Shown here: in pieces, positions 1-64,000 of the stretch
Position numbering within the stretch: position 1 is the first letter of the stretch
How the letters are laid out: the number at the start of each line of letters is the position of its first letter
Source of the DNA: a virus
Reading direction: 5' to 3' (one strand)
IMG/VR virus record: IMGVR_UViG_3300025785_001096
Coordinates: 93,934-157,933 of that record
DNA length: 64,000 nt
Program-made: the position numbers and the translations under genes
Notes under the pieces: model-generated
Seen by the model: the letters and a program-made list of their open reading frames with translations, nothing else
Databases searched by the model: none
Told to the model about the DNA's origin: nothing

Positions 1-2
1 CC

Positions 3-791
3 AATTGGAATGTGGTGTATCGTCCTACTGGTCGTGTGATCGATGAGCTGATTAATGTTTCAAAAGAAGAAGCTCAAAAACTCTTGCACCACGTGGCCAC
101 CTTGCACGACTTTGACAGTATAGATGATCTAGAGCTACATAACCAAGCAGATGTACCAAATTCCAATGACACAGATCCCGAGGATGAACCACACAAGTGG
201 GAATTTTATCGTGCTGAAACAGGTGCAGTGATTGATACTGTAGACAATGCTTCCAAGAGTCAAGCCGAAATGGTGCGTAGAGATCTTGTGCGCAGATACG
301 GTCATCCAGATGACAGCGTTCGTATGCGTACCGTACCTACAGATGCAAGCCGTGAACGTTACGATAGTCGTCAAGAACACAACCCAGTGGTCAATCAACC
401 ACCACAGCAATTTATAACACAACGTCCTGCCACTGGCGACTACTATGAAATACGTGGCGGTAGCGATAATAGAATCTATGGTTTCTTGCCAACCATGCCA
501 GGACAACCATCGCAGTTGCAGACTATAGTTACTGCTGCCAAACAATATGTGAATGACTTGACTGGTAGAGATGATGCGTATATACAATACCGTGCCGGAG
601 ATCCTGTGCAGGCTACAGCACCAAATGGTGTTCCGCTATGGCAAGTGTATGAACGTGACTCAGGACACGTGGTACACGCATTTGCCGATCACGATCAACG
701 TAGTGCCTGGTCTACAGCACAAACGTGGTTACGTGATCACGGTGCAGAAGATCCTAGCTTGTTTAGCTTACGTCCAATGATGAGTACATAA
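3..791 (+). CDS. Repeat-containing virion/internal protein (5' partial)
   Basis: The frame is open to the left edge, so the true start lies outside the window. About 262 residues are visible. They contain at least three, perhaps four, copies of a short unit of roughly 45-60 residues: an aromatic (W/Y) pair, x-x-T/SG-x-V-I-D/H, a helix, then RxYG-like (near residues 2-40, 66-105, 140-185 and 210-250). Similar units recur in the last gene of the window. The stop overlaps the ATG of the next gene (TAATG). I do not recognise a named family. The position and repeats fit a protein packaged in the T4-like capsid, which is inference. Confidence 0.7.
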   Translation, partial: NWNVVYRPTGRVIDELINVSKEEAQKLLHHVATLHDFDSIDDLELHNQADVPNSNDTDPEDEPHKWEFYRAETGAVIDTVDNASKSQAEMVRRDLVRRYGHPDDSVRMRTVPTDASRERYDSRQEHNPVVNQPPQQFITQRPATGDYYEIRGGSDNRIYGFLPTMPGQPSQLQTIVTAAKQYVNDLTGRDDAYIQYRAGDPVQATAPNGVPLWQVYERDSGHVVHAFADHDQRSAWSTAQTWLRDHGAEDPSLFSLRPMMST

Positions 792-2311
792 TGAGATTCT
801 TAGAATTTGCACCCAGTCCTGAACGTGACGACGATGAAATGCCCAACCAGCTGCTGATATTGGCCAATCGCTGGTGGAATGCCACAGATGAACAACCGCA
901 AATTGAGCACGTGTTAAACAGTCTTGGCTGGAGCATACATCAAGTCGAAAGTGAAGATGATGCTGTTCAACTACAGCATCGTGATGGTACTACTTACTTT
1001 ATTAGTGCTGACGAATTTGATCCAGACTTATTTGAAATCAGTGACGAGTTAAGACGTAATTACTTGCACCGTGCTGGTCAGCAGGTTGATCGTAGACTTG
1101 ACCGTATGGCACAAGCACGTGATCGTCTCGACAAGGGTTACGAAATCTATCACGCCGATCGTCCAGCTGGCGGCTCACAAATAGTAGATCGCTTTGAAGC
1201 AGATACTCCTGCTCTTGCAAGACGCTATTATGAACGGTTTATTCAAGATTATGATAGTGATGTAGACTTTGATCTACGCTTACGACGTGCTACTGGTATC
1301 CTAGAAACTTTGTTAGCTCTTGAATCCGGCGATTGGTTGCTAGCTGAATCATCTCAAGGTGTTGAAATTAAAAAAAGCAGTTTGTTTGATCAATCGCTAG
1401 TAACAAAAGCTCAATCGGCTCCGGGAATATCAGATAAAATAAAAGAATTTTTAAACTTTAGAATAAACAATCCTGGACGAGTAATAGGTAACGACAAACC
1501 GTTTGCGTCAGCTGGTCCAATAGCACGTGCTTTACCAAAATTGCGTCATTATCATCTAACTAGAGATTTGAGTTTGTTTTATTCTATGGAAGGTCGTGCC
1601 CCTGCTGTTATCAAATTGTACGGAGTATTCAGTCATAGCGATAGCGGAACAGGTACACCGGGCAATATCAACAAACAAAAAAGTTTTGCACAGCAATTGA
1701 TTAATCAACCTGTAAATGAATTAACCTTGGTTCCTACAGTGGCCAAAAGCAAGCGTGAGCACTTAGACGTTATGCCTAACGATGGCCGACCTATCCCCAA
1801 AGGTGATGAAACCGAATACCTAGGTGACTTGGTAGCCGAGATGGGCAATGGATATCAACTATGGTCGTGGACCAGCCACGGTACTGTTACTTACTATGTG
1901 TTTGATACGGCGACACGTCGTTGCCAACTGGGCACCACCGGTCGCCCGTACAAGACAAACCGTGACAGTTTTATCATACAAGGTGTTTATTCAGGTCCAC
2001 GCAATCGTTATCGTGCTGCTGATCTATATGCTTTCCTTGTACTCAATCGTGGCTTAACCTTGGTATCAGATTACAAACAAAGTGCTGGTGGCTATCGCGT
2101 GTGGCAAGAATTACAACGTCGCTATGGTCGTCGGATAAACATACACGGTTTTGATACACGCACCGATGAACCAGTAAATGTATCAGCTGATCCCGAAGAT
2201 GAGCCCGATACACACGTGGATCGTGATGTAGTTAAACGTGCCGGTCCTGCTATGAAAAAGGAACTGGGTTCTATCAGTAGAGACCTACGTTTTGTGGCAA
2301 GTGCAAGATGA
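791..2311 (+). CDS. Large composite phage protein with RelE-like central module
   Basis: 506 residues. The N-terminus MRFLEFAPSPER resembles the short capsid-targeting leaders of T4 internal proteins. Residues ~110-170 carry the W/Y...TG-type repeat unit of the upstream gene. Residues ~178-320 look like an inserted module: the segment with LRHYHLTRDLSLFYS and LYGVFSHSD resembles RelE-superfamily toxin folds, and its DNA is visibly more AT-rich than the flanks. Residues ~345-440 (YQLWSW, YYVFD, YRAADLYAFLVLNRG) look like another globular domain. Function is unknown. Candidate injected effector or internal virion protein; the module assignment is tentative. Confidence 0.7.
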   Translation: MRFLEFAPSPERDDDEMPNQLLILANRWWNATDEQPQIEHVLNSLGWSIHQVESEDDAVQLQHRDGTTYFISADEFDPDLFEISDELRRNYLHRAGQQVDRRLDRMAQARDRLDKGYEIYHADRPAGGSQIVDRFEADTPALARRYYERFIQDYDSDVDFDLRLRRATGILETLLALESGDWLLAESSQGVEIKKSSLFDQSLVTKAQSAPGISDKIKEFLNFRINNPGRVIGNDKPFASAGPIARALPKLRHYHLTRDLSLFYSMEGRAPAVIKLYGVFSHSDSGTGTPGNINKQKSFAQQLINQPVNELTLVPTVAKSKREHLDVMPNDGRPIPKGDETEYLGDLVAEMGNGYQLWSWTSHGTVTYYVFDTATRRCQLGTTGRPYKTNRDSFIIQGVYSGPRNRYRAADLYAFLVLNRGLTLVSDYKQSAGGYRVWQELQRRYGRRINIHGFDTRTDEPVNVSADPEDEPDTHVDRDVVKRAGPAMKKELGSISRDLRFVASAR

Positions 2312-2664
2312 GAGCTAAAGAATTTCAAACAGTTCCAGCTGAAAAAATCTTAGACTACGTGAAACGCACACAAGGTGACGGCCATTTTCATATGGACCAT
2401 CTGATTACCGATCACCCCAATTGGCGCCTGACCCAGATACCATTGAAAAAATTACGCATTCCTGGCACAGATTCAGAACAGGCGGATCCATACAATCGCG
2501 TATTAGATACCAACATAGATTATGCTGACAGTCTAGATCCTGCGGATATTCGGCGTCGTCCTATTGTGGTAGATACCAATGGTGTTATAATAGATGGCAA
2601 TCATCGTGCCTATCAAGCACATCAATTGAAATGGCAGTCAATTCCTGCTTACGTACCTGCATAA
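2308..2664 (+). CDS. ParB/Srx-fold-like small protein, capsid-targeting-like N-terminus
   Basis: 118 residues; the start overlaps the preceding stop (ATGA). The N-terminus MRAKEFQTVPAEKI resembles other capsid-leader-like starts in this window. The C-terminal half contains PIVVDTNGVIIDGNHRAYQA, the typical ParB-like nuclease/sulfiredoxin-fold signature (rRPIvvd..g.iiDGnHRa.A), followed by a beta strand IPAYV. ParB-like folds bind DNA or nucleotides; the substrate here is unknown. It ends just before a bidirectional terminator. Confidence 0.65.
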   Translation: MRAKEFQTVPAEKILDYVKRTQGDGHFHMDHLITDHPNWRLTQIPLKKLRIPGTDSEQADPYNRVLDTNIDYADSLDPADIRRRPIVVDTNGVIIDGNHRAYQAHQLKWQSIPAYVPA

Positions 2665-2668
2665 AACA

Positions 2669-2691
2669 AAACCCGCACTAGGCGGGTTTTT
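2669..2691. terminator. Bidirectional rho-independent terminator
   Basis: An 8-bp perfect stem AAACCCGC/GCGGGTTT with loop ACTAG is followed by T5 on the plus strand and preceded by an A-rich tract that serves the minus strand. It separates the plus-strand gene ending at 2664 from the convergent minus-strand gene ending at 2720. Confidence 0.85.
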
Positions 2692-2719
2692 CTTTGAAGT
2701 ATTATTGTTTTTTTACAAA

Positions 2720-3337
2720 TTAAACCATTGCGTAAACAACTGTGCGTGTTACGCCTTTTTCTGCCAACTGTGGAACAAAGAACATATCCAAGTAAGGATT
2801 AGAACTTTGATCAGCAGCATTCAAATATTGGTGAGTAGCAATCACATTGGCACCGTTAATGACTAAGTCTGTCAATTTGCCATAGTGTTCATATGTTTCT
2901 AAACCAGCAACAAATGTGTCAATGTATGCATCAGTTGGGCTGGTAAATGTGTAAGTTGTTGTAACAGTATAAGGAGCATCAATACCAGCAACAGTTACAG
3001 CAGCTGCACGTTCAGCTGCAGTGGCATATGAAGTCAACGGAAAGCTGTTGGAAATTCTGTAGTCTTGGAATTCTTTAGCACCAGCAATGCCATAAGCAGT
3101 TTCTGCTGTGCTTAACGCATTTAAGTCTGGATAATTTACCACACGAGTTTGTGTCAAACCATCATCGCTGATTGTTTCTGTTACAGTGACACCAGCAGTT
3201 TTTAATGCCTGGCTGATGGATTGGAATTGTGGAAGTACAGATGCATCGCCCGAAGCAACTGCGGCACGACCTGCTACAGAATAAAAATCTACAGTAGTGT
3301 TTGGACGGCTTAATACGATAGTTTTGGTGATTGCCAT
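2720..3337 (-). CDS. Virion-like protein of unknown function
   Basis: 205 residues on the minus strand, rich in Thr, Ala and Val. It starts MAITKTIVLSRPNTTVDFYS, has alternating beta-strand patterns, and no signal peptide or membrane segment. Upstream lie a good RBS (AAGGA) and a T4-late-type CATAAATA box, so late expression and a structural role are likely. No family is recognised. It is convergent with the preceding operon. Confidence 0.75.
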   Translation of the reverse strand: MAITKTIVLSRPNTTVDFYSVAGRAAVASGDASVLPQFQSISQALKTAGVTVTETISDDGLTQTRVVNYPDLNALSTAETAYGIAGAKEFQDYRISNSFPLTSYATAAERAAAVTVAGIDAPYTVTTTYTFTSPTDAYIDTFVAGLETYEHYGKLTDLVINGANVIATHQYLNAADQSSNPYLDMFFVPQLAEKGVTRTVVYAMV

Positions 3338-3360
3338 TTTAAAAAATCCTTATGATAATG

Positions 3361-3368
3361 TATTTATG
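3361..3368 (-). promoter_or_regulatory. T4-late-type promoter CATAAATA
   Basis: The minus strand reads CATAAATA about 24 nt upstream of the start codon of the minus-strand gene, with a normal leader carrying an AAGGA RBS. It matches the T4 late -10-like element TATAAATA, and no -35 box is apparent. Confidence 0.6.
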
Positions 3369-3417
3369 CGTCAAGTCTAATAAGATAGTCTGTTGTTAAA
3401 AAACTACACTTATTTGG

Positions 3418-3446
3418 TTGACTCAAAATTTGAAATAATCTATAAT
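3418..3446 (+). promoter_or_regulatory. Sigma70-like promoter with small inverted repeat at -35
   Basis: TTGACT, 17-nt spacer, TATAAT. The -35 box lies between TTTG and CAAA arms (3413-3427). It drives the small gene starting at 3484. Confidence 0.8.
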
Positions 3447-3483
3447 TGTATTTATCGTAAACATTAAAAGGCGTTAGAAAACT

Positions 3484-3717
3484 ATGTCATATACAGTTTT
3501 TAAACACGATCCCAAGTGGCAACCACGCAAAGGCCTAGAAGGCCCGTTTCACTATCCCAATGGGCAGGTGCTATACTACGATCCTCAAGCGGGTCAATAT
3601 TACGACCCTACCACCGATTTTTATGTGGACAATGCAGATGTTGCGAAATTACAACAGTCTATTCTTGACGCCATTGCACGGGATTATTGTGATCCGTGGC
3701 AGTTTGTAACAGTCTAA
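3484..3717 (+). CDS. Small conserved phage protein
   Basis: 77 residues with many aromatics (FHYPNGQVLYYDP, GQYYDPTTDFYVDN). Probably a small compact domain; no catalytic motif, signal peptide or TM segment. It is preceded by a strong consensus promoter, which suggests early expression. Function unknown. Confidence 0.75.
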   Translation: MSYTVFKHDPKWQPRKGLEGPFHYPNGQVLYYDPQAGQYYDPTTDFYVDNADVAKLQQSILDAIARDYCDPWQFVTV

Positions 3718-3752
3718 TTTGGGTTGACCCAAAAATGCCAAAATGCTATAAT
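3718..3752 (+). promoter_or_regulatory. Consensus promoter with TTTGGG-ttga-CCCAAA operator-like repeat
   Basis: TTGACC (3724-3729), 17-nt spacer, TATAAT (3747-3752). Perfect 6-bp arms TTTGGG/CCCAAA flank TTGA, so the -35 box sits at the centre of the dyad. The same arrangement recurs at 6067 and, imperfectly, at 5771. Confidence 0.85.
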
Positions 3753-3781
3753 ACTTGTATAGTGAATAACAAGGAGTTGAA

Positions 3782-3994
3782 ATGTTCGAAACACTAGTAG
3801 ATCAATTGGTTAAAGTGACACTCACAAATGAGCCAGTCAAAACTGAGTTTTACAATGGTACCTTGTTTGTTCGTACCATTACCGAAACGCAGGCTCGCAC
3901 GGTGTTTCATCGATTAAGCGAGACATTTGGGTTAGGTAAAGTCGTTGTTAGCCCAATTGGCGATACTGGCGAATTTGCTTACGATTTTATCTAA
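3782..3994 (+). CDS. Small phage protein, unknown
   Basis: 70 residues, soluble, predicted mixed alpha/beta (VKVTLTNEPVKTEFYNGTLF, then a helix ETQARTVFHRLSETFG). RBS AAGGAG. First gene of a run 3782-4644 expressed from the promoter at 3718. No family recognised. Confidence 0.75.
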   Translation: MFETLVDQLVKVTLTNEPVKTEFYNGTLFVRTITETQARTVFHRLSETFGLGKVVVSPIGDTGEFAYDFI

Positions 3995-4003
3995 GGAGAC
4001 AGT

Positions 4004-4159
4004 ATGACCAAAAAACATTTTATCGCAATGGCTCAAGAAATCAAGGCAATTCCTGTTTTGTCGGAGCGATTGACAGCGGCCATTGCGTTTTGCAAAGTGG
4101 CACGAATGGCCAATCCTAGATTTGATCAGGCCCGTTTTTTAGATGCGTGTGAGGTTTGA
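4004..4159 (+). CDS. Small helical phage protein
   Basis: 51 residues starting MTKKHFIAMAQEIKAIP and ending NPRFDQARFLDACEV, a C-terminal pattern I associate with a small, common tailed-phage protein of unknown role. RBS AAGGAG lies 7-8 nt before the ATG. Helical, soluble. Confidence 0.7.
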   Translation: MTKKHFIAMAQEIKAIPVLSERLTAAIAFCKVARMANPRFDQARFLDACEV

Positions 4160-4160
4160 T

Positions 4161-4436
4161 ATGATCAATGTCACTGATATTCGTTCAGCATTGGTAACAG
4201 GTCAATTTGGCAATGCCGACTTGATTGCTATTCAAGAAGCCCTGACCTTTGCTCGCAATCAATTGGCTCGCCGCAATACTGGTCAATTTCTCAAAGGCGA
4301 CACAGTAAAATTCAAGTCCAGCCGTAATAACCAGTTTTACCAAGGCGTGATTGAAAAGGTCAATATCAAGAATATTTTGGTTCGCACTCCAGTTGGTGTA
4401 TATCGCGTACCAGCCAATATGGTAGAAACAGTATGA
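4161..4436 (+). CDS. Small KOW/SH3-like phage protein
   Basis: 91 residues. ATG at 4161 was chosen because it directly follows the upstream stop; an in-frame GTG/ATG further upstream lies inside the previous gene. N-terminal helices (~1-40) are followed by a beta-barrel-like half: KGDTVKFKSSRNNQFYQG, VEKVNIKNILVRT, VGVYRVPANMV. This resembles KOW/SH3-like RNA- or protein-binding barrels. Exact function unknown. Confidence 0.7.
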   Translation: MINVTDIRSALVTGQFGNADLIAIQEALTFARNQLARRNTGQFLKGDTVKFKSSRNNQFYQGVIEKVNIKNILVRTPVGVYRVPANMVETV

Positions 4437-4519
4437 TCATCGTTGATGTTGGGTTGGTGTTTGTTGCAGTAGGTATTGTTGGTTTAATTGTGTCGTATTT
4501 GATATGGAGAACATTATGA
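4433..4519 (+). CDS. 28-residue membrane peptide
   Basis: The ATG overlaps the previous stop (ATGA), and the stop overlaps the next ATG. Nearly the whole peptide is one hydrophobic helix (VGLVFVAVGIVGLIVSYLIW). Translational coupling on both sides supports it as real, but no homology is known to me. Confidence 0.5.
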   Translation: MIIVDVGLVFVAVGIVGLIVSYLIWRTL

Positions 4520-4644
4520 GAATGTTTATTGCAGGTACTATCTTTGGTTTGGTTTTGGCTACCGTGGGCTTTTCGGGTATTGCTAGAATGTTGGATCGCG
4601 GAGTTGACGTGGTCAAAACCCAAAGTACAGAGTTGGCCAAGTAA
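4516..4644 (+). CDS. Small single-pass membrane protein
   Basis: 42 residues: a hydrophobic N-terminal helix (MRMFIAGTIFGLVLATVGF), then RMLDRGVDVVKTQSTELAK. The layout matches small membrane proteins common in tailed phages; their function is unknown to me. Coupled to the preceding 28-residue peptide. Confidence 0.6.
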   Translation: MRMFIAGTIFGLVLATVGFSGIARMLDRGVDVVKTQSTELAK

Positions 4645-4665
4645 TTTTGGCAAAAGAATTTCATA

Positions 4666-4700
4666 TTTAGGTTGACTCTAAATTCGAATTAACTTATAAT
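4666..4700 (+). promoter_or_regulatory. Sigma70-like promoter with inverted repeat at -35
   Basis: TTGACT (4672-4677), 17-nt spacer, TATAAT (4695-4700). TTTAG/CTAAA arms flank the -35 box. It drives the abundant-looking gene at 4769. Confidence 0.8.
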
Positions 4701-4768
4701 ATGAAATATGTTGGAGTGTGTCCAGCATAATTTAACTGTAGTTTTTAACTTAAATGGAGTGTTTTAAA

Positions 4769-5095
4769 ATGGATAAATTGTTCAAAGTTGGTGGCGTTTC
4801 TAAGACTAAAGGTCAATACAAAGTGCGTTTCGCATCTGATATGACTCGTGTCAAGATCTTGGCCAAGACTGATAGTGATATCAATCTTGTTGAGTTGCCA
4901 AAAGCAATGACCAAGCCAGAATTGGTAACTTTCTTGAAAGGTACTGATTTGTATGCTAACGGTAATTACCGTGCAGCTATCGATGCAGCTGATGCCAAGT
5001 ACAATGGTACCGTATCTGCCAAAGCTGGTAAAGTCAAGCCAAGCCTTGATGCTATCAAAGCTCGTGCAACAGCCAAAGACGCTGTAGCTGAGTAA
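4769..5095 (+). CDS. Small basic phage protein, probably highly expressed
   Basis: 108 residues, Lys/Ala-rich (MDKLFKVGGVSKTKGQYK...). ATG 4769 is preferred over 4754 because a TGGAG RBS sits just upstream of it and the codons after it are optimal-looking. It has its own strong promoter, and a structured RNA region follows immediately. No catalytic motif; possibly nucleic-acid-binding by charge only. Function unknown. Confidence 0.75.
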   Translation: MDKLFKVGGVSKTKGQYKVRFASDMTRVKILAKTDSDINLVELPKAMTKPELVTFLKGTDLYANGNYRAAIDAADAKYNGTVSAKAGKVKPSLDAIKARATAKDAVAE

Positions 5096-5100
5096 TACTC

Positions 5101-5285
5101 GTAAGGGCATCGCTGGGAAGCGTATTAGCCCCTTACTATCAGCAAGTGTTTGAGACGGAAACATAGGTATCGTTGGCAGACGTGTCAACTATGCGGGCCT
5201 AACTGGCGTGGAACAGGTCCTAACATAACTAGCCATACGCTATTGCCGGGAAGCACCCGACGCATAAATTGGCACTCGAACACTT
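5101..5285 (+). ncRNA. Highly structured untranslated RNA region
   Basis: No plausible gene lies here. A first hairpin pairs GTAAGGG (5101-5107) with CCCTTAC (5130-5136). Then an 11-bp stem (5144-5154 with 5275-5285, one G-U) encloses three hairpins: CATAG/CTATG (5162/5189), GGGCCT/AGGTCC (5195/5215) and GCCA/TGGC with inner CGGG/CCCG (5232-5273). The short loops share GGGAAGC/GGCAGAC/GGAACAG-like sequence. It follows the gene ending at 5095 and could be its structured 3' region or an independent RNA. No known family was recognised. Confidence 0.55.
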
Positions 5286-5293
5286 ACTAATAG

Positions 5294-5301
5294 TATAAAT
5301 A
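5294..5301 (+). promoter_or_regulatory. T4-late-type promoter TATAAATA
   Basis: Perfect TATAAATA directly before a small hydrophobic reading frame and the tmRNA locus. Initiation 6-7 nt downstream would give an almost leaderless transcript from ATG 5307. Confidence 0.45.
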
Positions 5302-5306
5302 TGATT

Positions 5307-5387
5307 ATGACATATTTAGCCTGTTTGATCGCTGTAGCAGTTTTACTCTATGTAATGATAGAGATAAAAAACTGGTTGGATTTTTAA
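5307..5387 (+). CDS. Possible 26-residue membrane peptide
   Basis: MTYLACLIAVAVLLYVMIEIKNWLDF: one hydrophobic helix with a charged tail. ATG 5307 is 5 nt after the TATAAATA box; an in-frame ATG at 5301 overlaps that box. No RBS. Between two RNA features and too short for certainty. Confidence 0.35.
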   Translation: MTYLACLIAVAVLLYVMIEIKNWLDF

Positions 5388-5394
5388 AGAATTG

Positions 5395-5732
5395 TTGTAA
5401 CTCCTTTAGAGTGAAGGCATTGCGGACGTGGGTGCGATTCCCACCACCTCCACCTAAACGTATTGTTGATCTGGGACACGAAGTCGTGCAGTTAGTCTAA
5501 GATCCCATTGTTTAGTGGGTACACAGGGGCAGATCCTGTACAGTATGTTTAGTTGGGGGTGACTAGTTTCGACGTGGTGAGATAGCAACGAAGGCAACAG
5601 GACAGAGCAGTCCAAAAAACTAAAAAAAGTAAACGCAAACGACTCACAGTTCGCATTGGCAGCCTAAGGGCCGCCTAGGGCAGGAAATGCCTCGTAACAG
5701 AAACAACCATTGTGTTGCCTAAAAACAACACC
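5395..5732 (+). ncRNA. ssrA: Circularly permuted (two-piece) tmRNA
   Basis: The acceptor (3') part comes first. It contains GGAC, a T-stem GTGGG (5428-5432)/CCCAC (5440-5444) around loop TGCGATT, then CACCTCC (5445-5451) and discriminator A5452, followed by CCT rather than an encoded CCA. After a ~100-nt intervening segment the coding (5') part begins at 5555: GGGGGTG pairs fully with CACCTCC (one G-U) and is followed by ACTAGTTTCGACG, the tmRNA D-arm-like signature. The tag frame follows at 5635. A 6-bp hairpin GTGTTG/CAACAC near 5712-5731 and a terminator end the unit. This order is the permuted ssrA layout known in alphaproteobacteria, cyanobacteria and some betaproteobacteria. Outer ends are approximate. 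Confidence 0.88.
5635..5667 (+). other. tmRNA tag reading frame ANDSQFALAA-stop
   Basis: The resume codon GCA at 5635 is followed by AAC GAC TCA CAG TTC GCA TTG GCA GCC and TAA. The tag ANDSQFALAA keeps the AND start and ALAA end of bacterial SsrA tags; the ALAA end is the classical ClpA/ClpX degron. Confidence 0.88.
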
Positions 5733-5734
5733 TT

Positions 5735-5759
5735 AAACCCCCTGAAAATGGGGGTTTTT
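5735..5759 (+). terminator. Rho-independent terminator of tmRNA
   Basis: Stem AAACCCCC/GGGGGTTT with loop TGAAAAT, ending in T5. It directly follows the tmRNA coding piece. Confidence 0.9.
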
Positions 5760-5770
5760 GCTGGCCTAAA

Positions 5771-5805
5771 TTTTGGTTGATCCAAAAAGGCCAAAATGCT
5801 ATAAT
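5771..5805 (+). promoter_or_regulatory. Sigma70-like promoter with TTTTGG/CCAAAA dyad
   Basis: TTGATC (5777-5782), 17-nt spacer, TATAAT (5800-5805). The -35 box lies between 6-bp arms TTTTGG and CCAAAA. Downstream sequence to the RBS AAGGAG is nearly the same as at 3718. Confidence 0.8.
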
Positions 5806-5835
5806 ACTTGTATAGTTAATAAAAAGGAGCTAGAA

Positions 5836-6066
5836 ATGAGTCAAGTACAATACAAAGTAGGTGATGATGTTAGTCACGGTATCGGCGGCGATCGTTACTA
5901 TGATGGCAAAATTTCCCGTATTACCAAGCGTTTTATTTTCACAGATTCAGGTCGTCAATACACTCGCAAAGAGGACAAAAATGGTCGTGTGTATTACACC
6001 CAAACCGGTTGTCGGTACTGCTACCTGATTCCAGGTATTCAAGAGTATATGGACCCGCATTTTTGA
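5836..6066 (+). CDS. Small phage protein with CxxC
   Basis: 76 residues; ATG 5836 follows AAGGAG by 7 nt. Beta-rich start (QYKVGDDVSHG, YYDGKISRITKRFIFTDSG) suggests an SH3-like barrel, followed by TQTGCRYCYLIPG with a CxxC pair. Function unknown; early promoter. Confidence 0.7.
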   Translation: MSQVQYKVGDDVSHGIGGDRYYDGKISRITKRFIFTDSGRQYTRKEDKNGRVYYTQTGCRYCYLIPGIQEYMDPHF

Positions 6067-6101
6067 TTTGGGTTGACCCAAAATTGCCAAAATGCTATAA
6101 T
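6067..6101 (+). promoter_or_regulatory. Consensus promoter with TTTGGG-ttga-CCCAAA dyad
   Basis: TTGACC (6073-6078), 17-nt spacer, TATAAT (6096-6101). The dyad arms are identical to those at 3718-3733. It drives the gene run from 6130. Confidence 0.85.
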
Positions 6102-6129
6102 GTTACATACAGTTAAAAAAGGAGCCGAA

Positions 6130-6465
6130 ATGACCAGTGCAGATATTCAAAACATTTTGATCGAAGCCAAACAGGCCGCTCGCGAAGCCGCTGAACAGTT
6201 CTTCCAGGAGAAGTTGGGCGGTGTTGACAAATACTCGTGCGGTTTTGCCTGGGTAGAGATCTACGGTGTCAAAGGCAATACTAAATTGGGCCGGGCATTC
6301 AAAGCCGCAGGCATCAACAAGAATTATTCCGGTGCTTACTCAATTTGGAATCCAGCAGGCCTTGGTGTGCAAAACATTGACACCCTTGAAGCAGGTGCTG
6401 AAGCGGCAGCCCGGGTTTTTGAGAAGTATGGTTTCCGTGCTTATGCTGGTAGCCGTTTAGACTAA
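6130..6465 (+). CDS. Small phage protein, unknown
   Basis: 111 residues. A long N-terminal helix (MTSADIQNILIEAKQAAREAAEQFF) is followed by a conserved-looking core: CGFAWVEIYGVKGNTKLGRA, AGINKNYSGAYSIWNPAG and a C-terminal helix. RBS AAGGAG. I associate this layout with a widespread tailed-phage hypothetical family; function unknown. Confidence 0.75.
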   Translation: MTSADIQNILIEAKQAAREAAEQFFQEKLGGVDKYSCGFAWVEIYGVKGNTKLGRAFKAAGINKNYSGAYSIWNPAGLGVQNIDTLEAGAEAAARVFEKYGFRAYAGSRLD

Positions 6466-6809
6466 TGAAGTTCTACAAAGAAACCACAAAAGATTGGGCG
6501 GCACCAACGCCCAATCACATTTACTTGCTGTCAACAGACAAGAGCAAAATGTACGGTTACATCAAAGCCGGTACCGAAGAAGTAACAGTGGTCAAAAAGG
6601 CCTATCCGTTTGATGCTCGACGTAGAACTTTTCGAGAAGTGCCAGAATTAGGCGAGTTAAGTTTGGACGATGTCCGTACTGAAACCTGGGAATTTGTAGG
6701 CAGTAAGGGCGACAAGTATATTGTTGAGAAAACGGATAATATGTTAAAATGCAGTTGTCCAGGTTTTACATATCGCGGTGATTGCAAGCACGTCAGGGAG
6801 ATTGCATAA
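6465..6809 (+). CDS. SWIM zinc-finger protein
   Basis: 114 residues, TAATG overlap with the upstream gene. The C-terminus has KCSCPGFTYRGDCKHVREIA, the CxCx(n)CxH pattern of SWIM zinc fingers, which bind DNA or proteins. The N-terminal ~70 residues are beta-rich (IYLLSTDKSKMYGYIKAG). Role in the phage unknown. Confidence 0.75.
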   Translation: MKFYKETTKDWAAPTPNHIYLLSTDKSKMYGYIKAGTEEVTVVKKAYPFDARRRTFREVPELGELSLDDVRTETWEFVGSKGDKYIVEKTDNMLKCSCPGFTYRGDCKHVREIA

Positions 6810-7264
6810 TGGGAACTAGATCAAGTATTGCCATCAAACACGGTGAGCGAATCAAGGCCATCTACTGTCATTGGGACGGTTATCTTGAAGGTGTGGGTGC
6901 GACCTTGTCGGAACACTATTCCAGTTCACCCAAAGTAAACAATCTAATTGCTTTGGGTGATGTCAGTAGCCTGGGCGAAGAAATTGGAGTTGAACACGCA
7001 TTCAGCACCATGAATTTGACCGACGAAGAAAAACAAGCCTACGAACTCGAACACGGACGTTCTTGTACCTTTTACGGTCGTGACCGCGGCGAAGAAGGCG
7101 TGGAGTTTCGCAGTTTTGGTTCTGAAGCCGAATGGATTGATCATTATGAAGGTGCCGGTGCTCAATATTTTTACTTGTTTGATCACGGTGTTTGGTACTA
7201 TTCAACTGGCGGCGACTTGCTACCTTTACACGAACATTTAAAACAGGAGACAGCAAATGCCTAA
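6809..7264 (+). CDS. Conserved phage protein (MGTRSxIAI family)
   Basis: 151 residues. ATG 6809 overlaps the previous stop and gives the start MGTRSSIAIKHGERIKAIYC, followed by HWDGYLEGVGATL. This is a well-conserved opening in many phage and bacterial hypothetical proteins. Function unknown. It overlaps the next gene by 8 nt. Confidence 0.75.
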   Translation: MGTRSSIAIKHGERIKAIYCHWDGYLEGVGATLSEHYSSSPKVNNLIALGDVSSLGEEIGVEHAFSTMNLTDEEKQAYELEHGRSCTFYGRDRGEEGVEFRSFGSEAEWIDHYEGAGAQYFYLFDHGVWYYSTGGDLLPLHEHLKQETANA

Positions 7265-7799
7265 TTGGTGTGGAAATACCCTAACAATCACTCACGAAAA
7301 TCCTGCAATGATTAGTCGTGCCAAAGCGGCCTTTGCCGAAGGTAACTTTTTAAATGAGTTTATTCCTAACCCCGCAGGTGAGTGGGACTACGATTGGTCC
7401 GTTGCAAACTGGGGTACCAAATGGGACGTGGGCGATGGCAACGGCATCCAAACCTGGGACGATCACGAACTGGTTGTTTATTTTGATAGTGCGTGGAGCC
7501 CTCCTATTACAGCCTACGAAAAATTGATGGACCTGGGTTTTACAGTCTATGCTACCTACTATGAACCAGGCTCGGCTTTTGCTGGTATTTGGGAAGATGG
7601 TATAGACGACCATTATGACCTATCGGGTATGGATTCGGGCGATGTTGAACAGCAGTTGCCATCCGAATTAAATGACACATTTGGTATTTCGGAAACAATG
7701 GCCGAGTACGAAGCTGAACAAGAAGATGAAGTCACAGTCTGGTACAAAGACGGGGTCGAAGCAACCGGACTTATACCACACGAGGTTCCAAAAAAATGA
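7257..7799 (+). CDS. Api92-like/YubB-type ferredoxin-fold protein
   Basis: 180 residues starting MPNWCGNTLTI, the hallmark MPNWC-x-N opening of Api92-like phage proteins. SAWSPPITAYEKLMDLGFTV and YYEPGSAFAGIWEDG are also typical. Proposed ferredoxin-like fold; biochemical role unknown. Confidence 0.75.
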   Translation: MPNWCGNTLTITHENPAMISRAKAAFAEGNFLNEFIPNPAGEWDYDWSVANWGTKWDVGDGNGIQTWDDHELVVYFDSAWSPPITAYEKLMDLGFTVYATYYEPGSAFAGIWEDGIDDHYDLSGMDSGDVEQQLPSELNDTFGISETMAEYEAEQEDEVTVWYKDGVEATGLIPHEVPKK

Positions 7800-7972
7800 T
7801 ACTGGCTCAAATTGGGTTGTTTCTTAGTATAGGATTGGGCATTGGATTTTTTGGTGCTATGTTGGTGGCCGCCCTATTAGATTGGCGTCAGGCTCGACAG
7901 CAACGCAAGGATCAAGTGTGGACTGAATTGAAACGTACCGATTATGAACCACGTAGACCGGCAGCAAAATAA
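7796..7972 (+). CDS. Small single-pass membrane protein
   Basis: 58 residues; ATG overlaps the preceding TGA. One hydrophobic segment (IGLFLSIGLGIGFFGAMLVAA) is followed by a basic, Arg/Gln-rich tail, so N-out/C-in topology is likely. Function unknown. Confidence 0.6.
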   Translation: MILAQIGLFLSIGLGIGFFGAMLVAALLDWRQARQQRKDQVWTELKRTDYEPRRPAAK

Positions 7973-7975
7973 CAC

Positions 7976-8004
7976 TTGCTCAAAGAATGCCAAAATGCTA
8001 TAAT
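7976..8004 (+). promoter_or_regulatory. Promoter for DNA ligase gene
   Basis: TATAAT (7999-8004) with a weaker TTGCTC -35 at 17-nt spacing. The spacer GCCAAAATGC is shared with the promoters at 3718, 5771 and 6067. Confidence 0.65.
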
Positions 8005-8033
8005 AATACATTGTTTAAAATTACGGAGCCAAA

Positions 8034-9344
8034 ATGCTAAAACCCTGGGAAGTTATTCAAGAACTGGAAATAGACAACAGTCGTTTGGTCAAAGAAGCGA
8101 TTGTCAAACGTGAAGCTGAAGCTGGCAACACTGATTTCTTTCGCGGTGCCCGTGCCGCATTGGATTCCATGATTACTTTTGGTATTCGACAAGTTGAAGA
8201 AAAGAAGGGTGACGGCCGAGGACTCAATCCCGACAAGTTTTGGGAAACAGCACAGGCTCTAGCCGAAAGAAAATTGACCGGCAACGACGCTGTCAACGCA
8301 GTCAGTTATATGCGTATGAATGCACGAGAGACCGAATGGAACCTGTGGTATCGACGTATTCTTATCAAAGATCTGCGCTGTGGCGTCAGTGAAAAAACAA
8401 TCAACAAAATGGTGGAGGCAGTCAATGGAGATTATGTTATACCTGTTTTTAGTTGCCAACTTGCTCACGATGGTGCTAACCACGAAAGCAAGGTCTCAGG
8501 ACGCAAACTCATCGAAGTTAAGCTGGATGGAGTACGTGTTATTACTATCGTCTATCCAAGTGGGAATGTTGATCAGTATAGTCGTAATGGCAAGGAACTA
8601 GTAAACTTTGAACATATAAAACAGCAAATTGCCAAACACGCAATCTTTTTTCGAGAACCAATGGTGTTGGATGGCGAAGTGATGTCAAGCAGTTTTCAAG
8701 ACCTGATGCGTCAAGTGCATCGCAAAACTGATGTGGCTGCATCTGATGCTGTGCTAAATGTGTTTGATATTTTGACACTGAAAGAATTTCAAGCCGGCAT
8801 CAGTGCCAGTTCGCAACAGGATCGCAGTAACGCACTTCGTGTATGGTATGCTCCTATAGCAGATCATATGCCCAACGTCACTATCTTGGGCAACGAACTG
8901 GTGGACTTGGACACTGAAGTGGGCCAGGCACGTTTTAGCGAAATCAATGCTCAAGCAATCGCAGGTGGATACGAAGGTATCATGATCAAAGACCCAACCG
9001 CAGTTTATGAATGCAAGCGATCGGTAGCGTGGCTCAAGCAAAAGCCCTTTATTGAAGTTAGTTTAACAGTAGTAGGCACCGAAGAAGGTACTGGTAAAAA
9101 CGCCGGACGTCTTGGTGCATTAATTGTAGAAGGAACAGATGATGGTAAACTTATCAGGACCAATGTGGGATCCGGACTTACAGATGATAATCGCATTAGC
9201 TATTGGGCCAGTCGGCATAACCTTATCGGTAATATTGTGGAAGTACGTGCCGATGCTGTTACGCAAAATCAAGACGGTTCATATTCATTGAGATTCCCCC
9301 GATTCAAAGGATTCCGCGGTTTTGAACCAGGAGAAAAAATTTGA
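8034..9344 (+). CDS. ATP-dependent DNA ligase
   Basis: 436 residues, close to the T4 gp30 size class. Nucleotidyltransferase motif I IEVKLDGVR places the adenylated lysine at about residue 163. Motif III-like MVLDGEV, motif IV GYEGIMIKDP and motif V WLKQKP are present. The N-terminal ~150 residues are the helical DNA-binding domain (NAVSYMRMNARETEWNLWYRRIL, LRCGVSEKT); the C-terminal OB fold (TVVGTEEGTGKNAGRLGAL) is complete. It seals nicks in phage replication. Own promoter; ends overlapping the next gene. Confidence 0.93.
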   Translation: MLKPWEVIQELEIDNSRLVKEAIVKREAEAGNTDFFRGARAALDSMITFGIRQVEEKKGDGRGLNPDKFWETAQALAERKLTGNDAVNAVSYMRMNARETEWNLWYRRILIKDLRCGVSEKTINKMVEAVNGDYVIPVFSCQLAHDGANHESKVSGRKLIEVKLDGVRVITIVYPSGNVDQYSRNGKELVNFEHIKQQIAKHAIFFREPMVLDGEVMSSSFQDLMRQVHRKTDVAASDAVLNVFDILTLKEFQAGISASSQQDRSNALRVWYAPIADHMPNVTILGNELVDLDTEVGQARFSEINAQAIAGGYEGIMIKDPTAVYECKRSVAWLKQKPFIEVSLTVVGTEEGTGKNAGRLGALIVEGTDDGKLIRTNVGSGLTDDNRISYWASRHNLIGNIVEVRADAVTQNQDGSYSLRFPRFKGFRGFEPGEKI

Positions 9345-9730
9345 AAAAAGAACTAGATGAACAGTTGTGTAAAAAATACCCCAAACTGTTTGCAAATCGC
9401 AATGCCGATATGCAGACCACTGCTATGTGTTGGGGTTTTGAATGTGGCGATGGTTGGTTTGATTTGATCGACGAACTGTGTTGGAATATACAAAGCTACA
9501 TTGACAACAACAGCAGACCCGACAGACAAATACCACAGGTTGTGGTAGAACAGGTCAAGGAAAAGTTTGGCACACTACGTTTTTATTACCAAGGTGGCAA
9601 CGAATTGATTCACGGTATGACCTGGTTTGCTGAATCAATGTCGGGTCGTATTTGTGAACAATGTGGCCGGCCTGGAAAAGAACGTGGCGGTGGCTGGATT
9701 AGAACTGCCTGCGAGGAACACGCACAATGA
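9341..9730 (+). CDS. Phage protein with CxxC zinc-knuckle
   Basis: 129 residues. Start TTG 9341 overlaps the ligase stop, with AGGAG just upstream. Contains MCWGFECGDGWFDLI, VKEKFGTLRFYYQGG and a late RICEQCGRPGKE zinc-knuckle-like CxxC followed by a lone C. These features are typical of a phage hypothetical family of unknown role. Confidence 0.7.
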   Translation: MKKELDEQLCKKYPKLFANRNADMQTTAMCWGFECGDGWFDLIDELCWNIQSYIDNNSRPDRQIPQVVVEQVKEKFGTLRFYYQGGNELIHGMTWFAESMSGRICEQCGRPGKERGGGWIRTACEEHAQ

Positions 9731-9894
9731 GTCGTTATCACTGGATCAAAACCATTGTGGAAGATGACAACGGTGAGCTCTTGCTGGATATCAAAGAAGC
9801 CTGCGAAGAGTTGGGATGGCAACCGGGCGATACAATTGAATGGATTGACAACAAAGACGGTACTTGGACACTACGGAAAAAGGAAACAAAATGA
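9727..9894 (+). CDS. Small AbrB/MazE-like protein
   Basis: 55 residues, overlapping neighbours by 4 nt at both ends. The core GWQPGDTIEWIDNKDGTWTL resembles the swapped-hairpin AbrB/MazE DNA-binding fold (GDxIEW...dG.w.L). Candidate small DNA-binding or antitoxin-like protein; no toxin partner is adjacent. Confidence 0.6.
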   Translation: MSRYHWIKTIVEDDNGELLLDIKEACEELGWQPGDTIEWIDNKDGTWTLRKKETK

Positions 9895-10199
9895 CATTAC
9901 ATATTACTTACGAAAACGCCACCCTAGAAGATCTAGATCTAGATGATCGCAACCGCGAACTTAGAAACTTGCTGAGCAAACACGACTGTGAAGTTACATT
10001 CACCAAAGTCAATGGCGAGTTGCGTACCATGCCTTGTACCTTGCGTACCGAAGCAATGCCGGCTCGTGTGGTCACAGAAGAATACCAAACCACTCGGTTG
10101 TACAAGCCAGAAACCTTGAGTGTGTGGTGCTTGGACAAAAGCGAATGGCGAGCTTTCAAAGTGGCCAACGTGAAGGAAATCCGTGTCATTGGATCGTGA
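9891..10199 (+). CDS. SH3-barrel-like phage protein (DUF2693-like)
   Basis: 102 residues; ATG 9891 (ATGA overlap). The middle CEVTFTKVNGELRTMPCTLR and the C-terminal LSVWCLDKSEWRAFKVANV match the layout of the DUF2693-type small beta-barrel phage proteins. Function unknown. Confidence 0.65.
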   Translation: MTLHITYENATLEDLDLDDRNRELRNLLSKHDCEVTFTKVNGELRTMPCTLRTEAMPARVVTEEYQTTRLYKPETLSVWCLDKSEWRAFKVANVKEIRVIGS

Positions 10200-10596
10200 T
10201 CTAGTAGAGGACTTGTGGCAGTCCAAGGAGTTCTTGCACAAGATTAAAACTCGCGATGACTATGCTCAAAATGTCTACGCGGCCTTGTGCAATATGCGTT
10301 GGCAACCTGCCGACGTGTTTCCTATACTCAAGGATGAGTATTGGACGTGTAGCTGGCGTAGTGCCGGTGGTATTGTGGCAGACTTTCGTCGTTCGGTTGC
10401 CACAGAAGATTATATGGATTGGTACTGCTCGGGTATAGGCGGCCTAGGTGGTTTTGATTTGGATGACGAACACAAATCCCAGGCCGAATTTGTTGCTAAA
10501 AAATATGTACCAGAAGGAACTGTAACCGATGAAATACGTGAGGATTTTGCGGCTCTGGGTTGGACTCCGAGTGAATGGCCTGATGACAAGGATTAA
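10183..10596 (+). CDS. Paralogue A of a phage-specific family
   Basis: 137 residues; GTG start at 10183 preceded by AAGGAAAT, overlapping the previous gene by 17 nt. Shares with the protein at 12060 the pattern YAQNxYAALCN, W-x-C-x-WR, VAD-x-R, DWYCSG-x-G and VTDEI-x-x-D-x-x-x-x-GW. Function unknown; the pair probably arose by duplication. Confidence 0.7.
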   Translation: MSLDRDLVEDLWQSKEFLHKIKTRDDYAQNVYAALCNMRWQPADVFPILKDEYWTCSWRSAGGIVADFRRSVATEDYMDWYCSGIGGLGGFDLDDEHKSQAEFVAKKYVPEGTVTDEIREDFAALGWTPSEWPDDKD

Positions 10597-10600
10597 AAGT

Positions 10601-10837
10601 ATGTTGACACGCGATGTTGAAAAAATGATTATGGGTAGTATCAAAGAGATCTTGAAAGATCGACAGTATTTTTATTACTCAACTGTGGGACCGGACTATT
10701 GTCATTTGACCGAAGAAGGCAAAGATGCTATAATAGACATAGTCAACATTTTAGGTTCTAGAATGTTAGTGGCAATTGAAAAAGAAGATATTGAACGCAG
10801 TAAACAACTGGTGTTGGACCAACTTAAAGGAAAATGA
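10601..10837 (+). CDS. Small helical phage protein
   Basis: 78 residues. ATG 10601 is preferred over an upstream ATG at 10529 that lies in the previous gene; AAGGAT sits upstream. Mostly helical and charged (MLTRDVEKMIMGSIKEILKD). A perfect internal promoter lies inside it. Function unknown. Confidence 0.65.
   Translation: MLTRDVEKMIMGSIKEILKDRQYFYYSTVGPDYCHLTEEGKDAIIDIVNILGSRMLVAIEKEDIERSKQLVLDQLKGK
10706..10734 (+). promoter_or_regulatory. Internal consensus promoter
   Basis: TTGACC, exactly 17 nt, TATAAT, inside the gene at 10601. It could drive the small basic protein at 10839 and the methyltransferase at 11015. Confidence 0.55.
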
Positions 10838-10838
10838 A

Positions 10839-11015
10839 ATGACTTGCAGAGGATATGACCCAAAAGCAGTAAAGGTATCAAAAAGTGTCAAGCGTTTGGC
10901 CGCTACCATTACTGATAACCAGCAACGCAGAGCATTGGTTAAAAGTTACGCTGTGGCTATTGCAGCCAATGCTCGTGCCGGTGCTCGCAGATCTGGCCCA
11001 GGCAAAGACGAATAA
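10839..11015 (+). CDS. Small basic phage protein
   Basis: 58 residues, Arg/Lys/Ala-rich (VKVSKSVKRLAATI...AGARRSGPGKDE), RBS AAAGGA. TAATG overlap with the next gene. No family known; the charge suggests nucleic-acid contact. Confidence 0.65.
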   Translation: MTCRGYDPKAVKVSKSVKRLAATITDNQQRRALVKSYAVAIAANARAGARRSGPGKDE

Positions 11016-11626
11016 TGGGTAGAATATTTGAACGTGCTGAACAGTATTTGGATCAACTCGATCCAGGTGTGTTTGTGGAAATTGGCACCAGCCGCGGTGG
11101 TGATGACGGTAGCACACGCAAAATAGCTGTGTGGGCCGAACAGCTAGATACCTATCTAACCACGGTGGATATGGATCCATTGAATTGTTCCTTTGTTGAG
11201 CGTATGCAAACTCCCAGAACCACCATTGTCAACAGCACCGGTGAAGACTATCTAAACAAACGAACATTTGCCGAACGTCCCATTAGTTTTTTGTACTTGG
11301 ACAACTTTGATTGGGATTGGCACCCAGACAATACCGAAGATTTTGTTTTGGAACAACAAAAACGCTATGCTAATTTTGGTATTACCATGAACAACGTAAA
11401 CAGCCAACGTGCCCATTTGGCTCAGGCCATTGCAGCCTTGGGACATATGACTGCTCGCAGTTTAATTGTGTGTGATGACACTTGGTTCAATCCTTGGCAC
11501 GGTCATTACAGTGGAAAATCAGGTGCGGTTGTGCCATATCTACTGAATCACGGCTACGAAGTGTTGGATACTGAAGAACGACCAGTTTATGGAACTATTT
11601 TGGGCAGAGGAATAGTAAAAAAGTAA
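11015..11626 (+). CDS. Class I SAM methyltransferase-like protein
   Basis: 203 residues. N-terminal FVEIGTSRGGDDGSTRKIA is a glycine-rich SAM loop (motif I), YLTTVDMDP is the acidic motif II position, and FLYLDNFDWDW and RSLIVCDDTWF follow the Methyltransf_24-like pattern. The substrate is unknown; proteins of this shape often modify sugars or natural products. Confidence 0.7.
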   Translation: MGRIFERAEQYLDQLDPGVFVEIGTSRGGDDGSTRKIAVWAEQLDTYLTTVDMDPLNCSFVERMQTPRTTIVNSTGEDYLNKRTFAERPISFLYLDNFDWDWHPDNTEDFVLEQQKRYANFGITMNNVNSQRAHLAQAIAALGHMTARSLIVCDDTWFNPWHGHYSGKSGAVVPYLLNHGYEVLDTEERPVYGTILGRGIVKK

Positions 11627-11646
11627 CGGTTTGGTAAAATTAGCTA

Positions 11647-11698
11647 TTGCATTGTACACAAGAATAGTGCATAATACACAAATGCTGTTACTAACAGC
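11647..11698 (+). promoter_or_regulatory. Weak promoter plus leader hairpin
   Basis: TTGCAT (11647), 17 nt, CATAAT (11670-11675), then a perfect GCTGTT/AACAGC hairpin (11684-11698) ahead of RBS AAGGAAA. Drives the gene at 11722. Confidence 0.5.
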
Positions 11699-11721
11699 TC
11701 TTATTTAAAAGGAAATCTAAA

Positions 11722-11991
11722 ATGTTTGATCTTTCAACAAAACAAGGTAAGTTATTTAACGCATTAGTTCTCAATGGTGAGACTTTGACTGCTAGCCAAA
11801 TTAGCAAGCGTTTTGGTATCAAGAATCCAACTGCTACTGTTAGCGACATTCGTTACAGTGGTTTTGCTATCTACGCTAACAAGCGTAAAGCTGGCAACGG
11901 TGTTAAGGTTACTGAATACAAACACGGTAAGGCTTCACGTCGTATCGTTTCAGCTGGTTACAAGGCTATCGCAGCTGGTTTAGTAGATTAA
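11722..11991 (+). CDS. Winged-helix DNA-binding regulator
   Basis: 89 residues. LTASQISKRFGIKNPTATVS followed by IRYSGFAIYANKR is a clear winged helix: recognition helix near residues 22-45 and wing near 47-70. Lys/Arg-rich. Monocistronic with its own promoter and terminator and optimal-looking codons, so probably an abundant phage regulator; a candidate for binding the dyads over the -35 boxes, though nothing in the sequence proves that. Confidence 0.7.
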   Translation: MFDLSTKQGKLFNALVLNGETLTASQISKRFGIKNPTATVSDIRYSGFAIYANKRKAGNGVKVTEYKHGKASRRIVSAGYKAIAAGLVD

Positions 11992-12014
11992 TAGTCAACT
12001 AAACTGATGTGTTC

Positions 12015-12037
12015 AAACCCGCTTCGGCGGGTTTTTT
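12015..12037 (+). terminator. Rho-independent terminator
   Basis: AAACCCGC-TTCG-GCGGGTTT with a UUCG tetraloop and a T tract. Ends the winged-helix gene. Confidence 0.92.
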
Positions 12038-12050
12038 CTTTTGCGTCATA

Positions 12051-12056
12051 TATAAT
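12051..12056 (+). promoter_or_regulatory. -10 box 3 nt before ATG
   Basis: TATAAT at 12051-12056, then TTA and the ATG at 12060. No good -35 at 17 nt, so this is a weak call; if used the mRNA would be leaderless. Confidence 0.35.
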
Positions 12057-12059
12057 TAT

Positions 12060-12428
12060 ATGGGCCGCAAAGTTTTTAATCTTGAGCGTGATATCCGTAG
12101 TACCGATTGGATCATATCCAAAGTACGACACAAAGAAATCTACGCCCAAAATTTGTACGCAGCCTTGTGCAACAATTCCTACATACCCCAAGACGTTTGG
12201 GGAATTCTAACCAACATTACCTGGGACTGTAATTGGCGTTACGCAGCCGATTTGGTAGCCGATCTCAGACAAGACGACAGTTATATTGACTGGTACTGCT
12301 CAGGTACCGGATTCATTGGCACTGATTTCAGTGGATTTGTTGAAGAAAGTTTTGTCACTGACGAAATAGAATCGGATATCAAAAGCATCGGCTGGTTGCT
12401 AAAAACTCGCAGATTTGTCGAAATCTAA
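12060..12428 (+). CDS. Paralogue B of a phage-specific family
   Basis: 122 residues from ATG 12060, which begins MGRKVFNLERDIRS and restores alignment with the protein at 10183 (YAQNLYAALCN, W-D-C-N-WR, VADLR, DWYCSGTG, VTDEI, IGW). An upstream in-frame ATG would include terminator sequence. No RBS. Function unknown. Confidence 0.7.
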   Translation: MGRKVFNLERDIRSTDWIISKVRHKEIYAQNLYAALCNNSYIPQDVWGILTNITWDCNWRYAADLVADLRQDDSYIDWYCSGTGFIGTDFSGFVEESFVTDEIESDIKSIGWLLKTRRFVEI

Positions 12429-12457
12429 TAGACCAAAAATACTCAATATGTTATAAT
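12429..12457 (+). promoter_or_regulatory. Promoter giving a leaderless mRNA
   Basis: TAGACC, 17 nt, TATAAT (12452-12457), then 6 nt and ATG 12464. No Shine-Dalgarno sequence. Confidence 0.7.
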
Positions 12458-12463
12458 TACACT

Positions 12464-13297
12464 ATGAAAATAAATGTAATATCTGACCTCCACCTAGAAT
12501 TCAGCGACCTTACACTACCCGGCGGTGATGTGTTGATCCTCAGCGGCGACGTTATGGAAGCTCGAAAATTCAAACGCAATCAGTACGATCCAATGAACGT
12601 ACTGTTACCACACGAAGATGCTCACAAGCGTCCAGACCGACACTATCGTTTTATTATCGAAGAGTGCTCGGCCAAATACCGTGAAGTTATTTACGTTATG
12701 GGCAATCACGAGCACTACGGTTTCCAGTTTCAAAAGACCTGGGCACATATCAATAGTCAATTGCCTGACAACGTACACCTGTTGGAACGTGAAACCTTGA
12801 CCATTGATGATGTGACTTTCGTTGGGTGTACTCTATGGACAGATATGAACCGAGAAGATCAACTTACTATGTATCATATGCGGTCAATGATGAACGATTA
12901 CAAACAGATTACCATGTTCAACGAAGCCAAAAACATTTATCACAGACTTACTCCCGAGCGTACTGTGGAAGAGTTTTATAAGAGCCGCGACTATATCAAG
13001 TTGGTTGTAGAAGGCAAACCGGATCAGAAGTTTGTGGTGGTAACACATCATTCGCCTTGCAAGGCCAGTACCCATCCGCGTTACATTCACGATACCTTGA
13101 TGAATGGTGCTTACAGCAGTGACTTGTCGGAATTTATTCTAGACCATCCGCAGATTCGGGTGTGGACTCACGGCCATACACACGATCCGTTTGACTATCA
13201 GGTAGGTGAAACCAGAGTCATCTGCAACCCACGCGGCTACAAAGGCTACGAACAACGTGCTGAAGATTTTGATCCCACATACGGATTTGAAATTTAA
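12464..13297 (+). CDS. Calcineurin-like metallophosphoesterase
   Basis: 277 residues. Metal-binding motifs in order: SDLHLE (D8, H10), LSGDV (~27-31), YVMGNHEH (~82-88), THHSP (~190) and HGHTHDP (~235). Complete for the family, which hydrolyses phosphoesters such as cyclic nucleotides, nucleotides or nucleic-acid ends; the substrate here is unknown. Expressed from a promoter that leaves no leader. Confidence 0.88.
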   Translation: MKINVISDLHLEFSDLTLPGGDVLILSGDVMEARKFKRNQYDPMNVLLPHEDAHKRPDRHYRFIIEECSAKYREVIYVMGNHEHYGFQFQKTWAHINSQLPDNVHLLERETLTIDDVTFVGCTLWTDMNREDQLTMYHMRSMMNDYKQITMFNEAKNIYHRLTPERTVEEFYKSRDYIKLVVEGKPDQKFVVVTHHSPCKASTHPRYIHDTLMNGAYSSDLSEFILDHPQIRVWTHGHTHDPFDYQVGETRVICNPRGYKGYEQRAEDFDPTYGFEI

Positions 13298-13311
13298 TTT
13301 TACCAAAAGAC

Positions 13312-13340
13312 TAGACAAATCCTTTCTATGCGTATATAAT
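13312..13340 (+). promoter_or_regulatory. Promoter upstream of zinc-finger gene
   Basis: TAGACA, 17 nt, TATAAT (13335-13340). Leaves a ~70-nt leader with RBS AAGGAT before ATG 13419. Confidence 0.65.
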
Positions 13341-13418
13341 TGATACTAATAGAGCATAAGTAAAAGTATATGATTGCTCTAATATAGTAGTCTAACTAAA
13401 TGCTCTAAAGGATAAGCG

Positions 13419-13775
13419 ATGGCTGGTGTTTTTCAATGTTTGAACTGTGGTAGAGATAACCCTGTGCGTGGTGCAAATTATTCCAACAAATATTGTAATA
13501 ATTTTTGTCAACAACAGCACAGGAAAACTCTCTTAGCGGAAAAGCGTATTGCGGAATGGCGGTCAGGTTGCGGACTATATGTTTGGAAAGAAGTTCCAGA
13601 CTATATCCAAGACTTCTTGATCCAAGAGCGTGGACACCGGTGCGAAACCTGTGGTATTACAGAATGGCAAGGCCAACCTGCTCCACTTACTGTAACGCAA
13701 CGAGACAGTGACACTTATAACAATCAAGAATCAAACTTAGAAGTGACGTGCTATAACTGCAAGTCGCAAAAATAA
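13419..13775 (+). CDS. HNH-like zinc-finger protein, catalytic His missing
   Basis: 118 residues. N-terminal zinc-ribbon-like cysteines (FQCLNCGRD, YCNNFC), then RCETCGITEW and a C-terminal NNQESNLEVTCYNCKSQ that matches the end of HNH nucleases. Where HNH enzymes have HHIDGD this protein reads TQRDSD, so the general-base His is absent. Probably a DNA-binding remnant or a non-catalytic relative. Confidence 0.65.
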   Translation: MAGVFQCLNCGRDNPVRGANYSNKYCNNFCQQQHRKTLLAEKRIAEWRSGCGLYVWKEVPDYIQDFLIQERGHRCETCGITEWQGQPAPLTVTQRDSDTYNNQESNLEVTCYNCKSQK

Positions 13776-13802
13776 TTTCATTTTAACCAAGGAGAATTTC
13801 AA

Positions 13803-14342
13803 ATGAAAACAATCGGTGATAAATTAGAACACTTTGTAGTAACAGGTGTCAAGCCAGGACAGCCAGAAGATGCTTTTTTCAACATTGATGAAACCAGCTT
13901 TGAAGGCAAATGGAAAGTGATCGTATTCTACCCTAAGGACTTTACATTTGTATGTCCTACAGAAATTGTAGCTTACGACAAACTAAATCAAGACTTTGAA
14001 GACCGTGATGCAGTATTGCTAACAGGTAGCACAGACAATGAGTTCTGCAAACTAGCCTGGCAAAATGCACACGCAGATTTGAAGAAAATTACACACAATC
14101 AATTTGCTGATACACAGCGTGGTGAGTTGAGCTTGGCAGAACAGTTGGGTGTATTTTATGCTCCAGCTGGTGCGGCTCTACGTGCTACATTTATTGTAGA
14201 CCCAAGTAACACAATCCAACACGTTACAGTAAACAACTTGGACGTGGGTCGTAGCCCAGAAGAAACTCTACGTATTTTAGATGCTCTTCAAACTGGCGAA
14301 CTATGTGCTTGTAATCGTACAGTGGGTGGGGAGACACTATAA
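13803..14342 (+). CDS. ahpC: Peroxiredoxin AhpC
   Basis: 179 residues. Peroxidatic Cys51 in DFTFVCPTEI, downstream QFADTQRGELS and FIVDPSNTIQHV as in AhpC/Prx1. A resolving-Cys region near the C-terminus reads ELCACNR instead of the usual VCPxxW. Reduces peroxides with help from AhpD (next gene). RBS AAGGAG; the stop overlaps the ahpD start. Confidence 0.92.
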   Translation: MKTIGDKLEHFVVTGVKPGQPEDAFFNIDETSFEGKWKVIVFYPKDFTFVCPTEIVAYDKLNQDFEDRDAVLLTGSTDNEFCKLAWQNAHADLKKITHNQFADTQRGELSLAEQLGVFYAPAGAALRATFIVDPSNTIQHVTVNNLDVGRSPEETLRILDALQTGELCACNRTVGGETL

Positions 14343-14848
14343 TGAGTTTCATTGAGCAAGTCAAAGGTGCCTTGCCAGACTACGCAAAGGATGCCAAGTT
14401 GAATCTTGATGCGGTACTCCTACGCAGTACATTAGACGCTGATGTGGCTATGGGCTGTGCAGTAGCCGCACTGGCCGCAACAGGCAATGGTAAACTAGTT
14501 AGTTTAATCCTAGCAGATGCTCCAGCATTGGCAGAACCTGCAATGACAGCCGCAAGTATCATGGCACAAAACAACGTTTGGTACCCCTACGTTGAAATGG
14601 CCGATGACCCAAGCCTATCCGGCTTGCCAGCTCAATTGCGTATGAATGCTATTGCTAGTCACGGCGGAACAACTAAAAGCAACTTTGAAGCATTTAGTTT
14701 GGCTGCAAGCATTGTTGGCAAATGCCACTTTTGCGTAAAAGCACACTACGAAACACTCAAGCAAGAAGGCTACACAGTAGAAAACTTGCGCGATATCGGT
14801 CGTATTGCCGCAGTGATGAATTCAGTAGCCAAAGTTTTGAACAGCTGA
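14342..14848 (+). CDS. ahpD: Alkylhydroperoxidase AhpD
   Basis: 168 residues, CMD/AhpD fold. The redox CxxC lies in GKCHFCVKAHYETL (~residues 128-131) with the downstream His. AhpD recycles AhpC in several bacteria. Translationally coupled to ahpC (TAATG), so the two form a self-contained peroxide-reducing unit. Confidence 0.9.
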   Translation: MSFIEQVKGALPDYAKDAKLNLDAVLLRSTLDADVAMGCAVAALAATGNGKLVSLILADAPALAEPAMTAASIMAQNNVWYPYVEMADDPSLSGLPAQLRMNAIASHGGTTKSNFEAFSLAASIVGKCHFCVKAHYETLKQEGYTVENLRDIGRIAAVMNSVAKVLNS

Positions 14849-14851
14849 TAT

Positions 14852-14900
14852 TTGACATTGGTATAGAAAGTCCTTATACTAAACCGTATAAGGATTTTTT
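14852..14900 (+). promoter_or_regulatory. Composite promoter/terminator before the gene at 14901
   Basis: TTGACA (14852-14857), 17 nt, TATACT (14875-14880). Overlapping it is a 9-bp hairpin TCCTTATAC/GTATAAGGA (14871-14894) followed by T6 that abuts the ATG. Read-through from ahpCD would form a terminator that hides AAGGA; a transcript starting near 14887 would lack the 5' arm and free the RBS. Confidence 0.75.
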
Positions 14901-15254
14901 ATGGCCCATTTTCCAACAGCAAAACCCACCCACAACTACGCAAACGTGACCATTCCAAATGGTGGCAACGTGTTAAGCAGTCACGCAGTCAATACCACCT
15001 TGTCGGCTGCCTGGAGCAGTAGCATAAACAGTGGCAAGGTCAAGATATCCGATTCTGATATCGAAATTGATGGCCTAAGTCTCAAGAAGACCTTAGAGGC
15101 TGTGAGCCAACGCTTGGCCATCATGGTACCCAATCCTGAGCTGGAACGGGAATTTGAAGAACTCCGAGCCTGTGGTGATCGTTACAGAGAACTTGAACGA
15201 GAATTTGCCGAACAACTCAAAATGTGGAATACACTCAAAAGCACTGACAAATAA
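14901..15254 (+). CDS. Conserved phage protein with IDGLSLKKTLE motif
   Basis: 117 residues. Ser/Asn-rich N-terminus, then DIEIDGLSLKKTLEAVSQRL and a charged coiled-coil-like tail NPELEREFEELRACGDRYRE. This core is common in T4-like phage proteins of unknown function, so I judge the gene real and conserved; possibly virion-associated. Confidence 0.75.
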   Translation: MAHFPTAKPTHNYANVTIPNGGNVLSSHAVNTTLSAAWSSSINSGKVKISDSDIEIDGLSLKKTLEAVSQRLAIMVPNPELEREFEELRACGDRYRELEREFAEQLKMWNTLKSTDK

Positions 15255-15272
15255 AGGTCAATATGCTATAAT
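15244..15272 (+). promoter_or_regulatory. Promoter giving a leaderless mRNA
   Basis: CTGACA, 17 nt, TATAAT (15267-15272), 5 nt, ATG 15278. No RBS. Drives the run of small paralogues. Confidence 0.75.
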
Positions 15273-15277
15273 AGCAT

Positions 15278-15478
15278 ATGGACTCTAAATCGAATTGCGT
15301 AGTACTAAACACAACTAATTTAACCCCAACTCAGATCGATCGAATAATACACTGGTGCAACCGCCAGTTTGATTCGGACAAATGGAATTTTGTAACAGAC
15401 TTCCCCAGTTACTATTGGAGATTCTATTTGCCCGATGCACACGCAGAAACACTATTTAGATTGAGGTGGATGAATTGA
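15278..15478 (+). CDS. MFxLKW-family small protein 1
   Basis: 66 residues: first member of a local paralogue family. Layout: beta strand, helix with a D/E-x-x-x-x-WC segment (QIDRIIHWCNRQF), two strands, then C-terminal ETLFRLRWMN. Other members end TMFMLRW, SMFMLKW, TMFSLKY, VYFKLKW. Probably a small ferredoxin-like fold; function unknown. Leaderless start. Confidence 0.7.
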   Translation: MDSKSNCVVLNTTNLTPTQIDRIIHWCNRQFDSDKWNFVTDFPSYYWRFYLPDAHAETLFRLRWMN

Positions 15479-15729
15479 CTGTAACTATACGTGTACCTTG
15501 GACTGATCCTTACAATCACGGTGATGCCTGGAATGAACTCCTGGCCTGGACTGTGGAAACTTATGGCTTGCCTGGCGAACGAGTAAGTTTTAGTCCCACT
15601 GAACGATGGATGGATTTTACATTCGATGATGAACAGGATGCACTTATGTTTCAGTTAAAGACTGGTGGGCATCGACGCACCAAACAAGAATATACTGTGG
15701 AATTTGTAAACAGAATAATCAATGGGTAG
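15475..15729 (+). CDS. MFxLKW-family small protein 2
   Basis: 84 residues from TTG 15475, which overlaps the previous stop and has AGGTGGA at proper spacing; a GTG at 15466 would add three residues. WNELLAWTVETYG helix, then WMDFTFDDEQDALMFQLKTGG, matching the family tail but with T for W. Function unknown. Confidence 0.65.
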   Translation: MTVTIRVPWTDPYNHGDAWNELLAWTVETYGLPGERVSFSPTERWMDFTFDDEQDALMFQLKTGGHRRTKQEYTVEFVNRIING

Positions 15730-15982
15730 AGGAACCTTGGTCAAAGAAATACGTATGGGCGATGTAGAAGACCCGTACTTGTATGCGGCCTTTCCTTTGC
15801 ACGAGTGGGAACAGACCGAAGAATGCCAGTGGCTCAGAAGTCAGCTAAACGAAGGTGATGAACTGGTATTCTTTTGCGATAATGATCCTGCCAATTGGGG
15901 TTTTGTTATTAGAATATATGCTCCACTCACAGGCAAGGCTCTTACTTACTATAATTTAAAGTATCTAGGTATTCAAGAATGA
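15722..15982 (+). CDS. Small phage protein, unknown
   Basis: 86 residues, overlaps neighbours at both ends. Contains PLHEWEQTEECQWLRSQL and DELVFFCDNDPANWGFVIRI; alpha/beta, soluble. A similar context and length class to its neighbours, but it lacks the MFxLKW tail. Confidence 0.65.
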   Translation: MGRGTLVKEIRMGDVEDPYLYAAFPLHEWEQTEECQWLRSQLNEGDELVFFCDNDPANWGFVIRIYAPLTGKALTYYNLKYLGIQE

Positions 15983-16254
15983 TCAATTACTACTACGAGC
16001 TGATTGACGGAGTGAAAGCGTTTGGGCACAACATCCGTTACATTGGTGACTTTGATGTCAAGCCCGAGGGTATGCACACAAAGTTTCACACTACCGCCTA
16101 CAATCACAGTACACGTTGGTGGTTGGAAAATGCCAATGGTGTTACTATGCTACGACGTCGTGCAACTGATTATACCAGCTGGGAAGAAGCACGTTTTGAC
16201 GAACGAGAGTTCACCTGGATCAAACTACAAACCAGAGATGTCAAAACCCTGTGA
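15979..16254 (+). CDS. Small phage protein, unknown
   Basis: 91 residues; ATGA overlap. Aromatic and basic-rich (MINYYYELIDGVKAF, STRWWLENANGVTMLRRRA). Ends FDEREFTWIKLQTRD, loosely reminiscent of the FxLKW tail of its neighbours. No function assigned. Confidence 0.6.
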   Translation: MINYYYELIDGVKAFGHNIRYIGDFDVKPEGMHTKFHTTAYNHSTRWWLENANGVTMLRRRATDYTSWEEARFDEREFTWIKLQTRDVKTL

Positions 16255-16454
16255 AAAATAGATTTATACCTGCCCGTAGTCCTATAGATCATGATTACCT
16301 GCTGATCATTGAGGATTATGCTTGGTGGCACATAAACCAAACAGAGATTGATCAATGGATCGAAGCCAGCAATGGTGCTGTAACGCAAAAAGGTATGGTT
16401 GTACATTTTGATACCGACGAAGATCGTACCATGTTTATGTTGAGGTGGGCATAA
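16251..16454 (+). CDS. MFxLKW-family small protein 3
   Basis: 67 residues from GTG 16251 (GTGA overlap). DYLLIIEDYAWWHI strand, EIDQWIEASNG helix, MVVHFDTDEDRTMFMLRWA tail; the clearest family member. Function unknown. Confidence 0.65.
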   Translation: MKNRFIPARSPIDHDYLLIIEDYAWWHINQTEIDQWIEASNGAVTQKGMVVHFDTDEDRTMFMLRWA

Positions 16455-16714
16455 TGGCTGCAGTAATGCCAAGGATGCAACCGGCTTTCAAAGTGGCCGC
16501 CAGTTCAAGACGCCGAGCCGGCAAACCTGTGATTGTGGATGAGCCGATTCCTACCAATCCTTGGGAACCGTATAGACTAAAGATATTTCCCAAGCAAATC
16601 AACGAACGTTGGTACAAGCCCGGCGACTTGGTCTATCGTAGATTTGTACACAGCCCGGGTGGCGGATATTGGCAGTATGGTGATGATTTTGACTATTTGA
16701 AGTGGCAGCCGTGA
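16454..16714 (+). CDS. Small basic phage protein
   Basis: 86 residues from ATG 16454 (TAATG overlap). Basic N-terminus (FKVAASSRRRAGKP), Pro-rich middle, and an end YWQYGDDFDYLKWQP that resembles the family tail. Function unknown. Confidence 0.6.
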   Translation: MAAVMPRMQPAFKVAASSRRRAGKPVIVDEPIPTNPWEPYRLKIFPKQINERWYKPGDLVYRRFVHSPGGGYWQYGDDFDYLKWQP

Positions 16715-16923
16715 TCAACTGGAGTTACTTGATTGCTCGCTTTATATCGGCTGTGGCATCGTGGTTGGATGCCAGTAATCTACGCAATCGTGTATATCGT
16801 CTAGAACAGGTCAACGAACTCATGAGAATAGGACTAGAAGACATACAACGTATGGATCCAGAAGGTCGTATAGGTTGGTATGCCAAGTCGGTCTTGGACA
16901 ATGTGGACAATCGAGATGAATAA
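16702..16923 (+). CDS. Small phage protein with N-terminal hydrophobic helix
   Basis: 73 residues from GTG 16702; GTG 16711 is an equally possible start. A hydrophobic stretch SYLIARFISAVASWL is followed by a coiled-coil-like segment (NLRNRVYRLEQVNELMRIGL). Possibly membrane-associated. Function unknown. Confidence 0.55.
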   Translation: MAAVINWSYLIARFISAVASWLDASNLRNRVYRLEQVNELMRIGLEDIQRMDPEGRIGWYAKSVLDNVDNRDE

Positions 16924-17155
16924 ATATCAAATTACTCGTATAAAAATAAATAGTAATAAAGTCTGGATTGAAATAAACGAAGGCTTTGATTCTAATCCGT
17001 TCAAAGATCCATTAATAACGGTCCCCTCAGAAGAAGAACTAAATCAAGTGCAAGCGTGGTGTGAAGAAAACCAATGCGGTCGTCGTATGAGTTACGATCA
17101 ATTTGTTTTCAACAATGAAAAAGAACTTAGTATGTTTATGCTAAAGTGGTCATAG
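16916..17155 (+). CDS. MFxLKW-family small protein 4
   Basis: 79 residues from ATG 16916. Strands VWIEINEG, helix ELNQVQAWCEENQCG, tail YDQFVFNNEKELSMFMLKWS. Same architecture as the proteins at 15278 and 16251. Lies immediately before the halogenase gene. Confidence 0.65.
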   Translation: MNKYQITRIKINSNKVWIEINEGFDSNPFKDPLITVPSEEELNQVQAWCEENQCGRRMSYDQFVFNNEKELSMFMLKWS

Positions 17156-17165
17156 GAAGAATTCA

Positions 17166-18743
17166 ATGAAAGTTAAAAAAATTATTGTAGTAGGTGGTGG
17201 TACAGCAGGCTGGCTCAGTGCCGGTTTTATTGCTAGTCAATTGCCCGAAGTAGAAGTCACTGTGATTCACAGTAAGGATGTTCCAATTATTGGTGTTGGG
17301 GAAACTACGGTACCGCAGTTCCGCAATCACTTGGAAAAAATGGGTCTACACGAAGATCTATGGTTGCGTGAGTCAGGCAGCACATTCAAGTACGGTGTTA
17401 CCTTTGACAACTGGCGTACTGGGTCAGACACACGTTGGCACGGATTTGGCGATTTTGTTACAGAAAAAGGTATCAGCCATAGTATGGACGAGTTTGGCAA
17501 ACGTGTTAGCTGTGCCAAGGACGATTCAGTATTGATAGCCGACTACTGGATTGAAATGCTCAAACGTGGCATTGTTACCGAAGAGGATTACTATCAATAT
17601 GCGTCAGATACGTATCATTTGGTTCAGAATCGCCGAGCACACAGAAACCTAGCGGGACACCAGTATTCGAGCCGTGTGCCGGGCTATGCTTATAATATCA
17701 ACGCATTCAAAGTGGGACAAACTATCAAGAACCACGTGGCCATCCCGGCTGGGGTAAAGACCCTGGAACGTCACATTGTTCAAGTGCTACGCAACGAGCG
17801 TGAAGAAGTAACAGGTATTGTAGACGATGGCGGGGAAACACATACCGCAGACTTGTACATTGACTGCACCGGCTTCAAGCGACTACTGATTGGTCCTGTG
17901 GGCAAATGGATCAGTTACGAGGATCGACTGCCGTGTAAGAATGCTATTGGTGGACGTGTAAACTATCAAGGACGCGAAGCAGAATTCTGTGTACCTAACC
18001 TACACGCTACAGCATTCAACCACGGTTGGTCGTGGCGTGTTCCCTTACGTGATGACTTGGGTTCGGGCTATGTGTACGATACACGTTTCACCACAACTGA
18101 ACAGGCCATAGAAGAGTTGTCGGCATACTGGCAGAACCTCGGCTTGGAGTGGGATCATAAAGTTACTTTGACATTTGACAACGGTATCCTGGATCGTTCG
18201 GCACACCGTAACGTGATTGCCTGCGGACTCAGTTCAAACTTCCTGGAGCCCCTGGAAGCCACAAGTATTAGCTTTACTACGCTAATCAACGAATTGGTTG
18301 TGGCAGTACTTAAAAAGCACGACTGCCATTGGAATGACGGTGAGGATCGTGTGTTAAGTCGTTTAATGAGCCGTGAAGTCAAGATCACCGGTGACTTCTT
18401 GTGGGCACACTATGCCTTGACCGAACGTTCAGATACAGAGTTCTGGCGCGAGCAAGCCGGTAAGCGTGAGGAAGCAGTTGATATGGTACACGGTTGGTTT
18501 GGTCGTCACTTTAGCGATATCTATCGTAGAGAAAAAGACTTTGACCACACACGCTACAACAAGTATGACTGGGCGCAGACCATTACCACTATGCGAATAT
18601 TTGATGGTTGCCCTACTCGTGAGATCAATGAAGCCTTATTACCACGTGCTCGTCTATGGTATCAACACAGAGATGAAATGACTCGCGGTGTATTAGATCT
18701 TGTGCCAACGCACTGGGAATTGATTCAACATATCAACAGATAA
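17166..18743 (+). CDS. Flavin-dependent (tryptophan-type) halogenase
   Basis: 525 residues, full length for the family. FAD-binding GGGTAGW (10-16) and GVGET; the Lys that aligns with catalytic Lys79 of RebH is K75 (STFKYG). The WxWxIP signature reads GWSWRVPL (~286-293), and the catalytic-Glu motif reads FLEPLEAT (~361). All motifs for HOCl channelling are intact. Uses reduced FAD, O2 and halide, normally with a partner flavin reductase, none of which is seen here. Substrate may not be tryptophan. RBS AGGAAG upstream; coupled to the next gene. Confidence 0.9.
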   Translation: MKVKKIIVVGGGTAGWLSAGFIASQLPEVEVTVIHSKDVPIIGVGETTVPQFRNHLEKMGLHEDLWLRESGSTFKYGVTFDNWRTGSDTRWHGFGDFVTEKGISHSMDEFGKRVSCAKDDSVLIADYWIEMLKRGIVTEEDYYQYASDTYHLVQNRRAHRNLAGHQYSSRVPGYAYNINAFKVGQTIKNHVAIPAGVKTLERHIVQVLRNEREEVTGIVDDGGETHTADLYIDCTGFKRLLIGPVGKWISYEDRLPCKNAIGGRVNYQGREAEFCVPNLHATAFNHGWSWRVPLRDDLGSGYVYDTRFTTTEQAIEELSAYWQNLGLEWDHKVTLTFDNGILDRSAHRNVIACGLSSNFLEPLEATSISFTTLINELVVAVLKKHDCHWNDGEDRVLSRLMSREVKITGDFLWAHYALTERSDTEFWREQAGKREEAVDMVHGWFGRHFSDIYRREKDFDHTRYNKYDWAQTITTMRIFDGCPTREINEALLPRARLWYQHRDEMTRGVLDLVPTHWELIQHINR

Positions 18744-18991
18744 TGTACGTAAACAATTTTTCATTGCCCAAACCGACGCCGGAAGTGCTGGATCAGTGTC
18801 ATTGTGTGTACATTGGCGACCCAGCATTTCACGTTAAGAAAATGCGTGACTGGTGCTACGAACAGAATCTCAGTTTGGTTTACTGGGAGTTGATGGAAGT
18901 GGCCGATGTTAGTCCAATACTAGACAATGTTGCGGCCTTTTGGTTTGCCAGTGGTCGTGATGCTACTATGTTTAGTTTAAAATACAAATGA
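18743..18991 (+). CDS. MFxLKW-family small protein 5
   Basis: 82 residues; start overlaps the halogenase stop (TAATG). CHCVYIGDPAFHVKKMRDWCYEQNLSLVYWEL gives strand-helix-strand; tail AAFWFASGRDATMFSLKYK. Coupling to the halogenase is positional only. Confidence 0.65.
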   Translation: MYVNNFSLPKPTPEVLDQCHCVYIGDPAFHVKKMRDWCYEQNLSLVYWELMEVADVSPILDNVAAFWFASGRDATMFSLKYK

Positions 18992-19212
18992 AACAGATAG
19001 AAACCTGGCCGCCGCCAGACTGGACCGAAGTCATAGTGCTGTGGGACGAAGTATTAGGCGGACCCAGATATCCAATTCGAGAAATACTGGAATGGATAGA
19101 TACAGCCCCGGGCGGTGAATTTCATTTGCACGGTTATCGTTCTACTGAAGGTTTTTCGTTTAGATTTCGCAATCCCAATGATGCTGTGTATTTTAAACTA
19201 AAGTGGTTATAA
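18988..19212 (+). CDS. MFxLKW-family small protein 6
   Basis: 74 residues; ATGA overlap. TEVIVLWDEVLGGPRYPIRE, ILEWIDTAPGG, and tail SFRFRNPNDAVYFKLKWL. Sixth clear member, directly before tctB. Confidence 0.65.
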   Translation: MKQIETWPPPDWTEVIVLWDEVLGGPRYPIREILEWIDTAPGGEFHLHGYRSTEGFSFRFRNPNDAVYFKLKWL

Positions 19213-19213
19213 A

Positions 19214-19630
19214 ATGAACAAAGAATTAATAACAGGTATGTTGTTTATGGCTATTGCCGTGGCATTTGGCCTGGGCGGTGTACACTATAAATTTGGTACC
19301 TACGATGATCCCGGTGCTGCATTATTTCCTGTGGCTGTCAGTGTGTTTTTATTTGTGGTAGGCACAATCAAATTGATTGTTGGGTTCGTGGCCAAGAAAG
19401 AATACATTGAGTTTGAAGTTAAAAATATTGCTATTGTCTCTGCGTCACTGCTGTTGTTTGCTGTGGCTTCCGAGCGCATTGGCATACTTGCCGGTACTGT
19501 GGCATTGGTAGCGGTGTCCAGTTTAAGTGCCAGCTCGTATTCGATCGGCCGAGTTGTTAAAATTGTTGCTGGACTGTGCGCTGTTGCACTTGCATTTAAA
19601 TACCTACTGGGATTGAACTTGCCACTATGA
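19214..19630 (+). CDS. tctB: Tripartite tricarboxylate transporter small membrane subunit TctB
   Basis: 138 residues with four hydrophobic segments (~5-22, 38-58, 70-88, 95-135), matching the TctB family (DPGAALFPVAVSVFLFVVG). Pairs with TctA in the inner membrane. The stop overlaps the tctA start (ATGA), the usual B-A order. Phages rarely carry this transporter. Confidence 0.85.
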   Translation: MNKELITGMLFMAIAVAFGLGGVHYKFGTYDDPGAALFPVAVSVFLFVVGTIKLIVGFVAKKEYIEFEVKNIAIVSASLLLFAVASERIGILAGTVALVAVSSLSASSYSIGRVVKIVAGLCAVALAFKYLLGLNLPL

Positions 19631-21129
19631 TAGAAATACTCAATCACTTGGCTGCAGGCTTTGATACTGCACTCTCTTTACAAAATTTATTGTATTGTGC
19701 TTTGGGCTGTTTTATCGGCACCTTGATCGGCCTACTGCCGGGTCTGGGTCCTATCAGTACCATCAGCTTGCTGTTGCCACTGACCTACTCAATGCCTGTA
19801 ACTGGCAGTATCATTATGCTGGCCGGTATCTATTACGGCGCACAGTACGGCGACAGCGTCAGTGCCATTACCATGAAGATACCACACCAAAGCAGTATTG
19901 TGGCCTGTATAGACGGTTATCAAATGCACTTGCAAGGTCGCACAGGCTTGGCCTTGTTCACTGCCGGTGTCAGCAGTTTTATTGGCGGAACCGTGGCTGC
20001 TGTTATTGTGGTTGGCTTTGCTCCTGTATTGGGCGAGCTGGCTTTCTTGTTTGGTCCAAACGAATATGTGATGTTGATGCTGTTGGGATTTGTATGTGTG
20101 AGCTTGGTCACCACTGGCAGTTTACTTGGCGGCCTGGGAATGGTGGCCATTGGGGTATTGTTGGGCATGGTAGGCACCGATGTCAACTCAGGAGTTATGC
20201 GATACACCCTGGGCTTGAGTTTCTTGAGTGACGGTATTGGTATGGTATCTATTGCCATCGGCTGTTTTGGACTGGCAGAAATTGTCAATAACTTGGACAA
20301 GCGAGACGAGCGCACTCCGTTTACGGGTTCAATCAAATTGATCCCAACCTGGACCGAATTCAAGCGTATTGTTCCCAGTGCCCTGCGTGGTAGCCTGGTA
20401 GGCAGTTTCTTGGGCCTGTTGCCCGGTGGTGGTCCCACTATTGCCCAGTACGGTGCTTACGCTGTGGACAAAAGATTTAGCAAATATCGAGACGAAATAG
20501 GTTCAGGAGCAATTGAAGGTGTAGCCGGACAAGCAGCTGCTGACGAAGCTGCTGCCCGTACCAGTTTTATTCCGCTAATGAGTATGGGCATTCCAGAAAA
20601 TGCTGTTATGGCCTTGATTTTGGGTGCATTGACCATGAAAGGTATAACGCCCGGACCTTCAATGATTACTTCACACTCGACCTTGTTCTGGGGCTTGATT
20701 GCATCAATGTGGATTGGCAACGTGTTCTTGTTGATCTTGAATGTGCCATTGGTCAGATACTGGCTCACAGTATTTAAAATTCCTTATGCGGTGTTGTTTC
20801 CTTGTATCTTGTTCTTTTGTTGCATCGGTACATTCAGTACCAACAACAACATAGAAGATGTGTATACCACCGTGGCATTTGGTTTGTTGGGCTATGCATT
20901 TTTGAAGTTGGGACTGGAAGCGGCACCCTTGATGTTGGGCTTTATTCTAGGACCAATGTTGGAAGAAAATTTCCGCCGGGCAATGAGCATCAGTCGTGGT
21001 GATTTTGGCCCGTTTTGGGACAGACCCATCAGTTGTGCTATGTTAGTGGTCATTGGCCTTTGCGTAGCCTACAGTATATACGGGTATCTACGTCGGTTGA
21101 CCATAAAAGATCAAAATAGTACAATATAA
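19627..21129 (+). CDS. tctA: Tripartite tricarboxylate transporter large membrane subunit TctA
   Basis: 500 residues, full length. The duplicated family motif appears twice: GTLIGLLPGLGPISTISLLL (~32-51) and GSFLGLLPGGGPTIAQYGAY (~258-277). About ten to twelve hydrophobic helices. With TctB it forms the Na+-coupled permease that accepts ligand from a periplasmic TctC; two TctC-like genes lie at 40.0 and 46.0 kb. Inference: the phage could reroute uptake of a carboxylate in infected cells. Confidence 0.92.
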   Translation: MIEILNHLAAGFDTALSLQNLLYCALGCFIGTLIGLLPGLGPISTISLLLPLTYSMPVTGSIIMLAGIYYGAQYGDSVSAITMKIPHQSSIVACIDGYQMHLQGRTGLALFTAGVSSFIGGTVAAVIVVGFAPVLGELAFLFGPNEYVMLMLLGFVCVSLVTTGSLLGGLGMVAIGVLLGMVGTDVNSGVMRYTLGLSFLSDGIGMVSIAIGCFGLAEIVNNLDKRDERTPFTGSIKLIPTWTEFKRIVPSALRGSLVGSFLGLLPGGGPTIAQYGAYAVDKRFSKYRDEIGSGAIEGVAGQAAADEAAARTSFIPLMSMGIPENAVMALILGALTMKGITPGPSMITSHSTLFWGLIASMWIGNVFLLILNVPLVRYWLTVFKIPYAVLFPCILFFCCIGTFSTNNNIEDVYTTVAFGLLGYAFLKLGLEAAPLMLGFILGPMLEENFRRAMSISRGDFGPFWDRPISCAMLVVIGLCVAYSIYGYLRRLTIKDQNSTI

Positions 21130-21166
21130 GTGTAGTAAAAGATTAACTCAACTTCGGAAAGTAAAA

Positions 21167-21415
21167 ATGATAAAAATCAACAAATATATCCTAAAAGCCA
21201 CAATTCAAACTGTAACAACAGTCATTGGCATAATTGCCATATCAGCTGTGATTAGCCTAGGCTTAAACTACATCAACCCGACACCCACACAATTGGTTGG
21301 CGCTTTGATCACTGTGTTTTTGATCTATGCCCTGTACTCGCTGATCACTATACAGGCCAAAATCCTAGAGTCACGTGACAAAATCAATGCACGAATCGAT
21401 CGAGTAACAAAATGA
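21167..21415 (+). CDS. Small two-TM membrane protein
   Basis: 82 residues; hydrophobic segments ~13-37 (TTVIGIIAISAVISLGL) and ~48-65, then a charged tail (ESRDKINARIDRVTK). Function unknown; coupled to the next gene. Confidence 0.65.
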   Translation: MIKINKYILKATIQTVTTVIGIIAISAVISLGLNYINPTPTQLVGALITVFLIYALYSLITIQAKILESRDKINARIDRVTK

Positions 21416-22083
21416 AGATTTACATTTCCCGACCACGCAATCATTGGCTGAGTCCATACACTATTCTCAAAACAGTTTGCTTTTGGGAACGAGACGACGA
21501 TGTGTTTTACGATCACGAGGATACCGGCAAGGGCCGATATGTCAAGTGGGTCAAATTCTTGACCCCCATTTGTAATGCTTGGCAACGATTCTTGGACATT
21601 GTACACCCCGACATCAATTATATCAAAATTGATCGTTATGATACTTGGTCAATGGATCATACTCTCAGCCCTATCATCTTGCCTATGTTGCGGCAGTTGC
21701 AAGAAACCAAACACGGTGCTCCATTTGTGGATGACAAGGATGTTCCCAAAGAGTTGCGTAGCACATCAGCACCGCCCAAAGAAAACGAGTGGGACACCGA
21801 TGACAATCACTTTCGTCGTTGGGATTGGGTCTTAGACGAAATGATTTTTGCATTTGAGCACATTGTCAACACCGACTGGGAAGACGAATTCCGCACAGGC
21901 AAAATGAGTCACCGTACTGTGGCTTGCGAGTGGGACGAGGCAGGTAAAGCCACTATGTACCGATGGGAAGAACAACCAGATCATACCTACAAGTACGATA
22001 TGGAAGGCGCTCAAAAGGTACACAAGCGCATTCAGAACGGCCTTTGTTTATTTGGTAAATACTATCAAGCACTTTGGGACTAA
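21412..22083 (+). CDS. Conserved phage protein, unknown
   Basis: 223 residues beginning MKIYISRPRNHWLSPYTILK, with YIKIDRYDTWSMDHTLSPII and a long acidic/aromatic C-terminal half (RRWDWVLDEMIFAFEHIV, YYQALWD). This layout is one I know from T4-like phage hypotheticals; no function is established. ATGA overlap at the start. Confidence 0.75.
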   Translation: MKIYISRPRNHWLSPYTILKTVCFWERDDDVFYDHEDTGKGRYVKWVKFLTPICNAWQRFLDIVHPDINYIKIDRYDTWSMDHTLSPIILPMLRQLQETKHGAPFVDDKDVPKELRSTSAPPKENEWDTDDNHFRRWDWVLDEMIFAFEHIVNTDWEDEFRTGKMSHRTVACEWDEAGKATMYRWEEQPDHTYKYDMEGAQKVHKRIQNGLCLFGKYYQALWD

Positions 22084-22086
22084 TCA

Positions 22087-22446
22087 ATGTTTGAAGATAT
22101 CACAGTATTTTTGATATGGTTGTTGGCAACCTGGATTGTATCCAATATTATCATTGGGTTTCTTGGAATATATCAACAAACTGACAGCAAAATCAGAGAT
22201 CAGCTGATCAAACACTTGGACACCATCATACATCGTGTTCGGGTTGAAAAACACAACGAAGTTTATTTTTGGTACGACAACGACGACGGCGAATTTCTTG
22301 CACAAGGTCAAACCGACGAAGAAATCATCAACAATTTAAAACAGCGTTTTCCCACCCATATTTTCTATTTGCCCACCAGCCATTTTATCAGTCAAAAAAC
22401 CAATTGGCAACCACGACATCAGCACGTAGAAACTGTTGACCAATAA
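22087..22446 (+). CDS. Membrane-anchored phage protein
   Basis: 119 residues. N-terminal membrane segment (VFLIWLLATWIVSNIIIGFLG), then a soluble domain: HRVRVEKHNEVYFWYDNDDGEFL, EEIINNLKQRFPTHIFYL. The soluble part is a strand-strand-helix-strand unit. Function unknown. Confidence 0.65.
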   Translation: MFEDITVFLIWLLATWIVSNIIIGFLGIYQQTDSKIRDQLIKHLDTIIHRVRVEKHNEVYFWYDNDDGEFLAQGQTDEEIINNLKQRFPTHIFYLPTSHFISQKTNWQPRHQHVETVDQ

Positions 22447-22464
22447 AGATCAAAATAGTATAAT
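22436..22464 (+). promoter_or_regulatory. Promoter giving a leaderless mRNA
   Basis: TTGACC, 17 nt, TATAAT (22459-22464), 7 nt, ATG 22472. No RBS. Overlaps the end of the upstream gene. Confidence 0.75.
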
Positions 22465-22471
22465 ACTTGTT

Positions 22472-22864
22472 ATGACAATGCACCTAGCACATCCTGCCCT
22501 TTCTACCACCGGCAAAAAGCGTGGCAAGCAAAAATATGCGTCAGCTGAGGCAAAAAGAAAAGCCGAAATCCTGCGCGAAGAGTGGGAAGCTCTCAAACGT
22601 CGTAACAATATTACCACAGAAAAGAAAACCCGAGCACGTGATATGCGTGGCAATCTAGCTGATACTTATTGCCTCACTGTGCCGCCCGGACGTGACTTGC
22701 CACGCATCACAAGCCGCGATACCGGCTGGGTTCCTTGCACCAAAGGCACAGACAAAGTCTACACCGGCACCAAGGTCAAAGGTATTGGCACTATGCACAA
22801 GTCCAACGCTGTACCCATTTTCTCCGACGAAGAAGCAGTTGAGATAAGTACAATGCGACGTTAA
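22472..22864 (+). CDS. Small basic phage protein, unknown
   Basis: 130 residues from ATG 22472, chosen because an in-frame upstream ATG lies before the promoter. Basic N-terminal half ([20 protein letters not shown], a helix [15 protein letters not shown]), then [15 protein letters not shown] and [19 protein letters not shown]. Conserved appearance; function unknown. First gene of a transcript that continues into infA. Confidence 0.7.
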
Positions 22865-22875
22865 AAGGAGATGAC

Positions 22876-23094
22876 TTGGCAAAGGATGATATAATTGAAA
22901 TGACCGGAGTAGTAGACGAAGTTCTACCAAACGCTATGTTTCGCGTAATACTAGAAAATGGACACAAAATTACTGCCACAATCGGCGGTAGATTAAGACA
23001 GCATAATATACGCATATTATTAGGTGATAGTGTAAATGTAGAAATGAGCACATATGACCTAAGCCGTGGGCGAGTGGTATACCGCAACAAATAA
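22876..23094 (+). CDS. infA: Translation initiation factor IF-1
   Basis: 72 residues, exactly the bacterial IF-1 length, and colinear with it throughout: [66 protein letters not shown]. The single OB (S1-like) fold binds the ribosomal A site with IF-2/IF-3. Start codon TTG at 22876 with AAAAGGAG 6 nt upstream. Encoding IF-1 is rare in phages; huge phages have been reported with it. It could alter start selection during infection. Confidence 0.93.
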
Positions 23095-23101
23095 GTACGG
23101 T

Positions 23102-23728
23102 ATGCTAAAACATAAAAAGTTAGGGGTAATTTTTATTGACTGCTGGGACCAACATTGGAATTGGCAAAACCCAGGTGCTCCGCATAATAATTTTTATCAC
23201 AATATGATAGACACATTGTCTGAATATGATATAGACAGTTATGTATTTCATAATACTTTTTTAAGTTTAAAATATGTCACTCCCGACGTTGTAAATTATT
23301 TCAAAGAATTTGTCAACAACGAACCCAGTGATTCCAACAAACGCCAGGCTGTTATTGACCTACTGAGTGCCACCGGTACTGAACGATTGACCCCTGAATT
23401 ACACACCTTATACGAAAATAACAAAAGCATTTATATACCCACATTCAACGGATTTCAACAATGGGTACAAACATCTGGCATTGGTAGATGGATTGTGGTA
23501 GGTGCTCATTGGGGCATTTGTACCCACACAAAACCGTTGGGGTTTGAAAACTTGCTCATTTATAAAAAACAATCTCCGGGTATAAAAATTTTTAGTATTC
23601 CCAGTTGCACAGCAAAATGGACCGACGGTCCCGACAGTGGGGTTACAATTTGCAGTGATATTGACTATGCACAGGACCATTTAAAATGGCAAAAGGTCGG
23701 TGATAATTTACAAGAATTAATATTATAA
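23102..23728 (+). CDS. Phage protein of unknown function (isochorismatase-like layout)
   Basis: 208 residues from ATG 23102, 7 nt after the infA stop. LGVIFIDCWDQHWNWQNPG at the N-terminus and RWIVVGAHWGICTHTKPLG near residue 145 give an alternating beta/alpha pattern with D and C near strand ends, loosely like cysteine hydrolases of the isochorismatase fold. The catalytic triad is not clearly present, so no function is assigned. Confidence 0.65.
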   Translation: MLKHKKLGVIFIDCWDQHWNWQNPGAPHNNFYHNMIDTLSEYDIDSYVFHNTFLSLKYVTPDVVNYFKEFVNNEPSDSNKRQAVIDLLSATGTERLTPELHTLYENNKSIYIPTFNGFQQWVQTSGIGRWIVVGAHWGICTHTKPLGFENLLIYKKQSPGIKIFSIPSCTAKWTDGPDSGVTICSDIDYAQDHLKWQKVGDNLQELIL

Positions 23729-23731
23729 ATA
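23724..23731 (+). promoter_or_regulatory. T4-late-type promoter TATAAATA, leaderless
   Basis: Perfect TATAAATA followed by 5 nt and ATG 23737 of the superoxide dismutase gene. No RBS. Confidence 0.7.
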
Positions 23732-23736
23732 GTATT

Positions 23737-24282
23737 ATGAACGATATTAGACAAACCTTAGATCTACTAGAAGCAAAAGAAAAAGGCAAACTAGAGCAAA
23801 TCAAACTGCCCTACAGTCGTACTGCTTTGGCTCCTGTTATGAGTTCAGCTGAAATAGACTTGCACTATGGTAAACTATACAAAGGCTATGTGGATCGTTA
23901 CAACAAGGGTGAAGGTGACGCCAAGTTTAACGAAGCCGGGGCATACTTACACAGTATATTTTTTAGCCAATTCAAACATCCGGGTAGCCAAAAACCACAC
24001 GGACGTATTGCCGACATCATCAATTATCATCACACAAACTTTGTAGATTTCAAAAAGTCCTTTATCGAAGAAGCAATGAAAGTACAAGGGTCGGGTTGGA
24101 TTTATCTCAGCAAGAGCGGTCAGATCAAAACCATTCGCAATCACGCTGTACGTTCAGATATAGCACTATTGATTGATATGTGGGAACACGCTTATCAAAA
24201 CGATTACGGTTCAAACAAGAAAAAATATTTAGAAAACATTTGGCGTATCATTGACTGGAGCGCCGTTAACAGAAGATTATGA
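23737..24282 (+). CDS. sodB: Fe/Mn superoxide dismutase with leader peptide
   Basis: 181 residues. Metal ligands H43 (DLHYGK), H72 (AYLHSIFF), D147 and H151 (DMWEHAY) are all kept, as are GSGWIYLS and the C-terminal [11 protein letters not shown]. The ~20-residue N-terminal extension [18 protein letters not shown] is not part of the SOD domain and resembles the cleavable capsid-targeting leaders of T4 internal proteins (cut after LxE). Converts superoxide to peroxide, which AhpC could remove. Late promoter; coupled to erpA. Confidence 0.88.
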
Positions 24283-24605
24283 TAACAATTACAGATTCAG
24301 CCGTAGCAAAATTACGAGACATACTGGCAGAAGAATCCAATCCTGATCTTAAACTTCGTGTTTTTGTTCAAGGTGGCGGTTGTTCGGGTATGCAGTACGG
24401 ATTTACCTTGGACGAAACAGTCAACGAAGATGACTTTGATCTTGACATTGACAATATACACGTACTGGTAGATTCGATGAGCGGTAGCTATCTACAAGGT
24501 GCCGAGATTGACTACCGAGAAGACCAATACGGCTCACAATTCAGCATCAAAAACCCCAACGCAGTCACCACCTGCGGTTGCGGATCTAGTTTTAGTCCGG
24601 GATAA
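24279..24605 (+). CDS. erpA: A-type iron-sulfur carrier (ErpA/IscA)
   Basis: 108 residues, full HesB/IscA fold. Three conserved cysteines: C35 ([10 protein letters not shown]) and C99/C101 (TTCGCGSSF). Carries Fe-S clusters to apo-enzymes. ATGA overlap with the SOD gene, so the two are made together; this fits protection of Fe-S enzymes under oxidative stress. ErpA and IscA are not separable by eye. Confidence 0.92.
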
Positions 24606-24649
24606 TATACCCACATAATTCCTGTGCAAACCTGGCTTTAGCCAATTCC

Positions 24650-24657
24650 GATAAATA
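24650..24657 (+). promoter_or_regulatory. T4-late-type promoter GATAAATA
   Basis: GATAAATA 24 nt before ATG 24682 of the large fibre gene. Confidence 0.6.
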
Positions 24658-24681
24658 ACAGTATTACTCGGGATTATAGTT

Positions 24682-27600
24682 ATGGCATTATGGACAGGGG
24701 CAATTCAAAAAGTTAATGAAGGTTTTGCGGCCAACGACGGCTCTGGCGATACCATTCGTGCGGCGTTTATTAAAACCGACACCAGCTTTGCAGCAATCAA
24801 TAGCTTTTTAAGCGCAACAACACAGGATTTTCTCAATGCCAATGTTAGTGGTCTATTGCAGTCCAACATTGGATCTTTTGTAAACGTAAACACTATCAAC
24901 TTTGTTGCAACCACGGCCAACATCGCACACATCAATGGTTTGTTGGGATTGACAGTGGGTGGAGATGTTACAGTTACCGGTAACGTAACAGCTACCAATA
25001 CTGTTTCAGCCACAACACTGACTGCCAACACACTACAAGCTGCCACACTTGGCTCCAACATTGGCCTAAACAATTACAGCATTGTCGGCAACGGAAATGT
25101 TGCAATCACCGGCACAGTAGGTGCTACCAATGTTGTCAGCACCAATGCCACAGTAAACGGCACAGCCACAGTACAAAATTTAACAGTACAAGGCAACTTG
25201 GTAGCCAACGCTGGTTTGGTTGTTACTTCTTCTATTGTGCCAAGCGGAAACTTACAATACGACCTAGGCAGCCCTACAAACTTTTTCCGTAATGTTTATT
25301 CTGCAGGCCTGGTAGAAGTCAACACAGTTGTATTAAACAACAACAATAACATATTGAGATTGCACTCAAATATACCGGTTGGTGACGTCAAAGACGTTGG
25401 TATTTTGGGCGAGTTTAACAAAAACAGTACCAACAGTTTTGCTTATTTTGGTTACCAATATTCAACTGACAATTTTGTTTACAAGATTACCCCAACCGAC
25501 GCCACTGTGGGTTCGGGCATAGTCAGCGACGGAGTATACGGTAACGCACAATTTGGCAGTTTGTTTCTAAGCAACAACACAGCCGGTGGCAATACTTTGG
25601 TTGTCAACAGCGGTGCCGCGATTGCTGGCAATGCCTACAGCGCAAACTTTGTTGGCAATTTGGTTGGTAACTTGACCAGCGGTGCAGCCACTGTTGGCGC
25701 ACTCACTGTCAACACAGTCACAGCCGGCAACGTAACTGCCAACTATCATCTTGGCAACATTGTTTCATCTGTTGCCAACATTACTAATATAAATGCCAAT
25801 ACTGTCAATGCAACTGGTAACATTTCGTCCAGTTACTATCTTGGCAATATTGTTTCATCTGTTGCCACTGTTGCAAACCTAACAGTTGGCTCAGTGGTTG
25901 GCAATTTGGCTGTCAACGGAATCATTTCCAGCACTGGCGACGCAACTGTCACCGGCAATGTGGTTGCTGGCAATCGTTTGGTTGGTAATATTACCAGTAC
26001 CGCTGCCAACGTTTCAACATTGACAGTTGGTAGTGTCAGTGGCAATTTGTCAGTAACTGGCAACGTGACCAGTGGTGGTTTCCAAGTATTGACCATTAAC
26101 AATTTTTCACAGTATCTGCCAGCTTTGAACAATGCTACCAACGTTGTTGGCGACAGTTACTTTACCGGTAATATGACGGTCAGCGGCATTGCTGGATTTA
26201 AAACAGCCAGCAACATTTATGCTGGCTACGGATCCGGTGCTCCATTTGGATTCTACGGTAACCTATACGGACTGGTTACCAATCCAGTACAGACTGGTAT
26301 TACCACAGTTGGTACTCTTGGTAATTTGTCAATCACTGGCACAACTACCACTGGCACATTGAATGTCAACACTCTTAATGTACAAACTGGTGCAACTATA
26401 AGCGGCGCATTGTCGGCAGGTACTACTACAGTTGCTGGTTTAAGTGCTAGTTCATTGACTGTCTCGGGCAACACCACCGTAAATAATCTTGCTGTTACCG
26501 GAACAATCAGTACCGGAACCACTATTAGTGCCAGTGCAACCAGCAATTCCTTAACCAGTGGCAATATTACAGTAACTGGCAACGTAACCAGTAACAATGC
26601 CAGTGTTACCAATACCATAAGCACCAACAACATTGCAGTCACCAGCAACGTAACTGCTGGTAACGTGGTGGCCACAGCAATTTATTCTAATGGATATCGA
26701 TTTGCTAACGGTGCGGCGTTTGTATCTACTACACTGGCCAATACCGCAGAGATTACAGCCAACATAGCCAGTGGTGCCAATGCTGGATTCAATTTGGTTG
26801 CTTCGGGTGTCTCGGCAGGCACATATGGTTCATCTACCACAGTACCTGTGATTGCCGTTGATGCCAAAGGGCGCATTACTTCCGCAACCACTGCCAGCAT
26901 TGCTGGCTCATTGACCTTTACTGGTGATGCAACTGGTTCAGGCAATGTGGGCGGTTCAACAGCGTTGACCTTGGCTGCCTCAGGTGTCACAGCAGGCACA
27001 TATGGTTCGGCTACCAGTATTCCAACCATTGCAGTTGACGCCAAAGGCCGTATTACTAGCGTAACTACCAATACTGTCAGCAGTACGTTGAACATTGCTG
27101 GCACTACAGGAACTGGCTCAGTTGGTTTATTAACCGGTACCTTGACAGTAACTGGCGCCACCGGCGTGTCGGTAGCGGCCTCGGGCAGCACTCTTACTGT
27201 TAGTCCACCACAGGACTTACGTGCAACTGCTACACCAACATTTAATGGCCTGGTTACCACAAGTCATACTAGCACCAGTTTAACCGCTACCAACATCAAC
27301 ATTGTTACCAGCATTGTTCCAACTGTCAATAACACAGTTAATATTGGCGGCAGTGGCAGTAACTTTGCCACAGTATATGCACAAACATTCAGTGGTACAG
27401 CAACCACAGCCAACTATGCTGACTTGGCAGAAATTTATGCAGCCGATGCCGAGTATGCACCGGGTACTGTTGTGATATTTGGTGGCGATAAAGAAATCAC
27501 AACCACTACACAATTCGCTGACGTTGCAGTGGCTGGTGCAATATCCACCGATCCTGCTTACCTGATGAATAATGCAGCGGAAGGTTTACCTGTTGCCTTG

Positions 27601-27789
27601 CGTGGACGTGTTCCTGTGCAAGTGGTTGGACCAGTACGCAAAGGCGACCTGTTGGTAACAGCCGGTGCCACGCCAGGTTACGCTGTCAGCGTGGGTCGTA
27701 GCACAGACTATCCGTTGGCAGTATTTGCCAAGGCATTGGAAACCAATCCGGCTGAAGGCGCAAAAACGATTGAAGCGGTAATTATATAA
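24682..27789 (+). CDS. Long repetitive tail-fibre protein
   Basis: 1035 residues. N-terminal attachment-like segment (WTGAIQKVNEGFAANDGSGD, FIKTDTSFAAINSF), then ~750 residues of Thr/Asn/Val/Gly-rich repeats of the form TVTGNVTA..NTVNATGNI and YLGNIVSSV, typical of beta-helical fibres. Two GTYGS-x-T-x-x-P-x-IAVDAKGRITS units (~715-800) are known from phage fibres. The C-terminal ~130 residues (YADLAEIYAADAEYAPGTVV...VQVVGPVRKGDLLV) form a conserved terminal domain. Likely trimeric receptor-binding structure. Long minus-strand frames here are shadows. Confidence 0.88.
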   Translation: MALWTGAIQKVNEGFAANDGSGDTIRAAFIKTDTSFAAINSFLSATTQDFLNANVSGLLQSNIGSFVNVNTINFVATTANIAHINGLLGLTVGGDVTVTGNVTATNTVSATTLTANTLQAATLGSNIGLNNYSIVGNGNVAITGTVGATNVVSTNATVNGTATVQNLTVQGNLVANAGLVVTSSIVPSGNLQYDLGSPTNFFRNVYSAGLVEVNTVVLNNNNNILRLHSNIPVGDVKDVGILGEFNKNSTNSFAYFGYQYSTDNFVYKITPTDATVGSGIVSDGVYGNAQFGSLFLSNNTAGGNTLVVNSGAAIAGNAYSANFVGNLVGNLTSGAATVGALTVNTVTAGNVTANYHLGNIVSSVANITNINANTVNATGNISSSYYLGNIVSSVATVANLTVGSVVGNLAVNGIISSTGDATVTGNVVAGNRLVGNITSTAANVSTLTVGSVSGNLSVTGNVTSGGFQVLTINNFSQYLPALNNATNVVGDSYFTGNMTVSGIAGFKTASNIYAGYGSGAPFGFYGNLYGLVTNPVQTGITTVGTLGNLSITGTTTTGTLNVNTLNVQTGATISGALSAGTTTVAGLSASSLTVSGNTTVNNLAVTGTISTGTTISASATSNSLTSGNITVTGNVTSNNASVTNTISTNNIAVTSNVTAGNVVATAIYSNGYRFANGAAFVSTTLANTAEITANIASGANAGFNLVASGVSAGTYGSSTTVPVIAVDAKGRITSATTASIAGSLTFTGDATGSGNVGGSTALTLAASGVTAGTYGSATSIPTIAVDAKGRITSVTTNTVSSTLNIAGTTGTGSVGLLTGTLTVTGATGVSVAASGSTLTVSPPQDLRATATPTFNGLVTTSHTSTSLTATNINIVTSIVPTVNNTVNIGGSGSNFATVYAQTFSGTATTANYADLAEIYAADAEYAPGTVVIFGGDKEITTTTQFADVAVAGAISTDPAYLMNNAAEGLPVALRGRVPVQVVGPVRKGDLLVTAGATPGYAVSVGRSTDYPLAVFAKALETNPAEGAKTIEAVII

Positions 27790-27790
27790 T

Positions 27791-30700
27791 ATGGCACTAA
27801 CTTGGGTAACACCACCGGGGTCTCTTGCTAATTTTTTAATTGGCTATCCATCTGAAATTCACGTGCTAGCCACTGATGCATTAAACCCAGGCACATCATT
27901 GACTTATACCGTAATATCAGGTACATTGCCACCTGGTATGACAATGGATGCGACCGGATATATTTCTGGAACCCCTGAATACAGTACTGCATCAAACAAT
28001 TTGTTTACAAAACTGCCGTACGCATTTGTTGTTAGAGCCAGCGATGGTGCAGGCAATATACTTGATGGTGGTTTTACTATCATTATTTCCAACACGTTCA
28101 ACAATAATTTTTACTGGGTAACACCGGCAGGTTCGTTGGGTACCATTCCCAACGGAGAATTTTATTCATTGCCTTTGCAGGCCATTGACGTACATAATCG
28201 CACAGTGACTTACAGTTTTATTTCAGGTGAATTACCTCCTGGAATGCAAGTGGTGGCCACAGGGTCATTACAGGGCGTTCCAACCTTGACCAGTGCTACA
28301 CAAGTTAACGACAGTCAAAACTTTCGTTTTACCATACGTGCAACCAATGCCAATGGCAACATTAGCGATCAAGCATTTGATATCACTGTCACCAATGTGT
28401 TTGGTCCAGTTATTGAGCCGGCCACTTCTTTCTTGGGCAGTTTCTTCGACGGCAGTTATTATAAACAACAGTTGTCGGTCAATGAATTAAACACCAATGT
28501 AAACATCAACTGGAGTCTGGTACAAGGCGAATTGCCAGTGGGTTTAACATTGGATTCCAACGGGTTGATCAGCGGCTACATACATCCTGTACAAATAATT
28601 GGATCGTATGGGCCAGCAAATTATGACAGTTATGTGGTTGATCCAGCTAGCAATACCATCACACAACGAGCACTATACGACGGCGGACCTTACGAATTCA
28701 ATCAGGTCAATCAAAACTTAGCATACAATTTTACCATTCAAGCATTTGATGGTGCCAACTATGACATACAGTCATACACTATCAACATCATCAGTCGCGG
28801 CGGATTTACCGCTGACAGTACTGTTACTGTGGACAACGATCTTATCAGTATTGACTCTACCAACATTTATGCTCCAGTGTTGCTAAACACCAGTAAAAAT
28901 TTACCTGTGGCTCGTCAAGACAGTTACTACGCATTTAAATTTGATGGTATTGATTTCCAAGACGACACCCTAACTTATAATATTGCCAATGTGACAGGAA
29001 CCTATGATTCATATGTGACTGGCATTGATGAAGGATTTGACTACGCACCATTTGACAGTTTTACTGGTGGTGCTGGTACATCAAACTTGCCTGGAGTTAT
29101 ATTGGATGCACAGTCTGGTTGGTTATATGGCAAGGTTAGCCCACAGAACACCAGTATACAAACATACACATTTGGTGTATATGTAAGCAAAGTAAGAAAC
29201 ACTGTGGTGTGGACCAGCCCCACTGTGTTTTTTAATTTTTCAGTCCTAGGCGACGTAAACAATGTGGTCAAATGGATTACGCCCAGTGACCTAGGAACCA
29301 TCAACAACGGCGCAACCAGCGAATTGTATTTGGAAGCCAAGAGTGTGTTGAACAAGCCGTTGATGTATCGATTGTACGATGGCGCCGGTGTTTCTTGTCA
29401 TTTGCCACAGGGTTTAAAATTGTTACCTTCGGGAGAAATCAGTGGACGAGTCAGCTTTGAATTGTTTACTGTGGACAATTACCAAACCACATTTGACAAA
29501 AATTCAATGTCGTTTGATCGCAAGTACGAGTTTACAGTGATTGCCGAAACCGACGACGGTACTGCCGAATCTATACAACAATTCAGTCTCACTGTAAGCG
29601 AAGTAGACAAAAAGCCTTACGAGAATTTATATCTCAAAGCAATGCCAGCTTTGGATCAAAGAAAAATTTATACCAGTGTAATTTCAGATCCTGAAATTTT
29701 TAATCCTGCGTTGATCTATAGACCAACTGATCCATACTATGGTGTTAAGACCGATATTGAAATGTTGTTTATGTCAGGATTGAATCCGTCATCGTTGAAT
29801 CAATACGAAACAGCAATGATCAGAAACCATTATACCAAACGTTACAATTTTGGCGATATAAAAACTGCTGTGGTGTTGGACGACAATTTTAAAGTCAAAT
29901 ATGAGGTGGTTTATATAGACCTAATTGACCCTGAAGAAGATGCCAACGGAAATGGTCCACCATTGGAGATTGATCAAAATGGCCTGACCATTTATCCAAA
30001 TACCAGTGCTGATATGGTTCAGCGGATTGCCAGCGGCTTGGGTTACAATGATCAAAGCACACTACCAACTTGGATGACCAGCAATCAACCCGATCCTACA
30101 AACGCCAGCAAGTTTAAAACACCACTGGGATATACCAAAGCTGTGGTAATGGCCTACACCAAACCAGGTGCAAGTAGTTTGATAGCTTATAGATTACGAA
30201 ACACAGGAATCAATTTTAATCGAATAGAATTTGCTGTGAATCGCTATCAACTTGACAACTATTACAGCACATACTATGACATCAACAGTGGCAACTATGT
30301 ACGTATGCCTCAAACTACCTTTGACAATCAAGCAGTCAACAACATTGGTCAAATTATAGCAACGGTAGACTACGGAGTTACTGTACCTTTCAGTGAAATC
30401 AATGGAAGACCTGTGGATTATATCAATGCCAACGGCGGCATTGATGGATCAACCGCCTATCGCAATGGTGAACGATTGATTTTTGTCAAACAAGAGAATT
30501 TTAGACAAAACTTGCCGTATTCGGGTTGGGTAGACTATACTGGAGTTTATCTGGGCGATGATGTCACCACATCAGCCGTTGAAGGATACGATGACACTCC
30601 TTACGATCCTTATCACGTTGTACCAGGCTATTTAGAAAAGAATCAAAATATTGCCAGTGCCACTGTAATTGCTACACAGTCAAACGCTGCGGCCAATAAT

Positions 30701-31231
30701 CTCACTGTGGACAGCACCGAAGGATTAGTTGTAGGTACTGGTATTGTGTTCACCGGCGTTATGTTTGGCGGATTGGTCAACGGTACCACTTATTACATTG
30801 CCAGTGTTGTAGATCATACTCACATTACCTTAAGCACGACCGGCGACTTGAAAAATATTGTTGCGTTTCCTAATGCTGCTGGACAAATGATTGGTAAAAA
30901 TTATGTTAACCAACGCGGCGGTGTATGGCAAATCAACATCATTGACGGAATAGTAAATTTACAATTTGTACAGGAAATTGATGTAAATCAAAGAATACGT
31001 ATTACCAAAGGCAGTACATATTCTGGGTCAATTGTGTATTACAGTCTTGATTTGAGTCCAGGACAAAGTGCTCCATTTTACACCATATACAATGTTAAAC
31101 CAACGTCTACATCTACCAGAACCACATTCAACGGAGATACTACCAGATTCTTCAACTATAGAGATCAGTATTACAAGCCTGGTTCCCAGGATAAATATGT
31201 TGAATTCCCACAAATCGGAGTATTTAACTAA
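27791..31231 (+). CDS. Large tail/baseplate protein with Ig-like (He_PIG) repeats
   Basis: 1146 residues. At least three to five N-terminal modules carry the putative-Ig pattern (LTYTVISGTLPPGMTMDATG-Y-ISGTP; VTYSFISGELPPGMQV; INWSLVQGELPVGL), residues ~1-560. The C-terminal half (DPEIFNPALIYRPTDPYYGV, YETAMIRNHYTKRYNFGDI) is a different conserved-looking structural domain. Begins 2 nt after the fibre gene; probably an adhesin-like tail component. Confidence 0.82.
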   Translation: MALTWVTPPGSLANFLIGYPSEIHVLATDALNPGTSLTYTVISGTLPPGMTMDATGYISGTPEYSTASNNLFTKLPYAFVVRASDGAGNILDGGFTIIISNTFNNNFYWVTPAGSLGTIPNGEFYSLPLQAIDVHNRTVTYSFISGELPPGMQVVATGSLQGVPTLTSATQVNDSQNFRFTIRATNANGNISDQAFDITVTNVFGPVIEPATSFLGSFFDGSYYKQQLSVNELNTNVNINWSLVQGELPVGLTLDSNGLISGYIHPVQIIGSYGPANYDSYVVDPASNTITQRALYDGGPYEFNQVNQNLAYNFTIQAFDGANYDIQSYTINIISRGGFTADSTVTVDNDLISIDSTNIYAPVLLNTSKNLPVARQDSYYAFKFDGIDFQDDTLTYNIANVTGTYDSYVTGIDEGFDYAPFDSFTGGAGTSNLPGVILDAQSGWLYGKVSPQNTSIQTYTFGVYVSKVRNTVVWTSPTVFFNFSVLGDVNNVVKWITPSDLGTINNGATSELYLEAKSVLNKPLMYRLYDGAGVSCHLPQGLKLLPSGEISGRVSFELFTVDNYQTTFDKNSMSFDRKYEFTVIAETDDGTAESIQQFSLTVSEVDKKPYENLYLKAMPALDQRKIYTSVISDPEIFNPALIYRPTDPYYGVKTDIEMLFMSGLNPSSLNQYETAMIRNHYTKRYNFGDIKTAVVLDDNFKVKYEVVYIDLIDPEEDANGNGPPLEIDQNGLTIYPNTSADMVQRIASGLGYNDQSTLPTWMTSNQPDPTNASKFKTPLGYTKAVVMAYTKPGASSLIAYRLRNTGINFNRIEFAVNRYQLDNYYSTYYDINSGNYVRMPQTTFDNQAVNNIGQIIATVDYGVTVPFSEINGRPVDYINANGGIDGSTAYRNGERLIFVKQENFRQNLPYSGWVDYTGVYLGDDVTTSAVEGYDDTPYDPYHVVPGYLEKNQNIASATVIATQSNAAANNLTVDSTEGLVVGTGIVFTGVMFGGLVNGTTYYIASVVDHTHITLSTTGDLKNIVAFPNAAGQMIGKNYVNQRGGVWQINIIDGIVNLQFVQEIDVNQRIRITKGSTYSGSIVYYSLDLSPGQSAPFYTIYNVKPTSTSTRTTFNGDTTRFFNYRDQYYKPGSQDKYVEFPQIGVFN

Positions 31232-31539
31232 TGGCATCACAGATTAATCCAACCAACATAGACATTACCTACCCAATTGCAGGGCAGGACAATGACACAC
31301 AAGGATTTCGTACTAATTTTACGAATATTAAAAATAATTTTGCTACCGCTGCTTCTGAGATTAGCCAACTACAGGCCAATTCTTCTGTTTCGGTCACTAC
31401 TACACATATTCCATCCAGCAACAGCGCCGTTGGTGTACCGGGTACAATAGCATACAGCACATCGTATTTGTATGTTTGTATAGCCACAGATACTTGGTTA
31501 CGTGCTAACCTGGCAACTTGGAGTGGGCCCGGCGTCTAA
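31231..31539 (+). CDS. Short tail protein, paralogue of the next gene
   Basis: 102 residues. Shares an N-terminus with the next protein (INPTNIDITYPIAGQDN, GFRTNFTNIKNNFA, SEISQLQ) and a C-terminus (HIPSSNSAVGVPGTIAY, LYVCIATDTWLRANL) but lacks the ~150-residue middle. TAATG overlap with the upstream gene. Probably a fibre-connector or tip protein. Confidence 0.75.
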   Translation: MASQINPTNIDITYPIAGQDNDTQGFRTNFTNIKNNFATAASEISQLQANSSVSVTTTHIPSSNSAVGVPGTIAYSTSYLYVCIATDTWLRANLATWSGPGV

Positions 31540-31556
31540 CACATAGGATAATCTAA

Positions 31557-32351
31557 ATGTCATCAAATATCAATCCATACAACATTGACGGTACTTTTCC
31601 AGTAGCAGGACAGGACAACTCCAGTCAAGGTTTTCGTGACAACTTTACCAACATCAAAAATAACTTTGCCTTTGCACAGAGCGAAATTAACGATTTACAG
31701 TCTAAGGCTATTTTAACTTCTGCACTGAGTGGACAAACCATCAGCAACGATATGGCTGGTACACAAATTGTGCGCCCACAACTACGTGCTTGGACCGAAG
31801 CCTATTTGGATTTGGGTTTAATCAGCACCGGTGTTGCATCGTTGGATTTTACACAGGCTTCGGTATACAAATTTGAAACTGGTGGTCCAGTGGTCATTTC
31901 TTTTCCAACTGGTACTTGGCCTGCGGTAACCGGTCAAGGTGCCTTGGGTTATGGATCTTTGCGACTATGGGTTACAGTAACTGACACAGCTCACACTATC
32001 ACATTGCCGGCCAGCGTTACCATTGGTGCCAACGATCTTGTTGGGTACAATGCCGCAACACACACTATCAGTTTTTCTGCAACCGGCACTTATGTTTACG
32101 ATTTCAGCAGTACCGACAATGCCACCAATTTCCTAATTGATGATCCTGTTCGCGGACGTCGTGCTGTACGTGACAATTTAACTATAAGTGGTAATTTGAC
32201 AGTGGGCAGAAATACTGTGATATCTAACAGTTACATACCAACCAGTTCAAATAGTGCTGGCACCACAGGACAAATCAGTTACGACAGTAGCCACGTTTAT
32301 ATTTGCGTTGGTACAAACAACTGGTTACGAGCCAATCTCACTGCATTCTAA
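31557..32351 (+). CDS. Tail protein, long paralogue
   Basis: 264 residues with the same N- and C-terminal segments as the upstream gene and a central beta-rich domain (VVISFPTGTWPAVTGQGALG, LWVTVTDTAHTITLPASVT) that looks like a compact carbohydrate- or receptor-facing module. RBS AGGATAA-like. Likely structural. Confidence 0.75.
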   Translation: MSSNINPYNIDGTFPVAGQDNSSQGFRDNFTNIKNNFAFAQSEINDLQSKAILTSALSGQTISNDMAGTQIVRPQLRAWTEAYLDLGLISTGVASLDFTQASVYKFETGGPVVISFPTGTWPAVTGQGALGYGSLRLWVTVTDTAHTITLPASVTIGANDLVGYNAATHTISFSATGTYVYDFSSTDNATNFLIDDPVRGRRAVRDNLTISGNLTVGRNTVISNSYIPTSSNSAGTTGQISYDSSHVYICVGTNNWLRANLTAF

Positions 32352-32358
32352 AAATCAT

Positions 32359-32387
32359 TTGACTTTGTCCAAAAGTTCACGTATACT
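32359..32387 (+). promoter_or_regulatory. Sigma70-like promoter
   Basis: TTGACT, 17 nt, TATACT (32382-32387), before a small gene at 32406 with RBS AAGGAAA. Confidence 0.7.
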
Positions 32388-32405
32388 TGAACAAAGGAAA
32401 CTGTT

Positions 32406-32645
32406 ATGAGTCATCCACTTGCTCCAGATTTAAGTAAATTAACTATTGATGAGTTAAACGCCAAATATGGCGACTTGCTCAAACGTGTGACCTACGCTTA
32501 TAGGATCGGTAACCCAGATATGGTACAACAGCTGCAAATGCTGATGGAAGACTATCGTATGGAACTGGATAATCGCAATCGTAAAGCCCTGGAAGAAATG
32601 GAAAAAAATTCCAAAAACTTTAAAAACATTATTGATATTCAATGA
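32406..32645 (+). CDS. Small helical phage protein
   Basis: 79 residues: LSKLTIDELNAKYGDLLKRV, MVQQLQMLMEDYRMELDNRN; two long helices, coiled-coil-like. Resembles a small protein common in T4-like phages, function unknown. Coupled to the next gene. Confidence 0.7.
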   Translation: MSHPLAPDLSKLTIDELNAKYGDLLKRVTYAYRIGNPDMVQQLQMLMEDYRMELDNRNRKALEEMEKNSKNFKNIIDIQ

Positions 32646-33169
32646 AGTATGACAAGTATGGTCAGGCATATACCACAGAGTTGGAACTGTCGGATATGCT
32701 TTACCTAGATCCTGAACTAGACTTATCTAGATTCCAAGTTGCCGACCAACCAGGAATGTATAACGAATCGGTGCATAAAACCTACGCTGATTTTCCGTTG
32801 GTAAAGCCCTATGTGCCAATAGATGCTCGAGAGGATGTTCCAGTAGAACTGTTTGATTGGAGTCAGCAACAACGCTGGCGTATGCCAGAAGAATACCATA
32901 CTATGGACATAGCACAGTGGGTCCTAGATCAATGTCAGACAGAGCCAGAACTGCAACGTGTGGGCCAAGAATTATTGCTGTATCAAGAACGTGAGCTGTT
33001 TGGACTACTGCGTTACCTCAAGTATTTTGTAGACACTATGCGAGCCAATGGTGTGCTATGGGGTCTGGGTCGTGGATCCAGTACAGCCAGTTATGTGTTG
33101 TACCTGATTGGAGTTCACCGGATCAACAGCCTGTATTATGATCTTCCGATTGAAGAATTTTTGAAGTAA
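32642..33169 (+). CDS. Stand-alone DnaE/PolC-like fragment
   Basis: 175 residues. The C-terminal third LWGLGRGSSTASYVLYLIGV followed by HRINSLYYDLPIEEFL matches the region of bacterial DNA polymerase III alpha that reads GRGS-AAGSLVAYLLGIT..DPL-Y-L-FERFL. The rest of the polymerase, including the catalytic Asp residues, is absent, so this is not a polymerase. Similar stand-alone pieces occur in phages; role unknown. Confidence 0.65.
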   Translation: MKYDKYGQAYTTELELSDMLYLDPELDLSRFQVADQPGMYNESVHKTYADFPLVKPYVPIDAREDVPVELFDWSQQQRWRMPEEYHTMDIAQWVLDQCQTEPELQRVGQELLLYQERELFGLLRYLKYFVDTMRANGVLWGLGRGSSTASYVLYLIGVHRINSLYYDLPIEEFLK

Positions 33170-33180
33170 ACTACCCACAT

Positions 33181-33188
33181 TATAAATA
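33181..33188 (+). promoter_or_regulatory. T4-late-type promoter TATAAATA
   Basis: Perfect TATAAATA, then an 18-nt leader with AAGGAG before ATG 33210. Confidence 0.7.
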
Positions 33189-33209
33189 CCTACAACAAGG
33201 AGACATCTA

Positions 33210-33683
33210 ATGTCAAGAGTATACAAATCAGCCCGTGGTAAAATGATAGATATGGATGCTGTAAAACTATCCAACGAACAATCTATTGCTGTTGGCAATA
33301 TGAAAGTGAATGCTCGCGGTGACAAACTAGGCCCCGGCGGTCGTGTTGCAACTGGACGCAATCAAATCATGGACCAGGTCTACTCGGTAAATACTAGCAG
33401 TAGCAATACCGGATACAGTCCCAATGATCCAGAAGTTTACGCAGAAAGACAAGCACAAATGGACCAAACCAAAGCAAAAAAATTGCACGACTTAGCCAAT
33501 AATTTGGTTGAAACTGTGCCAGAAGAACAGGCAGTACCAAATGCCGCAGCCCAGGCCAATCCAGCAGTCGACGGAACAGCATCAACTCGCGGCAGCTTGG
33601 CCAGTAGTGTTGCAAAAACCACAGTGGTTACACAAAAGCCAATGGAAGATCCACGTAAACCAAAAGGTCCCACAAGAATTTAA
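33210..33683 (+). CDS. Conserved T4-like phage protein, probably virion-associated
   Basis: 157 residues. N-terminus SRVYKSARGKMIDMDAVKLS, then NVKARGDKLGPGGR-like (actual VNARGDKLGPGGR) and YAERQAQMDQTKAKK; C-terminal part is low-complexity Ala/Thr/Pro. Late promoter with strong RBS. Commonly seen next to fibre or chaperone genes in such phages; function unknown. Confidence 0.7.
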   Translation: MSRVYKSARGKMIDMDAVKLSNEQSIAVGNMKVNARGDKLGPGGRVATGRNQIMDQVYSVNTSSSNTGYSPNDPEVYAERQAQMDQTKAKKLHDLANNLVETVPEEQAVPNAAAQANPAVDGTASTRGSLASSVAKTTVVTQKPMEDPRKPKGPTRI

Positions 33684-33685
33684 TT

Positions 33686-34060
33686 ATGTTTAAACCGATC
33701 CAAGTAGACAGCCTACGAGCACTGAATGATCACGTGTTGGTAGCTGATATGAATTTCAAAGAACGTAAACTAAGCAGTGGTATTTACTTGCTCAACGACG
33801 ATGGCCGCGGTGCTGGTATTCGACCACGGTGGGCCAAAGTGTATGCTACCGGTCCTGAACAACAGGACATCACAGTTGGGCAATGGATTTTAGTTGCTCA
33901 CGGACGTTGGACCAGGGGCATCACCATTGAAGATCCCACCGGCGAAGTAACAATCCGTCGAGTTGACCCAAACGACATCTTATTGGTATCCGACACCGAC
34001 CCAGGTGGCGACGATACTGTGTCTGACGCTACTCAAATCGACAGCAAAACTCGCTGGTAA
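33686..34060 (+). CDS. GroES/gp31-like co-chaperonin
   Basis: 124 residues. LRALNDHVLVADMNFKERKL, SSGIYLL, WAKVYATGPEQQDITVGQWI and DDILLVSD-type strand order follow the GroES-fold co-chaperonin of T4-like phages. The GroEL-binding mobile loop corresponds to the KLSSGIYLLNDDG segment. Would cap host GroEL to fold phage proteins. Confidence 0.75.
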   Translation: MFKPIQVDSLRALNDHVLVADMNFKERKLSSGIYLLNDDGRGAGIRPRWAKVYATGPEQQDITVGQWILVAHGRWTRGITIEDPTGEVTIRRVDPNDILLVSDTDPGGDDTVSDATQIDSKTRW

Positions 34061-34282
34061 ATGGGATTCCAAAAACCCAATCTGCACCCTGCCAAATTTG
34101 CCATAATGAAAAGTTTGGCAGAAATTTCTAGTTCCTACAACGACGGTTTCACCGCTTTCACTTGCAAACAAGATCTTTATATGTTAAAATGTTGGTTAGA
34201 AGATGAATATAATCGTTTGCCAACATTTGCCGGGGAAGAACAATGGGAACAGGATCGAGTCGTACAAATACTCAAGCAGTAG
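34061..34282 (+). CDS. Small phage protein, unknown
   Basis: 73 residues starting at the base after the previous stop. HPAKFAIMKSLAEISSSYND, CWLEDEYNRLPTFAGEEQWE; helical. Function unknown. Overlaps the next gene by 40 nt in another frame. Confidence 0.6.
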   Translation: MGFQKPNLHPAKFAIMKSLAEISSSYNDGFTAFTCKQDLYMLKCWLEDEYNRLPTFAGEEQWEQDRVVQILKQ

Positions 34283-34458
34283 CCAGAATCAAACAACCAC
34301 CAAAATGCAGCATTTGCCGACAGATTATTACAGATACCTGTACCTGGCGCCAAGGGCGTTGCCCACACGTACCAAGTATGATTGATCAAATTTTGGCCAA
34401 TCCATACAAATCACGTTTTTACAACTTAATCAAATTTTTTAAAAGGAAATCAAAATGA
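34243..34458 (+). CDS. Small zinc-finger-like phage protein
   Basis: 71 residues with CSICRQIITDTCTWRQGRCPH, a C-x2-C-x8-C-x6-C-x-H arrangement that could bind zinc, then a basic tail FFKRKSK. Small cysteine-rich proteins of this kind are frequent in phages. ATGA overlap with the next gene. Confidence 0.6.
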   Translation: MGTGSSRTNTQAVARIKQPPKCSICRQIITDTCTWRQGRCPHVPSMIDQILANPYKSRFYNLIKFFKRKSK

Positions 34459-34631
34459 AAAATATCAACGATCTTAAACACGACCACCACTTTCAGGTCA
34501 GCGCAGTAAAAAGCGCATTCCGTTTAATTGCCTGCGGTGCTGTAATCCTAGCCGGAGTAGATGCACTAGGTGTGGCAGCGTTTTTGTTTGCTTTTGCTGA
34601 ATTATTGGGCGTAGGCGAAGAGCTAGTATGA
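34455..34631 (+). CDS. Small single-pass membrane protein
   Basis: 58 residues: MKNINDLKHDHHFQVSAVKS, then a hydrophobic helix (FRLIACGAVILAGVDALGVA). RBS AAAAGGAAA. Coupled by overlap to both neighbours. Function unknown. Confidence 0.6.
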   Translation: MKNINDLKHDHHFQVSAVKSAFRLIACGAVILAGVDALGVAAFLFAFAELLGVGEELV

Positions 34632-34819
34632 GAAATCTCAAACTAGTTGATGCAGTTATCCAACTACACGATATTGCTCGACTGGTACTAGAAGAAGCCG
34701 AGGATCGGGTACTACACGATGCACTGAGAAAATGTGCAGATCGGTTACACAAGCACTCGATTGCCGACGACAAAGCCAATACAATAGCACAAGAACTTAT
34801 TAAACAGGTAAAAGAATGA
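34628..34819 (+). CDS. Small helical protein preceding the clamp loader
   Basis: 63 residues, all helix (LVDAVIQLHDIARLVLEEAE, KCADRLHKHSI). ATGA overlap into the gp44-like gene. Function unknown. Confidence 0.6.
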   Translation: MRNLKLVDAVIQLHDIARLVLEEAEDRVLHDALRKCADRLHKHSIADDKANTIAQELIKQVKE

Positions 34820-35742
34820 AAGAACTCTGGACAGAAAAATATCGCCCCAAGACTGTGGGTGATTATGTATTCACTGATGCCAATCAACGTGAACAGGTAG
34901 ATGCTTGGATTCGCGATGGTGCTATTCCGCATATCTTGTTGAGCGGATCGCCTGGCACGGGCAAAACTACACTGGCAAAGGTCCTGATCAATGAACTGGG
35001 AATCGAAGAATACGACACCTTACACATCAACGCTTCAAGAGATAACGGAGTCGACTTTATTAAAACCCGAGTGGAAGGCTTTGTTAGTACAATGCCATTT
35101 GGTGCGTTCAAAGTGGTCCTTCTTGACGAAGCCGACTACCTAACACACAATGCTCAGGCTATTATGCGTGGACTTATGGAAACGTATCAAGAGTCGGCAC
35201 GTTTTATCTTGACCTGTAATATGCCACACAAGATTATTCCAGCACTACACAGTCGTTGTCAAGGGTTCCACATTGACAAATCGGATGTGACAGAGTTTAC
35301 AGCACGTGCGGCCACAGTATTGGTCACTGAAGACGTGACATTTGAATTAGATACACTTGACAGCTATGTCAAAGCCACATACCCAGACTTACGCAAGTGT
35401 TTGAACCTGTTGCAGGCCAATAGTACTACGGGTACACTATCTACTCCCGGCGAAAACGATCGCGGAGTCAAAGACTGGAAACTGGATGCTGTTACACTAT
35501 TCAAAGCTGGCAAGATTTTAGATGCACGTAAGGTAATCTGCGCTCAGGCCGGCAGTGAAGAAATGGATGAACTGTTTCGCTGGATGTATGACAATTTAGA
35601 ACTATGGAGTCGTGACCCAGCCGGTCAAGACGAAGCAATCTTGGTTATCCGTAAAGGATTGGTCAACCACCCAATGTGTGCTGACCCCGAAATCAACTTG
35701 TCGGCCACTCTCATTGAATTGACACAAATAGGAAACGAATGA
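34816..35742 (+). CDS. 44: Clamp-loader AAA+ ATPase (gp44/RFC small subunit)
   Basis: 308 residues (T4 gp44 is 319). RFC boxes in order: LWTEKYRPKT (box II), Walker A GSPGTGKTT (44-52), Walker B VLLDEADYL (~101-109), sensor I FILTCNM, arginine finger LHSRCQGF (~143-150). Loads the sliding clamp with gp62 during phage replication; the following small gene lies where gp62 normally sits. Confidence 0.93.
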   Translation: MKELWTEKYRPKTVGDYVFTDANQREQVDAWIRDGAIPHILLSGSPGTGKTTLAKVLINELGIEEYDTLHINASRDNGVDFIKTRVEGFVSTMPFGAFKVVLLDEADYLTHNAQAIMRGLMETYQESARFILTCNMPHKIIPALHSRCQGFHIDKSDVTEFTARAATVLVTEDVTFELDTLDSYVKATYPDLRKCLNLLQANSTTGTLSTPGENDRGVKDWKLDAVTLFKAGKILDARKVICAQAGSEEMDELFRWMYDNLELWSRDPAGQDEAILVIRKGLVNHPMCADPEINLSATLIELTQIGNE

Positions 35743-36116
35743 AAATCAAAGACATACACTTAATTGCATTTTATGTGCAAAAGCCACGCCCGGGTGTGCA
35801 GACACAAATTGCCGGTTGGACAAAAGATCCCAACAATTTCCAATACGATGAACGTGTAGAATTTACCAAAGGTTTGTCTGGCAAGGATCGTCAGTATGCC
35901 GGTGTTATTCTAAACCTCAACACCAAGACTGTGGTCTACAACAAGTTCGGCAAGGAAAAAACATTTGATGATCTGTTTAAATATTTCCTAGAAGCCTACA
36001 CACAACAAGTTGGTACTGTTATGGCACAACTTGATGTGGATTATCTAAAACAGTTTATTCCCGAAGATGAACCCGCAGTAGAGGAAGCTCCAGTTGAAGA
36101 AACTAAAGCTGAGTGA
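35739..36116 (+). CDS. Small protein in the gp62 position
   Basis: 125 residues; ATGA overlap with gp44. KIKDIHLIAFYVQKPRPGVQ, NNFQYDERVEFTKGLS, AGVILNLNTKTVVYNKFG, an acidic tail EDEPAVEEAPVEE. The position suggests a clamp-loader partner, but I see no gp62 signature; it may be an unrelated phage protein. Confidence 0.65.
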   Translation: MKIKDIHLIAFYVQKPRPGVQTQIAGWTKDPNNFQYDERVEFTKGLSGKDRQYAGVILNLNTKTVVYNKFGKEKTFDDLFKYFLEAYTQQVGTVMAQLDVDYLKQFIPEDEPAVEEAPVEETKAE

Positions 36117-36417
36117 AACCGGTGACCGCGGTTGGTTTATTGGCGACTTTCCCAAGTCTGTATTGACAACAGATTTGTTTGAAGTTTGCTTTCAGACCAA
36201 CGCTGCTGGCACCAGTTATCCACGTCACTACCATCGAGAAATTACCGAAGTACAGTTGATCACTCGAGGCTGTATGGTGCTCAACGGCGAAGAATATCGT
36301 GCTGGTGACATCTGTGTTATCGAACCCGGTGATATCAATGAAGCCTATTACACCGAAGATACCGATACTGTTGCCGTCAAAGCGCCCAGTCGACCGCAGG
36401 ATAAATATCTAGTATGA
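36094..36417 (+). CDS. Cupin-fold protein
   Basis: 107 residues from TTG 36094 (overlaps the previous gene by 23 nt; GAGGAAG upstream). Cupin motif 1 SYPRHYHREITEVQLITRG and motif 2 GDICVIEPGDINEAYY are present, with two His and a Glu as possible metal ligands. Substrate unknown. Confidence 0.7.
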   Translation: MKKLKLSETGDRGWFIGDFPKSVLTTDLFEVCFQTNAAGTSYPRHYHREITEVQLITRGCMVLNGEEYRAGDICVIEPGDINEAYYTEDTDTVAVKAPSRPQDKYLV

Positions 36418-36659
36418 GTATGTTTGATATGTATCGCACCAAAAAGAAACCCAAGGTCGTGGACCCAAATGCACCACCACGTCCCAACTTGCTGAATCAC
36501 GAAAAACGACTCAAAGAAGCCACTGGCACACTGGAGCAAGTACAGCAAGAAAATCACGAATTGCGCCGCAGAATCGACTCGTTAGAAGGCAAAATGATCA
36601 CACAAAACGCCTATCTAAGCCAATTACACCAGTATATATCAAGGCTCAAACGCGGTTGA
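36414..36659 (+). CDS. Small coiled-coil protein
   Basis: 81 residues; ATGA overlap. Basic N-terminus (YRTKKKPKVVDPNAPPRP), then a heptad region KRLKEATGTLEQVQQENHEL through LHQYISRLKRG. Probably oligomeric; function unknown. The next promoter lies over its stop. Confidence 0.65.
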   Translation: MSMFDMYRTKKKPKVVDPNAPPRPNLLNHEKRLKEATGTLEQVQQENHELRRRIDSLEGKMITQNAYLSQLHQYISRLKRG

Positions 36660-36684
36660 CCGATAAATTCCGAAATGCTATAAT
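36653..36684 (+). promoter_or_regulatory. Promoter giving a leaderless mRNA, CGG-ttga-CCG dyad
   Basis: TTGACC (36656-36661), 17 nt, TATAAT (36679-36684), 5 nt, ATG 36690. The -35 box lies in a CGG/CCG dyad. Confidence 0.75.
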
Positions 36685-36689
36685 ACAGT

Positions 36690-37376
36690 ATGAAATCGGA
36701 TAACAGTCAACCAAAAATGAAAAAACAAAATCGTTACCCCACAACCCAGGCATTAATGGCCGCTGTGGCCGCCTACGAATTCAACAATCGCACCGTTGTA
36801 CGTGAAACTGTCACGGTTGATGGAGTAGAAACTCGTTCCAATCGTCAACTTATTTTGGACAGCCTAAACGGCACATTTGTCCACAATGAGTTTTATCAAA
36901 AGCAAGCAGAATCAATTATCACGTATCTGCAACAAACAGGCCTGATGCAAACACTTGCAAATGGCAAAACAGATCCGTTCATTGGCAATATCATTGGCCT
37001 GTTGACAGAACAAGAAATCAATTATCGTGACCTGGGCCTGTTGGCCTGGGCACCCAAAGTGGCCGATGACTATCAACGCAAAGACGCAGTACGTGAAATC
37101 AGTGCTCGTTATGAAAGCGGTAGTCGCTATATTGGCAAGATAGGCGATAAAATTTTAACCCAATTTACCTTGATTGAAAGTCGTTTCGTACACACGCTCG
37201 AGTGCTATGCGGTATACGGACACGACGAATACAATAACCTGATATTTTATTGGGCCAAGGATCAAAAGAAAGTGGTCACCAGCGGTCGTATACAAGGTCG
37301 TGTCAAAGCACAGCAACTGGACCACCGCCACGGTGATGCACGTGTTACCACATTAAATTATGTAAAGGCAGTATGA
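36690..37376 (+). CDS. Phage protein, unknown
   Basis: 228 residues. KKQNRYPTTQALMAAVAAYE; later RYESGSRYIGKIGDKILTQF and a beta segment ECYAVYGHDEYNNLIFYWAK, GRIQGRVKAQQLDHRHGD. The C-terminal half looks like a small beta barrel, possibly nucleic-acid-binding. Leaderless start, no RBS. Function not assigned. Confidence 0.7.
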   Translation: MKSDNSQPKMKKQNRYPTTQALMAAVAAYEFNNRTVVRETVTVDGVETRSNRQLILDSLNGTFVHNEFYQKQAESIITYLQQTGLMQTLANGKTDPFIGNIIGLLTEQEINYRDLGLLAWAPKVADDYQRKDAVREISARYESGSRYIGKIGDKILTQFTLIESRFVHTLECYAVYGHDEYNNLIFYWAKDQKKVVTSGRIQGRVKAQQLDHRHGDARVTTLNYVKAV

Positions 37377-37957
37377 AAGAAAGTACTATATTAGTAGATG
37401 CAGATGGTGTATTGCTCAATTGGGAATATGCTTTTGAAATTTGGATGGAGCAACACGGGTTTGAACAAATACCCGGTGGCAACTTGGACTACGACATTGG
37501 CAAGCGTTATGGTATCAGTCGTGAGCAAACCACACGATTGATCAAGATGTTTAACGAAAGTGCTGCCATTGGATTTATTCCACCACTACGTGATGCTATG
37601 CACTATGTAGAAAAATTGCACCGGGAACACGGATATGTGTTCCATTGCATCACCAGTGTAAGCTCAGACCCCAATGCTATCAAATTGCGTGAAATGAACC
37701 TGCGCAAGTTGTTTGGCAAAACAGTATTTCAAAAGATTGTGTGCTTGGATACCGGTGCCGACAAAGATGAAGCTCTGTATCCGTATAGAGACACCGGATG
37801 CTGGTGGATCGAAGACAAGCCACAGAATGCTGTGACCGGCGCCGAGCTGGGACTCAACAGCTTATTGATGGAACACGGTCATAATATGAACTATTATCAC
37901 GACCACGTTCGCACCGTTAAAAACTGGGAAGAAGTTTACCGAATAATTGTTGGTTAA
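37373..37957 (+). CDS. HAD-family phosphatase (5'-nucleotidase-like)
   Basis: 194 residues. N-terminal ILVDADGVLLNWEYAF is HAD motif I (D-x-D), motif II HCITSVSSD, motif III region KIVCLDTGADKDE, motif IV WWIEDKPQNAVTG. Complete for the small NIF/5' deoxynucleotidase-type HADs found in phages. Substrate inferred only. Convergent with phoH. Confidence 0.8.
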   Translation: MKESTILVDADGVLLNWEYAFEIWMEQHGFEQIPGGNLDYDIGKRYGISREQTTRLIKMFNESAAIGFIPPLRDAMHYVEKLHREHGYVFHCITSVSSDPNAIKLREMNLRKLFGKTVFQKIVCLDTGADKDEALYPYRDTGCWWIEDKPQNAVTGAELGLNSLLMEHGHNMNYYHDHVRTVKNWEEVYRIIVG

Positions 37958-38742
37958 ACTTCCTTGTAAATCTTTAGAATCTCAAGAACAGCCGGGTGGC
38001 GTTGTATGTCTCGGTGATCAAAATCAATACCGGAGACGTATTTACAACTGCTATAGTCATCTACTAAGCGTTGGAAATTGAGAAGACCGTTGTTGTCTTC
38101 CCGTCTGTCTGCTTGTCGAGTGTCACCAGTTACGATCATTTTACTGCCTTCGCCTAATCGCGTGAGTAACATTTTCATCTGACTTGGGGTCGCGTTTTGC
38201 ATTTCGTCTGCAATAATCCACGAATTTTTAAATGTTCTACCTCTCATATATGCCAGTGGAGAAATCTCAATCTGGTTGTCATCTAGCATACGTGCAATTT
38301 CGCTTTGGCGATAGTATTCACCGACGATGTCAAAAATAGGACGGGTCCACGGAGCCATCTTTTCATTTAGATCGCCTGGTAAAAATCCGTGTTCCTCATC
38401 ATCGACACCTACGGCTGGTCGAGTTATTACTATACGCTCACAGGTTCCTGCTCTAAACGCTCGGAGTGCGGCCAATACGGCCAACATAGTTTTACCTGTA
38501 CCAGCTGGGCCGGTTGCAAAAACTATTAGTTTGCTTGGATCTGTTAAGAGGTCAATATAGGTTTCTTGTTTGAGACTTTTTGGGAGAAGTGTTATTGGAC
38601 GTTGTTGCTGTGGTGCCTTTCGGAAAGTGTCCAATACCACGGTGTTGTTGCTTTTAAAATTGTTGCCATTACTGCTGATACTGCTGTCATTTACTAATAG
38701 GGCCGAAGCTCTTTTCTGACGTTTGGACAATGTTGCCTCCAT
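37954..38742 (-). CDS. phoH: PhoH-like ATPase
   Basis: 262 residues on the minus strand. Walker A GPAGTGKT (78-85), GERIVITRPAV-like segment (ERIVITRPAVGVDDEEHGFL), Walker B WIIADEMQNATP (~173-184), TGDTRQ sensor. PhoH is widespread in T4-like phages; RNA helicase/nuclease-related roles are proposed for host PhoH2, phage role unclear. The ~50-residue N-terminal tail is Ser/Asn-rich. Overlaps the HAD gene by 4 nt, tail to tail. Confidence 0.92.
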   Translation of the reverse strand: MEATLSKRQKRASALLVNDSSISSNGNNFKSNNTVVLDTFRKAPQQQRPITLLPKSLKQETYIDLLTDPSKLIVFATGPAGTGKTMLAVLAALRAFRAGTCERIVITRPAVGVDDEEHGFLPGDLNEKMAPWTRPIFDIVGEYYRQSEIARMLDDNQIEISPLAYMRGRTFKNSWIIADEMQNATPSQMKMLLTRLGEGSKMIVTGDTRQADRREDNNGLLNFQRLVDDYSSCKYVSGIDFDHRDIQRHPAVLEILKIYKEV

Positions 38743-38774
38743 TGAGTGTAGTAGTGTCGTGCTACCTACACAAA

Positions 38775-38782
38775 TATTTAGG
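38775..38782 (-). promoter_or_regulatory. T4-late-type promoter CCTAAATA
   Basis: Minus strand reads CCTAAATA about 33 nt upstream of the phoH start. Confidence 0.5.
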
Positions 38783-38818
38783 TACTATTGTCCGGGCCAA
38801 AAACTACTTGTTTATTGT

Positions 38819-39394
38819 TTACGTAGGAAGATAAGTATTAGACGGACCTGAATTATGAATCCATTCTGCGTAAATTCTGTTGTTGCTATCCCAATCCATT
38901 TCACCAATTCTGTAATTAAATAATTGACTCAGTCGCACGTGTTCGTCAAACGACCAGTCGTAGAATGGAATATGTTCACATTCGGCATTGCCGTGATCGG
39001 CCCGCCCTGGATTGCAACGCCAGTAGATTCTGGTATCACGTGTGCGCAGTATTTTGGTTAACAAATTGATTTGATGTTCAATATCTTCTCTTGTGCCAAA
39101 GTTGATACTGCCCAAACAAAAGGCCACGTTGAATCGCTGTATAATTCCCCGAGACACAAATTCTTCCAAACTACATTGATAATCAGCTTCAGCAAAAGCC
39201 GGATCAATTCCAACCAAATTTGGTATATGCCCACGAAATGGGTTAACGCCGCAACCAACGTCGATCACTGTTTCTCCGGCATTGATTTTTTCAATTAAGC
39301 GTTCGCCAGTGTATTGGTACTGTCCGATGGAACGATTTCTTTGGCGCCAGGCGCCAGCGAAATAAGTATTAAGAGCTTGTTGATCGATTGTCAT
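38819..39394 (-). CDS. Class I SAM-dependent methyltransferase
   Basis: 191 residues on the minus strand. ETVIDVGCGVNPFRGHIPNL is SAM motif I (~38-57), VGIDPAF motif II, FNVAFCLGSINFGTREDIEH the post-motif strand, RIYWRCNPGRADHGN a later strand. Substrate unknown. The start is 5 nt from a TTAAATA box, and the gene is divergent from the sulfotransferase-like gene. Confidence 0.78.
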   Translation of the reverse strand: MTIDQQALNTYFAGAWRQRNRSIGQYQYTGERLIEKINAGETVIDVGCGVNPFRGHIPNLVGIDPAFAEADYQCSLEEFVSRGIIQRFNVAFCLGSINFGTREDIEHQINLLTKILRTRDTRIYWRCNPGRADHGNAECEHIPFYDWSFDEHVRLSQLFNYRIGEMDWDSNNRIYAEWIHNSGPSNTYLPT

Positions 39395-39399
39395 ATTAC

Positions 39400-39406
39400 T
39401 ATTTAA
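39400..39406 (-). promoter_or_regulatory. T4-late-type promoter TTAAATA, leaderless
   Basis: Minus strand reads TTAAATA, 5 nt, then the methyltransferase ATG. No RBS. Confidence 0.5.
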
Positions 39407-40026
39407 TGAATACCATTCTTGATTATAAAATTATCTTGATCCTTTTTCATCCACTGACCGGAGGTAATCACCTGGCCAATTTGATTTCTACTTCGGCCCG
39501 AGTAGCAAATCGGGTGCAACATCCTGATTATCTTGCATATATGCTAGAACAATATTCTATTGATAGAAAAACATTTCACGTGACAGAAATTGATAACTGC
39601 GGCATACAAAACATTGCAAAAACGATAGAAACAGTAACAAATTCAACCTTACCATATGTTTTGGCCGGGCATATTGACGAAGCTTATCGAGTTGAACAGA
39701 AAGTACAATCTTTGGGCCCTATCAAGTATATAAGATTGCACGATTTTATTTTGCCCAACATAGTTAAACAAAAAATTGATATTCCGGATTTGTTGTCTTG
39801 GTTGTACAGCGACGAAATAGTGGACAAACTATTTGACACCAACGATACTGTGGACATAAGTTTAACCAATTTGTTTTCAAATGACATTGCTCCGGTTGTT
39901 AATAAACTGAATAACGTGTTACAATTAGACCTAGATTTGGCATTTTGCCAACAACTTCATGATCTTTGGTTACCAGTGGTATCGCAAAGAATGCAAACAA
40001 ACAAAATAAAGGCTCTACGCATATGA
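39406..40026 (+). CDS. Sulfotransferase-like protein (tentative)
   Basis: 206 residues from ATG 39406; an upstream in-frame ATG at 39388 overlaps the divergent gene. The N-terminal ILILFHPLTGGNHLANLIS looks like a degenerate PAPS-binding 5'-PSB loop (strand-x-x-x-SGGNxLxxLI), and later GPIKYIRLHDF matches the strand before the 3'-phosphate site. More AT-rich than neighbours. Could also be an unrelated P-loop protein. Confidence 0.5.
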   Translation: MNTILDYKIILILFHPLTGGNHLANLISTSARVANRVQHPDYLAYMLEQYSIDRKTFHVTEIDNCGIQNIAKTIETVTNSTLPYVLAGHIDEAYRVEQKVQSLGPIKYIRLHDFILPNIVKQKIDIPDLLSWLYSDEIVDKLFDTNDTVDISLTNLFSNDIAPVVNKLNNVLQLDLDLAFCQQLHDLWLPVVSQRMQTNKIKALRI

Positions 40027-40973
40027 AACGTTTTTTAGCTTTGCTGTTATTATTACCTGTTGTTGCCTTGGCTTGGCAACCCGAACGGTCTGTTATATCC
40101 GTTGTTGGATTTGCTCCTGGAGCCGGCAACGAGCTGGCGTTTAGGCAAGCCAGTGCTATTGTTACAAAAAACAATCCTAAAATCTCTTTTGTAATAGAAA
40201 ATCGACCCGGTGCCGATTCGGTGGTGGCGCAAAATCATATGTTAACCGCCCCTCCTGATGGTTATACCTTAAGTATACCCAGTCATATGAGTTTGTTTGT
40301 AACCAACGATATATGGCAACGAGACATTAAAAAGTTTCAGTACAACAGTTTTGTCAATGTAGTTACCTTGGGTAAAAGCCCGTTGGCTGTTGTAACAACT
40401 GCAAAAAGTGTAATTGCCACCCCAGAAGAATTCACAGCACTATTAACCATGGGCTATCGTCCAGTCAATATAGCCATTGGTGGCGGAGCACATCAAATGG
40501 CCTATGAATATATTATGTGGCGAGTCAACGGCAACCGCGAGCAGGTTAAAATGATTCGCTATCCCGGACCACTACAGGCTGTTACTGCTGTTGCTAGTGA
40601 GCAGACAGAGTTTGGAATTATGCCTATTGCTGTTGCTCGTCCTTTGATCGAAGCCGGCCGGGTTAAACTAATTGGCCTAACTACCAATAACACTATGGGC
40701 GGTATGCCTACTATGGCCCGTGCTGTACCTGGACTCAATGTGTCAGCCGGATGGATGATAAGTTTACCGCCCAATACACCCCGAGACATAGTCGACTGGT
40801 ATCAACGAGAATTCAGTCGTGCTATCAAGAGCCGAGAGTATCAGGAATGGGCACGAGCCAACTATGTGTATACTGTCGACTCTGAACTAACATCAGCCGG
40901 TGTGCAACATTACGCAGAAGAATTACGCCGAACATTTGAACCAATAATTCCACACGTAAGTCGAGAACAATGA
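40023..40973 (+). CDS. tctC: Tripartite tricarboxylate transporter binding protein TctC (copy 1)
   Basis: 316 residues from ATG 40023 (ATGA overlap). Signal peptide MKRFLALLLLLPVVALAW, then the TctC/BugT fold: VGFAPGAGNELAFRQAS, IENRPGADSVVAQNHM, PPDGYTLSIPSHM, AIGGGAHQMAYEYI. Periplasmic capture of carboxylates and other small anions for TctAB. Family members usually have 295-325 residues, so it is intact. Confidence 0.9.
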   Translation: MKRFLALLLLLPVVALAWQPERSVISVVGFAPGAGNELAFRQASAIVTKNNPKISFVIENRPGADSVVAQNHMLTAPPDGYTLSIPSHMSLFVTNDIWQRDIKKFQYNSFVNVVTLGKSPLAVVTTAKSVIATPEEFTALLTMGYRPVNIAIGGGAHQMAYEYIMWRVNGNREQVKMIRYPGPLQAVTAVASEQTEFGIMPIAVARPLIEAGRVKLIGLTTNNTMGGMPTMARAVPGLNVSAGWMISLPPNTPRDIVDWYQREFSRAIKSREYQEWARANYVYTVDSELTSAGVQHYAEELRRTFEPIIPHVSREQ

Positions 40974-41584
40974 AATATATTTTTTTAGCAGGAGTACCAG
41001 GTTCTAAATGGTCCAGTGTTGCACGAAACATCTACTACAGCAACAGCATTGATCGTTCTGACTACAGTGAGGATAGAGTCTATTCACACTCGGCCAGCGG
41101 TAGCCTAGCGCCTATGCACGTGGGTGCTTACTGGGATCCAGGTATGGAGTTTGGCAACTGGTTTGATCGGTTAGACCAACACAGCCAATTGGAATGCGAA
41201 GCAGAATTTGATAGGCCGTTTACAGGCACTGGTATACGTATTATCAAAAGCCACGTGTTTTGTTATTACCTGAATTTTTTAAAACGCACCTGGCCTGATT
41301 GCCCGGTTGTATTGGTACACCGCGGTGATGATGCTAGCCTGGGCTGGTGGGTCAAGTGTGGGCATTTCGATATCAAATATCCCAACTACAAGCCCTACTA
41401 CAAAGATTTAAAAAATATGGCTGTGGAAATAGCCCGACAAAACGCTGCAATGCGACCGCAATGGGAACACGCCAGTTTTGTACACAACAACTTGGACCTT
41501 TGTGAGCAACTGGGCATTGAGCCACCGCCCGCCGAATACCGACAGAACTACGCAGAACATAAAATACGAGTAAAAATACTATGA
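40970..41584 (+). CDS. Sulfotransferase-like protein
   Basis: 204 residues; ATGA overlaps at both ends. YIFLAGVPGSKWSSVARNIY is a P-loop-like 5'-PSB motif at residues 3-22; IRIIKSHVFCYYLNFLKRTW and CPVVLVHRGDDASLGWW resemble the sulfotransferase 3'-PB strand (vvlVRnPxD.x.S). Similar proteins occur in marine phages. Acceptor unknown. Confidence 0.65.
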   Translation: MKYIFLAGVPGSKWSSVARNIYYSNSIDRSDYSEDRVYSHSASGSLAPMHVGAYWDPGMEFGNWFDRLDQHSQLECEAEFDRPFTGTGIRIIKSHVFCYYLNFLKRTWPDCPVVLVHRGDDASLGWWVKCGHFDIKYPNYKPYYKDLKNMAVEIARQNAAMRPQWEHASFVHNNLDLCEQLGIEPPPAEYRQNYAEHKIRVKIL

Positions 41585-42309
41585 GCAATATACCTGAAAT
41601 AGATTGGAAGGGCAGTCGTTGGAAAGGCACCAAGGCCATGAGCCAATGGCACTTTGATACAACACGTCCGCCTGAACCCGGCGTCGACAGTTTTACCTAT
41701 GTTGGCAGATTTGAAGCTGATTTTACCGAAGCCATTGCACAAGGTCTAGTATTGGTCAAACCGACCAGCTGGGCTGACCGTAACAAATACAAAATCAAAG
41801 AAGAATTGTATACTGCCAGTGCCGAAGAAGCAGACTTGATACGTGCTGGCGCTGACCCCAAGATGGAAATTTACAGTCGTAGCAACGCTGGACACATTGG
41901 AAAATTTGCCTTGATCGCTGGGCACCTGGGTATGTCCAAATGCGACATCAACTTTCACAACCAAACCACAGGTCAAATGTTGGTCACACACATCGATAAC
42001 TTTCCCGGTAATCACAGCAGACAAAATTCATTCAAGGTTACCAAATTTGATCAAAACCCCGAGCTGATCAGACGTTTTGTTATTATGTTGGCTGACTGGC
42101 AGTTGGGACAAGTGTTTCAATTGGGCAATGCTATGTGGACACAATGGCGAGCCGGTGATTGCATCACGTGGGAATGGCAAGATATTCCACACGCCACTTG
42201 CAATATGGGTTGGTGGGATAGACCTATGTTGCAGGTCACAGGAAATGTTACTGAAGCCACCAAAAAAATATTGGCCAATGCCGGACCCAATCAAATAATC
42301 ACACTATGA
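41581..42309 (+). CDS. 2-Oxoglutarate/Fe(II) oxygenase-like protein
   Basis: 242 residues. Double-stranded beta-helix layout with a metal triad H137-x-D139 (LVTHIDNF) and H204 (QDIPHATCNMGWWDRP), and a downstream R-P-M-L-Q-V that could hold 2-oxoglutarate. Most like the aspartyl/asparaginyl hydroxylase group. Substrate may be a peptide, a sugar or a small molecule. Embedded by 4-nt overlaps between the sulfotransferase-like gene and PP-loop copy 1. Confidence 0.65.
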   Translation: MSNIPEIDWKGSRWKGTKAMSQWHFDTTRPPEPGVDSFTYVGRFEADFTEAIAQGLVLVKPTSWADRNKYKIKEELYTASAEEADLIRAGADPKMEIYSRSNAGHIGKFALIAGHLGMSKCDINFHNQTTGQMLVTHIDNFPGNHSRQNSFKVTKFDQNPELIRRFVIMLADWQLGQVFQLGNAMWTQWRAGDCITWEWQDIPHATCNMGWWDRPMLQVTGNVTEATKKILANAGPNQIITL

Positions 42310-43538
42310 TAAAACGATCAATTACCAAATTTAACAATGTAAATCTAGAGGAAAATCCCAATCTAGGTTATTACACAGTGGGCGACAGCGTGTACTTCAC
42401 CAAGGTACAGGCCTTGATTGAAGGTACCCGTACCAATCAATTTCCTACCTGGAACTTCAACAACGATGTGTATGGAAAAATGTCCTGGACCCAGGAACCC
42501 GAAGTTGGACTGCTGGATTTGTATCGTATGCGAGCACAACAACTGCGTGACAAATACGACTACATAAGGATAGAATGTTCAGGCGGCAGTGACAGCACAC
42601 AGGCCTTGTTTGCTTTTTTACTTAACGATATACACGTGGACGAAATAGTGTTTCGCTATCCCAAAGCTGGTGAAAAAAATATTCCAGTTGAAAGCAGCAA
42701 TTATCGTTGTGAAAATACCTTGAGTGAAGCTGAACTGGCCACTAGACCTCTGCTGAACTGGGTGGCCACACATCATCCTCAAGTTAAAATTACTGTACAC
42801 GATTACTCGGCTGATATGTTGGTCAACGAAGATAGAGATGAAAGTTGGGTATATAGTGCCAAAGAATTTTTACAGCCCGGGCACGTGACAAAATTTCCCA
42901 ACTACCAAACCATTGAGCACAAACTGTTGGCTGATGCTGGCAAACGCATCTGTGTGTTGTACGGCATCGACAAACCCAAGATGTGTATTAGAGAAAATCA
43001 TTGGTACTTGTATTTTATGGATTTTCAAGCCAACTATGCCAACCCCGATGTGGGCGACTACACCAATATTACCAACGAGTATTTTTTCTGGACTCCGGAC
43101 TTGCCTGAAATCTCGGTCAAGCAAGCACACACTATTATGAACTGGTTCAACAAACCTGAAAATCGTCATATGCAATTCCTAGCACGTTGGCCCAATCACT
43201 CGGTGGCTCAACGTACCACGTATGAAAACCTCATCAAGCCCTTGATATATCCCGACTACGACCCTCTCACATTCCAGGTGGCCAAACCCAGCACAAACTT
43301 TTACAGTGAAATGGACTACTGGTTCTATGAAAATTTCAAGGATCACAAACTGTATCAAAGCTGGCAAGCTGGTATAAAATTTGTTGAAGGACAAATTGAT
43401 CCCAAGTATTTTAACAAACAGTTTGGCCGTGTGGTCAGCTTTGTGGGTTTCTTGAGCCCGTTCTACTATCTCGGTGATGCGTTGGCTGACACTAATGCCA
43501 AGCAGACGTTTGCAGTACAAGTACACGATCGGTTTTGA
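42306..43538 (+). CDS. PP-loop ATPase (asparagine-synthase-like), paralogue 1
   Basis: 410 residues. A ~85-residue N-terminal segment (NLGYYTVGDSVYFTKVQALI, LDLYRMRAQQLRDKYD) precedes the PP-loop SGGSDS at 92-97, then DIHVDEIVFRYPKAGEKN, TVHDYSADML and VLYGIDKPKM. PP-loop enzymes adenylate a carboxyl or carbonyl group before amide, thio or amino transfer; no glutaminase domain is present. Close paralogues at 43538 and 46942. Confidence 0.8.
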   Translation: MIKRSITKFNNVNLEENPNLGYYTVGDSVYFTKVQALIEGTRTNQFPTWNFNNDVYGKMSWTQEPEVGLLDLYRMRAQQLRDKYDYIRIECSGGSDSTQALFAFLLNDIHVDEIVFRYPKAGEKNIPVESSNYRCENTLSEAELATRPLLNWVATHHPQVKITVHDYSADMLVNEDRDESWVYSAKEFLQPGHVTKFPNYQTIEHKLLADAGKRICVLYGIDKPKMCIRENHWYLYFMDFQANYANPDVGDYTNITNEYFFWTPDLPEISVKQAHTIMNWFNKPENRHMQFLARWPNHSVAQRTTYENLIKPLIYPDYDPLTFQVAKPSTNFYSEMDYWFYENFKDHKLYQSWQAGIKFVEGQIDPKYFNKQFGRVVSFVGFLSPFYYLGDALADTNAKQTFAVQVHDRF

Positions 43539-44809
43539 TGAGCAAAATAGAATTGACCAGTCACGCTGATGTGACATTTGAGCCCAACAAAAAGCTGGGT
43601 TATTATTTGTTGGGCGACAAAATCTACTACAACAAGTTTCAAGCCTTGTTGGACGAAGCACGTCAAACTGAACACACCGTCAAGTGGTTTTTCAATGATG
43701 TGGATTTTGCACGAGCTCGTTGGACCGAAGAGCCCGAAGAGGACATACGCGAACTGTATCGCCAACGTGCCCAACAACTACGCGACAAGTACGACTGGAT
43801 ACGGGTAGAAGCCTCGGGTGGTGCCGACTCAACCACTGCGGTGTTTGCATTCTTGCTCAACGGCATACACCTAGACGAAGTCATATTCCGCTATCCCAAG
43901 GCCGGTGAAAAAAACGTAGTTACTGGAGCCGGTGATCTCAGTTGCGAAAACACACTGAGCGAATGGCAATTTGCAGCCAAACCGTTGTTTGACTGGATTG
44001 CCACACATCATCCCAGTACCAAAATTACCTTTCACGACTACAGTGAAAATCTCCTAGCTGATGAGAATCACAGAGATGAATCGTGGATTTTCCGTACCAG
44101 ACATTTTTTACAGCCTGGGCACTATACCAAGCATACCAATCTGTTGCCCGAGCATCAACGCATTGCTGATCAAGGACTGCGTATGTGTGTGCTGTACGGC
44201 ACAGACAAGCCCAAGGTCTGTATCAAAGACAACAAGTTCTGGATTTACTTTGTTGATGCGCCCACAGGCGAAAACGATCCGTACTTTGGCCGATATACCA
44301 ATATGACCAACGAGTATTTTTACTGGTCACCAGACGCCACTCGTATGCTGGCCAAGCAAGCACACCTGATCAAGCAGTGGGCCGAAATGCCGGCCAATCA
44401 CAAAATGCAGAATCTGTTGCGTTGGCCCAACAACAGCTTTGCTACCAGAACAATGTACGAGCAATTTGTCAAAGCCATTATATACCCAGATTATGACAGC
44501 AACACTTTTCAAGTGGTAAAAAGTACCAACAACATCTACAACGAAATGGATCACTGGTTTCATACCAACTTCAAAGGCACACGCCTGTACGAAACCTGGG
44601 AAGCCGGCGTCAACTATTTGTTGACCAATGTTGGCGCACAGCACGTGGGAATCAAAAAAGGTGTGGCCACAGATCTTACAGTATTTCAAAGTGCCTTTTA
44701 TTACATAGGCGAATGTGATATTCCTGTTGTCACCCCTTTGGTCAATCCCAAACCCGATAAAACTGCTACCTACAAGCACGTTTTGAACGGTAAATTATCA
44801 ATTTATTAA
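43538..44809 (+). CDS. PP-loop ATPase, paralogue 2
   Basis: 423 residues from ATG 43538 (TGATG overlap). PP-loop ASGGADSTTAVFAFLLNG near residues 90-105, HLDEVIFRYPKAGEKN, FHDYSENLL, VLYGTDKPKV. About as similar to copy 3 as to copy 1 by eye. Ends before the structured leader of the TRAP-like gene. Confidence 0.8.
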   Translation: MSKIELTSHADVTFEPNKKLGYYLLGDKIYYNKFQALLDEARQTEHTVKWFFNDVDFARARWTEEPEEDIRELYRQRAQQLRDKYDWIRVEASGGADSTTAVFAFLLNGIHLDEVIFRYPKAGEKNVVTGAGDLSCENTLSEWQFAAKPLFDWIATHHPSTKITFHDYSENLLADENHRDESWIFRTRHFLQPGHYTKHTNLLPEHQRIADQGLRMCVLYGTDKPKVCIKDNKFWIYFVDAPTGENDPYFGRYTNMTNEYFYWSPDATRMLAKQAHLIKQWAEMPANHKMQNLLRWPNNSFATRTMYEQFVKAIIYPDYDSNTFQVVKSTNNIYNEMDHWFHTNFKGTRLYETWEAGVNYLLTNVGAQHVGIKKGVATDLTVFQSAFYYIGECDIPVVTPLVNPKPDKTATYKHVLNGKLSIY

Positions 44810-44815
44810 CACCGT

Positions 44816-44823
44816 CATAAATA
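44816..44823 (+). promoter_or_regulatory. T4-late-type promoter CATAAATA
   Basis: CATAAATA immediately after the PP-loop 2 gene; a start ~7 nt downstream would give a ~150-nt structured leader to ATG 44983. Confidence 0.6.
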
Positions 44824-44825
44824 TC

Positions 44826-44970
44826 TATGCAACGCCGGTATATGCCGACGTCGGACTTAACATTGACGCCTAGGGTAGTGAAACCCTTTTACTAGTGTGA
44901 TACACCTAGAACGCCGATTCCCGTAAGTAGCACACGCTACAAGCCTTAAACAAAAAAACTTTTGCAAAAG
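44826..44970 (+). ncRNA. Structured 5' leader (candidate RNA regulator)
   Basis: Non-coding, with a perfect palindrome CCGACGTCGG (44845-44854), hairpin AGGGT/ACCCT (44872/44883), a CTAGTGT/ACACCTAG bulged hairpin (44892-44909), GTAGC/GCTAC (44927/44936), and CTTTTGCAAAAG (44960-44971) just before the translation start. The string ACGCC recurs three times. No known riboswitch recognised. Confidence 0.5.
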
Positions 44971-44982
44971 GTAATTTTTAAA

Positions 44983-45462
44983 ATGAAAACAACAACAATT
45001 CGCTGGGTTATTGCTCACGAGCCGTTAGATCTATTCTTACGTGCCGCTAAGGATTTCCAAGACTATTTGAATGCAACACAATCTGTAGAAAAAATTGAAG
45101 TAGAAGTAATGACATTGGGCGAGTACTCTGCCAAGTACAAGAACGGTGCTCCTGTAACCAAACACGATCTATTAGATCTAATGGAATCAGGCGAAATCGA
45201 AATGAGCCAAATGTACACAACTTGGTTAGCTGAAAAGTATGACCACGATATGTTAGCTCTAGAAATGCCATTCTTGTTTGAAAACCACGACCACGCTACT
45301 CGCGTGTTAGAGGGTGAAGTTGGTGAGTTCTTGCTAGACAAGATCACCGAATCAGGCAACGTTCGTGGTATGGCTTTCACATACTCAGGCGGTTTCCGTA
45401 ACGTATTAAGCAGCAAGAAAGTTGAATCACTAAAAGGATTAACTGGTGAAGATCAGAACTAA
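44983..45462 (+). CDS. TRAP/DctP-like binding protein, N-terminal part (frameshifted)
   Basis: 159 residues from ATG 44983. TIRWVIAHEPLDLFLRAAKD, EMPFLFENHDHATRVLEGEV and MAFTYSGGFRNVLSSKKVES follow the DctP family closely up to SLKGLT, then stop 5 codons later. The continuation (VKIRTNRNPVAQETFKALG) is in the +1 frame in the next reading frame. Unlike true DctP there is no signal peptide, so it would be cytosolic or virion-borne. Late promoter and structured leader. Confidence 0.75.
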   Translation: MKTTTIRWVIAHEPLDLFLRAAKDFQDYLNATQSVEKIEVEVMTLGEYSAKYKNGAPVTKHDLLDLMESGEIEMSQMYTTWLAEKYDHDMLALEMPFLFENHDHATRVLEGEVGEFLLDKITESGNVRGMAFTYSGGFRNVLSSKKVESLKGLTGEDQN

Positions 45463-45940
45463 TCGTAATCCGGTAGCTCAGGAAACTTTCAAGGCGTTGG
45501 GCGTTGATGCGTCCGACATACACATTTGCGAAATCGAAGATCTTGCACCACACATCAAAGCAGGTGAGTGTGATGCAGGCGAAGGAGTTTACAGCCGTGT
45601 TTATCCGTTGGGACAGGACGAAGTTACAGAATCTGTTATCGACAGCAAACACAGCTTGTTCTTGACTACCATGATTATCGGCGACAAATTTTTTAAAAGT
45701 TTGAGCCCAGAAGTACGTGCTATTATCAAAGAAGCAGCCATAGTAGCCGGGCGCAAAGAGCGTTTAAAAACAATTGAGGATGGCGAAGAAGCCAAAGCCA
45801 AATTGATCGCCGAAGGTGTCAACATTCACGATTTAACCGAAGAAGAACTGGCTGAGTGGAAAGAAAAGTCTCAAGTGGTCTATGACAAATTTGAACCAAC
45901 TTTTACTCCTGGTCTAATCGACAAAATCAAACGCAGTTGA
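45446..45940 (+). CDS. TRAP/DctP-like binding protein, C-terminal part (frameshifted)
   Basis: 164 codons from GTG 45446, overlapping the upstream frame by 17 nt. It starts exactly at the DctP motif lkGlKIR...pvaqetfkALG, then GECDAGEGVYSRVYPLGQ, LTTMIIGDKFFKSLSPEVR, the family's C-terminal helices. No RBS, so it is probably translated, if at all, by frameshifting, or the split is a sequence error or mutation. Joined length (~320) is normal for DctP. Confidence 0.7.
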   Translation: MKIRTNRNPVAQETFKALGVDASDIHICEIEDLAPHIKAGECDAGEGVYSRVYPLGQDEVTESVIDSKHSLFLTTMIIGDKFFKSLSPEVRAIIKEAAIVAGRKERLKTIEDGEEAKAKLIAEGVNIHDLTEEELAEWKEKSQVVYDKFEPTFTPGLIDKIKRS

Positions 45941-45951
45941 TTTAACCAAAT

Positions 45952-45993
45952 AAACGGACAGGTATTTACAGCCTGTCCGTTTTTCTTTATAAT
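45952..45993 (+). promoter_or_regulatory. Terminator hairpin carrying a promoter -35 in its loop
   Basis: 11-bp stem AAACGGACAGG/CCTGTCCGTTT (45952-45982) plus T tract ends the TRAP-like gene. The loop holds TTTACA (45965-45970), and 17 nt on lies TATAAT (45988-45993), a promoter for the TctC gene at 46028. Confidence 0.8.
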
Positions 45994-46027
45994 TACAATA
46001 CAACCTCAATAACCTAGGATTTCAACA

Positions 46028-46942
46028 ATGAAAAAGATTCTCGCCCTATTGCTGTGCGCTTTTGCACTATCTGCAACAGCTAAAGAAACAGTAACAATCA
46101 TGTACGGCTTTAGTCCAGCCGACACCATGGCCAACTACAGCCGCACACTGGCCGAAGAAGCCAACCGGATTCAAGACAAGTACACATTTGTGTTTGATAC
46201 CAAACCTGGTGCTGGCAATAGTATTGCAGCCAACTATGTGTTGAAAACACCAAACACCATTTTTGCCACATCGGGCGCATTTTTTGTACGACCAAACTTT
46301 TATCCCAACGAAAGCTACGATGTGCAGGCATTCCAGGAAATTCTACCACAATGTAATGCACCAATGAGCATTGCCAGTGTCAAATACAAGAGCTGGAAAG
46401 AAGTGCCTGCCAATGCACCAATTACCGTTGCCACCAGTGGACTGGGTGTAGTCAGTCATTTGACAGCGTTGCAAATACTAAAGAAATATCCCAATGGCAA
46501 AGTTATTCCGTTCAAGTCAACCACAGATGCACTGGTATCTACTGTGGCTGGTCAAACAGATTTTGCTGTAGGCTTTCTAGGCGACCACGAAAAGTGGACC
46601 GATCCTGATGGCAAAGTGCGAGTCACTATTCTAGGCACATCAGGTCCCAAACCAGTCAACGGTCACCCCAGCCTGGTCAGTGCTGGATTTGACAAGATTT
46701 TGGCATCCACCGACAATCCACATCAATTGATGATTCCAGTAACTACACCCAAGGCGCAGGCCGACGAATGGCGCAAGATCCTGTTCAAAGCTGCCAATAG
46801 CAAATCAGTGCGTGATGCTTACGCAGTGGATCACTGCGGTATACTAGATCGTATGGAAGACAAAGACATTCAGCCTTGGTTCCAGGCACAAAATGCCATG
46901 TGGTCCAAGCTCACAGTCGGTGTCAAACTAGACAACAAATAA
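46028..46942 (+). CDS. tctC: TctC-family binding protein (copy 2)
   Basis: 304 residues. Signal peptide MKKILALLLCAFALSATA, then IMYGFSPADTMANYSRTLAE, DTKPGAGNSIAANYVL, GLGVVSHLTALQILKKY. Same fold as copy 1 but only distantly similar, so ligands may differ. RBS is weak (AACCTAGGA). TAATG overlap to PP-loop 3. Confidence 0.85.
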   Translation: MKKILALLLCAFALSATAKETVTIMYGFSPADTMANYSRTLAEEANRIQDKYTFVFDTKPGAGNSIAANYVLKTPNTIFATSGAFFVRPNFYPNESYDVQAFQEILPQCNAPMSIASVKYKSWKEVPANAPITVATSGLGVVSHLTALQILKKYPNGKVIPFKSTTDALVSTVAGQTDFAVGFLGDHEKWTDPDGKVRVTILGTSGPKPVNGHPSLVSAGFDKILASTDNPHQLMIPVTTPKAQADEWRKILFKAANSKSVRDAYAVDHCGILDRMEDKDIQPWFQAQNAMWSKLTVGVKLDNK

Positions 46943-48198
46943 TGAATCCGTACGGAATTGAACAAAATCCCAAGCTGGGCTATTACAAGGTAGCCGATCA
47001 GGTTTTTTACAGCAAGCCCGAAGCCTATATCTATGCTACCAATATTGGTATGGACCCAGTGTGGAATTTCAACGCTGTAACCTATGCCAAGACCCAGTGG
47101 AACGTTGAACCTGAGCTGGACATACGTGAGCTGTACAAAATGCGAGCACAGCAGATTCGTGATCGCTATGACTGGATACGTGTGGAAGCATCAGGTGGTG
47201 GTGACTCAACCACGGCTATTTTCAGTTTCTTGCTGAATGGTATACACCTGGACGAAGTCATATTTCGTTATCCCAAGCAGGGTGAAAAAGGAGTCAGTAA
47301 TGATCCTTTCACAACCAATCCCATTAATACCTTGAGTGAGTGGCAGTTTGCGGCTCGCCCACTGTTGGATTGGATCAAAACGCACTATCCCAAAACTATC
47401 TGCACAGTACACGACTATTCAGAGGATATGCTCAAAGAAGAAGGTACCAGAGATGAGTCGTGGGTGTTTACTACCAAAGACTGGTTCCAACCCGGGCACG
47501 GCAGCAAACACACACACTTTGGCACAAAGGAACACAGAGATCTAGCCGAATCGGGCAAACAGATTGCTGTGGTGTACGGAGTAGACAAACCCAAAGTGGC
47601 TTTGGTTGACAACGAATGGTACAGCTACTTTATTGACTTACACGCCAATCACGGCAATCCAGTCAGCAACGGGCACGACAACATTACCACTGAGTTGTTT
47701 TACTGGACACCAGACTTGCCTGAGATTTCAGTCAAACAGGCACACCTGATTCGTCGCTGGTTTGATATGCCACAGAACCATCACCTGCGTCACTTGGTCA
47801 ACGAACAAGATCCCAATCAGCGTACTGCTTATGAATTTATTGCCAAGAGCATTATATACCCAGATTATGATCTGCAGACCTGGCAAACTGCCAAACCCAC
47901 CAACAGTTTTTATAACGAAATGGACTATTGGTTCTTTACCAATTTCAAAGATACCAACCTGTACAATGCCTGGGAACAAGGTCTCAAATTCTTAACCGAC
48001 AAAATCAATCCCAAGTATTTTTATCGTCAATTAGGCGAACCAGTGGGACTGACTATGCAACGCAGTCCCTACTATCACATTGGTACTGCTGCAATTTCTG
48101 ACTCAGCACCGGCTGTGCCCAACCGTGATTATATGCAAAAGAAACAGGTTGATGTGGCCCTGGTCAAAAATAAAAAGTTTACCACCGTTAAAATCTAA
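46942..48198 (+). CDS. PP-loop ATPase, paralogue 3
   Basis: 418 residues from ATG 46942. NPKLGYYKVADQVFYSKPEA, PP-loop ASGGGDSTTAIFSF (~87-100), HLDEVIFRYPKQGEKG, TVHDYSEDML, VVYGVDKPKV. Co-translated with TctC copy 2, repeating the TctC plus PP-loop pairing. Confidence 0.8.
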   Translation: MNPYGIEQNPKLGYYKVADQVFYSKPEAYIYATNIGMDPVWNFNAVTYAKTQWNVEPELDIRELYKMRAQQIRDRYDWIRVEASGGGDSTTAIFSFLLNGIHLDEVIFRYPKQGEKGVSNDPFTTNPINTLSEWQFAARPLLDWIKTHYPKTICTVHDYSEDMLKEEGTRDESWVFTTKDWFQPGHGSKHTHFGTKEHRDLAESGKQIAVVYGVDKPKVALVDNEWYSYFIDLHANHGNPVSNGHDNITTELFYWTPDLPEISVKQAHLIRRWFDMPQNHHLRHLVNEQDPNQRTAYEFIAKSIIYPDYDLQTWQTAKPTNSFYNEMDYWFFTNFKDTNLYNAWEQGLKFLTDKINPKYFYRQLGEPVGLTMQRSPYYHIGTAAISDSAPAVPNRDYMQKKQVDVALVKNKKFTTVKI

Positions 48199-48219
48199 AC
48201 AGGTTGCTGGCTGGTTTTC

Positions 48220-48227
48220 GATAAATA
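48220..48227 (+). promoter_or_regulatory. T4-late-type promoter GATAAATA
   Basis: GATAAATA, 8 nt, then ATG 48236; nearly leaderless. Confidence 0.6.
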
Positions 48228-48235
48228 ATTGTACT

Positions 48236-48769
48236 ATGCCGGCAAATATTAAAGAACTACTACAAAATACCAAAGAAATTTTTATGACTGATTCAGCAGT
48301 GAGTACTCTGCTGGATTTTGAACGTGTGCTAGACGAATTAGACTTGTATGCGTTTGCTCATTGGAAAAATGGCGAATTGGTTGAAGGTCCTGTTTACGAA
48401 AAATACTTTGTAAAATGCACCTTTATGTGGCCTTACAAAAAGATGCCAGACCCACGTGGTGCGGCACGACTAAGCGAGTACGATTGCGATATCAGCTACA
48501 AACAGGATTTCTTTGAACATCCTATCAAAGTAAAAACCCCAATGGATTTCAAACCAGGAACCAAGTTTCCTAGAATGATCAAAAGTCCAATTTGGTTGGT
48601 TGAAATTGTTATGCCCAAGAAACTGATGCAAGACATCGAGCAAGGCGCCTTGGAATTGGAATCGGGCACAGTTGATATGGAAGACATTGATTCTGCATAC
48701 GAAACTGGCGCAGATGACGAAACACAAGCCACACAGGATTTGAACAATGAACAACAACCACAACAGTAA
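48236..48769 (+). CDS. Phage protein, probably virion-associated
   Basis: 177 residues from ATG 48236. LLDFERVLDELDLYAFAHWK, VKCTFMWPYKKMPDPRGAAR, PIWLVEIVMPKKLMQDIEQG, acidic Gln-rich tail. Probably a T4-like structural or assembly protein from position; family not recognised. Confidence 0.7.
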   Translation: MPANIKELLQNTKEIFMTDSAVSTLLDFERVLDELDLYAFAHWKNGELVEGPVYEKYFVKCTFMWPYKKMPDPRGAARLSEYDCDISYKQDFFEHPIKVKTPMDFKPGTKFPRMIKSPIWLVEIVMPKKLMQDIEQGALELESGTVDMEDIDSAYETGADDETQATQDLNNEQQPQQ

Positions 48770-49310
48770 TTTGGCCGAAGGATTGGAACAGGGCGATCTA
48801 GCACGACTAATTCATACTGAATTGCACGTTGACGAGTTCAAAAGCAAGCTGGGCGATGATGCTGATGTAATTGTGCTCAGCTTCAAAGTTGATTCAAAAG
48901 AACCTGCAGCTGACCTGGTCGATTTCATTGAAAAAGGTTACGAGTGGGTGTTGGATTCTGACGTCAGCTCAGGCGAAATGGACGACGGCAGCTATATTGT
49001 GTTTGTTGAATTGGATCGCAATGCAGAATCTGCAGACAACATCATGATGTTGATGACCGATTTGATGAATGTGACTGACCAAGAAATATCAGACTGGCGT
49101 GTGCGTTATTACAAGGCACACAAAGAAAGAGAATTGAGTTTGGAATCATTGAAATCATTGATTCCCGACAGTCCCGAAGCCTACGAACGCAAGTACGGAC
49201 AACAAGAGATAGATGCATTAAAAACAGCTGCCGGTGTGGATGTTGATACCAAAGCACCAAAAAATGACTTTACTGAATCACTAAGGAATTTGGCCGGCAT
49301 AATTCGATAA
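48747..49310 (+). CDS. Phage protein paired with the upstream gene
   Basis: 187 residues; overlaps the previous gene by 23 nt in another frame. Acidic; DADVIVLSFKVDSKEPAADL, GYEWVLDSDVSSGEMDDG, ELSLESLKSLIPDSPEAYER. Likely virion or assembly protein; function unknown. Confidence 0.7.
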   Translation: MNNNHNSNLAEGLEQGDLARLIHTELHVDEFKSKLGDDADVIVLSFKVDSKEPAADLVDFIEKGYEWVLDSDVSSGEMDDGSYIVFVELDRNAESADNIMMLMTDLMNVTDQEISDWRVRYYKAHKERELSLESLKSLIPDSPEAYERKYGQQEIDALKTAAGVDVDTKAPKNDFTESLRNLAGIIR

Positions 49311-49322
49311 TAAGGAAATAAA

Positions 49323-49949
49323 ATGACTTTTCAATTTAATTTTACACAAGACCAATTACAACAATTTTTACCAAACAATCAGCACGTGCCACACTGGTAC
49401 GAAGCACTAAGCAAAGTGTTGCCTGATTACGATATTACCACTGTACAACGTGTGGCCAGTTTCCTTGGCGAAACTTATGTGGAATCAGCTGGATACACAG
49501 CTATTCAAGAAAACTTAAACTATCGTCCAGAGACACTAATGAAGACCTGGCCTAGTCATTTCCCAACTATGGATATTGCTAATCAATACGGTCATCATCC
49601 CGAGCAGATCGCTAATCGTGCCTATGCTGGTCGTATGGGCAATGGTCCCGAAGAAAGCGGAGATGGTTGGAAGTTTTGCGGTCGTGGTTTGATTCAGCTT
49701 ACCGGTCGTGCAAACTATCAAGCATTTGCCGACAGCATCAGTACACCAATTGATCAGTTGCCTGATTTCCTACAAACCTTTGAAGGCTGTGTACAAAGCG
49801 CCTGCTGGTTCTGGGAAGCAAACAACCTAAATCAGTATGCTGATCAAGGTGCCATTGATCACGAATCACGTATTGTAAACGGTGGTACACTGGGCTTGCA
49901 AGAACGTCGTGCCGCATACGAACGTGCTTTACAAATCTTACAATCATAA
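49323..49949 (+). CDS. Endolysin, GH19 chitinase/lysozyme family
   Basis: 208 residues. VQRVASFLGETYVESAGYTA carries the general-acid Glu region; YAGRMGNGPEESGDGWKFCG and GRGLIQLTGRANYQAFADS are the GH19 signature of phage endolysins. Cleaves peptidoglycan glycan strands at lysis. No signal peptide, so it needs a holin (candidate at 53252). RBS AAGGAAA. Confidence 0.93.
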   Translation: MTFQFNFTQDQLQQFLPNNQHVPHWYEALSKVLPDYDITTVQRVASFLGETYVESAGYTAIQENLNYRPETLMKTWPSHFPTMDIANQYGHHPEQIANRAYAGRMGNGPEESGDGWKFCGRGLIQLTGRANYQAFADSISTPIDQLPDFLQTFEGCVQSACWFWEANNLNQYADQGAIDHESRIVNGGTLGLQERRAAYERALQILQS

Positions 49950-50413
49950 TGTTTGAACTGATTGTCAACCATCTACTAGGCAATATACCTGTCTGGGTAT
50001 TTCCATTCATGGCCGGCGGTGGAGTAGCCACTTACATCATAGCCGGTATTGCCAGTCATATACCACCTGTTAGAATATATGCTTTGATAGCACGTCCCGT
50101 AGCATTTGTGGTATTTGTACTAGGGGTGTTCTTTTATGGCGGTGCTGGTGTAATTGCTGTTCAGCAACAGGCCCTGGCTGAAGCCAAACAAAAAATTGCC
50201 TTGGCAGAACAGGCCAGTGCAGATGCTAGCCAAAGACTGGCAGATGCACTAGCAGCCAACGAGCACTTGGTCAAAGGACGTGGCTACGGTGTCAAACAAA
50301 TTATTGTACACGACAAACAGATTATCGACAAAGACTGTGCCCGTATCAATGATCAGGCCTGGGCCGACTACAATCGTGCTGTAAAAAATACAGGAAGTGC
50401 TCCAGCCAAATGA
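49949..50413 (+). CDS. Rz-like inner-membrane spanin (probable)
   Basis: 154 residues; TAATG overlap with the endolysin. Hydrophobic segments at ~14-35 and ~45-75 (VFPFMAGGGVATYIIAGIA; VAFVVFVLGVFFYGGAGVI), then a coiled-coil periplasmic helix (QQQALAEAKQKIALAEQASA). Position just before an Rz1-like lipoprotein supports i-spanin. Confidence 0.7.
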   Translation: MFELIVNHLLGNIPVWVFPFMAGGGVATYIIAGIASHIPPVRIYALIARPVAFVVFVLGVFFYGGAGVIAVQQQALAEAKQKIALAEQASADASQRLADALAANEHLVKGRGYGVKQIIVHDKQIIDKDCARINDQAWADYNRAVKNTGSAPAK

Positions 50414-50679
50414 AAAGATCAATAGTTATACTTTCTTTGTTGTTATCTGCTTGTGCCAATACAGCCGCACCAGTTATACCTGCGTGGCCCACAGCACCGG
50501 CTGATCTACAGCGACCAGCTGCTGATCTAACACCGCTTACTCCTGACCAACGCAACCTGTCAGATCTAATTTCTAACTCCAATGACAATTATACTCAGTA
50601 CTACATCCTAAAAGAACGCTATGAAGGTTGGCAGAACTGGTACAACACTCAACAAAAAATTTGGCAAGGCCTACAGTAA
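50410..50679 (+). CDS. Rz1-like outer-membrane lipoprotein spanin
   Basis: 89 residues; ATGA overlap. Lipobox LLLSAC at residues ~9-15, mature Pro/Ala-rich region (APVIPAWPTAPADLQRPAAD), then a helix. Matches o-spanin design. With the upstream gene it would fuse inner and outer membrane at lysis. Confidence 0.75.
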   Translation: MKRSIVILSLLLSACANTAAPVIPAWPTAPADLQRPAADLTPLTPDQRNLSDLISNSNDNYTQYYILKERYEGWQNWYNTQQKIWQGLQ

Positions 50680-50710
50680 TCAAACTGTAACACAACGATT
50701 TACAGAAAAA

Positions 50711-50718
50711 ACTAAATA
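50711..50718 (+). promoter_or_regulatory. T4-late-type promoter ACTAAATA
   Basis: ACTAAATA 32 nt before ATG 50751; no RBS in the leader. Confidence 0.45.
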
Positions 50719-50750
50719 AGTGCGTACATAATTTTTTCTGTGGATTTTCA

Positions 50751-51803
50751 ATGACCAAACTGCTTTTTATTCTCAAACGACGAGAAGATTACAATCCTGT
50801 CAAGCATTCGCCGCTGGGCTTGTCAACAGGCCTATTTAACTCGGCCAGCTTTGTTGTCAATATGCTTAACTCGGCTGGTATCGAAGCGGCTATGGAAGTG
50901 GCCATAGACAACAACTGTATCGACCAAATGGTCAAACAACACCAACCCACTCACGTGATCATTGAAGCATTATGGGTGGTGCCAACTAAATTTTCAGTAT
51001 TGACCAAACTACACCCCAATGTAAAATGGATCATTCGTTTGCACAGCGAAATGCCATTCATGGCCGGCGAAGGTATGGCCATGGATTGGTTGGGAGAATA
51101 CATCAATTTTCCAACCATTGACATTGGCATCAATGCTCCACGTATGTTGAGCGAAATACAAACATATCTTACTGTTAAAAAGGGCTGGAATAAACAGCAA
51201 ACTGCTGAACGTATCTATTATTTGCCCAATCACTACCCACAGGATTATGTACACAAACTGTTTGACCGCAACAAATACTGGATTGACATTGGCTGTTTTG
51301 GTGCTGTACGGCCCTTAAAGAATCATATGCTACAAGCAGTGGCAGCCCTTAAATTTGCAACAAAAATCAACAAACAATTACGATTCCATATCAACTCGGG
51401 ACGCATAGAAATGAAGGGCGATCCTGTTATGCATAATTTACGTGGATTTTTTCAACACCTAAGCGATGCTGGACATCAGTTGATCGGACACGAGTGGTGT
51501 CCTAGAGAAGAGTTCCTTGAAGTATGTGCTGGTATGGACATTGGGTTGCAATGTAATTTTAGCGAAACATTTAACATTGTCACAGCAGATCTAATCAGCC
51601 AAGGTGTTCCCATTGTGGGCAGTAAAGAAATACCCTGGAGTTGTGAGTTTTTTAATGCAGATCCAACCGACAGCGACGATATTGCTGATAAATTGCTACG
51701 CACCTATCGTTTCGCTGGGTTTAATGTTTGGCGCAATCAGCAAAATTTAACTAAATACACAGACAATACCCAGAATGTATGGGAAACAAAATTCAAGGAA
51801 TAA
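50751..51803 (+). CDS. Glycosyltransferase, GT4/GT-B-like
   Basis: 350 residues. LLFILKRREDYNPVKHSPLG start; VKWIIRLHSEMPFMAGEG, DIGCFGAVRPLKNHMLQAVA (the GT4 linker region), then LEVCAGMDIGLQCNFSETFN and ISQGVPIVGSKEIPW, equivalent to the E-x7-E nucleotide-sugar site. Donor and acceptor unknown; could glycosylate DNA, virion protein or surface glycan. Confidence 0.78.
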   Translation: MTKLLFILKRREDYNPVKHSPLGLSTGLFNSASFVVNMLNSAGIEAAMEVAIDNNCIDQMVKQHQPTHVIIEALWVVPTKFSVLTKLHPNVKWIIRLHSEMPFMAGEGMAMDWLGEYINFPTIDIGINAPRMLSEIQTYLTVKKGWNKQQTAERIYYLPNHYPQDYVHKLFDRNKYWIDIGCFGAVRPLKNHMLQAVAALKFATKINKQLRFHINSGRIEMKGDPVMHNLRGFFQHLSDAGHQLIGHEWCPREEFLEVCAGMDIGLQCNFSETFNIVTADLISQGVPIVGSKEIPWSCEFFNADPTDSDDIADKLLRTYRFAGFNVWRNQQNLTKYTDNTQNVWETKFKE

Positions 51804-51804
51804 T

Positions 51805-52002
51805 ATGAGCAAGTTACATAGAGTTAGAACACACCATTTACGCCTGGGTCGTATGATTATCAAAGATCACCTATTTGAAAGCCTGGAGCAAGCACTCACA
51901 TTTGGCAATAGCGTTAGCGATGCTGAGAGTGTAAAAGTATACGATCACCAAGACCAAATCACACACGACTTGACGTCAGTGAGTACAGACACCTACGCCT
52001 AG
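51805..52002 (+). CDS. Small paralogue pair, copy 1
   Basis: 65 residues from ATG 51805 (AAGGAA upstream). LHRVRTHHLRLGRMIIKDHL, FESLEQALTFGN, VKVYDHQDQITHD, ends TDTYA. Clearly paralogous to the next protein. Function unknown. Confidence 0.7.
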   Translation: MSKLHRVRTHHLRLGRMIIKDHLFESLEQALTFGNSVSDAESVKVYDHQDQITHDLTSVSTDTYA

Positions 52003-52010
52003 GAACCACA

Positions 52011-52202
52011 ATGCCACACAAAGTCAGAACACACCATTGGTACAACGGAATTCTAGAGTTCAAAGATCACGTGTTTGAAACTCTGGACCGCGCATTGCAT
52101 TTTGCCAATACGTCTGATGCAAATGTGACCAAAGTTTATGATGAGAACGATGCTATTGTGCATCAGGTGCAAAAAACCACAAGCGTTGACACATACGCAT
52201 AA
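52011..52202 (+). CDS. Small paralogue pair, copy 2
   Basis: 63 residues; HKVRTHHWYNGILEFKDHVF, ETLDRALHFAN, TKVYDENDAIVHQ, ends VDTYA. Tandem duplicate of the previous gene. Function unknown. Confidence 0.7.
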   Translation: MPHKVRTHHWYNGILEFKDHVFETLDRALHFANTSDANVTKVYDENDAIVHQVQKTTSVDTYA

Positions 52203-52211
52203 GGATTGGCT

Positions 52212-52616
52212 GTGAAAAAGTTATTGTTATTGTTATCAGTATTGACACTAAATGGTTGCGCTGTGTATGATGCTGTCACAATGACCAAATACGATCCCAA
52301 CGAGTACTTGTTGATATCTGAAATTCGCGTGGATGCTCGTCATTATGCCACCGGATGCACCAATCCAATCATGAGTCAGCCCAATGCAGTGGCAATGGCT
52401 CGTAAAACTGAATTGTTTGAAGCCTACAGCGAAAACCTGCCCAGCAACGGCGACGGCGTCAAGGCTGCCAAATCGCTAAATGAAATAGCACAAGGTTTAG
52501 TTGCACGTTATAATTCGGGTGACGCAGTTAGTCCCTTGTTTTGTAAATTGAAGTTTGAAGGAATCGAGCACAGCGCCGATACAATACAACACGTTCTAGG
52601 AAACAGACCAAGATGA
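52212..52616 (+). CDS. Small lipoprotein
   Basis: 134 residues from GTG 52212, 6 nt after AAGGA; TTG 52206 would have no spacing. Signal peptide KKLLLLLSVLTLNGC with lipobox LNGC. Mature part contains three further Cys and is helical. Periplasmic/outer-membrane; possibly lysis or superinfection related, but no evidence for a specific role. Confidence 0.7.
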   Translation: MKKLLLLLSVLTLNGCAVYDAVTMTKYDPNEYLLISEIRVDARHYATGCTNPIMSQPNAVAMARKTELFEAYSENLPSNGDGVKAAKSLNEIAQGLVARYNSGDAVSPLFCKLKFEGIEHSADTIQHVLGNRPR

Positions 52617-52870
52617 CATTAGATGATATCAACACTCAATTGGCTGCACTGGTAAACTCAGGTGATCCTACCTTTGCCAATGCTGCAAATTATGTAGCGC
52701 AGGCCACACAGGCTGCGCAGAGCGGACAAATGAGTCCGCAAGAGCTAGCAGAAACGCTGAAAGACTTGCAACGTCAAATGGATATTATCCAGGATATGAG
52801 CCAGTTACAATTTAAAGAAACATTAAACACTTGCATCAATGGTCTATTGATCATAGCCGGTGCAGTATAA
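52613..52870 (+). CDS. Small protein with C-terminal hydrophobic helix
   Basis: 85 residues; ATGA overlap. Ala/Gln-rich helices (AANYVAQATQAAQSGQMSPQ) end in a hydrophobic stretch CINGLLIIAGAV. Function unknown. Confidence 0.65.
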   Translation: MTLDDINTQLAALVNSGDPTFANAANYVAQATQAAQSGQMSPQELAETLKDLQRQMDIIQDMSQLQFKETLNTCINGLLIIAGAV

Positions 52871-52885
52871 TCAAGGAGAAGTAAA

Positions 52886-53230
52886 ATGAGTTGGTTTACA
52901 GATATAGAAAAAAAGATAGCCGATAAAGTTGCCGGTGCTTTTACCAAAGCTGAGGATTTATTAAACAAAGCTGAACACGTTATCATTGACGATGTTAAAG
53001 GTGCGTTTGAACAATCACGTCAAGCTGCGTTAGATGCCAATGTTGAAGTAAATACTCTTAAAGCACAACTACAAGATGCTCTAGTACGTGCAAGAGATTT
53101 ACATCAGGCCGCTGTTGATGCAGCCAACGCCGCTGTTGCAGCCGCCGAAGCAGATGTTGTAAGATTCAAAGCTGCCGCAGCCGCACACGCAGCCGATTTG
53201 GCGACACAAGCAAGTCAAATTATACAATAA
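52886..53230 (+). CDS. Ala-rich coiled-coil protein
   Basis: 114 residues, continuous helix with heptads (KVAGAFTKAEDLLNKAEHVI, AAVDAANAAVAAAEADVVRF). RBS AAGGAG. Possibly virion-internal or membrane-peripheral; unknown. Confidence 0.7.
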   Translation: MSWFTDIEKKIADKVAGAFTKAEDLLNKAEHVIIDDVKGAFEQSRQAALDANVEVNTLKAQLQDALVRARDLHQAAVDAANAAVAAAEADVVRFKAAAAAHAADLATQASQIIQ

Positions 53231-53251
53231 TAAAAACCAGCAGGAGCTAAA

Positions 53252-53923
53252 ATGCCAACGTCACAAGAGTATTCAGAATTAAGCGACAGCGACAAGAAAA
53301 AAGAAGATTGGATGAACAGCAAATGGCGTCCAATGATGGGCTGGATGTATATGGCTGTTTGTATGTTTGACTTTATGTTGGCACCAATATTATGGTCAAT
53401 GCTACAAGCTGTGTTTCACGGCGGAATCAACACACAATGGCAACCATTGACACTACAAGGCGCCGGTTTGTTTCACATTGCAATGGGTGCCGTATTGGGT
53501 ATTGCTGCATACGGTCGCACACAAGAAAAAATGGCTGGTGCCAATAACGGCGGCCTAACACAACCAGTAGGTACCACATATATTCCGCCAGGCGGTATGC
53601 AGGGCGGTATGAACTCAGGTATGGGCGGTGGATTTGGCGGACAATCATCAGGTGGATTTGGTGGCAGCACTGGAGGCTTTGGCGGACAATCATCAGGTGG
53701 ATTTGGCGCACCAGCCGCAGGAGGTTTTGGTTCGGGTACCACAGGAGGTTTTGGTACTCCGGCCGCAGGTGGATTTGGCAGTCCCGCAACCGCACCAAGT
53801 ACAGGTTCATTTGGATCAGCAACACCAGCCGCACCAAGTACAGGATTTGGTGCTGCATCTACTCCGTCTTTAAATGCAAACGGACAAAAAATAGTTCCTC
53901 AAACAGCATTTCCTGCGTTATAA
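53252..53923 (+). CDS. Holin-like membrane protein with FG-rich tail
   Basis: 223 residues. N-terminal ~90 residues resemble 3-TM phage holins: KWRPMMGWMYMAVCMFDFML, then two further hydrophobic segments and AAYGRTQEKM. The C-terminal ~115 residues are low-complexity, with repeated GGFG units (GGFGGQSSGG, GGFGSGTTGG, GGFGTPAAGG). RBS AGGAG. Holin role inferred from topology and its position near lysis genes. Confidence 0.65.
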   Translation: MPTSQEYSELSDSDKKKEDWMNSKWRPMMGWMYMAVCMFDFMLAPILWSMLQAVFHGGINTQWQPLTLQGAGLFHIAMGAVLGIAAYGRTQEKMAGANNGGLTQPVGTTYIPPGGMQGGMNSGMGGGFGGQSSGGFGGSTGGFGGQSSGGFGAPAAGGFGSGTTGGFGTPAAGGFGSPATAPSTGSFGSATPAAPSTGFGAASTPSLNANGQKIVPQTAFPAL

Positions 53924-53944
53924 TATAGTTACTAAGGAGAAATT

Positions 53945-54118
53945 ATGAAAAAATTATTGATCGTTTTAATCTCAACAATGTTGGCAACAACATCGGTGTA
54001 TGCAACTCAAAAAAACAAACCAGCTGCACAGAAAAAAGTAGTTAAAAAACACCAACGTGTTGATGGTACCAAGGTAGCCGACGACAAACCAACTGCACCT
54101 GTTAAAAAGAAAAAATAA
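53945..54118 (+). CDS. Small secreted lysine-rich protein
   Basis: 57 residues. Signal peptide MKKLLIVLISTMLATTSVYA, then a mature ~37-residue basic segment rich in Lys/Ala. RBS AAGGAG. Ends before a terminator. Function unknown; such small exported basic proteins can bind envelope or nucleic acid. Confidence 0.65.
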   Translation: MKKLLIVLISTMLATTSVYATQKNKPAAQKKVVKKHQRVDGTKVADDKPTAPVKKKK

Positions 54119-54134
54119 TATTTTTTTACCTATT

Positions 54135-54175
54135 AAAGCCGGTAGTTTGACTCTGCCGGCTTTTTCATTTATAAT
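54135..54175 (+). promoter_or_regulatory. Terminator hairpin carrying a promoter -35 in its loop
   Basis: Stem AAAGCCGG (54135-54142)/CCGGCTTT (54156-54163) plus T tract ends the upstream transcript. TTGACT (54147-54152) sits in the loop, and 17 nt on is TATAAT (54170-54175), which leaves 6 nt to ATG 54182 (leaderless dnaJ). Confidence 0.8.
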
Positions 54176-54181
54176 ACTACA

Positions 54182-55033
54182 ATGACTTATTACGAAATTT
54201 TGGGTGTCGGCGATAAAGCCACTGCCGAAGAAATCAAACGTGCTTATCGCAAGCTCGCAAGTCAGCACCACCCTGACAAAGGTGGTGATACCAAACGATT
54301 CCAAGAAATACAAACAGCCTACGACACTCTAAGCGATAATAACAAGCGTCAACAGTATGATATGCAACGCAACGGATTTGGTGGTGGTCCTGGCGGCGTA
54401 CACTTTACCTGGCATTCCAATGATGCCAACCATCCCGACATCAATGAAATATTTCGCAATTTTGGGTTTGGTGGTTTCAGCAACGATCCTTTTAGTCCAT
54501 TCAGACAAAGAGAAAGACGCAATAAAGATCTGCGCATAGAAATTCCTGTGGATCTGATAGACACTTTGCAAGATCAAACCAAAACTATCAGTGTACAAAC
54601 CACAAACGGGCAACGCAGTACAATGGAAGTGAATATTCCTAGAGGAGTAACTTCTGGTACACAGATCAAATATGCCGGTTTGGGAGACAATTTATTTGAC
54701 ACCATTCCCAGAGGTGATCTTTATGTGCAATTCAGTGTGCGTGTTCCGGAAAGGTTTGTTGTACATAATCTTGACATTCATACCCAAGTTGTAGTAAACT
54801 GTTTAACAGCAATAGTTGGGGGTACAGTTGTAGTTGCAGGTATAGACAACAAAGAATTTGAATTGACAATTCCACCGGGCACACAACCTGGGACCAAATT
54901 TAGATTGGCTCACAATGGATTGTACCAATTAAATTCAAGTGAGCGTGGTCACCTGTACATAGAACTGGCAGTCAGTATACCACGAGATCTTTCAGCCGAT
55001 CAACTTGAAATTATAAAGAATCTTATCAATTAA
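54182..55033 (+). CDS. dnaJ: DnaJ/CbpA-type co-chaperone
   Basis: 283 residues. J domain 1-65 with HPD (QHHPDKGGDT), Gly/Phe linker (GFGGGPGGVHF), then two C-terminal beta-sandwich domains (VNIPRGVTSGTQIKYAGLGD; LTIPPGTQPGTKFRLAHNGL). No CxxCxGxG zinc finger, so it is CbpA-like (class II). Works with host DnaK. Leaderless start. Confidence 0.92.
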   Translation: MTYYEILGVGDKATAEEIKRAYRKLASQHHPDKGGDTKRFQEIQTAYDTLSDNNKRQQYDMQRNGFGGGPGGVHFTWHSNDANHPDINEIFRNFGFGGFSNDPFSPFRQRERRNKDLRIEIPVDLIDTLQDQTKTISVQTTNGQRSTMEVNIPRGVTSGTQIKYAGLGDNLFDTIPRGDLYVQFSVRVPERFVVHNLDIHTQVVVNCLTAIVGGTVVVAGIDNKEFELTIPPGTQPGTKFRLAHNGLYQLNSSERGHLYIELAVSIPRDLSADQLEIIKNLIN

Positions 55034-55035
55034 CC

Positions 55036-55043
55036 ACTAAATA
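55036..55043 (+). promoter_or_regulatory. T4-late-type promoter ACTAAATA, leaderless
   Basis: ACTAAATA, 5 nt, ATG 55049 of clpA. No RBS. Confidence 0.6.
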
Positions 55044-55048
55044 TTTTT

Positions 55049-57334
55049 ATGAACCATAATCCAGAAATAGAATTAATTATTGCCAACGCGACCGAAGCTG
55101 CAAAAGATCGCAATCACGAATATGTGACCTTGGAACATCTAGCCCTTGGCTTGATAACATTTAAGCCCTGGAATGATTTGCTAACAGCATTTGGCATAGA
55201 TGTCAAAGGGTTGATAAATGATTTAGAGGACTATTTACAAAAACAAACATACATTGTCAGCACAGCCGAAGACAATATTCCAAAGAAAACACACAGCCTG
55301 GAACGTGTGTTTAATCGTGCATTTACTCAGGTGTTGTTTAGTGGACGTAATCACGTACAGACCATTGATATCTATTTAAGTATTGCATCAGAGACCAACA
55401 GTCACGCCAGTTATTTCTTTGTCAAGTATGGACTTGAACGCAGTCAGCTGGTGGATTTCTACAATCAAAACTATGTAGAAAGCAAAGGACGCAAAATAGC
55501 TGCCAATGCACGTGCCGATGAAATCTTAAACGAATATTGTGAAAATTTAAACGTGGCTGCCAAAGAAGGAAAAATTGATCCAGTGGTAGGACGCGAGTTT
55601 GAACTGGATGAAATTGCACAGGTCTTGGCCAAGCGTAACAAATCAAATGTGTTGATGGTGGGCGATGCTGGTGTAGGTAAAACTGCCATTGCCGAAGGTC
55701 TGGCACGTAACATTACCGAAGGCAAAGTTCCTGAATATCTACGTGACTATGTGGTATACAACTTAGACATTGGTAGCTTGCTGGCTGGAAGTAAATATCG
55801 CGGTGAATTTGAAGAAAAATTCAAAGATGTCATTGGAGCCTTGGGAGCCAAAGGCAAGTGCGTGTTGTTTATCGACGAAGCACATCAAATGCGTGGTGCC
55901 GGATCTGGTAGCAACAGCTCAGTGGACTTTGCCAACATGATCAAACCGGCCTTGAGCAAAGGCAACATCAAAGTGTTGGCATCAACCACCTGGGAAGAAT
56001 ACACACAATCGTTTGAAAAAGATCGTGCCCTGATGCGTCGCTTTGTACGTATGACCATTGAAGAACCTACTCCGGCCATTGCCAAAAATATCTTGCGTGG
56101 CCTGCGTGAATACTTTGAAACATTCCACGGTGGTGAAATCAGTGACGCAGCCATTGATGCCGCTGTTGAATTGAGTGTGCGTTATCAACCAGATAAAAAA
56201 TTACCAGACAAGGCCATCGACCTGATTGATACTGCGGCGGCCCGATTAAAAATCAATGCTGTTGACTGGTGTGTGCGTAAAACACACATTGTGGATATTA
56301 TCAGCAAATTTACAAAAATCCCAGCAGAACAAATTGGATCAGAGTCGACTAAAAATCTAGTTAACCTTGAAGACACTATCAAAACCAAATTGTACGGACA
56401 AGACTCTGTGGTTGATACTGTGCTGGAAAAAATCTATGTTGCCCGTGCTGGACTCAAAAGTCTCAACAAACCAATTGGTAACTTTTTGTTTTTAGGGCCA
56501 ACTGGCACAGGCAAAACCGAATTGGCCAAATTGCTGGCCGAAGGTATGGGAATGAAGATGTTGCGTTATGATATGAGTGAATATCAAGAAAAACACGCTG
56601 TGGCCAAATTGATTGGTGCGCCACCGGGCTATGTGGGCTACGACGATAGCAATCTTGGCGGTGGCTTGCTGATTAGCGACATTGAAAAAAATCCCAACTG
56701 TGTGATCTTGTTTGACGAAGTTGAAAAGGCACACCCCGATATTATGAATATCCTGTTGCAATTGATGGACGAAGGCAATATTACCAGCTCAAACGGTAAA
56801 AAGGCCGATGCACGTAACGCCGTGGTTATTCTTACCAGTAACTTGGGTGCCAGTGCCAATGAACAAAACAACATTGGCTTTGGACGTGATTTACAAAAGT
56901 CAGGCGAAGATGACAAAGCGGTACGAGACTTCTTTAAACCTGAATTCCGTAATCGCTTGGATGCTATTTGCAAGTTTAACAAATTGAACGAAGTAAGTAT
57001 CAAGAAAATTGTTGCCAAGTTCATCAACGAAGTCAACGAATTGTTGGCTGAAAAGAGCATACGTATTCGTTTAACTGAACGTGCAGTAGATCACCTAGCC
57101 GAAGTCGGATACGATAGCAAGATGGGCGCTAGACCTTTGGGTCGCAAGATCAGTGACTTGATCAAAGTGCCGCTCAGTAAAAAGATCTTGTTTGAATCTA
57201 TTCCAGCCAATACTGTGATCGAAGTAGACTGGGCAGATGAAAAGTTTGAATTTAACGCTGTAGATACTTTTACAGCAAACGTACCAATGATAGACGCTAA
57301 TGGATACATCGTTCTGGATTCAGTGCAATCCTAA
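55049..57334 (+). CDS. clpA: ClpA-type AAA+ unfoldase
   Basis: 761 residues (host ClpA ~758). N-domain with two repeats (1-150; EYVTLEHLALGLITF), AAA1 Walker A GDAGVGKT (~205-212) and Walker B VLFIDEAHQ (~271-279), no ClpB middle coiled coil, AAA2 Walker A GPTGTGKT (~485-492) and Walker B VILFDEVEKAHPD. An IGF tripeptide (NNIGFGRD, ~610) sits where ClpA/ClpX carry the ClpP-docking loop, so it could dock on host ClpP. Pairs logically with the phage tmRNA tag. Confidence 0.92.
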   Translation: MNHNPEIELIIANATEAAKDRNHEYVTLEHLALGLITFKPWNDLLTAFGIDVKGLINDLEDYLQKQTYIVSTAEDNIPKKTHSLERVFNRAFTQVLFSGRNHVQTIDIYLSIASETNSHASYFFVKYGLERSQLVDFYNQNYVESKGRKIAANARADEILNEYCENLNVAAKEGKIDPVVGREFELDEIAQVLAKRNKSNVLMVGDAGVGKTAIAEGLARNITEGKVPEYLRDYVVYNLDIGSLLAGSKYRGEFEEKFKDVIGALGAKGKCVLFIDEAHQMRGAGSGSNSSVDFANMIKPALSKGNIKVLASTTWEEYTQSFEKDRALMRRFVRMTIEEPTPAIAKNILRGLREYFETFHGGEISDAAIDAAVELSVRYQPDKKLPDKAIDLIDTAAARLKINAVDWCVRKTHIVDIISKFTKIPAEQIGSESTKNLVNLEDTIKTKLYGQDSVVDTVLEKIYVARAGLKSLNKPIGNFLFLGPTGTGKTELAKLLAEGMGMKMLRYDMSEYQEKHAVAKLIGAPPGYVGYDDSNLGGGLLISDIEKNPNCVILFDEVEKAHPDIMNILLQLMDEGNITSSNGKKADARNAVVILTSNLGASANEQNNIGFGRDLQKSGEDDKAVRDFFKPEFRNRLDAICKFNKLNEVSIKKIVAKFINEVNELLAEKSIRIRLTERAVDHLAEVGYDSKMGARPLGRKISDLIKVPLSKKILFESIPANTVIEVDWADEKFEFNAVDTFTANVPMIDANGYIVLDSVQS

Positions 57335-58028
57335 TATTTCTATAGAACATACAACCAAAAAATACTTTGGTAAATATCTCTACAAAATTGTAGTGTATGC
57401 TCCAGCGGGTCGTTTGATCGACGCCAAAGGCTCAATGACCGAAGCTCTTGAACGACGTAAAGAAATAGCCAAACACATCAACTATGGCGGATACTGGGGC
57501 AGTCATCGCAACAAGGACATCAATCAGGCCGACATAAGTTTTTTAGAAAAATTACGAAACATTCGGCACGACAAAGCATCCGGAATCAAAATGCGGGTCG
57601 AAGAACCCAAAATACAAATTTATTCCAATGATGCAAAACAGCTGGAGCAGTTGGTAGATGCCAATTTTGCTGACAACGAAAAACAATATTTAGAATCATT
57701 TGCTGGTCCAGAATCTGATCGCAGTGAACAACTGTTGAATTCAGGTGCCATTTTGAGAAAAACCAATATCGGGTACCGATACAAAGTCATACTCAAAGAT
57801 GGACGATACAGCCCCGACGTTAAAAATCAACTGTTGAACTATTTTACCAATTTGGGCGAGGATCAAATCAAACTACCAAAAACTGGGCGTGATATGCTGA
57901 GCAAAAGCACAGGTTTTATTTGGAACCTGTATTTTTATACCAACGATTTGAATGTGGTAACTTTTGTAAGTCTCATAAGCCCGGGTATAGTTTCAAATAG
58001 TCACGAGCTGGTTATTGCCTCAACATAA
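57300..58028 (+). CDS. Conserved phage protein, unknown
   Basis: 242 residues; overlaps the clpA end by 35 nt in another frame. KYFGKYLYKIVVYAPAGRLI, RRKEIAKHINYGGYWGSHRN, GYRYKVILKDGRYSPDVKNQ, NLYFYTNDLNVVTFVSLISP. This looks like a conserved T4-like phage hypothetical; function unknown. Confidence 0.78.
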   Translation: MDTSFWIQCNPNISIEHTTKKYFGKYLYKIVVYAPAGRLIDAKGSMTEALERRKEIAKHINYGGYWGSHRNKDINQADISFLEKLRNIRHDKASGIKMRVEEPKIQIYSNDAKQLEQLVDANFADNEKQYLESFAGPESDRSEQLLNSGAILRKTNIGYRYKVILKDGRYSPDVKNQLLNYFTNLGEDQIKLPKTGRDMLSKSTGFIWNLYFYTNDLNVVTFVSLISPGIVSNSHELVIAST

Positions 58029-58031
58029 ATA
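58024..58031 (+). promoter_or_regulatory. T4-late-type promoter CATAAATA
   Basis: CATAAATA overlaps the upstream stop; leader of ~20 nt with AAGGAG before ATG 58058. Confidence 0.65.
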
Positions 58032-58057
58032 ATAGCATATTATTCAAGGAGCCCGTG

Positions 58058-58222
58058 ATGGCAAAACTTCAAGAAGATACACTAGTTATCAAAATTAGCA
58101 AATTAATCAAAGATACAGACTCTGCTGGCACAGCATTGACCGAAGAGTTGATCACAAGTTTGGAAGCAGTAGTAGAAGAATTGGCTGGTGCCGGCGTCCT
58201 AGTTGAAATCACCACAGCCTAA
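58058..58222 (+). CDS. Small conserved phage protein
   Basis: 54 residues: MAKLQEDTLVIKISKLIKDT, ALTEELITSLEAVVEELAG, VLVEITTA. Strand-helix-strand. Missing from longer-ORF lists but has a late promoter and good RBS. Function unknown. Confidence 0.7.
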   Translation: MAKLQEDTLVIKISKLIKDTDSAGTALTEELITSLEAVVEELAGAGVLVEITTA

Positions 58223-58248
58223 AAATCAATCAATATAGAAAGCAATCA

Positions 58249-59124
58249 ATGAGCACAAAAAAAGTCAGTCAAAAAGACGCGGTAGCGATGATCAAAGAAG
58301 CCGCAGCCAAGCAAAAAACTCAAGCAGCAGCGCCTGCGCCACAACAAGGTACACCATTTGACTTTAGTAAAGTACATTTACACATTGGTATTCCTTGCTA
58401 TGGTGGTATGGTGTCAGAGCCAACCATGACCAGCTTCCTACGTTTCACACTATTGGCCAGCCAAGCTGGACTCAATTGGAGCTTGGACACAATGGTCAAT
58501 GAGAGTTTGGTAACACGTGCTCGTAACAACTTGATGGCCAAAATGATGACCAACACTACAGCCACACATTTTATGTTTATTGATGCTGATATTCGTTTCC
58601 AACCAGAATCAATTCTCAGTATGCTGGCCTATGACAAAGAAGTGATCGGTGGTTTATATCCTAAAAAAGCCTTGCCGGTAAACTATGTTATCAACTTGAA
58701 ACCACAGACCAAGATCCAAGGCGATATTTTCACAGTAGATACAATGGGCACAGGTTTCTTGTTGTTCAAACGTAGTGTATACGAAAAGTTAATTGCTGCT
58801 CACCCAGAGTGCAAGTATGTAGATGATGTGGGTTTAGGCAAGCAGTTTGAACCAATGATGTATTCAATCTTTGATTGTAAGATTGATGAGCGCGGACATT
58901 ATCTAAGTGAAGACTGGTTATTCTGCCGTCGTTGGCAAGAGCTAGGTGGCGAAATCTGGGCACACTCAAAAGTTCTGTTGAACCACGTGGGACATTACGA
59001 GTATGCTGGTGACTTGGACAAGCTGAAGATTGCCGAGCGTGGATCCATGGGCATCATTGAAGATACCTTGGCTGCGCAAGGTGCCAAAATTGAAGAAACA
59101 ACCACTGAACCGGCTAAGGAGTAA
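58249..59124 (+). CDS. GT2/Anp1-like glycosyltransferase
   Basis: 291 residues. Low-complexity Ala/Gln N-terminus (~1-40), then HIGIPCYGGMVSEPTMTSFL, RARNNLMAKMMTN, FMFIDADIRF (the D-x-D donor/metal motif), VIGGLYPKKALPVNY, TGFLLFKRSVYEKL and SEDWLFCRRW. GT-A fold. Common in T4-like phages; acceptor unknown. Confidence 0.82.
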   Translation: MSTKKVSQKDAVAMIKEAAAKQKTQAAAPAPQQGTPFDFSKVHLHIGIPCYGGMVSEPTMTSFLRFTLLASQAGLNWSLDTMVNESLVTRARNNLMAKMMTNTTATHFMFIDADIRFQPESILSMLAYDKEVIGGLYPKKALPVNYVINLKPQTKIQGDIFTVDTMGTGFLLFKRSVYEKLIAAHPECKYVDDVGLGKQFEPMMYSIFDCKIDERGHYLSEDWLFCRRWQELGGEIWAHSKVLLNHVGHYEYAGDLDKLKIAERGSMGIIEDTLAAQGAKIEETTTEPAKE

Positions 59125-59126
59125 AA

Positions 59127-59576
59127 ATGGCAGATACAGAAAAACTTCATTTTAAAATTGGCCTAGCTGGTACCTACTGGAATACTCATCCAATATACAG
59201 TATTTTTGTCAATGACAACAATGTGGTACCGCCTACAAAAATTACCACTGCCAGTGAGGAACAGTTTTTTGTTGAATTTGATGTTGATGTAGTAGAAGGA
59301 CCAGCTGTACTAAAAATACGTTTGGAAAACAAGACCTGGCGTGATACTCTTCAGAACGAAGAAAAAACCGAAATCCTCAAAGATATGCTGTTGAATATCA
59401 AAAGCGTGGAAATCGATGATATCGATTTGGCAAATATGATCTATACCAAATCTGAGTTTGTGGGCGACGATGCTGAACGCCCTGTGCTAGATAAATGTAT
59501 AGATTTAGGCTGGAATGGCACTTGGAGTTTGCCGTTTGAAAGCCCATTCTACATTTGGCTACTAGAAAACATTTAA
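59127..59576 (+). CDS. CBM-like beta-sandwich protein
   Basis: 149 residues. LHFKIGLAGTYWNTHPIYSI, VEGPAVLKIRLENKTWRDTL, SVEIDDIDLANMIYTKSEF, CIDLGWNGTWSLPFESPFYI, WLLENI. Fits a Ca-dependent xylan-binding-type jelly roll. Probably virion-surface; follows the glycosyltransferase by 2 nt. Confidence 0.72.
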   Translation: MADTEKLHFKIGLAGTYWNTHPIYSIFVNDNNVVPPTKITTASEEQFFVEFDVDVVEGPAVLKIRLENKTWRDTLQNEEKTEILKDMLLNIKSVEIDDIDLANMIYTKSEFVGDDAERPVLDKCIDLGWNGTWSLPFESPFYIWLLENI

Positions 59577-59608
59577 GATAAATATAGTAATACTAACACT
59601 ATTACTAT
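59577..59608 (+). promoter_or_regulatory. Late-type promoter followed by perfect hairpin at the ATG
   Basis: GATAAATA (59577-59584), then 9-bp arms ATAGTAATA/TATTACTAT (59584-59592/59600-59608) around CTAACAC, ending at the base before ATG 59609. No RBS. Either an operator or a mRNA hairpin. Confidence 0.6.
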
Positions 59609-60592
59609 ATGTACATAAACGAACTAGCTGAACCCCAATTACTTGTAATTTATCCCGGTAGATTTCAGCCCTTTCACAAAGGGCATTATGCCGTTTACAA
59701 TTGGCTGACAGGCAAGTTCGGTCGTAACAATGTCTATATTGCAACCAGCAATAAAACAGACGCTGTCAAATCCCCTTTTACTTTTGCAGAAAAAGCATAT
59801 TTTATGCAACTTACAGGGGTTCCTGCTGACCGTATTGTACAGGCTGCCCAACCCTACAAGATTGAAGACGTGCTGGCTGGCGGGCATATTGCTGTGGCCA
59901 ATCCTGCTAATACTGTGGTTGTATTTGCTGTCAGTCAAAAGGATATGGACGAGGATCCACGATTCAGTTTCGCTCCCAAGAAAGATGGTAATCCATCTTA
60001 TTTCCAAAAATTTACCACAATTAAACAAACAGAGTCAATGGACAAGCACGGTTATATCTTGACCGTTCCCACGTTTGATTTCAGCGTGGCTGGAGCACCG
60101 ATGCGCAGCGGCACAGAGTTACGTAAACTGTATGCCAACAGCAATGAAAAACAAAGACAGGCCATAATTGCAGATTTGTTTGGCAAATACACTCGCGAAG
60201 CTGAGCAAATAATGAACAACAAGATACCAACCCCGGTATCGGAAACAGTCAGTGCTTTTGTACCGGCTCGACAAGACAACAATGATGGTTACTATAAATT
60301 ACTAGCGCATCGATATCGCAAAGATCCGCGATCACTGAGCAATAAAGAAAAAGAACAACTGCACAATTACATTATAAAACAAAAAGTTTTCAAAGAAGAC
60401 GCAGCCGGAGTTGGTGTGGTCAAAGGCGGCAATGATCCTCGTTATTGTATGGCCACTGCGGGTGATCAAAACGACGTTACCGGCGATACCCTAGGCAAGG
60501 AAATGCAGGCTTACGGGTTGATTGGCAGAAAAAATCCACACACTGGACAAAAACCCGTAGGCAAAAACATAGGCAAAGGCAGTAAAGTATGA
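59609..60592 (+). CDS. Cytidylyltransferase/NMNAT-fold nucleotidyltransferase
   Basis: 327 residues. VIYPGRFQPFHKGHYAVYNW has the H23-x-x-H26 catalytic motif of the nucleotidyltransferase alpha/beta-phosphodiesterase fold; GAPMRSGTELRKLY is the ISSTxxR-like motif. N-terminus MYINELAEPQ looks like a capsid leader (cut after LAE). C-terminal ~120 residues (GGNDPRYCMATAGDQNDVTG, GLIGRKNPHTGQKPVGK) form a second, conserved-looking virion-associated tail. Substrate NMN or CTP unclear. Confidence 0.8.
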   Translation: MYINELAEPQLLVIYPGRFQPFHKGHYAVYNWLTGKFGRNNVYIATSNKTDAVKSPFTFAEKAYFMQLTGVPADRIVQAAQPYKIEDVLAGGHIAVANPANTVVVFAVSQKDMDEDPRFSFAPKKDGNPSYFQKFTTIKQTESMDKHGYILTVPTFDFSVAGAPMRSGTELRKLYANSNEKQRQAIIADLFGKYTREAEQIMNNKIPTPVSETVSAFVPARQDNNDGYYKLLAHRYRKDPRSLSNKEKEQLHNYIIKQKVFKEDAAGVGVVKGGNDPRYCMATAGDQNDVTGDTLGKEMQAYGLIGRKNPHTGQKPVGKNIGKGSKV

Positions 60593-60855
60593 ACGAACAT
60601 ACTATTACTGTTGACATTTATGCAGATTCTGGAGAGCCACGATACCGCATATATGTAGACAACAACTTGCTAACTGAACGTGATTTTACGTGGCCAAGTC
60701 ACGAAATTTTTATACGTGAAAATATCATAGTTAATTTGGCCGAAGGCCCGCACCAGCTAAATGTGGAACTAGTTGGCAATCACGGCACAATAAAACCTCG
60801 AAATATAACAGTTGACGGCAAACCAAGTTTATTCGACTTTACTATAGATGAATAA
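60589..60855 (+). CDS. Small beta-sandwich protein
   Basis: 88 residues; ATGA overlap. TITVDIYADSGEPRYRIYVD, TERDFTWPSHEIFIRENIIV, ITVDGKPSLFDFTIDE; all beta. Resembles the N-terminal half of the CBM-like protein at 59127. Function unknown. Confidence 0.68.
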   Translation: MNEHTITVDIYADSGEPRYRIYVDNNLLTERDFTWPSHEIFIRENIIVNLAEGPHQLNVELVGNHGTIKPRNITVDGKPSLFDFTIDE

Positions 60856-60858
60856 ATA
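60851..60858 (+). promoter_or_regulatory. T4-late-type promoter AATAAATA
   Basis: AATAAATA over the upstream stop, 18 nt before ATG 60877. Confidence 0.5.
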
Positions 60859-60876
60859 CATAAACTGGAAACTATT

Positions 60877-61260
60877 ATGAGATCAAAAGAATTCGTTAGA
60901 GAAATGACAGATGCAGATGTTGCTAAATTACGCAAGGATGCAGAAGCTGGCATTAAATCATCTATAGACAAGCAAAGCGATGCCCGAATTGCAGCACGGC
61001 GCAACCCTGCCAAAAAGCCATCATTTATGGCTCAAGTGGGCGACAAAATTATTGGTGGTGTCAAAGGTGCTGCCAAAGGATTTATGCACGGTAGCAATGC
61101 TATCAAAGAAGATGCTACCGCAGGTGCTACAGCTAGCCCAACGGTTGCTGTTTCCTTTGCACAACAGGGCAATGTACCAACAGAAATGATCAAGCGTCAA
61201 AAGGGTTATACAAATCAGTTGTCCAAAGGTGGCGCTGTTAATATTAAGAAGAGCAAATAA
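60877..61260 (+). CDS. Internal-virion-like protein with capsid-leader-like start
   Basis: 127 residues. MRSKEFVREMTDADVAKLRK at the N-terminus is similar to other leader-like starts (MRAKEF, MRFLEF). Basic helical middle (ARIAARRNPAKKPSFMAQVG), then Gly/Ala-rich. TAATG overlap with the next gene. Candidate packaged protein. Confidence 0.68.
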   Translation: MRSKEFVREMTDADVAKLRKDAEAGIKSSIDKQSDARIAARRNPAKKPSFMAQVGDKIIGGVKGAAKGFMHGSNAIKEDATAGATASPTVAVSFAQQGNVPTEMIKRQKGYTNQLSKGGAVNIKKSK

Positions 61261-61850
61261 TGGATAACAATTTCAGTAACATTTTAGATATATTCAAGCG
61301 TTTGGACGAAACAGCAGGCTTTGAATTTGCTGGCGAAAAGCGTGGTCAAAAGCCAGGCGAACAATGGCGCGGAACAGATGCAGGCACACCCGGTACTAAA
61401 TTAGTTGGCGCCAGTGAAAGTATTGAAGAGTGCGACACAGAAATGAGTCCCTTAGAAGCCAAACTACGTGCTCGTTGGGAAGCTACCAAAAAAGGACTGG
61501 CCGAATACGGTATGACCACTGGTGGTACTGCTGCAACAGGTCCAACCGATGATGCCAACGCACAAACACCACAAACTCCAGATCCGGCTGCCGCTCAAAA
61601 ATTAAAAGCCGGTGTGCAAAGTTTAAAATCTGCAGGCCTGGACATTGACCCAAACAAATTGGATCAAGCATTGACCAAAGCTGGCTCAGGTGCAGACATC
61701 AGCAATCAAGATGAAAAAGCATTTGCAGCAATGGCTCCACAAATTGCTGGCATTGCTGGCAATCCACAATTGAATCAACAATTTAAACAGTTGCTGGATA
61801 AAAACAAACAGCAACAAGCTCAACAACAGAAAGCACAAGGTACGGTATAA
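61260..61850 (+). CDS. Internal-virion-like Gln/Ala-rich protein
   Basis: 196 residues. MDNNFSNILDIFKRLDETAG start (candidate cut after RLDE), GQKPGEQWRGTDAGTPGTKL, MSPLEAKLRARWEATKKGLA, and a Gln-rich tail. These motifs recur in T4-like virion proteins from aquatic phages as far as I can recall. TAATG coupling to the next gene. Confidence 0.68.
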   Translation: MDNNFSNILDIFKRLDETAGFEFAGEKRGQKPGEQWRGTDAGTPGTKLVGASESIEECDTEMSPLEAKLRARWEATKKGLAEYGMTTGGTAATGPTDDANAQTPQTPDPAAAQKLKAGVQSLKSAGLDIDPNKLDQALTKAGSGADISNQDEKAFAAMAPQIAGIAGNPQLNQQFKQLLDKNKQQQAQQQKAQGTV

Positions 61851-64000
61851 TGTTTTTAGATGATATTGTAAATCCACTTAATGAATTAAGCAAGGACCAA
61901 TTAAAAAAATATATTAAGGCCAATGCAGCTGATGCTGTCCAACGTACCAGTAGTGACAGTTTTAAATCTGGTGCCGCTGGTGACAAATACAACAAATCAG
62001 AATTTGATACCCCCGTTGACCGCAAACGTGAGCGCGGTATGGATCGTGCATTAAACAAGCTAGCTCGAGAAGACAGCAATGATTTTTCTGCTGTAGATAG
62101 TACAAGTCCTATTCACGGTGGCTTAGAAGAAGATGGTCCAATGGCCGTACCAGCTCTGGGTGCTGTGGGTGCTCGTGCTCAGAAAGATTTATTTGCTACT
62201 CCACAACAATTTATTGCTCAGCAGACCAATCTCAAAGCCGGCGGCAATGCTCCAGTTCAATGGAAAAAATTAACTCCAACTACTGCACAGGATCTTGGTG
62301 TTAGAGTTGATGCACAATATGTTGCAGCACCCAATGGTGGTATAACTATTAAAGGTCTAGCAACTAGTTATGAAAACAAAACACAATTTCCATTTGCAAT
62401 GACCATTGATGCTGATCATCAAATTCGTTACAAGAACGTTGAAAAATTAAATGATGACGAACTAGATGCGGTATTCCAAAACTTGGCCAGCAACGGATTG
62501 TTAGATAGACAATACATCAATCCACTAAAGGCACAGTTAGCCGAAGATAAAAAAAGTGAAGTAGAAAAACACGCCAAGGATCAAGAGTATGTACGTAACG
62601 ATCCTATCCTACACTACGGCGGCAACATTGCTGGTGTTAAGAGTGCAGTTCGTCAGGCCAAGAAAAAACATCCTACAGCAAAGAACGACGTAGAAGCTAT
62701 GTTTGCACAGATTGGCGACGAAGGCGATATTAATCAAAGCCAAGAACAACTACTACAAAAACACAAACGTGTTATCAATCAATTGACTCAACAAGTAACT
62801 CAGCTGGGTGCAGAAAATCAAGAGCAGACTGATATGATTGCCAAGTTGAGCAATATGTTAAGACAAACTCCTGCGGCGCCAAGTCAGCAGGTAGCACAGA
62901 AACAACAAGGCCTAGGTGAAGAAAGCAAGCCACGCCTAACACGTATACATTACTTTAATGTTGATCAACCCACGATTGCACAAGAAATTGGCTTGAAACA
63001 AGACCGCGGTGGTAACTGGTGCTTGTATCAATTTGATACTAGCGGTGCCGGATTTGATCGCAAGTTTACACAGGCCTCTCGTGTGTTTGGTCGTCCAACA
63101 CACAGTCAAGCGGTAGCCGAAGATGCTTTCCACAGTGATGAAGTAGGCAACAGTTGGAGCGATGGTCAAGGCCAATGGTCCAGCGGCAACAATCAAATCA
63201 GCAGTGGTAACAATCCACAAGGTTTTAGCGAAGGCTTCCAGGACTTCAACAAGGTAGAGCCATATGCTGTTTGTCTAGCAGGCAAACCTGTTAAAACATT
63301 TGACTACTATGAGGATGCTCGACGCTTCCACGACAACTGGAAAAAGAAGTTATACAATCAAGGTGACAAGGTTAAAGCAGACAAGATTACATTGATGCCT
63401 GTAACAGATGAGGCCGCAAATCCAGCGCAGCAGGCCGCTATTGCTATTGCTATGAAGAAGGCACATAAAAAACCCAAACAGGTTGATGAACTTGATGTTA
63501 ACACCTTAAAGAGCTATGCCGACAAGCGTGGCGCACAAGTGGCCGCAATGAAAGCAGACAATCCTAATCCAGTAGCTGGCAGTCCAGAATGGGTTCAACA
63601 AGCTGTTCCAGCACAACAAGTTAATCTTGCTAAACGTAAAATTGCTCGCAAAGAACGTCAACCGATTGTGGCGGAAGACGCTGATCAAGTTAAAAAAGTA
63701 TTCAAAGATAAATCTGGTAAGCCTGTTGGTGAAATTGGTATCGACCCAGAATCAAGCCCGGGTAATGGCGAGTGGTATGTCCATCACTATGCTACGGGTT
63801 ATAGTGTAGTTGGTTTCGATTCAGCGGCCGAAGCCAAACGCGAACTAATGTATGTCCATAAGCATCCGGACGCAGTCGAAGGACACCCATCAACAAAAGA
63901 GCAAGGTGTGGCGGAAGGCGAAGGCGTTGTTGATCCTAAAATCCAGTTCTTACAGCCAACGATACAGTTTGCTGAAAAACACGGATATAAAGTAACAATT
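61850..64000 (+). CDS. Large multidomain internal virion-like protein (3' partial)
   Basis: ATG 61850 (TAATG overlap); 717 codons to the window edge with no stop. MFLDDIVNPLNELSKDQLKK start; coiled coil ~305-345 (QLTQQVTQLGAENQEQTDMI); then three repeat-like domains: HYFNVDQPTIAQEIG..WCLYQFDTS, YAVCLAGKPVKTFDYYEDAR, WYVHHYATGYSVVGFDSAAE. These resemble units in the genes at 3 and 791. Domains are joined by LGEE, VAED, VAED, VAEG linkers that could be prohead-protease sites. Confidence 0.78.
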   Translation, partial: MFLDDIVNPLNELSKDQLKKYIKANAADAVQRTSSDSFKSGAAGDKYNKSEFDTPVDRKRERGMDRALNKLAREDSNDFSAVDSTSPIHGGLEEDGPMAVPALGAVGARAQKDLFATPQQFIAQQTNLKAGGNAPVQWKKLTPTTAQDLGVRVDAQYVAAPNGGITIKGLATSYENKTQFPFAMTIDADHQIRYKNVEKLNDDELDAVFQNLASNGLLDRQYINPLKAQLAEDKKSEVEKHAKDQEYVRNDPILHYGGNIAGVKSAVRQAKKKHPTAKNDVEAMFAQIGDEGDINQSQEQLLQKHKRVINQLTQQVTQLGAENQEQTDMIAKLSNMLRQTPAAPSQQVAQKQQGLGEESKPRLTRIHYFNVDQPTIAQEIGLKQDRGGNWCLYQFDTSGAGFDRKFTQASRVFGRPTHSQAVAEDAFHSDEVGNSWSDGQGQWSSGNNQISSGNNPQGFSEGFQDFNKVEPYAVCLAGKPVKTFDYYEDARRFHDNWKKKLYNQGDKVKADKITLMPVTDEAANPAQQAAIAIAMKKAHKKPKQVDELDVNTLKSYADKRGAQVAAMKADNPNPVAGSPEWVQQAVPAQQVNLAKRKIARKERQPIVAEDADQVKKVFKDKSGKPVGEIGIDPESSPGNGEWYVHHYATGYSVVGFDSAAEAKRELMYVHKHPDAVEGHPSTKEQGVAEGEGVVDPKIQFLQPTIQFAEKHGYKVTI

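Follow-up and report, generated by a model that had tools for sequence, protein, structure and literature searches.

A phage gene cassette pairing a predicted PP-loop enzyme family with transport receptors, one of them lacking an export signal

Transport receptors by definition function outside the cytoplasmic membrane, and genes for uptake are commonly carried by phages. Carbapenam synthetase, beta-lactam synthetase, LarE and GMP synthetase are all ATP-pyrophosphate enzymes, and MqnA, MqnD and Thi5 are cytosolic proteins related to binding proteins but different from them in function. Binding-protein relatives that work in the cytosol in other roles have been described (PMC9602780), and tctA has been reported from phages of SUP05 (PMC4164917). 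Here we analysed a 64,000-nucleotide stretch of viral DNA (the window; IMG/VR record IMGVR_UViG_3300025785_001096, positions 93,934 to 157,933), in which three PP-loop genes lie among genes for receptors of the TctC and DctP types (Table 1).

Table 1. Features of the cassette, numbered from the first nucleotide of the window.
Feature	Position	Strand	Remarks
TctC-type periplasmic receptor 1, signal peptide	40023..40973	+	Pfam TctC E 1.3e-13; leader MKRFLALLLLLPVVALA
Conserved sulfotransferase-like protein	40970..41584	+	GxPGSKWSS, IIKSH and VHR motifs in 9 aligned relatives
2OG-Fe(II)-oxygenase-like protein	41581..42309	+	H137xD139...H204...R214 invariant over 14 relatives
PP-loop protein 1	42306..43538	+	410 aa; predicted model pLDDT 91.5; own clade, support 100
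PP-loop protein 2	43538..44809	+	423 aa; own clade, support 100
DctP N-terminal half, no signal peptide	44983..45462	+	Pfam DctP positions 22-135, E 2e-14
DctP C-terminal half	45446..45940	+	Pfam DctP positions 138-284, E 8.5e-27; GTG start, AAAGGA before
Terminator-like hairpin, 12 pairs, then T-rich tail	45952..45982	+	Pattern scan only
Promoter-like site TTTACA-17-TATAAT ahead of TctC 2	45965..45993	+	Pattern scan only, 11/12 consensus positions
TctC-type periplasmic receptor 2, signal peptide	46028..46942	+	Pfam TctC E 1e-4, below family cut-off
PP-loop protein 3	46942..48198	+	418 aa; own clade, support 97

The initial annotation had described three PP-loop reading frames with shared motifs and a common N-terminal part, and these were confirmed together with their coordinates. 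Relative to copy 1, copies 2 and 3 showed 49% and 51% identity. All three contained SGG(S/A/G)DS, DE(V/I)xFRYPKxGEK, HDYS and YGxDKPK, as well as a conserved part of ~85 residues before the PP-loop. None of the three matched a Pfam family, and no Pfam domain, including the class-II glutaminase domain, was found at a meaningful score in the family members searched (n = 70), in agreement with the annotated lack of a glutaminase domain. The SGGxDS ATP motif was intact in 207 of 215 full-length family members, and a dead ATP site, which the annotation had named as grounds for refutation, was rejected. Structure prediction gave a confident model of PP-loop protein 1 (folding without an alignment was useless, pLDDT 37), and Foldseek revealed a HUP-type alpha/beta core matching carbapenam synthetase, beta-lactam synthetase, LarE and GMP synthetase (probability 0.97–1.0 for LarE, GMP synthetase and carbapenam synthetase). 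These matches were partial, covering the ATP core only, with TM-scores of about 0.2–0.35. The label 'asparagine-synthase-like' is thus apt for the fold, where carbapenam and beta-lactam synthetases were the best matches to the PP-loop core, and does not hold beyond it. Sequence searches of the PDB with the family returned nothing credible, and a second PP-loop family (A4) was linked to the cassette family around the motif only. The family looks like an undescribed group of ATP-using enzymes.

At least 549 relatives were found in viral contigs from uncultured phages. Among 299 bacterial genomes a single one clearly held the family, on a 3 kb phage-like contig, and a bacterial or prophage family is not supported; annotated phage records yielded zero relatives at the limits used. 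Phylogenetic analysis placed each window copy in a separate clade together with copies from other phages, which makes them old paralogues, and a recent tandem triplication was rejected because every clade includes other phages. A fourth, divergent copy was present elsewhere in the same virus record (C1:61790-62815). Distinct roles of the paralogues, proposed in the annotation as different acceptors, fit the three separate clades.

Conservation of the gene neighbourhood was marked. Over 82 loci the commonest gene clusters were PP-loop (82), DctP (60) and TctC (53), the next occurring in 25. A TRAP DctP or TctC gene lay nearby in 100 of 111 non-redundant PP-loop genes, and neither receptor was near the other 11. 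Both receptors were located within 3 genes of the PP-loop gene in 50 cases, compared with a shuffled mean of 11.4 and a maximum of 21. Linkage was also recovered when seeded from DctP (38/44; random genes 35%) or from TctC (43/49), and DctP was linked to two PP-loop families in different phages. The neighbourhood is therefore strongly conserved in related phages rather than scattered, so that the second refuting condition of the annotation also came out in its favour, and the original observation on the PP-loop genes holds more strongly than was claimed. No description of the cassette was found in the open-access literature.

The receptors had been annotated as TctC and TRAP proteins interleaved with the PP-loop genes. 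The first TctC was confirmed by Pfam. The second had a weaker Pfam match, but a profile built from its relatives matched solved structures of a TTT receptor (E 1.1e-25) and of BugD (E 2.7e-21). The window contained no permease gene, and annotated phage records contained zero TctC relatives at the limits used. The TRAP receptor, on the other hand, proved to be a single DctP spread over two open reading frames. Splits of this kind were found in the window and in 14 other non-redundant cases, with four types of junction: in some the two genes overlap, either by the 4 bases ATGA or by a longer stretch in the +1 relation, and in others they are separated by 3 or by 18 bases. The second start fell at the same protein position across the splits, the gaps followed a stop codon, and no slippery site was shared by the 15 non-redundant splits. 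The four junction types argue against programmed frameshifting, and both this and assembly error were rejected on the junction geometries and the unshared slippery site. The second DctP of the virus record is unsplit (C1:3988-4947) and has no PP-loop neighbour. No DctQ or DctM permease gene was recognized among the annotated neighbours of the genes examined, and the 8 DctP matches in annotated phage records were all distant.

Signal peptides were detected in 0 of 151 full-length phage DctP proteins and in 137 of 139 TctC proteins, using a simple test that flags 24 of 29 bacterial DctP proteins. Phage DctP has lost its export signal and should therefore reside in the cytosol. The initial annotation had overlooked both the missing signal peptide and the split gene. 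These data also bear on whether TctC and DctP merely aid host nutrient import as ordinary auxiliary uptake proteins, with the PP-loop genes adjacent by descent. Phage-borne uptake genes are common, and TctA genes lie beside the cassette in loci L020 and L073. The tctA precedent from SUP05 phages points the same way (PMC4164917). We nevertheless consider this explanation improbable, given that signal-peptide loss is consistent (151/151), that a DctP without a signal peptide cannot act as a periplasmic receptor, and that DctP is linked with two PP-loop families.

Phage DctP formed one deep clade apart from the sampled bacterial DctP, and residues including W9, H13, Y135, R205, H223, E259, R260 and Y300 were invariant over 73 phage proteins. 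A separate deep clade with invariant residues, together with the precedent for cytosolic binding-protein relatives with other functions (PMC9602780), might indicate that DctP without its signal peptide has enzymatic activity of its own, the binding-protein fold having been retained in the cytoplasm and turned into a catalyst that acts before or after the PP-loop step. This is unlikely: a catalytic motif was not recognized, ordinary TRAP receptors in the PDB are still matched by the profile (E about 1e-43; 3.9e-43), and the carboxylate-binding Arg column is kept in 58 of the 73 proteins.

The genes preceding the first PP-loop copy had been read as one 2OG-oxygenase-like and two sulfotransferase-like genes. 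The oxygenase candidate has the HxD...H iron triad and distal Arg of 2OG-Fe(II) oxygenases, but its library matches were insignificant and the fold is without library confirmation. The sulfotransferase candidate adjoining it is conserved, with a weak match to Pfam Sulfotransfer_3 (E 0.045) in one relative; the other (39421-40026) had no support. Further genes in related cassettes encode a stand-alone glutamine amidotransferase, TctA or oxygenases. The amidotransferase, of class I, is encoded beside the cassette in 7 loci, so that glutamine-derived ammonia could still supply the PP-loop enzyme; no such gene was present in the examined stretches of this virus record, itself a fragment. Variable partners and paralogues would fit an arms race, and a soluble binder inside the infected cell that takes no part in transport would soak up its ligand like a sponge. 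The cassette might accordingly be an interference module, with cytosolic DctP sequestering a host metabolite or defence signal that the PP-loop enzyme modifies or inactivates. We regard this as unlikely, as TctC, working outside the membrane, would play no part and no defence-related neighbours were identified.

We favour, with a probability of roughly 0.4, a phage-encoded small-molecule module for carboxylate capture, cytosolic holding by DctP and ATP-dependent activation by the PP-loop enzyme. In the periplasm TctC would capture an organic acid and feed a host TctAB-type permease, a few phages bringing their own TctA. In the cytosol the signal-less DctP, here as two separately translated halves, would hold the acid or its product as a soluble carrier, and presumably acts on the same compound as the PP-loop enzyme. 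The latter is predicted to use ATP to convert the carboxylate to an acyl-adenylate, which would then react with a nucleophile (an amine, ammonia or sulfur), as happens in its fold relatives. Tailoring or supply of the reaction may be the part of the oxygenase-like and sulfotransferase-like proteins, joined in relatives by the separate amidotransferase; the paralogues of the PP-loop enzyme would differ in their partners, and the module would presumably benefit the phage. An import-and-activation pathway, as in the initial annotation, is plausible and in line with the TctA genes of some cassettes; its substrate, probably a carboxylate, its reaction and its product are predictions. It has also to be considered that the parts (a synthase, periplasmic capture and a cytosolic binder) would suit signalling, with the PP-loop enzyme making a diffusible compound, TctC recapturing it for re-entry, DctP sensing it and separate paralogue clades giving separate signals. 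With no linked regulator identified and no output domain on DctP, this appears very unlikely.

Beyond the capture-and-activation module, we tentatively suggest, with the odds somewhat against it, that phages have turned a transport receptor into a cytoplasmic protein dedicated to a PP-loop synthetase, as its carrier, its sensor or its partner in catalysis. Such a phage-specific system would be metabolism or signalling without a cellular counterpart, with the split form a natural two-piece binding protein. The presence, in hundreds of viral contigs, of a deep, phage-associated DctP clade without an export signal next to an undescribed ATP-dependent enzyme family suggests that infected cells carry out unknown chemistry. 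The cassette proteins look soluble and intact, making ligand and reaction directly testable, and a receptor that is naturally divided between two genes, with several junction types tolerated, is also relevant to protein folding and to the design of sensors.

Compared with known systems, the phage PP-loop protein shares its ATP core with CarA and beta-lactam synthetase of the asparagine-synthetase superfamily, its best solved fold matches, but at 10–12% identity, with superposition limited to the core (TM-score about 0.25–0.35), differing N- and C-terminal parts and no N-terminal glutaminase-type domain. Asparagine synthetase likewise has an N-terminal class-II glutaminase domain that the phage proteins lack. 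With LarE sulfurtransferase and the GMP synthetase ATPPase domain a PP-loop core of ~155 residues is matched, and zero domains outside it are common. The TctC proteins resemble TTT receptors and Bug proteins (BugD, Bug27, terephthalate-binding protein; profile E 1e-16 to 1e-25), signal peptide included, but are phage-borne and usually without TctAB. Phage DctP matches the whole fold of the TRAP receptor by sequence (Pfam PF03480; nearest PDB 4p47, 4xfe, 4n8y) and mostly retains its carboxylate-binding Arg, but lacks the signal peptide, forms its own clade, is split in the window and was not seen with DctQM among its annotated neighbours. While the consulted passages of the SUP05 phage report mention neither a cytosolic receptor nor a PP-loop partner, the phages that it describes carry, as here, a TTT component and a 2OG oxygenase of unknown role (PMC4164917).

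All open reading frames named in the initial annotation were found at their window positions, and every motif that it had listed for the three asparagine-synthase-like (PP-loop) proteins is common to all three, which share ~50% identity. Two virion structural genes and an endolysin gene follow PP-loop 3. The whole virus record (157,933 bases; C1 in its own coordinates) holds further copies of PP-loop and of DctP, the TRAP-type receptor. The 176-base non-coding gap between PP-loop 2 and DctP (44807-44982) was without an Rfam match. A permuted tmRNA of betaproteobacterial type (window ~5341-5758; tag ANDSQFALAA) was also present in this phage genome and hints at a betaproteobacterial host.

Receptor, PP-loop and neighbouring features of the window and of the same virus record (C1)
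Feature	Position	Strand
TctC receptor (TTT-type)	40023-40973	+
Sulfotransferase-like	40970-41584	+
2OG-oxygenase-like	41581-42309	+
PP-loop 1	42306-43538	+
PP-loop 2	43538-44809	+
DctP N half	44983-45462	+
DctP C half	45446-45940	+
Terminator-like hairpin	45952-45982	+
Promoter-like site	45965-45993	+
TctC receptor, second	46028-46942	+
PP-loop 3	46942-48198	+
PP-loop copy 4	C1:61790-62815	
Second DctP	C1:3988-4947	

Pfam searches with the window PP-loop copies matched no family; among 70 family members, QueC was the most frequent weak hint (best E 0.017). In IMG/VR, a narrow search pattern picked up 78 relatives, and a wider pattern at least 549. Bacterial occurrence amounted to one genome_contigs record and 2/299 genomes (single phylum), one of the two being the same 3 kb phage-like contig as that record and the other a marginal, partial match (E 6e-4). 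Of the 215 full-length proteins, 207 carry SGGxDS and the remaining eight SGGxDG or SGGxDC. An AlphaFold model based on 70 aligned members had a mean pLDDT of 91.5. In a Foldseek search of the PDB the top hit was carbapenam synthetase (E 2e-4), followed by beta-lactam synthetase, LarE and GMP synthetase; with TM-scores of ~0.2-0.35, the similarity covers the ATP core and does not extend over the whole protein. Viral models gave matches over most of the length to six proteins, all uncharacterised and from uncultured Caudovirales. A tree built from 110 members by a quick method, with SH-aLRT support values, placed the window copies in three separate clades (support 100, 100 and 97), each also holding copies from other phages; they are therefore old paralogues.

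A second PP-loop family (A4) is very distant from the first, profile comparison joining the two over 47 columns around the motif only. Its proteins have ~416 residues, and SGGxDS occurs in 51 of the 52 members of the A4 cluster. Its genes adjoin signal-less DctP at loci L130 (5265-9869), L149, L155 and L187, and the PP-loop gene itself is repeated up to three times per locus. A4 loci additionally encode proteins that we read, from sequence motifs only, as ATP-grasp-like and desaturase-like.

PP-loop, DctP and TctC genes form a linked set, or cassette. When every ORF from the first 82 loci was clustered, the largest groups were PP-loop (82), DctP (60) and TctC (53), the next reaching 25. Around the 111 non-redundant PP-loop genes that had three or more genes to either side (non-redundancy decided by simple sequence keys), both receptors were nearby in 56, TctC only in 24, DctP only in 20 and neither in 11, counting DctP within four genes and TctC within three. 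Both receptors lay within three genes in 50 cases, whereas 500 gene-order shuffles averaged 11.4 and never exceeded 21; since loci were found through seeds and shuffling preserved the gene content of each locus, this and the other linkage figures describe local clustering, not genome-wide enrichment. Immediate DctP or TctC neighbours were on the same strand in 75/79. When the search was seeded with DctP, 38 of the 44 complete loci had a PP-loop gene, in part of the A4 family, within three genes, compared with 35% for genes drawn at random from these loci; seeding with TctC found DctP or a PP-loop gene (either family) nearby in 43/49.

DctP is encoded by two ORFs in the window and by one in most relatives. 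A script listed 17 neighbouring pairs, from which one at L009 (C half then extra C half) and one at L136 (C half then next N half) were dropped as not being N-C pairs, leaving 15 splits, the window included. At L009 the additional C half (13159-13665) follows a split pair, giving N-C-C. Junctions comprised 4-base ATGA overlaps, longer overlaps in a +1 relation, a 3-base gap after the stop and an 18-base gap, and the C half started at the identical protein position, M/V-K-(I/L/V)-R, in every split. Varied junctions with a constant C-half start are explained by two separately translated polypeptides, which presumably assemble, and not by frameshifting.

A simple signal-peptide test was passed by 0/151 full-length phage DctP and by 137/139 phage TctC, a leader being visible in both exceptions; the same test flagged 24 of 29 bacterial DctP, and among the five not flagged a leader was seen by eye in three. 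For every one of the 147 phage DctP in which the motif was found, the nearest upstream Met is 3-7 residues away from the first conserved Trp. By sequence, phage DctP should thus be cytosolic, and this predicted location weakens plain nutrient uptake as the role of the cassette. When 73 phage DctP were placed in a tree together with the 29 bacterial proteins that matched best, all from one phylum, the phage sequences formed a single group (support 100/100). The alignment column of the Arg by which TRAP receptors bind carboxylates is occupied by Arg in 58 of the 73 phage sequences. The second DctP of this record (L204, 2927-5540) has no PP-loop neighbour and is flanked by a 2OG-oxygenase-like gene (cluster read by eye) and a redoxin-like relative; DctP pairs with a redoxin-like gene also at L014, L047, L050, L052 and L058.

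Genes for TctA, a TTT permease, lie near cassettes at L073 and L020 (Pfam) and L074 (cluster member), and a fatty acid desaturase gene (Pfam) adjoins that of L073. Related cassettes also have a 2OG-Fe(II) oxygenase family and a redoxin-like protein nearby, both under Pfam cut-offs. Class-I glutamine amidotransferase genes occur near cassettes of seven related loci, some near-identical; none was found in this virus record, itself possibly a fragment. Beside PP-loop copy 4 (L203, 9030-13061; G000:C1 ~63029-67060) are CsgF-like, CsgG-like and curlin-repeat-like secreted protein genes, identified by eye; CsgF and CsgG are known from pelagimyophages (PMC7029224).

In the leading reading, TctC would capture an acid, a TctAB-type permease would import it, cytosolic DctP would hold it and the PP-loop enzyme, its ATP motif intact, would activate it. 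The gene families, their linkage, the location of DctP as read from sequence, its split gene and the intact ATP motif are observed, whereas the ligand, the reaction, cooperation between DctP and the PP-loop enzyme, and a benefit to the phage are inferred. An enzyme derived from DctP, a sponge or interference module, and a signalling role are rivals that sequence does not separate from this import-and-activation route.

For SUP05 phages, TctA and 2OG oxygenase genes have been noted, their role there being unknown (PMC4164917). Binding proteins have known cytosolic relatives (PMC9602780). The open-access literature yielded no account of the PP-loop family, the signal-less phage DctP clade, split DctP or their linkage.

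Follow-up and report, generated by a model that had tools for sequence, protein, structure and literature searches.

The window analysed here, a stretch of 64,000 nucleotides, spans positions 93934-157933 of a 158-kb virus record (IMGVR_UViG_3300025785_001096). On its plus strand the phage encodes a two-piece (permuted) tmRNA at 5341-5735, an unusual cargo for a phage, with the tag ANDSQFALAA; the gene is a match to RF01850, a betaproteobacterial family, and a host from among the betaproteobacteria is accordingly probable. A 525-aa protein encoded at 17166-18743 (+) resembles tryptophan-halogenase-like proteins of cyanophages and of pelagiphage HTVC008M. The T4 capsid and portal families found no match in the virus's own genome, and none in the controls either.

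Two intergenic sites, at 45952 and 54135, were studied. The first follows a DctP-like (TRAP solute-binding) gene (44962-45940, +), which is split at about 45446-45462 into two overlapping reading frames (44962-45462 and 45446-45940) and begins without an obvious signal peptide; the gene may be a pseudogene with a frameshift, the shift may be programmed, or the assembly may be in error at this point. Downstream of the site lies the gene of a TctC-like solute-binding protein (46028-46942, +), which has a weak Pfam match (22.4 bits, under the cut-off of 27) and an apparent signal peptide. The presence of two adjoining transporter receptors in a phage suggests a nutrient-uptake cargo. The second site separates the lysis region, consisting of a holin-like gene (53252-53923, +; GTA_holin_3TM, phrog_3427 lysis) and a small Lys-rich ORF, from dnaJ (54182-55033, +), the product of which has a J domain and a C-terminal domain; a gene for a ClpA/ClpB-type AAA+ ATPase (55049-57334, +) is next in the predicted dnaJ transcript.

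The first-pass annotation had described at each site an intrinsic terminator stem with TTTACA or TTGACT in its loop, a T tract serving as spacer and a TATAAT 17 nt away, and both the coordinates and the folding bear this out. At site 1, after the stop codon (45940) of the DctP-like ORF, the predicted terminator (45952-45987, +) is made up of a 12-bp stem (45952-45963/45971-45982), a 7-nt loop (45964-45970) and a T tract (45980-45987). The predicted promoter (45965-45993, +) has its -35 box, TTTACA (45965-45970), within this loop and, after 17 nt, the -10 box TATAAT (45988-45993). At site 2, 3' of the holin and small Lys-rich ORFs, the predicted terminator (54135-54169, +) has an 11-bp stem (54135-54145/54153-54163), a 7-nt loop (54146-54152, TTTGACT) and a T-rich tract (54161-54169); the predicted promoter (54147-54175, +) combines the TTGACT of the loop (54147-54152) with a TATAAT at 54170-54175, again after 17 nt. 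In both cases the T tract falls inside the spacer and is followed by a perfect TATAAT, and the stretch that would carry both functions is about 45 bases long. The hexamers match 11 of 12 consensus positions at both sites, the spacer lies within the 16-18 nt of sigma-70 promoters, and a G+C-rich RNA hairpin stands directly before a U tract, as in intrinsic terminators.

From the standard sigma-70 spacing, in which transcripts start about 7 nt beyond the -10 box, transcription from promoter 1 is predicted to start near 46000, leaving a 5' UTR of about 28 nt with an AGGA ahead of the ATG at 46028. At site 2 the TATAAT ends 6 nt ahead of the dnaJ ATG (window 54170-54184), and the same spacing puts the predicted start on the A of this ATG, at about 54182, which would yield a leaderless mRNA. 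As no ribosome-binding site would intervene between such a start and the coding sequence, dnaJ expression should depend on its own promoter rather than on mRNA reading through from upstream. A distance of 5-6 nt between TATAAT and ATG recurs across many phage dnaJ loci, whether the hairpin is present or absent.

Upon RNA folding, the two hairpins yielded -18.8 (site 1) and -17.5 kcal/mol (site 2), with z values of -7.3 and -6.0, and no shuffled sequence folded as well as either of them. In a 20-kb scan they were the top two among 21 terminator-like sites, and their promoters took two of the first three places among the promoter-like sites. In AT-rich DNA, strings that resemble promoters or terminators are frequent, and the coincidence of the two might be attributed to chance. 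We consider this exceedingly improbable: the whole 158-kb record contains two elements with this geometry, whereas 100 dinucleotide shuffles averaged 0.01 and never exceeded 1 (for a strict form of the geometry, two compared to 0), and the conservation and covariation described below point the same way. For the dnaJ site, chance is refuted by the shuffles, the conservation and the covariation combined. While site 54135 is backed by comparison, site 45952 rests on anatomy and statistics, and could by itself lack one of the two activities.

The first-pass annotation had proposed a search for this geometry in the genome and in related phages. Beyond the two copies in the record, the element was found to precede dnaJ in 12 further distinct phage loci; these were among 51 loci obtained by a DnaJ protein search of viral contigs, in which upstream DNA was ignored and similarity of the protein alone determined what was fetched. 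Across the 13 dnaJ loci the hexamers are near-invariant, with the TTGAC, the T tract and the TAT.AT of the -10 box fully so, and the stem is rewritten around them. Changes on both sides were observed in nine of the 11 stem pairs, and the stem covariation score was 0.491, compared to 0.203 +/- 0.033 upon shuffling; it dropped to 0.14 or less once the partner was slid by at least one column. The hairpin is thus conserved as RNA, through compensatory and G.U changes, as expected of a terminator. In the DnaJ tree, the window falls within a supported clade of 10 members, all of which have kept the -35-in-loop form; a separate pair of loci (L026 and L051) also carries this form.

Other forms were observed as well. 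At five other dnaJ loci it is the TATAAT that lies in the hairpin loop, with the T tract after it; upstream of dnaJ in three more (L024, L031 and L032) a long hairpin (-27 to -33 kcal/mol) surrounds the -10 box without a T tract, and the remaining dnaJ lineages include promoters with no hairpin. The named phages Atu_ph07, Phosso and Cellulophaga phi17:2 have a dnaJ gene without the element, as there is almost no gap 5' of the gene in which to hold it. Element 1 was not found upstream of four TctC relatives (L007-L010), where promoters are present without terminator overlap.

Palindromes across the -35 box are classical repressor sites, and the inverted repeat could accordingly act as DNA, as the operator of a dimeric regulator with the -35 box at its midpoint, rather than as an RNA terminator; none of the present results favours this. 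An operator of this kind would be strand-symmetric with conserved half-sites, and A.C mismatches would be as frequent in it as G.T among the transition mismatches. At the inner stem positions, however, G.T mismatches on the sense strand outnumbered A.C by 35:6, where composition predicts about 1.2:1. The T tract is present on the 3' side only and is invariant in the dnaJ set, and the arms, which would be the half-sites, have been freely replaced through compensatory change. A repressor operator was therefore rejected as very unlikely. The G.T excess, taken together with the one-sided T tract, indicates selection on the hairpin in the form of sense-strand (coding-strand) RNA, as fits a terminator.

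To assess frequency, IMG/VR viral contigs were scanned for promoters whose spacer contains a T run, a hairpin not being required; a hairpin was called when a stem of at least 7 bp held the -35 box in its loop, and 5' arms swapped between sites served as the control. The samples include related phages. Among the matches listed for the first pattern, a hairpin loop enclosed the -35 box at 23 of the 115 distinct sites, compared to a mean of 1.5 for the swapped arms, a control of the hairpin and not of its register, the spacer T tract itself pushing the loop towards -35. A second pattern gave 53 of 151 in viral contigs (6.5 expected) and, at sites absent from the first sample, 38 of 94 (6.0 expected), both among the matches listed. 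In GTDB genomes, two of the 115 matches listed for the first pattern had the hairpin (0.2 expected); on these listed matches viral contigs and GTDB genomes differ with a Fisher p of 7e-6, and viral DNA has the interlocked arrangement far more often than bacterial genomes do. The -10-in-loop geometry was observed in viral contigs in 13 of 118 matches listed, compared to 0.5 expected. Elements with a downstream reading frame, 87 among the matches listed, stand ahead of 41 unrelated protein groups. When strong viral promoters were sampled by an extended -10 box alone, the geometry was present in one of 140, without clear enrichment; it is a recurrent minority arrangement, not the rule for phage promoters.

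Cultured Kyanoviridae cyanophages also carry the element. In S-PM2 it lies at 124309, upstream of Hli03; Syn1 has two, at 169048 (upstream of hli03) and 184263, and DSL-LC03 has one at 170464. Variants with less perfect hexamers were found in DSL-LC02 and SynMITS9220M01. The exact pattern, outside which looser -35/-10 variants fall, was absent from T4, SPO1, K, KVP40, Syn9 and P-SSM2; HTVC008M has one match at the level of the pattern.

That a single element ends one transcript and starts the next, as the first-pass annotation claimed, is supported at the sequence level by the shuffles, by stem covariation round an invariant loop, by recurrence in unrelated phages and by the sense-strand G.T bias. 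We consider it highly probable that at both sites an intrinsic terminator is interlocked with a sigma-70 promoter, insulating adjacent operons. RNA polymerase arriving from the upstream operon would transcribe both arms and the T tract and be released at that point; as long as no polymerase is reading through it, this duplex would act as a host sigma-70 promoter, its -35 box provided by the loop DNA and its 17-bp spacer by the 3' arm and the T tract, with the TATAAT following. The new transcript would start beyond both arms, and hence could neither form the hairpin nor be terminated by it. The -35 box may be located in the loop because the loop alone need not pair, which lets the hexamer stay fixed while the stem varies freely. 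A -10 box in the loop would be an alternative solution, also found, and a loop that offers a cost-free place for a fixed hexamer would explain both geometries. Besides termination and initiation, we infer from this arrangement that the lysis genes would be insulated from the chaperone operon, and that a terminating and an initiating polymerase would occlude each other.

The first-pass annotation had also held that two sequences of the same geometry argue for design rather than chance. Its rejection of chance stands, on the shuffles, the covariation, the recurrence and the G.T bias; this support does not extend to design understood as a special coupling of regulation. One possible explanation for the overlap is plain genome compaction, in which the terminator and the promoter of neighbouring operons overlap to save space and are not functionally coupled. 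The elements sit in short gaps between co-directional genes, in S-PM2 the TGA stop of the upstream gene is inside the TTGACT of the -35 box, other terminators in the virus's own genome have a promoter directly after them without overlap, and no new mechanism is required. The gaps in the window are nevertheless not minimal (34 nt from TATAAT to the ATG at 46028), and the overlap persists through a diverse dnaJ clade, though some other dnaJ lineages have hairpin-less promoters. On balance, we lean slightly towards compaction.

A different scenario is that termination and initiation are functionally coupled, either because they are mutually exclusive, the terminating polymerase covering the promoter, or because the released polymerase slides and re-starts on the site (recycling termination). 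The geometry puts termination within the promoter, and both geometries (-35 or -10 in the loop) are enriched and occur upstream of dnaJ in different lineages. Bacterial RNA polymerase has been reported to remain on the DNA after termination and to re-start nearby (PMC11347151). Compaction, however, predicts the same sequences, and we regard coupling as rather unlikely. More doubtful still is the broader proposition that interlocked terminator-promoters constitute a widespread class of phage elements with two standard geometries, in which the overlap itself keeps termination and initiation from occurring together or passes the released polymerase directly on to the next promoter.

The overlap of an operon's end with the next promoter is already known in principle from frd-ampC of E. 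coli. There the promoter falls upstream, within frdD coding sequence, and the ampC leader contains the terminator/attenuator, which can therefore act on ampC's own transcript. As in the elements described here, a single short region both closes one operon and opens the next; the frd-ampC terminator, however, is part of the leader, whereas here the terminator is inside the promoter, upstream of +1. In bidirectional intrinsic terminators, a symmetric hairpin flanked by an A run and a T run also serves two transcription units, but these are convergent operons, whereas the present elements lie between co-directional ones and carry a promoter. The promoters of the N4 virion RNA polymerase likewise tie a phage promoter to a DNA inverted repeat. 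Those are small hairpins near -11, used by a single-subunit phage polymerase and devoid of sigma-70 hexamers; the 11-12 bp stems centred on -35 and the consensus hexamers observed here do not fit that class, which was rejected.

Recycling termination resembles the present arrangement in having a terminator near the next start site, at which the polymerase may stay and re-start, but it involves separate elements within about 1 kb (PMC11347151), whereas here the same base pairs are shared and the hexamer is in the loop. The open-access papers searched, among which '-35' is unsearchable as a term and most of the subscription literature is missing, contain no earlier account of a recurrent phage element whose terminator loop holds a -35 or a -10 box; this silence is weak evidence of novelty. 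In an annotation of 16 cyanophage genomes, promoters were predicted apart from terminators (PMC3037559).

Annotation usually treats terminators and promoters as distinct parts; here the two form a compact composite with base pairs in common, which occurs in many phages and is retained in a dnaJ lineage. Its recognisable signature can mark where operons meet in uncultured phages, and it offers synthetic biology a ready-made promoter with insulation built in. Such junctions, those of the cultured cyanophages S-PM2 and Syn1 among them, are also a clean system for asking if polymerase is recycled or excluded.

A 208-kb viral contig (G001) carries several elements, two of which have covarying stems, AAACCAACTC/GGGTTGGTTT and AAACCAGTTC/GGACTGGTTT. 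A promoter array was also observed (L119, record G001:C1:198431-206224), with about 10 repeats in 8 kb and a near-identical spacer, TTGACA..TTGGTAAAACCTTGCTATAAT, that contains a small GGT/ACC dyad. At five further loci (L140, L144, L149, L118 and L711) a larger form was seen, in which the TTGACA lies between an inner CTGG..CCAG hairpin and an outer stem of a G run and a C run, followed by the T tract and TATAAT.
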